Made by a program: the position numbers and the translations under genes | The notes under the pieces: model-generated | The model's input: only the letters and a program-made list of their open reading frames with translations | What the model was told of the DNA's origin: nothing | The model's database searches: none | Assembly: GCA_021160245.1 (NCBI GenBank) | Contig: JAGHCW010000088.1 | Span: 1 to 40,009, forward strand | Source: a bacterium | GTDB lineage: Bacteria > B130-G9 | Reading direction: 5' to 3' | Length of the DNA: 40,009 bases | Shown: positions 1 to 40,009 of the stretch, piece after piece | How positions within the stretch are numbered: the stretch's first letter is position 1 | Layout of the letters: each line of letters starts with the position of its first letter

Positions 1-7
1 CCCTCAG

Positions 8-760
8 TTGCTGGAGGAGATGACGGAGCTGATGGAGAGAGTGACCAGAACTCCCGGCGATGCGGCCAAGATGGAAGTAGCCGGATTGCTACTTTGCGCC
101 AAGAATCTGGATTTGAGAGCATATAAGAGGATGTTGACACTTCTTGACAAACGCTTGACTCGACACTCCGATTCAAATCCGTATCGCGCACGGATGCACT
201 CTGTTTTTCATCAAGCGGCGGCGCAGATTCGTCGTAGGATTGGCCATATTCATCATATCAATGGAATTATGAAGCAGATTGAGGGGGCGCTCTCGTCGTT
301 GCCGGCACGTCCTCCAGGTGGCCGGCACAGGTCAATAATCACCCTCGGAAAGCACATCTCCTCACTCCCTCAGTCTGAGCGAACACATTCCGCAGCCGCC
401 AAGGCTATCGAGGCGCTGCTTGCGCTCCTTGAAAGTAGTAAAACGCCTTGGGCAGACCGAATTTCCGCGATGTCGGCGCTCAGCGTGATTGGCGAGAGAA
501 GGGCTCTGCCGGCTCTTCAGGAACTTGCGGCCAAGGCAACATCAAGTAGAACCACATTGGTCAAACAGGCCATACGCGCCATCATAAGGAAGAATATCCA
601 CTCGCCCAGCTCGCAAGAGCAGGAACCCACCACGGCGGCCGAGATGAAACCAAAAAATGTGGACTCGACGCGTCAGGCCGGACCTTACAGTATCCATCAG
701 AACCAACGACGGGCGCTGGGTAAGCAGCCAATCCTTGCCGTCTTCCCCCAAATACAATAG
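8..760 (+). CDS. Hypothetical protein with HEAT-like C-terminal helices, probably truncated at its N-terminus by the window edge
   Basis: Frame is open back to base 2 and the listed start is a TTG at base 8. Segment 'DRISAMSALSVIGERRALPALQELAAKA' resembles a HEAT repeat. Confidence 0.5.
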   Translation: MLEEMTELMERVTRTPGDAAKMEVAGLLLCAKNLDLRAYKRMLTLLDKRLTRHSDSNPYRARMHSVFHQAAAQIRRRIGHIHHINGIMKQIEGALSSLPARPPGGRHRSIITLGKHISSLPQSERTHSAAAKAIEALLALLESSKTPWADRISAMSALSVIGERRALPALQELAAKATSSRTTLVKQAIRAIIRKNIHSPSSQEQEPTTAAEMKPKNVDSTRQAGPYSIHQNQRRALGKQPILAVFPQIQ

Positions 761-813
761 TCGGGCGTCAATCGCTGTCGGCTAGGGCATCTCGCCTGTT
801 CTTGTTCGCCTCA

Positions 814-2517
814 TTATTTCTTCTTCTTCTTTGAAGAGAGGATGGGAATGAACAGCTTCTGGCCAACTTTGATGCGACTGCTCCTTAATCCGTTCGCGCG
901 CTTTATCGCGCTGACGCTGGAGCCGAACTTCTTGGCGATGTCATAGAGTGTGTCGTGACGTTGCACGCGATATGAAATCGTTTTTGCCCACTTCTCTGAG
1001 GACGCGCGCGAGCTAGCTTTGCTTCTGGAACGCGGCCTCGAGCTTCGAGGCATAACCCGAATCATCAGCTTCTGCCTCGCCTTGATTCGCGTGCTTCTCA
1101 GGCCATTGTCCCGCCTAATAGTCTGGACTTTCGTCCCATATCGTCGGGCGATGCTCGAGAGCGTTTCTCCATACTTAACGCGGTGATAGACGAACTTCGA
1201 CTTCTGTTTCCTCGGGAGCTTCTCATAGTTGGCCCAGAACGCATCAGATGTTCCATGAGGAATCTTGAGCGTGTATTTGGAGTAAATGGGTGGAGTACAC
1301 CACCTCCGAAGCTCCGGATTGAGCCTCTTCAGTGTCTTGTACGTCGTGCCGGTGCATTTGGCAACGACCTTGAGGTCCATCCAGCCGTTGATGACGACCT
1401 TATCAAACAGCAAAGGGTCCTTGTAGTTGATATAGAATCCAAACTTCTCAGGATACTTGGCGACGATCGTTGCCGCCTCGAACCTCGGGACATATTCCTG
1501 GGTCTGGCGGTGGAGCCGGTCGGACGAGGCGATTTCCCCGAAGTCATTGGTCCCACAATGCTTGATGGCTCTTCTGACTCGCCCCTCGCCACCGTTGTAG
1601 GCCGCGAGGACTAGCTTCCACGATTTGAACTCAGCGTAGAGGTCCTTTAGGTACTCGATAGCCGCTCGAGTTGACTTCTCGGGATCGCATCTTTCGTCCA
1701 CCCAGTAGTTCATCCTGAGACCGTATCGCTTTCCTGTGCTGGGCATGAACTGCCACAGTCCTCGGGCGCCGGCATAAGATTTGGCCTTCGGACTGAAGCC
1801 GCTCTCAACGATGACGAGGTAGGCCAGATCTTCTGGCATATTTGCCTCGGAAAGAGCCTTCTGGATCATCGGCATATACTTGCCCGACCGACTTAACGAC
1901 CGTTCTATAAAGCCTCTGCTTGCTGTTTGATACTCCTCAATGAAGTGCCGGACAGTGCTGTTCAGGCCAATTGGCACCGTGTAGTTCTTCGCGTTGAAAT
2001 GGCTCCAGCGGTTGTCGAGATATACGTCCAGAACCTCGGGATTTGATTTTAGTATCTTCGTATTCAGCTCGAACGCCTCGAGATAGAGCTGCTTCATCTG
2101 GGGATACTCAGAGAGCTCGATCTGGGAGTCCAGCATGGTTAAAAGCGCCGTATCTAGATATGGCATGGCCTCGCGCGCAAGGCCGGTCTCATAGAGGTCC
2201 TTGGCGCTGTGCAAATAGCCATCGGCCTTCCTGAATGTGTCCTTGAAGTACGCCTCGGTGATTGTGAAAACCGCATCGTTGCCGTCCGGAGCAGGAGAGA
2301 GGGGCGGCCTCTCTGGCTGAGGCGCGGCGACGGGAGCAGCATCCGAGCCGGGCATTTCGAGCATTGTGCTCGTGCATCCGTAAGACGCGCACAAGATTCC
2401 GAGCACAAGAAAGATGAGAGCCCAAACGCTCTTTTGTTCTGGCCAAGAACGAACACCGCCGTAAATCGAAATTATGGATGAGGCGCATGTTGCGCGCCGC
2501 ATTGTCTTACCGCTCAT
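814..2517 (-). CDS. mltD: Membrane-bound lytic murein transglycosylase D-like lipoprotein (SLT domain plus two LysM domains)
   Basis: 'VESGFSPKAKSYAGARGLWQFMPSTGKRYGL' and 'LVLAAYNGGEGRVRRAI' are SLT goose-lysozyme-type motifs. Two C-terminal LysM repeats ('YHRVKYGETLSSIARRYGT', 'YRVQRHDTLYDIAKKFGS'). N-terminal lipobox-like 'LGILCASYGC'. Confidence 0.92.
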   Translation of the reverse strand: MSGKTMRRATCASSIISIYGGVRSWPEQKSVWALIFLVLGILCASYGCTSTMLEMPGSDAAPVAAPQPERPPLSPAPDGNDAVFTITEAYFKDTFRKADGYLHSAKDLYETGLAREAMPYLDTALLTMLDSQIELSEYPQMKQLYLEAFELNTKILKSNPEVLDVYLDNRWSHFNAKNYTVPIGLNSTVRHFIEEYQTASRGFIERSLSRSGKYMPMIQKALSEANMPEDLAYLVIVESGFSPKAKSYAGARGLWQFMPSTGKRYGLRMNYWVDERCDPEKSTRAAIEYLKDLYAEFKSWKLVLAAYNGGEGRVRRAIKHCGTNDFGEIASSDRLHRQTQEYVPRFEAATIVAKYPEKFGFYINYKDPLLFDKVVINGWMDLKVVAKCTGTTYKTLKRLNPELRRWCTPPIYSKYTLKIPHGTSDAFWANYEKLPRKQKSKFVYHRVKYGETLSSIARRYGTKVQTIRRDNGLRSTRIKARQKLMIRVMPRSSRPRSRSKASSRASSEKWAKTISYRVQRHDTLYDIAKKFGSSVSAIKRANGLRSSRIKVGQKLFIPILSSKKKKK

Positions 2518-3289
2518 CTAATGCACCCACCATTCTAACTAGAACAACTGTTATATTGTCCGTTCCGCCAGCCTGATTCGCATCTTCCACAAGCGCGTCA
2601 CACTGAACGTCAAGTGACTCGAGCGAATTATTCCGCAGCGATGCGGCTATCTCATCATCGTCAATCATGTTGGTCAAGCCGTCCGAGCAAAGTAGCAAGA
2701 GGTCGTTTTGCTCCACCAGCAGCCGTTGCGTGTCAGTTTGGATAAAGCCCTTCGTTCCCAAAGAGCGTGTTATGAGATGCTTCATGGGGTGTATGCGAGC
2801 CTCCTCGTATGTCAATATACCCTCGTTGTATTGCTCAAACACCCACGAGTGGTCTTTCGTTAGCAAGTTCAAAACTCCTTCATGAGCCAAGTATATGCGA
2901 GTGTCCCCAACATGGGCTATGCAGACTTCGCGGTCAAGTATCCAAGCCGCGGTAAGCGTAGTCCCCATTCCCGAGAGAGAGGGGTCCGCCTCGCTGAGCT
3001 CGAATACTTTTGAATTGCCGATCATCATTGCCGCGCGGAGGACATTTTCAGGGCTTGTGAGGTCCATCGCCAGACCGTAAGGTGGAGTTATCTCAGGATT
3101 CCTCATATACCTGAGAACGTAGTCCACGAACGCCTCAACTGCAGTTTGGCTTGCCACGCTGCCGCCAGCGTGACCACCCATCCCATCCGCTACTATGAAA
3201 AGCCCGTTTGACGCGCTTGCGTAGAAACTGTCCTCATTGGCGAGGCGCACTCGCCCAGCATCGCTTCTCAGTCCGCAAGCAAGTCTCAT
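2507..3289 (-). CDS. PP2C-family serine/threonine protein phosphatase
   Basis: 'RLANEDSFYA...LFIVADGMGGHAGG', 'HVGDTRIYL', 'LLLCSDGLTNMI' and 'GGTDNITVVLV' are PP2C metal-binding motifs. Confidence 0.95.
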   Translation of the reverse strand: MRLACGLRSDAGRVRLANEDSFYASASNGLFIVADGMGGHAGGSVASQTAVEAFVDYVLRYMRNPEITPPYGLAMDLTSPENVLRAAMMIGNSKVFELSEADPSLSGMGTTLTAAWILDREVCIAHVGDTRIYLAHEGVLNLLTKDHSWVFEQYNEGILTYEEARIHPMKHLITRSLGTKGFIQTDTQRLLVEQNDLLLLCSDGLTNMIDDDEIAASLRNNSLESLDVQCDALVEDANQAGGTDNITVVLVRMVGALDER

Positions 3290-4311
3290 TGAGAAGACCT
3301 CTTGGTTGAACGGCGACTCTTCTGATAGCGCCTGACTGCGCTGGTGTGCTCCTTGATGGTCTGAGAGAATTTGTGGCGACCGTTATTCATTGAGACGAAG
3401 TAAAGGTAATCAACATCTGCCGGACGAGCCGCGGCCACAAGCGATTCGGCGGAAGGCGAACAGATCGGCCCAGGCGGCAGGCCCTTTCGAGTGTAGGTGT
3501 TATATGGAGTATCGGCCTTCAAGTCTCGACGTGTCAGATTGCCGTCGAAATCCGCAATGCCGTAGATAACAGTTGGATCTATCTGCAAGTACATCCTCTT
3601 CTTCAGTCTGTTGTGAATAACAGCCGAGATTAGCGGCTTCTCATCCGGCGCCGCCGTCTCCTTTTCTAGGAGCGAGGCCAGCGTTACAAGCGAATGGAGT
3701 GTCATCTCATCATTTGATTCCCATTCCCCAAGTCTAGCTTTACAGACCTTGAAGAACTCCTCCGTCATCCGCCGTGCTATCTTGCGCGCGGAGGTTCCCG
3801 GCTCGAAGTGGTAAGTGTCCGGATAGAGATAGCCCTCCAAGGTGTCCGCCTGAATGCCCAAGCGAGCGATGAACTCCGCGTCGGTGCAGACGCTGAGGAA
3901 ATCCGACCTTTTGATTCCGAATGACGCCTCAAGTGTCTCCGCGATATCCTCTAGCGTTGAGCCTTCAGGTATCGTTACTCGTTCTTGGACGAGATTCCTT
4001 GCATTGAAGGCGCTCAATAGCTCGGTCGGTGAAAGACCCGGAGGTATTGTATAGCGCCCGGATGGAATGGTCCGGCCCATAGCTCGACACATCAAGGCGA
4101 AGTTGCTTGCATGTCTAACAATTCCCTGCCTCATAAGAAGCCTGGATACTTCTCGAACCGTCATCCCGTGCGCTATATCGACCTCGTAGCTCCGAATCCC
4201 ACGATTCGCTGGATTGTCCAAGTAACATCGAATATCGACGTAAACCGTCACGCTCAGAAGTAGAAGCATCAGGCCGAGCAAGAGAAGCAGACGCCGGGCG
4301 TTCATCATCAC
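3286..4311 (-). CDS. mltG: Endolytic murein transglycosylase MltG (YceG-like)
   Basis: 'TLEGYLYPDTYHF', 'ASLLEKETA...ISAVIHNRLKKRMYLQIDPTVIYGI' and 'YNTYTRKGLPPGPICSP' are YceG hallmarks. N-terminal TM segment. Confidence 0.95.
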   Translation of the reverse strand: MMMNARRLLLLLGLMLLLLSVTVYVDIRCYLDNPANRGIRSYEVDIAHGMTVREVSRLLMRQGIVRHASNFALMCRAMGRTIPSGRYTIPPGLSPTELLSAFNARNLVQERVTIPEGSTLEDIAETLEASFGIKRSDFLSVCTDAEFIARLGIQADTLEGYLYPDTYHFEPGTSARKIARRMTEEFFKVCKARLGEWESNDEMTLHSLVTLASLLEKETAAPDEKPLISAVIHNRLKKRMYLQIDPTVIYGIADFDGNLTRRDLKADTPYNTYTRKGLPPGPICSPSAESLVAAARPADVDYLYFVSMNNGRHKFSQTIKEHTSAVRRYQKSRRSTKRSSQ

Positions 4312-4745
4312 TCATCAATCGGTCTCGCAGAAGACGTCGATTGCCTGTCAAGATAGCCCTGCAGAATGATAACCGCTGATATCTGATCGAGCTTCCCGTC
4401 GCGCCTCGTGCTTTTCCTGCCACTCTCACGGAGAGTTCGTTTCGCAATCCTTGTCGTCAAACGCTCATCCCAATGATCAATCCTAACGCCGAAAGTCTCC
4501 TCAAGCGTCTGGCCAAACTCAATCGTTCGCTTAGCCCTTTCCCCAGGGCAACCATCGAGGTCCAAGGGCACCCCTAGGACGATCCTCTCGATGCTCTCCT
4601 CTTGGATCACACCCGCGAGCTTTTTCAACGCATCCTCGTCATTCTTGACAGAGAGCGTCTCCCGAGAAAGCGCAATCTGACTGCTCGGATCACTTACCGC
4701 TATTCCCACACGGCGATCGCCGAAATCAATCCCAAGAATCTTCAA
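4308..4745 (-). CDS. ruvX: Putative pre-16S rRNA nuclease / Holliday-junction resolvase-like RuvX (YqgF)
   Basis: 'MKILGIDFGDRRVGIAVSDP', 'IVLGVPLDLDG' and 'DERLTT' YqgF motifs, about 145 aa. Confidence 0.93.
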   Translation of the reverse strand: MKILGIDFGDRRVGIAVSDPSSQIALSRETLSVKNDEDALKKLAGVIQEESIERIVLGVPLDLDGCPGERAKRTIEFGQTLEETFGVRIDHWDERLTTRIAKRTLRESGRKSTRRDGKLDQISAVIILQGYLDRQSTSSARPIDE

Positions 4746-4789
4746 TCTTCAATTTCCTGAAAAATATATGGATATTTCACTCAACGAAC

Positions 4790-5596
4790 TTACTCAATTA
4801 AGACGCCAGCATAACCCACTACTTCCGCCTTGCCGCCACAAGTCTCGCCAGATGTCATATATGAAACAAGCGAGGCGGAGCTTGCGCCCAGTACATTAGC
4901 TGCAACAATCGTAATCACGGTCGAAATCATGCCACACATTGATATCTTATTGTGCCTGACAACGTCATATAGCCCCCGGGCGTCAAGCTCCAGCATCATG
5001 TGAATCGCCAGCCTATCTGTCCTGACTGCATCCTGATGCGGAATGTAATGGGACATATCTGTGCTGGCAACCAAAAGCACATCCTTCTCGGATTCGGCAA
5101 TGGCGGCCGCAATATCTCTACCCAAAGCCTCTGCGATAAGAAAATCCATGTGCCCAACGCAGATCGGCACGATGGACATGTCACCGCCCATCCGCTGAAT
5201 GAACGGGAGCTGCACCTCAATGGAGTGCTCCGCTTGATGAGGCAACTCATCGCTTGTTGCAGTGCTTGATTTCGCGACTATAGTGCTGGCGAGCTCGCTG
5301 TCAATCAGCGCCTCACCCATCGGCATGCTCCATGCGCCATCAGGATAAACAGCTGCCAGGGGGCTGAAACCACGATGATTCGGCCCGAGGATCACGTAAG
5401 TCTCGTAACGCCTGATTCGTGAATACAATTTGCCCGCAACCGGTCCGGAGCATGGGAAGCCGGCATGTGGAGAGATGATCGCCTTTGCTCGGGCTCTTTC
5501 CTCACAGTCCCCCATATAGGACGCCACCTCACGCTCAAGGTCCAAGCGATGCGCCTCATAGAACTTTCCGGCGACCACCGGTCTCCTAATCATCAT
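4790..5596 (-). CDS. amrB: MEMO1-family protein (AmmeMemoRadiSam system protein B type)
   Basis: 'RRPVVAGKFYEAHRLDLEREV', 'AIISPHAGFPCSGPVAGKLYSRI', 'YVILGPNHRG' and 'ASTDMSHY'. Start placed at the ATG after a GGAGG at 5601-5605; the ORF track extends to 5722. Confidence 0.9.
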   Translation of the reverse strand: MMIRRPVVAGKFYEAHRLDLEREVASYMGDCEERARAKAIISPHAGFPCSGPVAGKLYSRIRRYETYVILGPNHRGFSPLAAVYPDGAWSMPMGEALIDSELASTIVAKSSTATSDELPHQAEHSIEVQLPFIQRMGGDMSIVPICVGHMDFLIAEALGRDIAAAIAESEKDVLLVASTDMSHYIPHQDAVRTDRLAIHMMLELDARGLYDVVRHNKISMCGMISTVITIVAANVLGASSASLVSYMTSGETCGGKAEVVGYAGVLIE

Positions 5597-5633
5597 TCGT
5601 CCTCCGCTTCTGGGATAGGCTGGAACGCCCGGT

Positions 5634-6719
5634 TCACTCGCCATAATAGCGCTCAATCGCGTGCATAAGCTCTGAGCTCGTGCAGACGATGGGCCTAATT
5701 CCAATCTTGATGCGCTGCTCAAGCAGCTTCACATTCATTGTATTCGTCGGATCATCCGTTGCCACCATTAGGAACTGTTCCGACTTCTTCACCGGAATCA
5801 TCTGAAACTTGCGAGCCAAGTCCCCTGAGATGAGGCGAATAACTTGGCTGGGTATTGTGGAGGTTGATAGGTCCACGTACATGCAACCTGTTTGCTTGCC
5901 CAGGGCTTTCGCAAGATCGCGTTCTGAGATGAATCCCAACCTCAACATAATTTGCCCGATGCGGGCTTTGTCGTTCTGTTTGATCGCAATCGCCTGCTCA
6001 AGTTCGGATGAAGTAATAAGCCCCATCACGAGCATTATTTGACCGAGTCGCCTTTCTATGGTTGAAAGCGAGGATATTTTCTTCTCCTTGCCTACGAGCC
6101 TCTCTGCCGCATAGACCTGCCCTATCGCGATGACGAGGTCCTCCTCGGGAGCGTAAAGCGGGAAAATTGGGTGGCCCATTAGTTTCTGAAGATTCTGCAT
6201 TCGCTCTGAATCGTCGCAGAATGGCGTGGCCAAAAGGACTCGCTTATCTTCGCTGAAGCCAAACGGCAGGGCAAGGTGCGCCTGCGCGGTCTCCTCATCA
6301 AGCAGAGCTAGCGCATTCTGATCGAGGGAAAGCGCAAAAACGTCAACCCAGGGGATGCCTTTCTGCTTACTCAGGGCCGCGAGCACAACGTCGCGTGTTA
6401 CAAGGCCAGCCTCCAGAAGTGCCTGCCCGACTTTCTGATCAATTTGCTCCTTATTCGCAAGACAATCCGACACTTTGTCTTGATCGATTATGCCGTAGGA
6501 AACGAGTATCTCACCGAGACTCAGATTGACCGGCCCCGATGGCTCCTCAAGTCTCCCCTTCGCCGGGCCCTTCTTAGCCTCGCGAATCTCAAGATAATGT
6601 GCATGGCAACTGCTTGAGCAAAACCACTTGCCATCTTCGATTAGACCGCGGCTTGACCAAAGCGACTCCATAAAGCCCGACGGTCGGTGGTTCTCGCAGT
6701 CCGGGTTCGCGCACTTCAC
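5634..6719 (-). CDS. Stand-alone protein with two tandem MshEN/GspE-N-type domains and an N-terminal Cys zinc-finger-like motif
   Basis: Repeated 'LGEILVSYGIIDQDKVSDCLANKEQ...VGQALLEAGLVTRDVVLAAL' and 'RLGQIMLVMGLITSSELEQAIAIKQ...IGQIMLRLGFISERDLAKAL'. N-terminus 'CANPDC...FCSSSC'. No Walker A/B ATPase follows. Confidence 0.82.
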   Translation of the reverse strand: MKCANPDCENHRPSGFMESLWSSRGLIEDGKWFCSSSCHAHYLEIREAKKGPAKGRLEEPSGPVNLSLGEILVSYGIIDQDKVSDCLANKEQIDQKVGQALLEAGLVTRDVVLAALSKQKGIPWVDVFALSLDQNALALLDEETAQAHLALPFGFSEDKRVLLATPFCDDSERMQNLQKLMGHPIFPLYAPEEDLVIAIGQVYAAERLVGKEKKISSLSTIERRLGQIMLVMGLITSSELEQAIAIKQNDKARIGQIMLRLGFISERDLAKALGKQTGCMYVDLSTSTIPSQVIRLISGDLARKFQMIPVKKSEQFLMVATDDPTNTMNVKLLEQRIKIGIRPIVCTSSELMHAIERYYGE

Positions 6720-6733
6720 AATATGTCGTATCC

Positions 6734-7564
6734 TTACTTCTTGATGATTACCCCCTTCACGTTGTCGAACTTAGCCCCAAAAAGAACCGTCCCGGAGAGG
6801 TTCACGCCGCGCATGTCCGCGTCACGCAGGTTAGTATTGCGCAGGTTGGCGCTCGACAGGTCCGCTCGCACAAACGATGTGCCTGTGAAATCGGCTTCCT
6901 GAAGGTCTGCGCCGGTGAGATCGGCGCCGTCGAAATTCGCATGTGACGCCTTGCAGCGACTCAAGTACGCGCCGGACAAGTTCGCACCGGTAAATCGCGC
7001 CCCTTCCATAATCGAGCCTCCGAGCTTTGCGGCATGCAAATTCGCCTTGGAGAAGTTCGTATCGCGCAGATTGGCCTCATTCATGGTGACGTGTTCTAGA
7101 ATCGCCCCCTCAAGTATCGCCTCGCTGAGATTCGCTCTAGTGAACTTGGCCTGCGCTAGATTTTTTGCGCCTGTAAGGTCGAGACCAGAGAGATTCGCCT
7201 CATCAAAGGACGTTCCTATGAACTCGGCCAAAGTCAAGTTCACAACACCTGTCAGCGTTGCCTTGGAGAGATCGGCGCCCCAGAAGTCGGCCCCACGGAT
7301 ATTGGCTCGAGTAAATACCGCCTGCGTGAGCCTAGCCAACCTAAAAACGACGCTTTTGAGGTCCGCATCCGTAAAATCAACCAGCTTCAGGTTCGAGTTC
7401 GACATGTTTGCGCTCGTCAGCGTCGCCTCGAAAAAGGTGCTCTTCTCAAAGTTGAGATTAGTCAAGTTCTTGCCTGTAAGCTCCGCAAGGTTCAAGTTCT
7501 GACCGCTGAGTCCCCTTCTTGTCTCTACAAGCTTAAGGATCTTCGCTGTGCTTAGAGATTTCAA
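6734..7564 (-). CDS. Pentapeptide-repeat protein
   Basis: Nearly the whole protein is A(D/N)Lxx-type pentapeptides, e.g. 'ANLSGAYLSRCKASHANFDGADLTGADLQEADFTG'. Confidence 0.95.
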   Translation of the reverse strand: MKSLSTAKILKLVETRRGLSGQNLNLAELTGKNLTNLNFEKSTFFEATLTSANMSNSNLKLVDFTDADLKSVVFRLARLTQAVFTRANIRGADFWGADLSKATLTGVVNLTLAEFIGTSFDEANLSGLDLTGAKNLAQAKFTRANLSEAILEGAILEHVTMNEANLRDTNFSKANLHAAKLGGSIMEGARFTGANLSGAYLSRCKASHANFDGADLTGADLQEADFTGTSFVRADLSSANLRNTNLRDADMRGVNLSGTVLFGAKFDNVKGVIIKK

Positions 7565-7793
7565 CGTCGCCTCCTCATGTCATTCTATATTAAACGGCCA
7601 ATCTTCGCAAGAATGCGTCTTGATAGCCTCCCGACTGTGTAAAAAAACGCAGACAAGAGACCACGCTAACGAGTACCAAATGGTGATTGCTGATGAGTCT
7701 ATTGTCAAATCCTTTCTATGCGCGCAAAGAAACTAGATAAAAGTGCGGAGCGGACTTAAGGAGGCGGTGACACTAGGTCGAATCAGGGGTCGA

Positions 7794-7852
7794 GTAGGGG
7801 CGGGATTTGTCTCTGGTAATCTATATATTCAGGCTGACACAAGGCCTGCTAC
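7794..7852. repeat. Degenerate GTAGGGGC-type intergenic repeat, copy 1
   Basis: 'GTAGGGGC...TATATATTCAGGCTGACACAAGGCCTGCTAC', similar to 9063-9122. Confidence 0.5.
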
Positions 7853-7922
7853 GATATGTAGTATGTCCCGATACACCATCACGTGCCATCTCCGTCGAAA
7901 CACGACCTATTGGACAGCATCT

Positions 7923-8996
7923 CTAGTCCTTTGATCGCTGCTTGACCCCAAGAAGAATCCCGATTATCACGAACGTCGCTGCCGCATAGAGCAACAAAAA
8001 CGCCGCCTGACCAACTCTCATTGTCGATACTAAGATCGCGAGAAGCCCCATCAAACTCGCAATCAGGTAAATGAAGAGAACCGCCCTTGGCTGGCTCATC
8101 CCAAATGATACTAACCGATGGGAAAAATGATTCTTATCGCCCAAGAATATGGGAGAGCCTCGTCGCCAGCGAATCCACACTACGGATGCAGTATCGAAGA
8201 TCGGCACCGCCAGAACCAAAATCGGCGTCATCACTGCGAGGCGAGGCACCTCAGTTACCCTTGTGTAAACGCCTAGAACTGCCACGGACGCCAGGATGAA
8301 GCCGACAAACATGCTGCCGGCGTCGCCCATGAATATTTTCGAGGGATGAATGTTAAAGCGCAAAAAGCCCAGGCAGCTGCCTCCAATGGCAAGCGACAGC
8401 ATGGAGACGATCGGCTCATGCTGCATCGTGCCAATCACCGCGAACGAGACCGAGGCAATCACCCCTACACCTGCTGAGAGACCATCCATGTTGTCCAGCA
8501 AGTTGAATGAATTGGTTATGCCGACGACCCAGATGACAGTGACTAAAAAGGCAAGGAGCCTGCTTGCGTCAGCCACAAATATCGAGAGTGTGACATCGGC
8601 CATGGCTATAATCAGCGCGGCTGCGATGCTGACGAGAATCTGCGTGAGCAATTTGATCCTGGGCGTGATTGGTCGTATGTCGTCGATCAATCCGACGAGC
8701 ATTATGACCGTGCCTCCGGCCGCGATTGAGATGACCTGAGTCAGATAGCCTTTGGCTATGTAGCCTAGTAGCCAAAGACACAGAAGCAGCGTGTTGAATG
8801 ATAGGTATATCGCAAGCCCGCCTAGTAGCGGTTTTGGGTTCTGATGGACCTTTCTATGATTTGGAACGTCAAGGACGTCAAATCGAAGGGCCAGACGGCG
8901 GCAAAGTGGAGTGAGCAGTATCGCCAGAAGCATTCCAAAGACCAGAATGCCCGCCTGAAATAAGATCATCTGTTTCGGGCCTAGCAAGAAGTCCAT
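7923..8996 (-). CDS. MraY/WecA-like undecaprenyl-phosphate sugar-phosphate transferase, polytopic membrane protein
   Basis: 'DVPNHRKVHQNPKPLLGGLAIYLSF', 'GLIDDIRPITPRIKLLTQI', 'NSFNLLDNMDGLSAG' and 'FMGDAGSMFVGF'. Start placed at MDFLLGPK; the ORF track extends to 9107. Confidence 0.93.
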   Translation of the reverse strand: MDFLLGPKQMILFQAGILVFGMLLAILLTPLCRRLALRFDVLDVPNHRKVHQNPKPLLGGLAIYLSFNTLLLCLWLLGYIAKGYLTQVISIAAGGTVIMLVGLIDDIRPITPRIKLLTQILVSIAAALIIAMADVTLSIFVADASRLLAFLVTVIWVVGITNSFNLLDNMDGLSAGVGVIASVSFAVIGTMQHEPIVSMLSLAIGGSCLGFLRFNIHPSKIFMGDAGSMFVGFILASVAVLGVYTRVTEVPRLAVMTPILVLAVPIFDTASVVWIRWRRGSPIFLGDKNHFSHRLVSFGMSQPRAVLFIYLIASLMGLLAILVSTMRVGQAAFLLLYAAATFVIIGILLGVKQRSKD

Positions 8997-9062
8997 TTCA
9001 CACTTTCCAGTTGATGTTATGAAACCGGGGACAATTGGCGCAGGACGCCCTTGGGATCGTAA

Positions 9063-9122
9063 AGGTGGGGCTTCTCTCCGCCCACTTATATACTTGGGCA
9101 GACACAAGACTTGCCCCTACAC
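9063..9122. repeat. GTAGGGGC-type intergenic repeat, copy 2, with imperfect terminal inverted repeats
   Basis: 'GGTGGGGCTTCTCTCC...TATATACTTGGGCAGACACAAGACTTGCCCCTACACC'; outer ends GGTGGGGC / GCCCCTACACC. Confidence 0.55.
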
Positions 9123-9275
9123 CTTGAGCAGAGACAGAGCCCGCTCCCACCTGTTGTTCGCCGAGATCAATCATCCCGCTACGTCCTCATCGAAAAATGG
9201 CCTGTGACCCAGCCTCTCATGAGCTGTCCAATGGGCCAAGCGAGACAGTAATGCCTCAACTCTTGATTGAAGAGC

Positions 9276-10235
9276 TTACCCCCTGAAATACTCAATCGTC
9301 CTTGCCAGTGCCTCTTCCAGATTTACTTCCGGCTCAAAGCCAATAGTCTCTTTCAGTTTGCTCGTGTCCGGCGTCCCTCGTTCAATATCCTCAAATCCTC
9401 TTTCATAAGCTTGTTCGTATGGTACGTGCTCAATTACGGACTCGCTCTTTGTGAGGGATATTACTAGCTCAGCAAGCTCGCTTATGCTAATATCGCGCCT
9501 GTTGCCGATGTTGAAGACCTCGCCATTGGCCGCCGGCTCATCAATCAACGCGAGTATTGCCTTGATTGTGTCCTTGACATAGCAGAAACATCGCCTCTGA
9601 GAACCGTCGCCAAACACCGTGACGTTGTGGCCCAGAAGCGCCTGTTTGACGAACCGAGGAATGACCATGCCATATTGACCCGTCTGCCTCGGGCCGCAAT
9701 TATTGAAAAGCCGCACGATTACGACCGGTAGCTGCTTCTCACGATGATAGGCCAACGCCAAGAACTCATCAACCGCCTTGGTCGCGGAGTAACTCCAGCG
9801 AGCGATCGTTGTCGAGCCCAGAATCCGCTGAGCGTCTTCCCGAAGTGGGTCGGTCGTGTTCTTGCCATAAATCTCCGATGTTGACGTGAGGACTACTTTG
9901 CACTTGCTTCTGTTGGCTGCAGAGAGAACATTCTCTGTACCTGTGATATTGATCTGTATCGATTTGAGTGGGTTGTCTATTACATACTTCACGCCCACTG
10001 AAGCCGCGAGGTGAAATGCGATGTCAACCTCGCTCATAAGCTTATCGAGAACTGACTCGCTCATTATCGTGTCGATCACGAGGCGAAACCGCTTGTTACC
10101 CTCAAGATGCCTTACATTTTCAATCGAGCCTGTCGAAAGGTCGTCGATTACTGTGACTTTATCTCCGCGTTCGAGTAGCGCATCGGCAAGGTGAGACCCA
10201 ATGAACCCCGCGCCGCCCGTTATTAGAGCTTTCAT
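9276..10235 (-). CDS. NAD-dependent nucleotide-sugar epimerase/dehydratase (extended SDR)
   Basis: 'MKALITGGAGFIGSHLADALLERGDKVTVIDDLSTG', 'YSATKAVDE' active site, 'VVIVRLFNNCGPRQ'. Confidence 0.93.
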   Translation of the reverse strand: MKALITGGAGFIGSHLADALLERGDKVTVIDDLSTGSIENVRHLEGNKRFRLVIDTIMSESVLDKLMSEVDIAFHLAASVGVKYVIDNPLKSIQINITGTENVLSAANRSKCKVVLTSTSEIYGKNTTDPLREDAQRILGSTTIARWSYSATKAVDEFLALAYHREKQLPVVIVRLFNNCGPRQTGQYGMVIPRFVKQALLGHNVTVFGDGSQRRCFCYVKDTIKAILALIDEPAANGEVFNIGNRRDISISELAELVISLTKSESVIEHVPYEQAYERGFEDIERGTPDTSKLKETIGFEPEVNLEEALARTIEYFRG

Positions 10236-10271
10236 GCTGCTGGATGCCTCGTTAAGAATGCTGACAAAAGA

Positions 10272-13200
10272 CTAGTGTAATCCTGAATTACCGAATGGCG
10301 AGTCAATGCAAACGCCATAATAGAGCTGCGTCCACCGCATGTTATCCTCGCCCTTTATCTGATACCAGTCGTTGCCTCCGGCGTCCAGAAGAATGCTGAG
10401 GCTAGACTTCCTACCTCCCTCACTCTGGTAACGACTCTCGCCCTGGTTCAAATGACCGGCCATTGCCCAATACATGTCATTACCACCGTTGTCAACCAGC
10501 GCCGAGAAACTCCTAGGACTAGTCGCGCTCTGGCTGAAGTCCTGGGCTAAGTAAATGTCATCTCCGGCGTTATCGACCAGTATCCCGACCGAGTTGTCAT
10601 GCGCGCAGCCCTGTGAGAGCGATCTGCAGAGATATGTGTCATCACCGTCATCATCGACCAGAAGCCCCACGGCAAGATGAATCCCCGAGGCGATTGAATA
10701 CTGCCTCGCCATGTACGTGTCATTGCCACTCCGGTTCATCAGCATGCCGAGACCTAGCCAATACGCTCCGGCAGTCCCAAAGAAGTCGCTCACGAAAGTA
10801 TCATCACCCGCGCTATCGATCAGAAGACCCACACCTCCGGACGCGTGGGGGTCTCCAATTTGGCTTAATCTAACGCCGAAACCATAGCCCTGCGACATCG
10901 ACGTCGTCCGAGGCGGCTCATACATGTGCTCGTATTCTCCGCCAGCGAAATAGAGATCATCGCCTCTTGTGTCCAGCAACACGCCTGCCCCGCGAATGTA
11001 GCCAAAGGCCTGGCCGTGCTCATCTACCGAATAAACATCATCTCCATTCTCATCTATCAAAAGACCAACGCCCATAAAACCAGCTCCCTGGCAGCACGTG
11101 TCCCCGTAATACTGGTCGGCGCCAAAGGAATCGTAGAGAATCCCAACACCGCCCCAGCCCGCGCCTTGCGAGAAATGCCCGGCCACATAGACGTCGTCGC
11201 CTCCCATGTCTATGCAGAAGCCGGCTCCGAGGCAGCCTGCTCCCTGAGCGTTATCCCCGTCGCTGTCGTAGAGATCGTCGCCGGCAACGTCTATGACGAC
11301 GGAGGCGGCGATGTCGTCCCGCATGTCGTGTGGAAGATAGTGCTTGTAGGTGTCGTTACCACCCAAATCCACGAGCAGAGCAGGCCAAGTCTCCTTCGAC
11401 ACGTCGGGCATTATGCGATATGTGTTATCGCCGGCGCCCCCAAGTATGATGCTCCCTATCGGCGTCTCAAATGTGAAGAGCACATCATCGGCAAGCGCCG
11501 AATGCCCGCCGCTCTTTGATGCCTTCTCTGCGCATTTGGCGAGTGCCGAACTTGAGAAGCCCAAGAGGGAGTCTATCACGCTGGCGATCACCGCACCACC
11601 GTGAAGTATCTTGCCCTTATCAATCCTCTGGTAGATTTCGAAGTTCGAGAACAAAGGCGACAGGTTTGATATGAAGTTCGGGTTCATGATGTCTCTGAAT
11701 ACTTTCTCTCTCTCGATATCCTCCAGATCATCAAGCGCCTCGTCTCGAAGCCTCGTTGCCTCGTCCATGGCGAGAATTAGAAGGCCGAGAGCCTCCTGAA
11801 TGCTCGAGTCGATTGAGCTACCAACGGTATTTAAGTATTCCTCTTGTGTTGCAGTTAGGAATGCTCCGTGCCGCTTATAGACCGCCCGAATCGCCTCCGC
11901 AAGAGGAGCCTCACCAAATATATGCGAAAACGAGGGGGACTCAACCACGATGTCTGCCATCGCTCCGGCCTCAATGATCTTATCGGTAAGCGAGACTGCC
12001 TCGAACTCGATAGCGTCCGCCAGTTCTCGCAGCACCGCTGGGCCCTGGTCCGGGGCCTGCTCGAGAACGTATTCTACAAGGTTCAATCTATAGACATCCC
12101 TGTAAACAGGCCATGTTACAATCGGGAGGGACTCATAGCTGTGCCCGGCCAGTTTAAGCGCCTCGTCAAGCATGGTTGTCGGCGCCAATGGGTCCCGATT
12201 GAGCGCGCTGCATCCTAAGCTTCTGGGCAGTAGTGAGCGATGTAAAGAAGCGACATCATCCGGACACTCAGCAAGCGCCATGTCTCCTACAATTTGGTTC
12301 TCAGCGCGTTGGCTGTCAAAGGAGACTGCCCTGCTCGGACGACCCAAGCAGTAAAGATAGCCATTCATGCAGGGCACATAGAGTTGCCCATCCGCGTCCA
12401 AGAGGACCGAGCCATAAGCTCCACTTCCGCGCTCAGGTAAGAGCTTGCCCGTTCCGCCCTCGAGATCTGCCTTCCATTGTAGTCTAGTGACGCTGTCTCT
12501 GATGCACAAGAGGCTCCTGTCGATCGTGCCCAGATAGCTCCTGCCGGCAACGTCCACGAGCGGAGAAGCCGAATAGTAACAGGGATACTCGGATGTGTCC
12601 TCATAAGTCCCAACCAACTCTCCGGATGACCTTATAAGGTAGAAACTGCTACGCATTGTCCCAAAGCGAATGTTCCCGAAGGGATCAATGGACGGTGAGC
12701 CGAAGATCGTCCCGTCGGCCTCGAAACGCCAGGCCTCGGAGCCGTCAGGCAAGACCTTAAATAGCGTGCCGGACATTGTGCCAAACACTATGCCGCCATC
12801 CGGCCCTACAGCGGGTGTCGAATGTATTCTGCCACCGGCCTCAAAGCTCCATTTCAGAGTGCCAGATGGATTAAAGGCGTAGAGATTGCCGTCGTAAGAA
12901 CCCGCGTAGAGCTCCCCCTGTTCTGATACCGCGGGCGACGAGGAGACCCAATCCTGAGTCTGATATGACCAAAGCAGAGCTCCGTCGCCTGTCAACGAAT
13001 ATACTTTGCCGTCGTCCGAGCCGAACGCGACCATTTGTCCGCTGCCATCAAGAACGTAACCCACAGGTGAGGAGAAGACCGCGCCGCCAGTCTCATAGAC
13101 CCATTCAAGCTCGCCGGAGTAGGAAAGGGCATAGAGATTGCCGTCGAGGGACCCTACATAGACTTTGCCGCCGGCAAGTAGTGGCGATGAATATACGCAA

Positions 13201-13508
13201 TCGCCCGTTTCAAAAGTCCAGAGCGGCTCTCCGTTGAGGTTGCAGGCGTGAACTTTATTGTCATTCGCGCCGAAGACCAAAAGGTCGGACTCGCCGTCCA
13301 TTGCGGGTGTCGAACATATCCAGCTCTCCGCTTGATAGGACCATTTCACCTCGAGATTGGGTACTGTTGGCCCGGGGAACTCCGAAGAACCCGTTCGCTG
13401 TGGGCCACCGCGAAACATCATTGAGTCAGCATGCGCCCAGAGATTGCAGAGTGAAAACGAGAGTGCAACGAAGACCGCAAGCATCAAGGTCAATCGTCTG
13501 AACATCAA
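10272..13508 (-). CDS. Large secreted protein: N-terminal PQQ/BamB-like beta-propeller plus C-terminal tandem 'GxLxDxxGDDxY' solenoid repeats
   Basis: Signal peptide 'LMLAVFVALSFSLCNLWAHA'. Repeats of 'G.LYAF...G.LKWSFE.GG.I.STPAVG.DG.I.FG'. About 12 C-terminal ~26-aa repeats such as 'GFCIDMGGDDVYVAGHFSQGAGWGGV'. Confidence 0.88.
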   Translation of the reverse strand: MMFRRLTLMLAVFVALSFSLCNLWAHADSMMFRGGPQRTGSSEFPGPTVPNLEVKWSYQAESWICSTPAMDGESDLLVFGANDNKVHACNLNGEPLWTFETGDCVYSSPLLAGGKVYVGSLDGNLYALSYSGELEWVYETGGAVFSSPVGYVLDGSGQMVAFGSDDGKVYSLTGDGALLWSYQTQDWVSSSPAVSEQGELYAGSYDGNLYAFNPSGTLKWSFEAGGRIHSTPAVGPDGGIVFGTMSGTLFKVLPDGSEAWRFEADGTIFGSPSIDPFGNIRFGTMRSSFYLIRSSGELVGTYEDTSEYPCYYSASPLVDVAGRSYLGTIDRSLLCIRDSVTRLQWKADLEGGTGKLLPERGSGAYGSVLLDADGQLYVPCMNGYLYCLGRPSRAVSFDSQRAENQIVGDMALAECPDDVASLHRSLLPRSLGCSALNRDPLAPTTMLDEALKLAGHSYESLPIVTWPVYRDVYRLNLVEYVLEQAPDQGPAVLRELADAIEFEAVSLTDKIIEAGAMADIVVESPSFSHIFGEAPLAEAIRAVYKRHGAFLTATQEEYLNTVGSSIDSSIQEALGLLILAMDEATRLRDEALDDLEDIEREKVFRDIMNPNFISNLSPLFSNFEIYQRIDKGKILHGGAVIASVIDSLLGFSSSALAKCAEKASKSGGHSALADDVLFTFETPIGSIILGGAGDNTYRIMPDVSKETWPALLVDLGGNDTYKHYLPHDMRDDIAASVVIDVAGDDLYDSDGDNAQGAGCLGAGFCIDMGGDDVYVAGHFSQGAGWGGVGILYDSFGADQYYGDTCCQGAGFMGVGLLIDENGDDVYSVDEHGQAFGYIRGAGVLLDTRGDDLYFAGGEYEHMYEPPRTTSMSQGYGFGVRLSQIGDPHASGGVGLLIDSAGDDTFVSDFFGTAGAYWLGLGMLMNRSGNDTYMARQYSIASGIHLAVGLLVDDDGDDTYLCRSLSQGCAHDNSVGILVDNAGDDIYLAQDFSQSATSPRSFSALVDNGGNDMYWAMAGHLNQGESRYQSEGGRKSSLSILLDAGGNDWYQIKGEDNMRWTQLYYGVCIDSPFGNSGLH

Positions 13509-13957
13509 TTTGTGCCTCCTTGTCTAGGGACGGCGCCAGGCATTTGCTCCAACGCCAAGAAATTCCAACACTTTGAGTCTTATCTGAAGATTCATTTAAC
13601 CAAAATCCTCCAATCAGATCAAGAGGTTTGGCAACCCAATTAATTGTTCGCTCTATGTTGCGGCGCATAAGGCCTGCTGCCAGATGTTGTGTCATTGTGA
13701 ATTAGGGCCTGTTATTTAGAGCCGCGTCACGACCTACCCACGATAAGTTGTGGTGTCTGTGCTGAGCAGTTCGTGAACGCCCCCAACATGCAGCGGCTTT
13801 GCCATTCGATACACGATTCTCAGAGACGGCCTGAACAAGTAACCCATCCTCAGAGAGCCCACCCCACACATCTGATTTTTCGGGAGCGACTCTTACGCTT
13901 GATAACCTGCAACCATATCTAGTATTCTGAGTGAGAAGGGAGGATGTCTAGCTCAAT

Positions 13958-15448
13958 ATGGCACAAGATGAGAAGAAGAGCATCGGACAGGAAAGCGAAA
14001 AAACCAGCGCGGACGTCTGTAGCAGATGTTTTGAGACGAAGCAGGAGTCGTCCGAGCAATCCGCCCCCATTTACGGCAAGAGTCTGTGCCTCGAGTGCTG
14101 GGGCCCCAGTGAGCAGGAGCAGGCTGAGTACAAGGTATTCCTAGAGCGAGAGAAGGGCAATCTTAACGGAGCAAACCTCAAGGGCGTGAATCTTAGTGGC
14201 GCAGACCTTAGCGACGCAAACCTGAAGGAGGCAATTCTCGCCGGGACTAACCTGCAAGATGCGTTCCTAAAGCAAGCGAACCTCAAGGACGCCGACCTAA
14301 GTGACGCGAATCTCAAATCGGCCCAGCTCACGGAGGCTAATCTGCCGGACGCAAACCTCAGAGGGGCGAGCCTCAATCAATCAGAGCTCTGGAGCGCGAA
14401 TCTAAAAGGCGCCTCGCTTCAGAACGCAGACCTCGCCGGCGCGCATCTGAGAAGGGCCAATCTGCAGGGAGCAAACCTCAGGCAGGCTAATGCCGCCGAT
14501 GCTGATCTTTGGGGAGCGAATTTACGAGGCGCGTTGCTCCAGAATGCCAATCTTCAAAATGCGGGCCTCTTGCGGGCTGACCTTTGCGAGGCGGACTTAA
14601 GGGACGCGGATTTCACGGGGGCGAATCTATTCAAGGCAGACCTCAAAGAAGCCTATTTCTGGGAAGCCAAGCTGGAGGGGGCCAACATGCGGGAGGTTGA
14701 CCTCACGGGGGCGAGCCTTACGGGCGCCAATCTCTCCGGGGCCGACCTAGGCAAGGCCATTCTCTCGAACGTTGACTTGGAGCGAGCGAATCTCAGAGAA
14801 GCGGAGCTCAGCTATGCTGATCTCAGCAACGCAGACCTTCTATCCGCGGACGTTCGAGGCGCTAGGTTTATTGGGGCCAACGTCTCTGGCTCGAATCTCA
14901 TTGACCTTAATATGGAGCATTACACGCTCTGGACGATCGTCCGCGACATGGTCCGGTTCACTAGTAAGAAGCCTCGCGTCGAGATAACTCGCTGGGACGG
15001 CGTCGTTGGCCTCGATTCTGCGATGACCGACGATCTTACTAAACGCTACATCAGGGACATCAGCTATATAGAGACGTTTCGAGCGAAGCACCCTCAATGG
15101 GCGTTTATTTGGAGATGGACCTGCAACTACGGGCAGTCCTTCCTGCTTTGGGCCGGACTGTGCCTCGTCGTAGCCATGGCGTTCGGCAGCTTTTACGCCC
15201 ACACGGATATCGTAACACTGGCAGGTGGAAATAAGGCGCTTGATGCCGCCCAGGGAGCGGGACGGGCGCCAACTGCCCTAACGCCCTATTATTTCTCGAT
15301 CGTAACGTTCACAACGCTGGGATTCGGAGACGTAACGCCCAACAATTTCTGGGGCGAGCTTTGCGTTCTGATTGAGGTCTTATTGGGGTACATCGCTCTC
15401 GGCGGCCTGATGTCGATACTCGCGAACAAAGTCGCCCGCAGATCATGA
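13958..15448 (+). CDS. Pentapeptide-repeat protein with C-terminal two-TM K+-channel pore domain and N-terminal Cys zinc-ribbon-like motif
   Basis: 'CSRC...CLEC', about 50 A(D/N)L-type pentapeptides, TM 'FLLWAGLCLVVAMAFGSFYA', pore 'YYFSIVTFTTLGFGDVTP', TM 'LCVLIEVLLGYIALGGLMSIL'. Confidence 0.9.
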   Translation: MAQDEKKSIGQESEKTSADVCSRCFETKQESSEQSAPIYGKSLCLECWGPSEQEQAEYKVFLEREKGNLNGANLKGVNLSGADLSDANLKEAILAGTNLQDAFLKQANLKDADLSDANLKSAQLTEANLPDANLRGASLNQSELWSANLKGASLQNADLAGAHLRRANLQGANLRQANAADADLWGANLRGALLQNANLQNAGLLRADLCEADLRDADFTGANLFKADLKEAYFWEAKLEGANMREVDLTGASLTGANLSGADLGKAILSNVDLERANLREAELSYADLSNADLLSADVRGARFIGANVSGSNLIDLNMEHYTLWTIVRDMVRFTSKKPRVEITRWDGVVGLDSAMTDDLTKRYIRDISYIETFRAKHPQWAFIWRWTCNYGQSFLLWAGLCLVVAMAFGSFYAHTDIVTLAGGNKALDAAQGAGRAPTALTPYYFSIVTFTTLGFGDVTPNNFWGELCVLIEVLLGYIALGGLMSILANKVARRS

Positions 15449-15490
15449 CGCTCATATCCCAAGAATTGCACAACCGGAACACCAGGCAGT

Positions 15491-15516
15491 GTAGGGGCGA
15501 TTCACGAATCGCCCTT
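15491..15516. repeat. Short GTAGGGGC-type hairpin repeat, copy 3
   Basis: GTAGGGGCGATTC-ac-GAATCGCCC: 9-bp stem at 15495-15514. Confidence 0.5.
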
Positions 15517-15567
15517 ATGCTAGCAAAACCGACTTATTGGAAAGCCACTAGAAACTGGAGGGATGAA

Positions 15568-17178
15568 ATGGGATTCTTCAGACTGCTATCTTTGATGCTT
15601 ATCTGTCCGGTCATCATGCTGGGAGTCGCCGTAGCAGCTGAAATTTACGTCGATGCGGAGAACGGGAATGATTTCAATTCTGGAACGGCGCCAGACCAGG
15701 CGCTCAAGACGGTTTATCGGGCATTGTCCGAGACGGTTGGAAGCTCCGAAGACCCGGCGACAATCCATATCGCAGCCGGGCTTTACTCCGTGTCGAGCAA
15801 CGGCGAGCATTTTCCCCTCCGCATGAGATCCTATGTCTCCATTGAGGGCGCGGGCCCGAATGAGACTGTGATTGATGGAGAGGAGGGCGCCACCCACGTC
15901 CTTTATTCTTACGAGAAGAATCACTTCCGAGTCTCGGGCCTTGAGATCACCGGCGGCAATGCCGATGGCGCCGAGTGGCCAGAAACCGCTGGCGGAGGGA
16001 TGTTCTGCTATAGCTCCGAGCTTACGATTGAGAACTGTCATTTCGTGGACAACGCTGGCCTCTCAGGCGGCGGATTGCATCTCAATTCCTGCCCGGTTGA
16101 GATAAATGACTGCGTATTCTCCAGCAATTCAGCCACTTATGGCGGCGCCATTGCTCTCAATTGGGCCTCTTCGACAATTGATGGCTGCATTTTCACCAAA
16201 AACAACTCCGATGGGTCGGCCGGCGCGCTCTACATCGACAACGAGTCCTTCCCCACGATAAAAGGCAGTGAATTCTCGGGCAATTCCAGCAACTACGGGG
16301 GGACAGTGAAGATCGGCAACCAGTCAGGCGCAACCTTCAAGAACTGCCTCGTAACGTTGAACGAGGCAACCAGTTCCGGAGGCTTCATCTACTGCGACGG
16401 GTCCGCCTCCGTCGAGGTCGAGAGCTGCACAATTTACGGGAACGACGCGAACTGGGGCGCCGGCTTCTACTTTGACGACAACAGCGATCTCTCGATTGTG
16501 AACTCGATAATATGGGGCAATTTCCCATCGATCTCAGTCCGCGAGGGCTCGACGCTATCGCTCACCTACTCCTGCATCGAGGACCCCTATCCGGGCGAGG
16601 GCAATATCTACGATGACCCGATGTTCGTGGCTGGGACGGACGGCGAGTATTATCTCTCCTCGATCGATGCCGGGCAGGACGAGGATAGCCTCTGCATCGA
16701 CGCGGGCAGCGACTCGGCCGAGAATCTTGGCTATGACGACAGGACGACAAGAACCGACGGCGCCTCGGACAGCGGCACAATCGACATGGGCTATCATTAC
16801 CCAGCGGACACGGGCGGCGAGCTCACGATCAACTGCTCGCTGAACGACACCGTCTTCTCTCCGGGGGACACGCTCGTCGCATCGCTTGAGGTGGCTAATA
16901 CCGCCGGCCCGATCGATGTGGACGTCTATGTGGTGATAGTCATGCCGGACGGCGCAATCGTCAGCTTTTTGGGCAGCAGCTTCGCGGTTGGCATCTTCCC
17001 CTGGTTCGCGGGCGCCTCATTGCCCGATGGCTTCGCATTTGGCCCGGAGATCATCTTCCAGGTCCCCCTCCCCGACGGTGCCGCCTCGGGCAATTATCTA
17101 TTCGCCGCAGCTCTCACAAAGCCGGGCGCTATGAGCTACTTGGCCGGGCCGGATACGGTCGCGTTTGCAGTTAGATAG
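15568..17178 (+). CDS. Secreted right-handed parallel beta-helix protein (DUF1565-like N-terminus) with C-terminal Ig-like domain
   Basis: Signal peptide 'MGFFRLLSLMLICPVIMLGVAVAA', 'EIYVDAENGNDFNSGTAPDQALKTVYRAL', helix rungs 'ITIENCHFVDNAGLSGGGLHL...'. Start placed at the ATG after 'ctggaggg'; the ORF track starts at 15445. Confidence 0.85.
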   Translation: MGFFRLLSLMLICPVIMLGVAVAAEIYVDAENGNDFNSGTAPDQALKTVYRALSETVGSSEDPATIHIAAGLYSVSSNGEHFPLRMRSYVSIEGAGPNETVIDGEEGATHVLYSYEKNHFRVSGLEITGGNADGAEWPETAGGGMFCYSSELTIENCHFVDNAGLSGGGLHLNSCPVEINDCVFSSNSATYGGAIALNWASSTIDGCIFTKNNSDGSAGALYIDNESFPTIKGSEFSGNSSNYGGTVKIGNQSGATFKNCLVTLNEATSSGGFIYCDGSASVEVESCTIYGNDANWGAGFYFDDNSDLSIVNSIIWGNFPSISVREGSTLSLTYSCIEDPYPGEGNIYDDPMFVAGTDGEYYLSSIDAGQDEDSLCIDAGSDSAENLGYDDRTTRTDGASDSGTIDMGYHYPADTGGELTINCSLNDTVFSPGDTLVASLEVANTAGPIDVDVYVVIVMPDGAIVSFLGSSFAVGIFPWFAGASLPDGFAFGPEIIFQVPLPDGAASGNYLFAAALTKPGAMSYLAGPDTVAFAVR

Positions 17179-17234
17179 AGCTGATGTGGTGTGGGACGGG
17201 CGGTGTAGGACGATTCAGCTGGAGATTGAACCCC

Positions 17235-18890
17235 CTATTGCGCAGAACGCGTCGGCTGGTCGATGTCTGCGGAATAGACAACGACCTCAAAAGGCCCTCT
17301 TGCCAACCGTCCCACGATCGTCTTTCCGGCCGCAATCCTCTTCATCTCTGCATCGCCCACCTCGGACGATACGACAAACAAGCCCTCTTGCGCCTCGAGA
17401 TTCTCATCCACGTTCAACTTGCAGCCGTGCAATCTGGCGTCAAACGGGATGTCCGGTACGGAGATAAGCCCTGGGAGATTCGTCGCGTGGATTGCCCTAT
17501 CACCAGGATTCAGGTCGCATAGAAACTCCCTCACATCTCTCGTCAAGTTTGAGACCTGCAACATCCGCCTCGCCTCAGGAATCCCGATTCGAACATTGAT
17601 AGATATGATTGAGTATCCGGCATATAGCGCAATCAGGAGACAGGCCATCGCGCCAATTCGTCTGAGAGAGTTCCCAGTTCTCTGAATGAACGTGCCGCCT
17701 CGTCGAGCCGCGAAGAGATTGCCGACGGGGAAGCGCGCAGGTCCTGATCGTATCAGCTTCACCACAAGCCTCTTGAAAAATCTGAGCTGACTCGCGACGC
17801 CAATCCCAAGGAAGATGGAGAATCCCATAAACGCTTCCGCCGATTGATGAACCGTCGTGTCGTGAACCGAAAGAGGCGGAAGGATGAGCAAAGATGTCCA
17901 GACGAGCGTGAAGCGGGTCCCACTTCTGCCCTTCATGAATGCGTAAACAACCGCTGCAAGGCAGGTAGCGAACTTGAGCCTATGTGCTGCGTCCGAATAA
18001 CCGAATGCGAAGTTTATGAAGAAGAAGCTCATTGAGGCGATAGCCAGCCAGACGTATCGCTGCCTGCTGCCTCGAGCAAGAGCGCCGAGTAGGATCAGAG
18101 TTGGCGGCAAATAGTACATGAATTGCTGCCTGAGGTAGAACTCCAGATTGTCGAACATCACGAAGATGTCGAACGAGGGCGCGGGTAGCGGGAATTTCAA
18201 TGGGATAAGCCACCTTGATAGCACGAAGATAGCGACGCCGACTCCGAATAGGCCCGCCGCGAGCTTAATGACGCGCTTCTTCGGAACGTAAACAGGTAAT
18301 AATAGAGGCGCAAGCAGAGCGGTCTCTTTTGAGAGGAATGCTCCAACCATGAGCAGGATTCCAGCGATCGGCAACCCCCTTGGCTCGGGCGTCGAGCGCA
18401 GCCCTTTCGACCAGCGCAGAAGGTAGAACATCCCGGCAGCTATTAAGAATAGCTCCATTTGCAGCGATGACGACCATCTCGAACATGCAACGCCATAGAT
18501 CGGGAAATAGAGCGTAACAAGCGCCCCAGATATGACTCCGGTCAGTCTATTGCCCAGGAGTTCACCGATCTTATAGATGTAGAAGGCCATCCCGGCGAAT
18601 AGCAGCATGACGCCCAATATGTAGGGCAAGGGCCACGTGCCGACTAGGGAGAAGAGAATCACCCAGAACATTGTCGGTATCGGGCGGTAGTATAGCCAGG
18701 GGCTGAAGGTCAAGAACGGCCCGAAGAAGCCGCCTTTCTCACCCGATATATGGTCCTCCACCCGGTGCAGATATATGTAGTCGTCAAAAGAGAAGTATGA
18801 GAAGACCCCGGACGAGGCGATAAGAAAGGCGAGTAGGAAAATGCACAGACCGGGGAGATCGAGTCTTGAGTTTTCTAATCCGAGTCTCAC
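17235..18890 (-). CDS. Polytopic membrane protein, GT-C (PMT/GT39-like) glycosyltransferase superfamily
   Basis: N-terminal TM then 'YFSFDDYIYLHRVEDH' (acidic loop after TM1), many TM segments, soluble C-terminus. Confidence 0.6.
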   Translation of the reverse strand: MRLGLENSRLDLPGLCIFLLAFLIASSGVFSYFSFDDYIYLHRVEDHISGEKGGFFGPFLTFSPWLYYRPIPTMFWVILFSLVGTWPLPYILGVMLLFAGMAFYIYKIGELLGNRLTGVISGALVTLYFPIYGVACSRWSSSLQMELFLIAAGMFYLLRWSKGLRSTPEPRGLPIAGILLMVGAFLSKETALLAPLLLPVYVPKKRVIKLAAGLFGVGVAIFVLSRWLIPLKFPLPAPSFDIFVMFDNLEFYLRQQFMYYLPPTLILLGALARGSRQRYVWLAIASMSFFFINFAFGYSDAAHRLKFATCLAAVVYAFMKGRSGTRFTLVWTSLLILPPLSVHDTTVHQSAEAFMGFSIFLGIGVASQLRFFKRLVVKLIRSGPARFPVGNLFAARRGGTFIQRTGNSLRRIGAMACLLIALYAGYSIISINVRIGIPEARRMLQVSNLTRDVREFLCDLNPGDRAIHATNLPGLISVPDIPFDARLHGCKLNVDENLEAQEGLFVVSSEVGDAEMKRIAAGKTIVGRLARGPFEVVVYSADIDQPTRSAQ

Positions 18891-19104
18891 ACTTCGGTTT
18901 CTTTCAGTCCTAGTTCATCTTCCGAAACACCTCTCTAATGCGAGAAAGTCAAAGCCAAAGCAGCTCGCTTGTCAAGTTAGAACGTGAGGAAACTCTGCAT
19001 TCGACCCATGGAGTCGGCGATTTAAGAAGCGTTGAGTATGTGTATCCGGTTCGTCCGGCCTCATGCTGCGCAGGATCTCCGCAACTCAATCCTACAATCC
19101 CTCC

Positions 19105-19203
19105 GTTACAGAATCCTGTCAATTTCTGTAATGACACAGCCGATTATTACAACAGTTGTAATGAAAGATGGGTCTGTTACAGAATCTTGCCTGATTCTGT
19201 AAT
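19105..19203. repeat. Cluster of three evenly spaced palindromes
   Basis: TTACAGAA-N10-TTCTGTAA (19106-19131), ATTACAAC-a-GTTGTAAT (19146-19162), TTACAGAATC-N6-GATTCTGTAA (19177-19202). Confidence 0.8.
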
Positions 19204-19221
19204 AACTGAGCGCTCGGGCGA

Positions 19222-21717
19222 CTACTCGGACGTCTTCCCGCTCTGGCCTTTCAGGCGCCTGCGGATGCGGTCTTCGGTGCGGGCAGGGAGGCGCTTGAAG
19301 TCGTTAGATGGCTCACTCTGCCCCTCTCCGAGCATGGATGTTGCGATCGGCAGTTGAGGCGCGGGCTGGAGCGGTTTTGGTTTGATGAATTTCGGCTCGT
19401 AAGGCTCGAGACCAAGCATCTCGTGGAGTAGGACAATCGCGATCTCCTTGTCAGGCAAAACGCCTCGCGTGCCAGAATCGATGCTCGTCATGGCAAAGCC
19501 CGGCATCGCGCTGCCAACGCACGAGGGACAGCCCTCACTGCACTGGCACGTCTTGATCACTTTCAGCGTGTCAGCCATCACCTTGTCCATGACCTCGTAG
19601 AGCCTCGCTGCATATCCAATGCCATACGGATAGCGATCATAGACAAAAAGCGTCGGGGAGCCTGTGTTAGCCGCGTCAACGACCGTCCCGATGTCACCCT
19701 GATCGGCCATCAGGTGAAGAGAGGCAATATCGACCAGGACGTTCGCCACGCCCTTCAAAGCATCGGCAGCGCTCGCGCCAAAGCCCGCGACCCTCGCAAT
19801 GGCCTGCGCATTGGGCACAAGCCAAGTGGCAACGGTCTCGAGCTTTTGTGGAGGCAGCGACAGCTTCTCATAGCCGATGCTGTCGCGATTGTAAAACTTC
19901 ACCTTCTTGAACATCGGGATGACCGTTGTCACGGTTACGTCGCCGAAAAAGACAGCATTTGTTAGGCAGGGCCTCTCGTCCTCGGTCTCATTGACGAGTA
20001 TGCTGGCATCGCTCATCGCGCGCGTATAATAGTCTAGGTTCTTCTTCTCCACGAAGACGACTCTGTTCTCCGTATCGAGCTTCTTTACCATGTAAGTATC
20101 GGCATCGTGGAGATAGACGGCATTCTCGTGCGTCTCGAACGGCACGCTCTCGGCGTCGATGTTGCCGATAACGCGCTTGCTTGTATTGTCCATTATCGCA
20201 TAAATATCCGCGCCTCCATTCCGCAGACCCGAGTCCGCCGCCGGGTATCTGTCGCTCGCCCAATGCCACTCACCCCCGATGTATGTCGCCAGCTCGCTGT
20301 CCTTTAGAATATCAAGCATGGCGCGCGTGTGCTCACCGAAAAGAAGGGCTTCTGATGGCGAAAGCGGCAGCTCCTTCAGCGCACATTGCAGGTGGAATAT
20401 CGCTATCTGGGGATTGTCCGGGTCAATCGTCGCGTGCTCGGGAGACTGCTTGAATAGGTAATCAGGATTGTTCATCAGGAATTGATCGATCGGCGAGTTC
20501 TGGGCGATCAGAATAACAAGCGATTTATCGTCGCCTCGTCCAGCGCGGCCGGCCTGTTGCCAGAAACTTGCGATCGTGCCGGGGTAGGAGACGATTATGG
20601 AGGCGTCGAGGCCCCCGATGTCGATGCCGAGCTCCAGCGCGTTTGTGCTGACAACCCCGAGCAGCGTGCCCTCCGCGAGGCCTCGCTCGATTTCGCGCCG
20701 CTCAACCGGGAGATAGCCGCTGCGATACGCCTTAACCGATTTCGCAAGCGACGGATTCTTCTTCTCAAGCGTCTGTTGACAATATCGATAGATGAGCTCC
20801 GTCGCATATCGGCTTCTGACAAATGTTATCGTCTGGATGCTCTGTTTGATGAGGTTCGCCATGAGTTTCCTGGCAACGCCGAATGGCCCTCGCCGAACCA
20901 ATTTCTCCGCGTCAATGAAGTCGGGATTGAAGAGCATGAACTGCTTCTCGCCATGCGGGGAGCCGTCCTTCTTGATCTCAACCGTCAACTCGCCCGTTAT
21001 GCCCTCAGCATGTTCTTTGGGATTGGCTATCGTCGCGCTGCACGATATGAACTTCGGAGACGAGCCATAATGTCGCGTGATCCTTCGCAAGCGCCTCATC
21101 ACGTTCGCCACGTTTGAGCCAAAAACGCCACGATAGGAGTGAATCTCGTCGATTACAACGAACGCGAGGTTGGTAAAGAAATTGCTCCAGCGAGAGTGAT
21201 TGGGCAGAATGCCCTGGTGAAGCATGTCCGGATTCGTCAGGATGATGTTCGCCTCATCACGGATCTTTCGCCTCAAATCGGGGGGCGTGTCGCCATCGTA
21301 ACAACCCGCTTCGAACGAGAGTTTTGGATTCGCCTCCTTGAATCTCATCAGGGCCTTCAACTGGTCCTGTGAAAGGGCTTTAGTCGGGAAGACAAGAAGC
21401 GCCTTGGCCCGATGGTCATTGAGTATCCGATCAATTATCGGGAGCGTGTAGCAAAAAGTCTTCCCACTCGCCGTCGAGGTTACGATGACGACTGACTGAA
21501 CCCGGCGGATATTGTCTATCGCCTCGGCCTGATGCGAATATAGGCCCTCGATGCCCATCTGTTTCAGGGCGGCTTCAAGCTCTGGATGCAACGGCTCCGA
21601 CGGGGCGCGATATGTCGCAGGCGACCGGGGGACCTTGACTTTATGGACGATCTCCTTCTTGCTGGCCAAAAATCTGTCAACGAATGCTGCCGTATCTATC
21701 CGCTCGCCCTCCATCAT
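19222..21717 (-). CDS. DEAD/DEAH-box helicase with C-terminal DUF1998-type four-Cys motif (MrfA/YprA-like)
   Basis: 'VVIVTSTASGKTFCYTLPI' Walker A, 'FVVIDEIHSYRG' motif II, 'GVVSTNALELGIDIGGLDASI' and 'QQAGRAGRG' helicase motifs, 'CQCSEGCPSCVGS' at the C-terminus. Confidence 0.93.
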   Translation of the reverse strand: MMEGERIDTAAFVDRFLASKKEIVHKVKVPRSPATYRAPSEPLHPELEAALKQMGIEGLYSHQAEAIDNIRRVQSVVIVTSTASGKTFCYTLPIIDRILNDHRAKALLVFPTKALSQDQLKALMRFKEANPKLSFEAGCYDGDTPPDLRRKIRDEANIILTNPDMLHQGILPNHSRWSNFFTNLAFVVIDEIHSYRGVFGSNVANVMRRLRRITRHYGSSPKFISCSATIANPKEHAEGITGELTVEIKKDGSPHGEKQFMLFNPDFIDAEKLVRRGPFGVARKLMANLIKQSIQTITFVRSRYATELIYRYCQQTLEKKNPSLAKSVKAYRSGYLPVERREIERGLAEGTLLGVVSTNALELGIDIGGLDASIIVSYPGTIASFWQQAGRAGRGDDKSLVILIAQNSPIDQFLMNNPDYLFKQSPEHATIDPDNPQIAIFHLQCALKELPLSPSEALLFGEHTRAMLDILKDSELATYIGGEWHWASDRYPAADSGLRNGGADIYAIMDNTSKRVIGNIDAESVPFETHENAVYLHDADTYMVKKLDTENRVVFVEKKNLDYYTRAMSDASILVNETEDERPCLTNAVFFGDVTVTTVIPMFKKVKFYNRDSIGYEKLSLPPQKLETVATWLVPNAQAIARVAGFGASAADALKGVANVLVDIASLHLMADQGDIGTVVDAANTGSPTLFVYDRYPYGIGYAARLYEVMDKVMADTLKVIKTCQCSEGCPSCVGSAMPGFAMTSIDSGTRGVLPDKEIAIVLLHEMLGLEPYEPKFIKPKPLQPAPQLPIATSMLGEGQSEPSNDFKRLPARTEDRIRRRLKGQSGKTSE

Positions 21718-21854
21718 CTAAGCTCAAATGCAATAGATGTAATAGAATAGCAGGCGGGCTTTTCAGATGCGAGAGAAATCCTGGCGCAATGATAATGGTA
21801 CCTGTCGATGCATACTCTATATGCTCTTTGGATAGGGAGTTTACGGGATCATTA

Positions 21855-21960
21855 GGAGGGAGGAGGTTTGCGACTCGCTACCCTCAGGTTGCCCGAATGA
21901 ATTCGGTTGTCAGGATAGTGAGTTCTATCTACACGACCTCGTTGAAACGCGGTCGAGAAG
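21855..21960 (+). repeat. Structured intergenic repeat, copy A
   Basis: Contains CCGAAT-ga-ATTCGG (21893-21906), then GTCAGGATAGTGAGTTCTATC, then hairpin CGACCTCGTT-ga-AACGCGGTCG (21934-21955). Confidence 0.7.
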
Positions 21961-21978
21961 ATAGCCGCAAAAACGCAA

Positions 21979-22003
21979 AAAGGCCCTCACATTGAGGGCC
22001 TTT
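21979..22003 (-). terminator. Probable intrinsic terminator downstream of the TDH-like gene
   Basis: Perfect 11-bp stem AAAGGCCCTCA-atg-TGAGGGCCTTT with a 3-nt loop, followed on the minus strand by TTGCG, just after the stop at 22041. Confidence 0.75.
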
Positions 22004-22040
22004 CGCACGTATTCAAGAATGTGTCTTCCTCGCCTATTGG

Positions 22041-22994
22041 CTACAGACCGAGCACCTTGGGCAGGTTCTCGAGCATGTCCTTCGTCATCGCGTCGAGATC
22101 GAAGTCCGGCTTCCAGCCCCACTCCTCGGTCGCGACCGAATCATCAAGCGACATCGGCCAAGTGTCCGCTATAGCCTGCCTGAAATCAGGCTCATAAGTG
22201 ATTTTGAAATCGGGCTTGTACTTGCGGATCGACGCCGCCATTTCGCCAGCTGAGAAGCTCATCGCCGTAACGTTGAAGTCCGCATGGTGCTTCAGGTTTG
22301 CAAGAGGCGCCTCGGCCAGGTCCATGATCGACTTGAGGGCATCAGGCATGTACATCATCGGAAGCGTGGTGCTTTCCTTCACAAAGCAAGTATATGGCTT
22401 GCCCTCGGCCGCCGCGCGATACATCTCCACGGTGTAGTCCGTGGTTCCTCCACCCGGAGGCGTTTTGTAGCTGATGATGCCCGGATACCTAAGTCCGCGC
22501 ACGTCCAGACCATACTTGTTGAAGTAGTAGTCGCATAAAAGCTCGCCGTGGACCTTTGAGATACCATACATCGTCTTTGGCTTGAGAATAGTCTCGTTGG
22601 GAGTGTTATCCCTCGGGGTCTCCGGCCCAAATACCGCTATCGAACTGGGAATCAGGACCTTCTCGAGCTTCAGCTCGCGGCTAAGCTCCAGCACGTTCAT
22701 CAGACCATCGTTATTCACACGATAGGCTAGCAACGGATTCTGCTCCCCAGTAGCGGAGAGAATCGCTGCCATGAGATAGATCGTGTCGGTCTTGTACTTT
22801 GTGAGCAGGGCCTTCAGTTCATCCTTATCAAGGATGTTGCCGAACTCGAAAGGCCCCGAATCTCGCAGCTCCGCGCTTGGCTTGGTTCTTCTTCCCACTG
22901 CAACTACGTTGTTGCTACCATGCTTCTCTCTCAGCGCCATAGTCAGCTCAGAACCAATCTGACCGACGGCGCCAATCACCATGATGTTCTTCAT
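22041..22994 (-). CDS. NAD-dependent epimerase-type oxidoreductase, probable L-threonine 3-dehydrogenase (SDR type)
   Basis: 'MKNIMVIGAVGQIGSELTMALREKHGSNNVVAVGRR', 'PKTMYGISKVHGELLCDYYFNKYGLDVRGLRYPGIISYKTPPGGGTTDYTVEMYRAA'. Start placed at MKNIMV; the ORF track extends to 23048. Confidence 0.85.
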   Translation of the reverse strand: MKNIMVIGAVGQIGSELTMALREKHGSNNVVAVGRRTKPSAELRDSGPFEFGNILDKDELKALLTKYKTDTIYLMAAILSATGEQNPLLAYRVNNDGLMNVLELSRELKLEKVLIPSSIAVFGPETPRDNTPNETILKPKTMYGISKVHGELLCDYYFNKYGLDVRGLRYPGIISYKTPPGGGTTDYTVEMYRAAAEGKPYTCFVKESTTLPMMYMPDALKSIMDLAEAPLANLKHHADFNVTAMSFSAGEMAASIRKYKPDFKITYEPDFRQAIADTWPMSLDDSVATEEWGWKPDFDLDAMTKDMLENLPKVLGL

Positions 22995-23023
22995 CCAGTT
23001 ACTCCTTATGTCTATATACATAA

Positions 23024-23077
23024 TTGGGCTGGGCCTCGTCATGTTCACGCGAACCCGATTGACTTAACCCAGCCCAA
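23024..23077 (-). promoter_or_regulatory. Long-loop inverted repeat (10-bp stem) between the 23102-24352 stop and the TDH-like start
   Basis: TTGGGCTGGG at 23024-23033 and CCCAGCCCAA at 23068-23077; an inner GTTC-acgc-GAAC hairpin sits in the loop. Confidence 0.5.
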
Positions 23078-23101
23078 AAAAATCCAAACAGAAAGTCTAA
23101 G

Positions 23102-24352
23102 TTACTCTATGGTTACATCTCTCGTAATGCCAGCAAGCGCAACCCCATAGCCGTGCTGCAGTCCCGTTGCTGTGTAATCGGTGATATTCATCCGATAGAT
23201 GCCCATCTCCGGCGGGTCTAGCAGGCCAAATGGATCGCTGAATGCAGGCATCTGACCGAGAACCGAGACTGGGACAGTCGCCTCGCCATCATCGGAGAAT
23301 CTGCAGTAGCAGGTGTGATAGGCGACGTTCTGTGTCCAGATGTCAATGGTCACATATCCCAGAACGAATTGTATGTAGCCTTCACCGACGCCATTCCAGC
23401 TGAGATTCAGCGGCTGACTTCTGTTAATTGTAGGCTTGGAAGTGATGTCCGGTGTATAGACCTCAAGCGTTTCTGGCGCCACAACGGAGACCTCGAATGC
23501 ACCGACATCCGGGCCGCCGTAGCCCTGGAATGTGTACGTTGAGCCGACCACGTAATCCGACTCGCTGAGCTCATCGCCGAGGCCAGGACCGTAGCTGATC
23601 TCCGTGATGCCAAAGTCGTTTGTCTCCTCCTCCTTGTCCATCCTGTAGGAGCCCAAGGGGCCACCACGCATATCGATGTAGTCGCCGGCATCCTGGAACT
23701 CAGGAGGAATATCCGCAAGCGGCTCGTAAATAACATACTCGCACGTATCAATCGGCAGCGCGGAATAGTCGATATAGAAGTCCGGCCTCTCTGGATACTT
23801 CACGAACGTCCCACCAGCCGAGACGTCCGTCTCCCACTCAAGATCATCATCATAATCGTACCAGTGGTCCCACATTATCTGGCAGCCACCGGCCGTCCAG
23901 CCGTCAGCTGCGCCCTCTTGCACCTCAAAAAGCGCGCAATAGACGTCAGACACGAACTCCAACGTTCCGGGAGCTGTGAACGCCGCGCAAAAGTAGTAAT
24001 TGCCCGGCACATTCATCGGGAAGTCACCGACCGAATACGAACCAAGGTCCGTCTGCGGGAAGTCGAATCCGCTCGGCAGGAATGCGTTTGGCAGGAACGG
24101 CCTAAACTCAGTGTTCCAGTCCGGTATCTCGTAGATAGCCCCACCCGGCGCGAGTATCGCTATGTGGGCATCAATTACTGTGTCCGGGCCGGTGTTGAAG
24201 CCGGAAACGGACATAACAAGCGTATCCTCGCCAATCACGTATATCGCCTTGTCGGTATATACGGTGATGCCCATGTCCTGGGCGTAGGCAAGGCCCGCTA
24301 TCAAGCAGACCGCCAGCAAACTGGCGCTCAAGCTCACAAATGTTCCGCGCAT
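23102..24352 (-). CDS. Secreted protein of unknown function with N-terminal Ig-like domain related to the C-terminus of the 15568-17178 product
   Basis: Signal peptide 'MRGTFVSLSASLLAVCLIAGLAYA', RBS 'ggagggg' upstream. 'GNYYFCAAFTAPGTLEFVS' resembles 'GNYLFAAALTKPGAMSYLA'. Confidence 0.75.
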   Translation of the reverse strand: MRGTFVSLSASLLAVCLIAGLAYAQDMGITVYTDKAIYVIGEDTLVMSVSGFNTGPDTVIDAHIAILAPGGAIYEIPDWNTEFRPFLPNAFLPSGFDFPQTDLGSYSVGDFPMNVPGNYYFCAAFTAPGTLEFVSDVYCALFEVQEGAADGWTAGGCQIMWDHWYDYDDDLEWETDVSAGGTFVKYPERPDFYIDYSALPIDTCEYVIYEPLADIPPEFQDAGDYIDMRGGPLGSYRMDKEEETNDFGITEISYGPGLGDELSESDYVVGSTYTFQGYGGPDVGAFEVSVVAPETLEVYTPDITSKPTINRSQPLNLSWNGVGEGYIQFVLGYVTIDIWTQNVAYHTCYCRFSDDGEATVPVSVLGQMPAFSDPFGLLDPPEMGIYRMNITDYTATGLQHGYGVALAGITRDVTIE

Positions 24353-24657
24353 GTTCTTCCCCTCCTTTTTTTGGGTTCGTTGCGCATTCAACGGCCAATA
24401 CTAAACTAGCGTGCAGGAGTATCCCAATCCCCTCCTAAAGAGTCAATACCACCGAATCCGCCCAATAATCGCATTGACGCAGACTACTGGACCTCGATTA
24501 TGATGTTCGAAAAGCCCACACAGAAGAACAAACTCGACGGGACCTCAAGACTTCGCCGCCTCGGTTGCTTGATCACTCATACCTTAAATGAGATACAATG
24601 CTTCAGGCTGGTTGTGTAGTCGCAAGTCAATAATAAAAAACCGGAGGCCACGATCGC

Positions 24658-25518
24658 GTGAAGGGCATCGTCTTCATCATCGTAACGTTCAATTCCGAGA
24701 ATGAGATAGGCGCCTGCCTCAAGTCGATCACGGGCGAGGGCGTCCCGGGCACTCGGATTGTCGTCGTTGATAACGCGTCCCAAGACGGCACCATTAAGGC
24801 CATTCACCAATCGGGCATCGAGGCGCTCCTGATTAAGAATGAGAGCAATCGTGGCTTTGCGGCAGCCTGCAACCAGGGCGCCGAGGCGAGTAGCGAGGAG
24901 AACATCATGCTCTTGAATCCGGACGCGCGCCTCATCTCTTCCGCAGCGGAAGAGCTTCGCTCGGCGATTGAGGCGGACGAACGCATAGGTATCGCGGGTC
25001 CAAGACTAATGGATTCCCGGGGCGAGACGTTACCATCTGCCTACCGGCTGCCGACTGTTTTTCAGGAGCTTGCGCACCTCTTCCGCCTGAAGCGAGCGCT
25101 CACATCATATCCAATGAAGATGCTTTTTGGGAAACTGCTCGCAAAGCGATTTGCGCAATACTCCCCGCATGATCGCAGAGAGGTTGTCCAATCGGTTCTG
25201 GGCGCGTGCATGATGGTGAAACGCGAGGTCTGGGAGGCGCTGGGCGGGCTTGACGAGGACTTCTTCCTCTTTTACGAGGAGAAGGACTTCTGCAAGCGGG
25301 CGGCCGAGGCGGGCTACTCGACACTCTTTGTGCCCGAAGCCGAGGCTTGCCACGATATAGGAGGAAGCGTCCGTTCCGATCCTGCCGCCGCACAGAGGGC
25401 AAAGAGAACCAGTATGTTGCTCTACTACCGCAAGCATAAATCCCTTGCCGCGAGATTAGTTGTGCAAGCTGCCCTCCTTTTAACCGCGGCCTTCTCCGCT
25501 AGGCCGCGATCGGATTAG
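24658..25518 (+). CDS. Family 2 glycosyltransferase (rhamnosyltransferase-like)
   Basis: GTG start with 'ggagg' RBS. 'IVTFNSENEIGACLKSI', 'VVDNASQDGT', 'NRGFAAACNQGAE', 'LLNPDARL', 'GLDEDFFLFYEEKDFCKRA'. Confidence 0.92.
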   Translation: MKGIVFIIVTFNSENEIGACLKSITGEGVPGTRIVVVDNASQDGTIKAIHQSGIEALLIKNESNRGFAAACNQGAEASSEENIMLLNPDARLISSAAEELRSAIEADERIGIAGPRLMDSRGETLPSAYRLPTVFQELAHLFRLKRALTSYPMKMLFGKLLAKRFAQYSPHDRREVVQSVLGACMMVKREVWEALGGLDEDFFLFYEEKDFCKRAAEAGYSTLFVPEAEACHDIGGSVRSDPAAAQRAKRTSMLLYYRKHKSLAARLVVQAALLLTAAFSARPRSD

Positions 25519-25726
25519 ACCCTCAGACAATGAAGTCCACGAGGATACACCATGATATATCAGCTTGGCCTATCATTCTTTGTCCGCCGTAGCCTTAGCT
25601 AGGAAGGGCTTCCATTTTATGAATGCTCCCCAAGCTCTCAATTGCTTGACTTTGCCGGTCAGTACGTAATGTTTAATTGGTTGACAATTGGACGGTTGAA
25701 TCTGCCGAGAGGTCATTTGGACTTAG

Positions 25727-26014
25727 GTGGGCGGCAAGATGCTCGAAGTTCTTAGTTCACTCGCTACTCTTGAGTTCCTTCTTATCGCTGGTGCGGTTTG
25801 CGCGGGCGTCTTTGTTCTTGTTTTCGTACTAAAACTGCGGCCCCGCGAGATAAAGGTCTTTGTTACTATCTTCGCCGTCGGGATACTGGCGATTATGGGT
25901 ATGTACGTCTTGACCATACTTGAGCCGAGCTACGCCGTTTTTTACGCCTATATAGTCATCGCGTCTGCAACGGGCGTTCTACTATTCATCTACTACCGTT
26001 ATTTCTCCAGGTAG
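25727..26014 (+). CDS. Small membrane protein (about 3 TM segments), unknown function
   Basis: 95-aa ORF with hydrophobic segments and terminal basic residues. Start could be the ATG at 25739. Confidence 0.5.
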   Translation: MGGKMLEVLSSLATLEFLLIAGAVCAGVFVLVFVLKLRPREIKVFVTIFAVGILAIMGMYVLTILEPSYAVFYAYIVIASATGVLLFIYYRYFSR

Positions 26015-26133
26015 CCCATCCACGGGAAAGTGTAGGACGCGACTTTCCGAGGTTGTCTGTAATGGTGAGAGTGCTTTTCTATGGCTATAGTCGCGGCAAG
26101 TCGGATGTGTTCAGATAAATCGGCCCCACGAGC

Positions 26134-27684
26134 CTAATCGGCCTCAAGATCGAGCTCCCAGATGGTCTTATCCTCCGAGTTAGCTTGCGCCTCGATGTCA
26201 AACGAGCCGGTGAGGTGGAGCTGGGCTGCCTTATCCCTAATACTATCCCGGACGAATTCCCTGATCTCACCCATCGTTACAACGCCATCTTTCACGCCTA
26301 TGATGCCATAGCCGTCGGCCGCGCCATCGATCGCCTCAACTAGCGAGGTGGTGAAGAGGCCACCGCGCAACGCGGGATGCTCCATCGCCTTCTCATCGAT
26401 CGTTGCTCCTAGAAGATAAAGCCAACCTTCGGGCACGTCCCTCGGCTTGAACTTCCGGTTCATCGAAAGCCCCCTTCCTCCGGCAAGTCCGCCGGCGTGG
26501 CAGGCATCCGCGATGATCACGACGTTGTGGGGCTTGCGCTCTTTCAGCCAGAAACGAACGTCGCTCATCCTGAGGCCGGAGCCCGGTTTGTTCATATCCG
26601 AATCGTAGCAGGCAAGAAAGAGCTTCCGCTTGTCGAGCGGATCAGGATAGCCATGACCCGACCAATAGAGGACCAACAGCGAATCTTCCAGGTCCGGGCC
26701 ATATCTGATGGAGTTCTCCACATCGACCTTCGACGCCCGTTCGTTCACCAATAGAGTTATGCGGCTGTTGCTCCAGCCCTTATTCTCAAGCGATTTTGCA
26801 AAGGCCTTCGCGTCGCTGTCGGCGAATTTGAGATTTGTTAGGCCATGTTCACCCCCATGCTCATATCTCGAAAGCCCGACGATGATGGCGTATTTATCGC
26901 GAACATGTCCCGATCGTCGTCGCTGGGGAGGCGCTTCGACAGGCGCCTGCTCCTGGTTCTTCTTGTCCATCTCCATGCGTTCTTTTTCCAGCTTCAGCTT
27001 CTGGCGCTCAAGGTCCAACTTCTCTCGCTCCAACGCCAGCCGCTCCTCTTCTTGAGAACCTCGCTCATCGGCTGCTTGGGCTTCGGGTTGTGGCCGTTTT
27101 TCCCCTGCGGACGCCAGATGTTTGAGCTCATCATAGAGCCCGGTCTTATGGAGCAGATCGAGCGCTGTCTTTCCTCTTCTATCTTTGGCATTAACGTTCG
27201 CGCCATTCTTGATGAGAAGCTCGACTATGTCCGCGCGTTTCTTTGCGATTGCTTTGAATAGAATCGTCTGCCTATTCCTATCTCTAATCTCCAGGTTGGC
27301 GCCTTTTTCTACCAACAACTTGGCCATTTCAAGATTTCCGCGAGCTACTGCATAGTCCAACGGCGTATATTGCTTCGCATTTACAGCATTAACACTCGCG
27401 CCTCTTGCAATCAGCAGCTTGGCAGCCGCAAGCTGATCTTTGGATACGGCATAGTGCAGAGGGGTGGACCTATTGCCCCCGACTCCGTCAATAGCTGCGC
27501 CTTTCTTAAGTAAAGCCTCGATTTTCTGGGTGTCGCCTCGTTGCGCAGCTTTTAGCATCGCTTTTGTGCTGCTGCAGCCACAGAAGGAAAGCGCCGAAAG
27601 CGCAAGCAGCGCGATAAGTAATATGACGGATATTAACCTTGCCTTCATTGCTCCTGCTACCTCCTTCGGCCTCGTCGCCTTCAT
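26134..27684 (-). CDS. Lipoprotein with ankyrin repeats, charged coiled coil and C-terminal caspase-like (peptidase C14) domain
   Basis: Lipobox-like 'LSALSFCGCSS'. Ankyrin repeats 'NRSTPLHYAVSKDQLAAAKLLIARGASVNAVNAKQYTPLDYAVARGNLEMAKLLVEKGANLE'. Coiled coil 'EEERLALEREKLDLERQKLKLEKERMEMDKK'. Caspase His 'LYWSGHGYP' and Cys 'IIADACHAGG'. Confidence 0.92.
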   Translation of the reverse strand: MKATRPKEVAGAMKARLISVILLIALLALSALSFCGCSSTKAMLKAAQRGDTQKIEALLKKGAAIDGVGGNRSTPLHYAVSKDQLAAAKLLIARGASVNAVNAKQYTPLDYAVARGNLEMAKLLVEKGANLEIRDRNRQTILFKAIAKKRADIVELLIKNGANVNAKDRRGKTALDLLHKTGLYDELKHLASAGEKRPQPEAQAADERGSQEEERLALEREKLDLERQKLKLEKERMEMDKKNQEQAPVEAPPQRRRSGHVRDKYAIIVGLSRYEHGGEHGLTNLKFADSDAKAFAKSLENKGWSNSRITLLVNERASKVDVENSIRYGPDLEDSLLVLYWSGHGYPDPLDKRKLFLACYDSDMNKPGSGLRMSDVRFWLKERKPHNVVIIADACHAGGLAGGRGLSMNRKFKPRDVPEGWLYLLGATIDEKAMEHPALRGGLFTTSLVEAIDGAADGYGIIGVKDGVVTMGEIREFVRDSIRDKAAQLHLTGSFDIEAQANSEDKTIWELDLEAD

Positions 27685-27812
27685 CTAACGCATTCTCGCA
27701 CATTCTAATATCTATCATAGCCTCGGCGTAGAATCTATCGTGAGCGGCGGACTTTGGCAAGGCAAAAGAACGGGACGATCCTACAATGAAAGCATATCTA
27801 TCACCGCGCCCT

Positions 27813-27880
27813 ATCGCCCGGCTTCAGCCGAGGCGATGCAGAAGGCTATCATGGTCCTAACCCCCGAATTCATTCGGGGG
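27813..27880 (-). repeat. Structured intergenic repeat, copy C (inverted relative to copy B)
   Basis: Minus strand: CCCCCGAAT-ga-ATTCGGGGG, GTTAGGACCATGATAGCC, then hairpin ATCGCC-t-CGGCT-ga-AGCCG-GGCGAT. Confidence 0.7.
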
Positions 27881-27939
27881 ATGTAGCGTGGCCGACACCT
27901 CCCTATATGCCCTTCAGATGGGGATTCCGGAGAGAGTTC

Positions 27940-28045
27940 AGGAGGTTGGAGGGGAGCGACTCGCATCTTCAGTCACCCGAATGAATTCGGGTGTTAGGAT
28001 AATGAGAACTATCTAAATTACCGCATTAAAATACGGTAATTCGGA
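27940..28045 (+). repeat. Structured intergenic repeat, copy B
   Basis: CCCGAAT-ga-ATTCGGG (27976-27991), GTTAGGATAATGAGAACTATC, then hairpin ATTACCGCATT-aa-AATACGGTAAT (28017-28040). Upstream 'CGACTCGC' is shared with copy A. Confidence 0.72.
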
Positions 28046-28078
28046 GGATACGGATCAAAGCCCGAGCACCCTCCCCGG

Positions 28079-28669
28079 CTAGCCCCTCCCGTTCGCCAGC
28101 GCGCGGCCCTCCGCAAAGGCCTTCAGGTTGAGATCGATGTGCTTTTTGGGCACGCGGGCCTTGAGCGCCTTGAGCCAGGTATCCTCGGAGAAGTCCAGAT
28201 TCTGAGACAGGACGCCCAGGAGCACCACGTTCATCGCCCGGGTATTGCCGAGCTTCTTGGCGACCGAGGTGGCGTCAACTGCGATGACCTTTGTGCCCTG
28301 CTCTTTCATCCTATCAAGAACGTCGTGGGGATACTCTTTGCCCAATATATTTAGGACTGGTGGGACGATCTCAGTCGTGTTGGTGATAACCTGTCCGCCA
28401 GGCTTTAAGTATTCTATCCACCTCTCGCTCTCCGCTTTCTCGAACGAGAGCAGGACATTGGCAGTGCCCTTCATAATGAGCGGCGAGTAAATCCGCTCCG
28501 CATAGCGCACGTGGCTTGAGACGATGCCGCCTCGTTGAGACATGCCATGTATTTCGCTTTTTTTGACGTCAAAGCCCATATTCATTGCGGCCTGGGAGAT
28601 GACCTCCGAGGCGAGCAGTATGCCTTGGCCACCGACGCCGACGAGCAGAACGTTTTTTGCTTCGTTCAT
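28079..28669 (-). CDS. iorB: Indolepyruvate ferredoxin oxidoreductase, beta subunit
   Basis: 'VLLVGVGGQGILLASEVISQAAMNMGFDVKKSEIHGMSQRGGIVSSHVRYAERIYSPLI'. Three bases from iorA. Confidence 0.92.
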   Translation of the reverse strand: MNEAKNVLLVGVGGQGILLASEVISQAAMNMGFDVKKSEIHGMSQRGGIVSSHVRYAERIYSPLIMKGTANVLLSFEKAESERWIEYLKPGGQVITNTTEIVPPVLNILGKEYPHDVLDRMKEQGTKVIAVDATSVAKKLGNTRAMNVVLLGVLSQNLDFSEDTWLKALKARVPKKHIDLNLKAFAEGRALANGRG

Positions 28670-28672
28670 CTT

Positions 28673-30529
28673 TTATTCTCCCTCAATATGAATTGCGGAA
28701 ACGGGACAGACCTGGGCACACATCGAGCATCCTATGCACATTGGCCGCTCTATCCTCGCCTTCTGCCGCATCTTGCCATCAACCTCAACCTGTACCGTGA
28801 TAATCGCCGGACACCCAAGCCCGAGGCATTTCTTGCAGCCGATACACTTCTCCTCATCGACAACAAAGGGCACGACTTTCGGCCCGAAACGCAGCCTATC
28901 AAGGATACACGCGCGCCTCGTGATGATGACTGATGGCTCGTTTGCCTCGATCTCCTCTTTTATCACCGTATCCAGATTCTTAAGGTCATAAGGATCGAGC
29001 GTTGTGACTCGCTTGACGCCGATAGATTTGCACAGAGCCTCGAGGTCGAGCTCGTGCGTTGGCTCATTGCGGATCGTCTTGCCCATTGCCGGATTCTGCT
29101 GGCCCCCTGTCATGGCCGTCGTGCGGTTGTCCATGATAATGACCGTAACATTGCCCTTGTTATAGACAACGTCGATAAGCCCCGTGATGCCCGAATGAAC
29201 GAACGTAGAATCACCAATCACCGCAACTACCGGCTCAAACTTGTCCGTCCCCTTTAAAGCCTTGTTCGCGCCCATAGCGTTCGTGATGCTGGCGCCCATG
29301 CAAATGCAGCTGTCCATCATCGAGAGTGGCGGCAGAACGCCAAGTGTATAGCAGCCAATGTCGCCGGTTACTATAGGCTTATACTTCTTGAGCACGTAGA
29401 ACGAGCCCCTGTGGGGGCAACCCGGACAAAGCGTCGGTGGCCGAGGCAGATCGAGAGCCCCGCCACCCGTTGCGGGCGCATCCTGCGTGAAGATCGAATG
29501 ATCGCTCGGAATCGCGACCAGCTTCTTCCTCGCCGCCTCTCGCAAGCTCTCGCGCAAAACGTCGGGTAAAAGCTCGCCCTCGCGGGTGAAAATCTCCTTG
29601 CCCAAGACATCAAAGCCCGCGGCCAGAAGCTGCTCCTCCATGAAAGGCTCCAGCTCCTCAAGCACGATCAGCTGATCGACCGTCTTGGAGAACTTCTCAA
29701 CCAACTTGAATGGAAGGGGATTTGTGAATCCCAGTTTCAGGAATGAGGCGCTCGGAATGACGTCTTTTGCGTACGAGTAAGCAATGCTGGCCGTAATGAT
29801 GCCAATCCTGGCGTCCGGCCCCGAGCCTTGCTCAATGTAATTCAGCGGAGTTTCATTGCTGAACTCCTCAAGTTGCTTCATCCGATTGAGCACCACCGTC
29901 CGTCGCTTCCGAGCGTTCGCCGGAATCACGACCCACTTCGTCCAATCGTGCTCAAAGCCCTTTATCTCATGCTCCTTGCGCTCGCCGATCGGGACAATCC
30001 CCTTCGAATGCGACACACGCGTCGTCGTCCGAAGCATTAGCGGCGTGCAGAACCGCTCGCTGATGTCAAAAGCCGCAATCGTCATCTCCCTCGCCTCGGC
30101 CGAATCGCACGGCTCCAACATAGGAATCAGCATGAACCGGGCAAGATAGCGGTTGTCCTGTTCATTCTGAGAGCTGTGCATCCCCGGCTCGTCGGCCGAG
30201 ACGAAGACAAAGCCCCCATTTACGCCTGTGTATGAGAAAGTTGACAGTGGGTCCATCGCTACGTTGACGCCAACGTGCTTCATGGCTGAAAGTGCTCTTG
30301 CCCCCGCCATTGAGGCGCCCTGCGCAACCTCCACGGCGACCTTCTCATTGGATGACCACTCGCAATATATCTCTTTGTAATGTCTTATCGCCTCGAGTAT
30401 CTCGGTGCTGGGTGTGCCCGGATAGGCAGTTGCAACATGAACACCAGCTTCCCAAGCGCCCCGGGCGATGGCCTCGTTGCCTGAAAGAAATAGATTTCCC
30501 ATGTACGCCTCAGATGATTTATGAATCAA
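28673..30529 (-). CDS. iorA: Indolepyruvate ferredoxin oxidoreductase, alpha subunit
   Basis: 'GNEAIARGAWEAGVHVATAYPGTPSTEI', 'CPGCPHRGSFYVL', TPP-binding 'GDIGCYTLG', two C-terminal 4Fe-4S motifs 'CIGCKKCLGLGCP' and 'CIGCSMCAQVCP'. Confidence 0.95.
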   Translation of the reverse strand: MIHKSSEAYMGNLFLSGNEAIARGAWEAGVHVATAYPGTPSTEILEAIRHYKEIYCEWSSNEKVAVEVAQGASMAGARALSAMKHVGVNVAMDPLSTFSYTGVNGGFVFVSADEPGMHSSQNEQDNRYLARFMLIPMLEPCDSAEAREMTIAAFDISERFCTPLMLRTTTRVSHSKGIVPIGERKEHEIKGFEHDWTKWVVIPANARKRRTVVLNRMKQLEEFSNETPLNYIEQGSGPDARIGIITASIAYSYAKDVIPSASFLKLGFTNPLPFKLVEKFSKTVDQLIVLEELEPFMEEQLLAAGFDVLGKEIFTREGELLPDVLRESLREAARKKLVAIPSDHSIFTQDAPATGGGALDLPRPPTLCPGCPHRGSFYVLKKYKPIVTGDIGCYTLGVLPPLSMMDSCICMGASITNAMGANKALKGTDKFEPVVAVIGDSTFVHSGITGLIDVVYNKGNVTVIIMDNRTTAMTGGQQNPAMGKTIRNEPTHELDLEALCKSIGVKRVTTLDPYDLKNLDTVIKEEIEANEPSVIITRRACILDRLRFGPKVVPFVVDEEKCIGCKKCLGLGCPAIITVQVEVDGKMRQKARIERPMCIGCSMCAQVCPVSAIHIEGE

Positions 30530-31550
30530 AGCTTATATCGGAAGTCAGAATACGTTCTAGTGCTGGGGGACGTTGAATTACTGTCTCGAGATGCTCAGCG
30601 AGCAGGACGCCGAGTGCTATCGAGTCGAGCTTGCTCTTGCGGGAATCCGCCCTCGAGACGATGAGTACGGGCTTTCTTGCCCCCACAATTAGGCCCGCAA
30701 AGCCCGCCCCTGCAAACATCGACAGCGACTTGCTCAGAAGATTGCCCTCCTCAATCGAGTTAACGATTAGGATGTCAGCATCGCCGGCCAGATCGCTATG
30801 GGCGCCGAGCAGCTCCCCCGATTCGTGTGTAACCGCCGCATCAAGTGTCAAAGGCCCATCAACGGTGCAGCCCCGTATCTGCCCGCGTTGCGACATCTTG
30901 GACAAGACTGCCGCCTCAATGGACATCGGCATCGCAGGATTGACCGTGTCGGCTGCAGACAGAATCGCGACTTTCGGCCTCTTTATGCCGATTGCGTTGG
31001 CCACAATGACGGCATTGGCGACTATCTGAACCTTCTCCTCGAGAGTCGGCGCTATGTTCATGCCAGGGTCAGACATGATCAATAGCTGCGGATGCGTCGC
31101 GATGTCATAGACTCCTACATGGCTCAGAATCCGCTTGGTTCTCAGGCCGATCTTCTTGTCCAAGACGGCCCGAAGCACCGCCGAGGTCTGCGCCTTGCCC
31201 TTCAACACCATGTCCGCCTCGTCAATGGAGGCGAGCCGAACGGCCTCCCTGGCCGCCGCGTTGGGGTCGCGCACGTCAAGGACAGTGTAATCGCTCTCGG
31301 CCATGTCCAAACTCGCCATCAGCGCCAGTATCTTCTCCCGCTTGCCGGTCAAGATAGCGCGAATTAGTCCTGCCTCTGTGGCATCTTGAACCGCTTCTAG
31401 TACGTGCTCATCCGCCGCCTCGGCCACGGTGAGTCTCTTTGGACCAATTCGCACTGCAAGTTCCTTGGCTCGCTTGTGCAAGACCTTAAAGTCGGCGATT
31501 CTACCGGGTATATCCGAGCCCTGAGCTTCGGTATCCATCAATATGTTCAT
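30519..31550 (-). CDS. ptb: Phosphate butyryltransferase/phosphotransacetylase-family protein
   Basis: 'ADMVLKGKAQTSAVLRAVLDKKIGLRTKRILSHVGVYDI', 'LLIMSDPGMNIAPTLEEKVQIVANAV', 'ILSAADTVNPAMPMSIEAAVLSKM'. Start placed at MNILMDT; the ORF track extends to 31598. Confidence 0.88.
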   Translation of the reverse strand: MNILMDTEAQGSDIPGRIADFKVLHKRAKELAVRIGPKRLTVAEAADEHVLEAVQDATEAGLIRAILTGKREKILALMASLDMAESDYTVLDVRDPNAAAREAVRLASIDEADMVLKGKAQTSAVLRAVLDKKIGLRTKRILSHVGVYDIATHPQLLIMSDPGMNIAPTLEEKVQIVANAVIVANAIGIKRPKVAILSAADTVNPAMPMSIEAAVLSKMSQRGQIRGCTVDGPLTLDAAVTHESGELLGAHSDLAGDADILIVNSIEEGNLLSKSLSMFAGAGFAGLIVGARKPVLIVSRADSRKSKLDSIALGVLLAEHLETVIQRPPALERILTSDISFDS

Positions 31551-31738
31551 CCTATCTTTTTGACCTAACTTAATTTCAGCTAATCGGGTATAAAACAAAA
31601 CTATAGCAAACTCATTGATGGTTCAAGCCAAAAAATCACAGGCGAAATCACAAATAAGCCTTACGCGCCTCAATGCTCAAGGCTTTTAGAATCTACATTT
31701 GAGATGAATGACCCGCGGATTGGGCCTCTTGCATAAGA

Positions 31739-32548
31739 CTATGGTTTGATGTTGAAGCGCGGATTGCGGCTGGCGATAAGGTCAGACTCATAGGCTCTTC
31801 GATTCTTGACCAGGCGCGCATCTGATTCTGGGCTGAATGCATGGATTTCTATCTGGATGTCTCTATATCCATGTCGCCATAGGTGCCTTGCTAGGCTTTT
31901 GCTGTCAGAATGGTCCAGATGTTTCCTGATTCTCCGTCGGAGATTGCTGGCCTCTCCTATATATAGATAGCCAGATGGATCAATGAAAATGTATATGCCA
32001 GGACATCTTGGTACAGTATTAGAAGCTTCCACAAGATCCCCCCCATGTAGGTAAAACACACGTCTCCCCCATGAATCAGTAAGGCGCGGAACGAGTTCCG
32101 GACGGAGCTTTCTAGTCTTGCGTAATTTCAGAGCTGCCTTCCGGACTATGTAACTGCTCACACCGGGAGCGACGCCCATCGCGATCCGATCGAATTCGGC
32201 TAAATGATCGGGGTCACATAGAATTCTGTCCACATTCAGATCATATCTGTCCTGCATGTGGCGGGCCGCAATCTCTGCCACATGTAGAATTTCGCTATAG
32301 CAAACACGGATTCTTCTGGTGGCGACAGCGCCGAGTTGACCGGTCTTTCTAAGATTCAGAAGCGCCCAGTTGAGTTCGACCGGCGCGGCATCGGGAAGCT
32401 CATTCAAACAACACTGAATGAACCGTCTGTTGAGTCGATTGCAAATCAGAACCTCATCAACGCTGTAGCCGTCATGTGCTAGTCTAAATGCTCGCTCAAC
32501 GACTGCCAGTAATTGTCTCTCTTCACAACCAGTTTGGTGGCAGTTCAT
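31739..32548 (-). CDS. GIY-YIG nuclease with N-terminal domain shared with the adjacent methyltransferase; putative restriction endonuclease
   Basis: 'PGIYIFIDPSGYLYIGEASNLRRRIRKHL' (GIY and YIG motifs plus catalytic-type Arg), 'AYESDLIASRNPRFNIKP' (catalytic-type Glu and Asn). Confidence 0.85.
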   Translation of the reverse strand: MNCHQTGCEERQLLAVVERAFRLAHDGYSVDEVLICNRLNRRFIQCCLNELPDAAPVELNWALLNLRKTGQLGAVATRRIRVCYSEILHVAEIAARHMQDRYDLNVDRILCDPDHLAEFDRIAMGVAPGVSSYIVRKAALKLRKTRKLRPELVPRLTDSWGRRVFYLHGGDLVEASNTVPRCPGIYIFIDPSGYLYIGEASNLRRRIRKHLDHSDSKSLARHLWRHGYRDIQIEIHAFSPESDARLVKNRRAYESDLIASRNPRFNIKP

Positions 32549-32567
32549 TTATTCTGGTCTTCCGCAT

Positions 32568-33863
32568 TCAGTCTTTCGATGGTCTTGAGTGAGATTTTCC
32601 TCTTTTACGAATGCTTAAAGCCGCCTTACGGAGGCGATAGCGGCGTTCTCCTGGTGCTTGTTTCTGAGCTATTTCATCAAATACTGCCTTGTAGGTTGGA
32701 TTGCACATAATTTGGTCAAGTGTCTTGCCGAGTTTTCGCTTGGCTTCCTCTTTGGCAGCTTCTGATGCCTCGATATATCTTGCATGCTTTATGGGTCTCC
32801 GCGGCTTCAGCTTATGCCGCAATCTTCCCGATTTTCGCTCAGCGAACAAAGCCAGATTCAGATCCTCCTCACTGGCGCCCGGCATCCGATTCCTGCATGC
32901 CTCAATATATCTTCTATTCAGTTCATCACAAATCACGACGTCATCTTCGCTGTATTCCCCTCTATATATCTCGAGAAATACCTCGGTCGCCAATTGACGC
33001 AATTCCCTTCTGAACTCGGCATCAATCCTGATCGCGCCATTCTTGATGCGCTCAAATGCCGACTCGGCGGTCGGCTCGCTGAACTCGATGCCGACCGACC
33101 GGCGATTCAATGCTCTTGCGACTGTGCAGGTCGTGCCGCTGCCGAGGAACGGGTCGAGGACGAGGTCGCCCTCGTTGGAGCAGGCCGAAATCACGCGACT
33201 CATGTAGGTCTCCGGGATTTGGTTGCGGTGCCCGGGCCGGCGCTCCTTATTTGTGCCCTGAATGCGGCCTAAGTATGGGCCATACCAAACGTCGAGCGGC
33301 ACACGCAGCCCGGGTCGGCGCGTTTTGCGGGTCCTTTTGTCATTGTAGAGCGACGCGCGGTCGGAGGGCACTAGTATCGCGTCGGGGTTCCAGATTCGCC
33401 TCTTGCGATCCTTCGCGAAGTAGAGCACATGGGCCTTCGACACGATGAAGTTCGAGTCGCGGCATTGGCCGAACCTGAAGTGCCAGATACACCAATTGAC
33501 CATGTGAAGTCCTCGGCTCTTCAGGTGCACCACGATCTCGGCGGCCCAGTCGTCAGGAATGTTGACCCATAATGCGCCGTGAGGCGCAAGGACGCGGATG
33601 CAGGCGTCGAGCCATTGGTACGTGAAATCCAAGTAGTCCTCGCGCCTCATATCGTCCTTCCAGTCCGCATATTTGACGTTCCAATTAAAGGGCGGATCGG
33701 CGAAGACGAGGTCGATGCTCTCTTCGGGCAGACCGGCCAGCACCTCCCGGCAATCGCCGACATAGACCTCCGTCTGGGGCTCATCGAGGCGGAATCTTGG
33801 GGCTGACTTGGTGTCGGCAAAAAGGCCTTTCTTTGGACTCACATTAGCTCCCATCTGGTGCAT
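32568..33863 (-). CDS. DNA methyltransferase (amino-MTase, beta-type motif order, m6A or m4C) with C-terminal extension homologous to the nuclease N-terminus
   Basis: 'VYVGDCREVLAGLPEESIDLVFADPPFNWNVKYADW' (motif IV first), then 'DLVLDPFLGSGTTCTVARALNRRSVGIEF' (motif I). C-terminal ~130 aa outside the MTase fold. Confidence 0.92.
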   Translation of the reverse strand: MHQMGANVSPKKGLFADTKSAPRFRLDEPQTEVYVGDCREVLAGLPEESIDLVFADPPFNWNVKYADWKDDMRREDYLDFTYQWLDACIRVLAPHGALWVNIPDDWAAEIVVHLKSRGLHMVNWCIWHFRFGQCRDSNFIVSKAHVLYFAKDRKRRIWNPDAILVPSDRASLYNDKRTRKTRRPGLRVPLDVWYGPYLGRIQGTNKERRPGHRNQIPETYMSRVISACSNEGDLVLDPFLGSGTTCTVARALNRRSVGIEFSEPTAESAFERIKNGAIRIDAEFRRELRQLATEVFLEIYRGEYSEDDVVICDELNRRYIEACRNRMPGASEEDLNLALFAERKSGRLRHKLKPRRPIKHARYIEASEAAKEEAKRKLGKTLDQIMCNPTYKAVFDEIAQKQAPGERRYRLRKAALSIRKRGKSHSRPSKD

Positions 33864-33981
33864 ATAATCAATTGTATGCTACTTGCGGGCTGCGGGATTT
33901 TCCACAAGCGATTTTTAAGATAGACAGGTTGGGAAGCTCATCCATCCGTCTTCGCCGAGGCTATCTCATTTTTCAGGGCAC

Positions 33982-34926
33982 TCAGAGATTGCCACGCATC
34001 TTCTGGCCGAATAGATTGTCCGGGAATTCGGAGTCGGGCTCTTGGATGAAGAGCGTCTCGAAATTCAGTGATCGAGCGAAGTCGGCTATATGTTTGTATT
34101 CATCCTCCGCAATTCGCTTGCCTAGTATGGGATGATCGGCGACCGGGCGCGTCGGTCGAAACTGACCCATGACGCTAACCGCAACCTCTGTCGAAAGGCT
34201 CTTTGCGATCCACTCCAGGTTCCGAAGCGTTTGGGCCTCATATCCGGGAAGAAGGAGTAATCGGATGATCATTCCTGACATCGCCAGCCCGTCGTCGTCC
34301 AGCCTCAGGGGGCCAACCTGACGCCACATCTGTCTCAACGCCTCGCGCGACACGGAGACGTAATCGGGCGCCTCGGAGAGTTCCGCTGCCGTCTTGTCAT
34401 CGGAATACCGCGCGTCTGCAAGATAAATATCAACTATTCCATCAAGCAACTCTAGCGTTTCCCGCGATTCATAAGAGCTGGTGTTATAGACGATTGGTAG
34501 ATTGAGGCCCCTCTGATAAGCCTCTCGCAGGGCATTCAGAACATCAGGCAGAAAATGGGTGGCCGTAACCAAATTGACATTATGACAGCCGGCATTCTGC
34601 AGCGAGAGCATCATCTCGCCCAGCTGCTCCGTCTGAATGTTCTTGCCATGACCATCTTGGCTGAATTGATGATTCTGGCAATATGCGCATCTCATCGTGC
34701 AATGCGAAAAGAATACTGTGCCCGAACCTCTGCTCCCACTCAGGGGCGGCTCTTCGCCAAAGTGAGGGCCATACCGAAATACCTTTGCGCAAAAACCCGC
34801 GCGACAGAATCCCAGCTCGCCGGCCATTCTGTCCACGCCGCACTCTCGCGGGCAGAGGCGACATGCGCGCAGATGCTCATTCAGCTTTTTGATGGCAAGG
34901 TCAATTTGCTCGATGCTAGAGATCAT
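33982..34926 (-). CDS. Radical SAM protein, PflX/COG1313-like
   Basis: 'CRLCPRECGVDRMAGELGFCRAG', radical SAM 'CTMRCAYCQNHQFSQ', 'VNLVTATHFLPDVLNAL', 'YNTSSYESRETLELLDGIVDIYLADARY'. Confidence 0.88.
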   Translation of the reverse strand: MISSIEQIDLAIKKLNEHLRACRLCPRECGVDRMAGELGFCRAGFCAKVFRYGPHFGEEPPLSGSRGSGTVFFSHCTMRCAYCQNHQFSQDGHGKNIQTEQLGEMMLSLQNAGCHNVNLVTATHFLPDVLNALREAYQRGLNLPIVYNTSSYESRETLELLDGIVDIYLADARYSDDKTAAELSEAPDYVSVSREALRQMWRQVGPLRLDDDGLAMSGMIIRLLLLPGYEAQTLRNLEWIAKSLSTEVAVSVMGQFRPTRPVADHPILGKRIAEDEYKHIADFARSLNFETLFIQEPDSEFPDNLFGQKMRGNL

Positions 34927-35115
34927 CTTGTTTGCGTATTCTCCCGCTCATTCATGCGCCCGTCAATTCCCCGCCACAGCCGGAGTTTGGACATCATATT
35001 GTCTTCATCGCCCATTTTCGCTCCGCAAAGACTCCTCGTCTATTGATGCTTTACGATGTGGTCTCAAATGGCTTAACATCCGCCACAGCTAATAAACAGT
35101 TTAGGAACTACGATA

Positions 35116-35973
35116 ATGAAACATATATTCTCGCGCAGATGGGCATTTTTGCTCATATTCTTAGCTTTTGCCCTTCTTTTTTGCGGACCCATGTCAAAGC
35201 CCTGCAGAGCAGCTTCCTGTGAGCTGTGCTATGCGTTCCCGCAGGATGGAGCCCTCCAATACGACTTGTATGCCGAGGCGTCAATGGCCTCGAAGGTCAG
35301 ATTCATCGTGAAGGCCAATCTCATTTGGAATTGTCTGGAGAAAGACGGCGGCAAATATCGACTCGAGCTTAGACTTGAGGACATCAATTTGTCGAGAATC
35401 TCTGAGGGCGGACTGCCTGAGAAGATGGCCGCACCCGCAACGAGTGTGTCGGCTCAGGTCACAATGACCGAACGAGGCAAGGAACTCATCTTCAAGCCGG
35501 AAGCGGATTATCCGGCCAGCCATCCAGTGATGCTCGTTTTGAAGGCGGTTATTCAGACTCTCCCGAGACTGCCGGCTGGCCCGGTGAGTGAGGGTGATAC
35601 TTGGGCGGAACAGGAAGTTGTGTCTCCTCTACTCTTGATGTCCGACACTGGTCCGACGAGAGTTCTTGAGCGATTTGAATGCGAAGCAGAGAAGGTCCCG
35701 TGGCTTTTTTCCAGCGATGCTGTCCTTGATCTATCCTCGAAGACCTCTTCATTGCTCACGGATAATGAGGAGATAGCAGTTTATGGCAGCGGCAAGGGCA
35801 AGATGATCTTCTCGGTCTCCAAACAACGTATCAAAGCTATTACGCATCAATCCGAGGCTATCATTACATTCAAAACGCATCCTACGTCAGGAGACGGAGC
35901 AGGAGAACGTTCGGTAAAATACATGATGAGACTATCGATGAACCTCATAAATGAGAGAAGCACAAAGAAATGA
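35116..35973 (+). CDS. Secreted hypothetical protein (DUF6263-like architecture)
   Basis: Signal peptide 'FLLIFLAFALLFCGPMSKPCRA', 'RLPAGPVSEGDTWAEQ' motif typical of beta-rich periplasmic proteins. Stop overlaps the next start (ATGA). Confidence 0.6.
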   Translation: MKHIFSRRWAFLLIFLAFALLFCGPMSKPCRAASCELCYAFPQDGALQYDLYAEASMASKVRFIVKANLIWNCLEKDGGKYRLELRLEDINLSRISEGGLPEKMAAPATSVSAQVTMTERGKELIFKPEADYPASHPVMLVLKAVIQTLPRLPAGPVSEGDTWAEQEVVSPLLLMSDTGPTRVLERFECEAEKVPWLFSSDAVLDLSSKTSSLLTDNEEIAVYGSGKGKMIFSVSKQRIKAITHQSEAIITFKTHPTSGDGAGERSVKYMMRLSMNLINERSTKK

Positions 35974-37322
35974 AAGTCGCATTCTTCGCCGTTTTATCGC
36001 CCTGTCCTTCCGGCATTTCGGACTACTGCCATCATCTTCTGCCGGAGCTCAAGAAGCTGACGGATATCGACGTTTTTATCGACGACTATAAAGTGGATGA
36101 CGAGGCGATCTTGTCCCAGTTTGAGGTCCTGCACTACCTCAATTTTGAGCGACGCTTCAATGCTGGCGATTATGACGCGATCATCTACCAGATGGGCAAC
36201 GACCCCTGCCACGGGTTCATGTATCATTATATGTTCAACTTCCCTGGGATTGTCGTGATGCACGACTACAATCTCCACCCGTCCAGGGCGAGCATGCTCC
36301 GTTCATCCGGCGACGAGTCAACATATCTCTGGGAGCTCCAGGAATGCCTCGGCGAAAAGGGCAGGGAAATAGCGCGGCTTATTTGTTCTGGGGAGCAATA
36401 CCACGCGCTTTTGAACTCCTTTCCGATGAACGAGAAGGTCTTGAAAAGCAGCGTTGGCGTCATCGCCCATAATCCTTATGTGGCCCAACTTATAGAGCAA
36501 AAATCCCCGGATGCGATCGTTCGCTTTGTGAATATGGGCATCCCGAAGAGAAAGCGGCTCTTGAAAAAGGCGAACGCGAGGCGAGCCCTGAACCTCCCGC
36601 TCGGTAAGTTCATCGTAGTCGCGCCCGGTTTCGTTGGCGAGCACAAGAAACCTAACGTTGCCCTTGACGCGTTTGCCAAGTTCCTTAAGAAGCACTCAAA
36701 CGCCCTGCTCCTATTCGTGGGCAAGCCCGACAAGCGCCTTGACCTTCAAAGGCGAATTGACGAGATGGCGCTTTCAGACCTCGCCTCAATTACAGGCTAT
36801 GTATCGGACGACCGCTTTGACGAATATGTAGCGGCAGCGGATGTGGTCTTGAACCTCAGGACAAATACGCTGCGCGAGACGTCCGGGACAATGCTCCGCG
36901 CGATGTCCCTGTCAAAGCCCGTAGTATCGACCAGACTGCTTCAGAATATGCACCTGCCCGATGGTGTCTGCCTTTGGGTCGAGCATTCGACGGACGAGGC
37001 GGACGAGCTTGCGTTGCGCCTCGAGTCGCTCTGGTCGAATCCCAAGATGGGTGACGAGATAGGGAAAGAGGCCAAGATGTATATCAATAGCCAGCACTCT
37101 CTGAAACAGGCTGCCGAGGGCTACAAGCAGACGATTGATGACATTCTCAAATCGAACATCCGCAAATCCCATCGACGCCTGCGCGATCGGCTGCTCTGGC
37201 TTCCAGAGATGAACGATGAGATGCTTGCCGGGGTGTGCGACGAGTCCCTTAAGGAGCCGCTGCAAGAAGAGCTGGAGTGGGCAATGACTGAGCTCGGAAT
37301 GGGCAAACCGCCCCACTTCTGA
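35970..37322 (+). CDS. Glycosyltransferase family 4 (GT-B) protein
   Basis: 'FAVLSPCPSGISDYCHHLLPEL', 'GKFIVVAPGFVGEHKKPNVALDAFAKFLKKHSNALLLFVGKPD', 'ADVVLNLRTNTLRETSGTMLRAMSLSKPVVST'. Confidence 0.9.
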   Translation: MKVAFFAVLSPCPSGISDYCHHLLPELKKLTDIDVFIDDYKVDDEAILSQFEVLHYLNFERRFNAGDYDAIIYQMGNDPCHGFMYHYMFNFPGIVVMHDYNLHPSRASMLRSSGDESTYLWELQECLGEKGREIARLICSGEQYHALLNSFPMNEKVLKSSVGVIAHNPYVAQLIEQKSPDAIVRFVNMGIPKRKRLLKKANARRALNLPLGKFIVVAPGFVGEHKKPNVALDAFAKFLKKHSNALLLFVGKPDKRLDLQRRIDEMALSDLASITGYVSDDRFDEYVAAADVVLNLRTNTLRETSGTMLRAMSLSKPVVSTRLLQNMHLPDGVCLWVEHSTDEADELALRLESLWSNPKMGDEIGKEAKMYINSQHSLKQAAEGYKQTIDDILKSNIRKSHRRLRDRLLWLPEMNDEMLAGVCDESLKEPLQEELEWAMTELGMGKPPHF

Positions 37323-37478
37323 TGGCGTAGGTGCAATCTAGAGTTTGATTCCCACTTGGCTGGCTGGGTTGAGCTTAGCTTCCGGAAACGACATTGGCCT
37401 CCATCCGGTTGCCCGTTTATGGAATCACCTCGCACATAAGCCTTGTAATGTCGGGGCGAAACCGGATAAATACGGGCT

Positions 37479-38603
37479 ATGAATCGACTTCTTGGCAGCG
37501 CAGTGAGGGCAGCGGCGATCGTTCTTGGTCGCAGGAAAAGGCGAACGGCAGATCAGGCTCCGAAGAGAATCCTCGTCGTCAAGACGCACGCGATTGGCGA
37601 TCTTTTAATGGTAACGCCGAGTATTAGGGCGATCCGGCTGCTGTTTCCAGACGCGCACATCTCGGCGCTGACGGGCAAATGGTCGGCTCCTATTCTAGTT
37701 GGCAATCCGGATATAGATGAGCTGCTTGAATTTCCGGACGAGGCGCTGTTTGGGCATAAGATTGGGGCGCTGTCGCGGCTTTCCAGGGGATTGCGAGCGC
37801 TGCGATTTGACCTTGCAACCATATTCCAGCCTTCCGCGCCCGTGCAGATGCTCATCGCGCTTGCGGGTGTGCCGGAGCGTATCGGTTTTGATTTGAACGG
37901 CTCGGGCGCCTCATTGACGCGAGCACTCGCGTGGTCGCCAAACTCCGAACGATTCATCGGCGACTACTATATGGATATACCCAGAGCACTTGGCTTTACT
38001 GGCGATGCGCCTCATAGCGTGCTTGCCCTTGCAGACGAGGAGCGAGCCGCCGCGTCTCACAAATATCTCGCACCAAGTCTTACTCAGGACGACAAGATCG
38101 TGGCGGTCTGCCCCGGAGGCGGCAATAACCCGCGCGACAGCGTGCCACAGAAGCTCTGGCCGGCGGAGCGATTCGCCCATGTCGCTGAGGTTCTGGCAAG
38201 AGAGACCGGCGCGCGGATTCTGCTTCTTGGGGGGCGTGCCGATGTGGACGTGCTGGACGCCGTGGCATCTCATCTTTCGCATAACGCCATCAGGCCAGTT
38301 GGGACCTCGTTGCGAGAGCTCGCCTGCCTCATCTCATCATGCGATCTCATTATCAGCAACGATTCTGCGCCGGTGCATATCGCGGCCGCGTTGTCCGTGC
38401 CCTGTGTTGCGATTTATGGGCCATCGAATCCGCACGCAGTTGCCCCGAACGCCAGCACGAGCCATATTGTAGCGAGCGAGGCGCCGTGCAGCCCCTGCTA
38501 TTCTAATGAGCGATTTCCGGGCTGTGCCGAGCCGTATTGCATGGAGGGCATATCTGTTGATACAGTGCTTGAGGCGTCCAGAGCCGCTCTTGGGATTGAG
38601 TAG
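37479..38603 (+). CDS. Glycosyltransferase family 9 (ADP-heptose:LPS heptosyltransferase-like)
   Basis: 'RILVVKTHAIGDLLMVTPSIRAIRLLFPDAHISALTG', 'VAVCPGGGNNPRDSVPQKLWPAERFAHVAEVL', 'LISNDSAPVHIAAALSVPCVAIYGPSNP'. Confidence 0.93.
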   Translation: MNRLLGSAVRAAAIVLGRRKRRTADQAPKRILVVKTHAIGDLLMVTPSIRAIRLLFPDAHISALTGKWSAPILVGNPDIDELLEFPDEALFGHKIGALSRLSRGLRALRFDLATIFQPSAPVQMLIALAGVPERIGFDLNGSGASLTRALAWSPNSERFIGDYYMDIPRALGFTGDAPHSVLALADEERAAASHKYLAPSLTQDDKIVAVCPGGGNNPRDSVPQKLWPAERFAHVAEVLARETGARILLLGGRADVDVLDAVASHLSHNAIRPVGTSLRELACLISSCDLIISNDSAPVHIAAALSVPCVAIYGPSNPHAVAPNASTSHIVASEAPCSPCYSNERFPGCAEPYCMEGISVDTVLEASRAALGIE

Positions 38604-38624
38604 TAATAGGTGGGAAGTTTGAAG

Positions 38625-40009
38625 ATGTTATCAGAACGAAAATTAACATTGGCGATGCTTGTGCTGGCGTTCTGCATTTACGCGTTTCACAGCTCATCGC
38701 TGATTGAATACGCTTATGACGATGCGTTCATTTCCTGTCGTTATGCCGAGAATCTCGCCAACGGCCACGGTTTAGTTTACAACATTGGGGAGCGGGTTGA
38801 AGGCTACACGAACTTCCTTTGGACGCTCCTTCTCGCCGGAGCTATCAGGCTCGGCACTGACCCAATCGTCTTCGCAAAGGCCTTGGGCATCCTCTTCGCC
38901 ATTGCCACAATGCTCCTGACGTTTCGCCTCTCCGCTTGGCTGACGGGACGGAACAGTTGGCAAAACGCTCTGCCGGTGCTTTTTTTAGCTTGTTCGGGGC
39001 CGTTCGTCGCATGGGCGCAATGGGGCCTCGAGGGCGGCATGTTCACGTTCTTCGCCTTGCTCGGAGTCTTTCTGTTTCTGCGAGGTATAAGTGAGCAAAA
39101 GACGCTTGCGCTCGCCTCATTGAGTTTCGCCTGCGCCGCGCTCACGAGGCCGGAGGGCGTCATCTTCTTCATCATCTGCTTTTCCTATTACCTACTTCTA
39201 GTGTGGCGCGCAGCGACATCAAAGAGAGCCAGATCGGCTCGGGAAAGCGTGGCTAATGAGGACCTCGCCACGAGTGTGCTCATTCGCCGGCTGCCGCTGC
39301 GCTTTGCACAGCTAATCATGCCATTTGTGCTCATCTATGGCGCCTACTACGTGTGGCGATATGCGTATTACGGATATCCATTCCCCAACACATATTATGT
39401 ACGGATGGCCGGATCATTCTCCGCATACATGGACCAATGGGTGCGAGGCGCGAGATATATCTTTGATTTCATTGTGCAAGGCAGTGGGGCGGCTGTCGTC
39501 ATTCTGATAGCTCTTCTCTGGCTGGCATATCGCCCGTCGAGGCGCAGCCCAATGGCCTTTCTCTCCCTTTTCTGCGTCATTCCCATCCTCTATTCCCTGC
39601 ACGTGGGAGGGGATTCTAAGCACTTTTTCAGGCTCCTGATGCCGTATCTGCCCATACTTTACATCCTTGTCGGCCAATCGCTTTACGGAATCTCTCGCCT
39701 CGTCTTGAGGAATGATCTCGCCGGGCGAGTCCGGCCTCTCGCTGGAGTTGTCTTTGCCGCTTTTATTGCCTTGCTGCTTGGGTACACGTATTACTTCCCG
39801 ACCTTCATTTATTTCTCTGGGGGCAATCGCCCCACCCTCAGCTGGGCGTTTATTCGGGGGAAAACGCCGGCGCATGAAGCGGTTCTTGGCTACGAGCGGC
39901 AGAAGATGCTGGTCGGAGAATGGCTTCGCAAACACGCGCCGGAGGGAACGACAATTGCGACGACAGTCGCCGGGGTCACGCCCTATTACTCCAAGCTCTA
40001 TACATACGA
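38625..40009 (+). CDS. GT-C family integral membrane glycosyltransferase-like protein, truncated by the window end (absent from the ORF track)
   Basis: Manual translation from ATG 38625 is open to the last base: 'MLSERKLTLAMLVLAFCIYAFHSSSLIEYAYDDAFISCRYAENLANGHGLVYNIGERVEGYTNFLWTLLLAG...GTTIATTVAGVTPYYSKLYTY'. 'DDAFISCRYA...GERVEGYTNFLW' is an AftB/ArnT-like signature. Confidence 0.85.
   Translation, partial: MLSERKLTLAMLVLAFCIYAFHSSSLIEYAYDDAFISCRYAENLANGHGLVYNIGERVEGYTNFLWTLLLAGAIRLGTDPIVFAKALGILFAIATMLLTFRLSAWLTGRNSWQNALPVLFLACSGPFVAWAQWGLEGGMFTFFALLGVFLFLRGISEQKTLALASLSFACAALTRPEGVIFFIICFSYYLLLVWRAATSKRARSARESVANEDLATSVLIRRLPLRFAQLIMPFVLIYGAYYVWRYAYYGYPFPNTYYVRMAGSFSAYMDQWVRGARYIFDFIVQGSGAAVVILIALLWLAYRPSRRSPMAFLSLFCVIPILYSLHVGGDSKHFFRLLMPYLPILYILVGQSLYGISRLVLRNDLAGRVRPLAGVVFAAFIALLLGYTYYFPTFIYFSGGNRPTLSWAFIRGKTPAHEAVLGYERQKMLVGEWLRKHAPEGTTIATTVAGVTPYYSKLYTY

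Follow-up and report, generated by a model that had tools for sequence, protein, structure and literature searches.

A DNA adenine methyltransferase and a GIY-YIG nuclease that share a helical module: a candidate Type II-like restriction-modification pair and its apparent origin at a resident methylase gene

A long-standing question is how the endonuclease and the methyltransferase of a restriction-modification (R-M) system acquire a common target, the two being generally unrelated in sequence (PMC4081073). According to the same review of Type II systems, this dissimilarity holds for all R-M systems of that kind, from which an origin by gene association, not by duplication, was inferred. Contig JAGHCW010000088.1 of a bacterium of the B130-G9 lineage (assembly GCA_021160245.1), of which a stretch of 40,009 nucleotides was analysed (hereafter the window), contains a methyltransferase (MTase) and a nuclease that carry a homologous module. 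Since the pre-insertion state of the locus is preserved in sister genomes and the relatives of the nuclease are either exported or paired, the shared-target question becomes testable here.

The two genes are adjacent on the minus strand with a gap of 19 bp, the MTase gene (32568..33863, 431 aa) preceding that of the nuclease (31739..32548, 269 aa); the ORF coordinates thus agree with the layout given in an earlier note on this DNA. The same note claimed that the C-terminal extension of the MTase and the N-terminus of the nuclease are homologous, citing two blocks aligned by hand (23/47 and 21/45 identical residues), and both counts proved correct on recount. The homology itself was confirmed by BLASTP, which aligned residues 11-147 of the nuclease with residues 286-423 of the MTase (51/138 identical, 37%, one gap, E=2e-22), and by the local score of the two copies, which at 226 lies ~41 s.d. 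above that of shuffled sequences (mean 29.6, s.d. 4.8). The MTase copy of the module (residues 286-423) maps to 32595..33008 and the nuclease copy (residues 11-148) to 32105..32518, both on the minus strand.

Pfam recognised an N6_N4_Mtase domain on MTase residues 50-269 (1.3e-43) and a GIY-YIG domain on nuclease residues 183-263 (1.9e-8; 31760..32002, minus strand), and gave no match at E<=1 on the shared stretch of either protein. The RAMA domain, a known module of adenine MTases and nucleases, is represented in Pfam by a model of its own, which likewise produced no match to the module at E<=1. Nothing credible was returned for the module by sequence searches of PADLOC, NCBIfam, PHROGs and PDB. 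The top PDB sequence matches of the nuclease, ABC-type RNase L inhibitor chains, reached a whole-sequence E of ~5e-5, with independent E values of the single stretches from 0.76 to 2, and were therefore taken as chance.

Both active sites appear complete. In the MTase, motif IV (DPPF) lies ahead of motif I (DPFLGSGTT), an order that is a trait of beta-class N6-adenine MTases; together with the N6_N4_Mtase domain it places the enzyme in this class, and its nearest solved relatives are MboIIA, RsrI and CcrM. The nuclease keeps the catalytic residues of the GIY-YIG superfamily, as had been stated earlier: Y186, Y196, R206, H210, E254 and N266, the last one just past the end of the Pfam domain, correspond to the expected Tyr, Tyr, Arg, His/Tyr, Glu and Asn, and the fold is matched by Foldseek to UvrC GIY-YIG structures with a probability of 1.0. 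The same catalytic set in the same order is found in Eco29kI (Y49, Y76, R104, H108, E142, N154), where the R-H spacing of 4 (R104/H108) and the E-N spacing of 12 (E142/N154) are also those of the window nuclease (PMC1952068). Foldseek links the nuclease weakly to Eco29kI and to Hpy188I. The likeness to the Eco29kI family was not seen beyond the GIY-YIG core, as a phmmer search against PDB returned no Eco29kI chain; neither Eco29kI / Cfr42I nor Hpy188I, all Type IIP enzymes, gave a sequence match to the window nuclease, and their accessory domain differs from its own. No signal peptide was found on the window nuclease.

The fold of the module was approached by AlphaFold2 models built from alignments of homologues, which reached a pLDDT of 91.6 (nuclease) and 92.7 (MTase tail). 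In this comparison, which the earlier note had suggested, the MTase tail and the nuclease N-terminus were modelled as the same eight helices arranged in two repeats of four, those of the nuclease spanning residues 7-24, 30-35, 37-50 and 56-68 in the first repeat and 85-102, 106-111, 113-126 and 132-144 in the second. The two-fold repeat inside each copy is clear in the models and weak by sequence. In the nuclease copy, the fourth helix of each repeat closes with an Arg-Lys pair (R67 K68 in the first, R143 K144 in the second), R136 also lies in the eighth helix, and these five positions are Arg/Lys in 97-100% of 116 copies of the module. All five are retained in the window MTase copy, as are nearly all the other conserved positions of the module. 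Foldseek searches of PDB and of viral models matched the GIY-YIG part only, and not the module. Mainly because of the symmetric Arg-Lys motif pair, a nucleic-acid binder is favoured, and the module is most likely the DNA-binding part of both enzymes.

The distribution of the module was followed with the module itself as query, so that adjacency to an MTase was not selected for. Among 383 genomes, about one per bacterial family, it was found in the window genome and one other; within the family of that other genome it is present in 59 of 170 genomes, and in the class containing a Phycisphaerales MAG in 24 of 299. A scan of genome contigs yielded 28 loci, all 28 placed in Planctomycetota by their titles (Rhodopirellula, Aporhodopirellula, Mariniblastus, uncultured Pirellulaceae and others), and none when only the two window copies served as queries. 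None of the three other genomes of the window's phylum that were examined carries the module, and searches of plasmids and phages gave no relative. Thirteen diverse copies differed too much in alignment to yield search patterns, and the absence of the module elsewhere is bounded by the genome sampling and by the search patterns used. A generic helical domain, the alternative raised in the earlier note, is a poor description of a sequence essentially restricted to DNA MTases and GIY-YIG proteins and absent from all five libraries searched; the module is rather a recurrent family that the curated collections lack.

Three main forms can be distinguished. In form A, an adenine MTase, the module and a GIY-YIG domain are joined in a single chain of ~550-650 aa, in which the metal-binding Glu is gone in 58/58 cases (Gln in 45) and the His is mostly gone. 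The Eco29kI variant E142A no longer cleaves and still binds DNA (PMC1952068), and the crystallised inactive variant in 3mx4 is E142Q; by this analogy, the form A GIY-YIG domains look like non-cutting DNA-binding parts. Form B1 consists of the module and GIY-YIG (~250-280 aa) and is encoded immediately downstream of an A gene. Besides the window, 19 loci carry such a module-MTase/module-nuclease pair, all on the same strand with the MTase upstream and with the nuclease module starting 3-39 bp past the MTase stop, so that the pair postulated earlier does recur in other genomes. Catalytic residues are intact in 18/18 complete B1 nucleases, the C-terminal part being broken in L069. The paired copies co-diverge (Mantel r 0.64 for the modules and 0.41 when the MTase core is compared with the nuclease, p=0.0002). 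Form B2 comprises module-GIY-YIG proteins with an N-terminal extension; in each of the 24 that are complete, a strongly hydrophobic, signal-like core is seen by Kyte-Doolittle profile (not SignalP); an MTase within 1.5 kb was detectable for 0/24, a few of them lying near contig ends. These conserved, apparently exported nucleases of Pirellulaceae (L127-L154, L199) have no MTase neighbour and could act on incoming or environmental DNA, a role to be compared with that of SNIPE (PMC13190303).

Several other architectures were met. In 10 of the 19 Planctomycetota pairs (L186:1207-1563, L187:3492-3848, L197:3971-4324, L203:6534-6878 and others) the nuclease gene is followed directly by one for a ~118-aa protein with a conserved C-terminal PSCFC motif, which is also encoded beside some unpaired fused MTases; this protein has no credible Pfam match, its gene is absent from the window, and it is a possible third component of the pairs. 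Module-GIY-YIG proteins with an N-terminal HicB-like (ribbon-helix-helix) part, assigned by Pfam in L150, occur at L150:255-2259, L102:1731-2879 and L206:2119-3249, each near a D12-class MTase gene, the active-site Glu being retained in L150 and gone in L102 and L206. Module proteins of ~320 aa with a degenerate GIY-YIG region were found in L085 (4349-6780), L202, L204, L205 and L208; a gene of ~138 aa, its family unassigned, lies just upstream in L085, L202, L204 and L205, and an MTase gene (L085) or a D12 MTase fragment (L204) downstream. Finally, L198:2837-5944 encodes a 1036-aa protein (G910) with the module near its C-terminus, behind an extended N-terminal region that contains an NPPW motif, and with degenerate GIY-YIG residues.

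When the cytoplasmic nucleases with intact active sites are considered together, 20/20 lie beside a DNA MTase gene, i.e. the 18 of form B1, that of L150 and that of the window. The neighbour in L150 is of the D12 class, a family unrelated to the window MTase, which indicates that the nuclease follows MTase function and not one MTase family. This exported-or-paired pattern is what self-protection predicts and is the strongest evidence for R-M, although it is correlational and the related loci are not independent.

The main rival to DNA recognition is a docking role, in which the module would be a protein-protein interface that assembles the MTase with the nuclease, or nuclease dimers, target choice being left to the core of the MTase or to the GIY-YIG domain. 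The presence of the module on both partners, the co-divergence of the paired copies and the lack of a match to DNA-binding folds are all compatible with such an interface. The module is, however, also carried by the 24 exported nucleases with no MTase nearby, which argues that docking of an MTase is not its basic role, and its two symmetric invariant Arg-Lys pairs would suit a nucleic-acid surface; we hold this alternative to be unlikely.

The history of the locus can be read from sister genomes. Orthologues of the MTase, ~80% identical, are present in three of them (G001, G002 and G003; in G003 as two pieces at contig ends), all without the tail, and the homology of the window MTase to them stops near residue 279. 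The MTase core (residues 1-280; 33024..33863, minus strand; GC 59.5%, GC3 76.8%) is, by this comparison, the resident enzyme, vertically inherited in the phylum. In G001 and G003 the orthologous MTase gene lies directly beside the same ptb-iorA-iorB genes and no nuclease gene is present, i.e. the site is empty; in G002 the MTase gene is located elsewhere. The flanking genes for IorB, IorA and phosphate acetyl/butyryltransferase (28079..31598 of the window, minus strand) keep their order in G001 and G003, their proteins being 73-79% identical. Composition breaks sharply at the core/tail junction, the GC3 of the core being 77%, against 45% for the tail (GC 47.5% and GC3 45.2% for the module copy) and 44-51% for the nuclease gene. 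The empty site and this break delimit a putative acquired segment of ~1.3 kb (31739..33020), comprising the in-frame module fusion and the nuclease gene. Farther along the window, positions 26134-27684 encode ankyrin repeats and, C-terminal to them in the same protein, a caspase-like Peptidase_C14 domain (Pfam). The window genome (G000, 3.4 Mb) gave 26 matches to the MTase, many of them to other DNA MTases, and is seemingly an MTase-rich MAG; an MTase tree with other MTases of the host as outgroup had very long branches and was set aside.

As for the source of the segment, the window nuclease is up to 53% identical to the exported planctomycete nucleases, and the full-length nuclease tree groups it with B2 (100/99), a grouping with B1 being rejected (AU p=0.0009). 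In the module tree both window copies fall with the exported B2 nucleases (99/99), the MTase copy on a long branch, and all Planctomycetota MTase copies form a separate clade (100/98); that all MTase-borne copies go back to one origin is rejected weakly by the AU test (p=0.041). As the window groups with B2 and the B1 grouping is rejected, it is probable that the pair in the window and those in Planctomycetota had separate origins, the former from a signal-less nuclease of the exported lineage. A simple recent tandem duplication of the nuclease was also considered and is unlikely, the two copies being 36-37% identical, although a tree joining them is not rejected (p=0.33). The earlier proposal of a duplicated, transferable module hence holds in its second part; simple duplication in place does not agree with MTase orthologues that lack the tail, nor with a tail and nuclease that look like one foreign insert.

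This history also lends itself to another explanation, namely that the MTase copy of the module is a passive by-product of the insertion and that the two enzymes are functionally uncoupled. The arrangement is known from a single genome, the MTase orthologues do without the tail, and the long branch of the MTase copy would fit. Against this, the copy keeps the core residues of the module and is modelled with high confidence, and module-MTases recur with module-nucleases in 19 other loci; we regard a by-product as improbable.

Taken together, the pair is rather probably a two-gene Type II-like R-M system, formed by the addition of a nuclease and a probable DNA-binding module to a resident MTase, which upholds the candidate R-M assignment made earlier. 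Such a reading draws on the homologous modules of the same fold, the MTase beside every cytoplasmic nuclease with an intact active site and the signal-like, MTase-free (within 1.5 kb) character of the exported ones, the 19 other same-strand, MTase-first pairs with their co-diverging modules, the orthologous MTases that lack both tail and nuclease, the composition break, the Arg-Lys pairs conserved in 116 copies and the Glu loss in MTase-borne GIY-YIG domains. Counted against it are a module that matches no known DNA-binding fold, the existence of resident orthologues without the module and the long branch of the window MTase copy. In terms of classification, the side-by-side position of a DNA MTase gene and an endonuclease gene, with active-site residues intact, corresponds to Type II; the modules depart from the general observation, which is no definition, that R and M are unrelated in sequence (PMC4081073). 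Type IIG, with active nuclease and MTase in one polypeptide, does not apply to the two window genes, nor to the fused planctomycete forms with their lost Glu.

The proposed course of events would start from an orphan MTase beside the ior/ptb genes of the host lineage. A foreign segment would then have brought the nuclease and fused a nuclease-type copy of the module in frame to the MTase. Both enzymes would bind DNA via the same kind of eight-helix module and be placed alike on it; the MTase would methylate adenine in host sites and so protect the host, and the nuclease would cut DNA without the methyl mark. Module identity within pairs (0.41) is not above that between pairs (0.40), a result that lends no support to a single recognition surface common to both copies; the modules may therefore have in common how they bind and not exactly what they recognise, and it may still be the MTase core that determines which base is methylated.

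Two further alternatives to this R-M course deserve mention. The nuclease might be modification-dependent, the module reading methylated adenine and the enzyme cutting methylated DNA in the manner of Type IV, with the MTase as a regulator. Natural or engineered modification readers joined to GIY-YIG do exist (PMC12923530, PMC12707154), but a cytoplasmic cutter of m6A-DNA beside an active adenine MTase should be lethal, and all 20 cytoplasmic nucleases have an MTase neighbour, which makes this very improbable. An assembly artefact by which a piece of planctomycete DNA entered the host contig, conceivable in a MAG of 244 contigs with a composition break and close relatives without the insert, is scarcely credible, given that it needs two joins, one in frame within an ORF and one back into the conserved flank, and that no near-identical counterpart of the insert turned up among planctomycetes (nuclease best 53%).

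The Planctomycetota pairs (e.g. L187, L191, L072) are among the closest systems: as in the window, the MTase gene is upstream on the same strand, the module is on both proteins and the nuclease residues are intact. Unlike in the window, their MTase also bears a Glu-less GIY-YIG domain, the nuclease belongs to another clade, and the third, ~118-aa gene is often present. The exported planctomycete nucleases of Rhodopirellula and others are full-length relatives from the clade of the window nuclease, differing by their signal-like N-terminus and the lack of an MTase neighbour. MTase fusions of another kind were described in the 2006 survey of GIY-YIG proteins, where an Slx1-type GIY-YIG is fused to a COG4123 MTase in Lactobacillales; MTase and GIY-YIG are likewise fused or adjacent there, the MTase family is different, and no such common module was described (PMC1564403). 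SNIPE is comparable as a nuclease that combines GIY-YIG with a DNA-binding domain and avoids self-damage, in its case by location, and differs in being membrane-anchored, with DUF4041 and no MTase (PMC13190303); both it and CMoRE, recently described GIY-YIG defence proteins, are built differently from the window pair (PMC13190303, PMC12923530). No description of the module or of the pairs was found in the open-access literature. From sequence, the module is real and uncurated, and the arrangement appears to be a Type II-like R-M variant, of presumed function, with an unusually clear before/after comparison.

More tentatively, and with somewhat less than even confidence, the locus may represent a newborn R-M system, in which an orphan MTase gained a nuclease together with a nuclease-type DNA-binding module, the separate, parallel solution in Planctomycetota being an MTase with the module and a dead nuclease domain. 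If true, this would run counter to the rule by which R and M originate solely from unrelated genes that became associated. A lone methylase was apparently turned into a two-gene defence system by a module tail and an adjacent nuclease, and, since related pairs are found repeatedly in Planctomycetota, the sharing of one module is seemingly a way in which restriction systems can be built.
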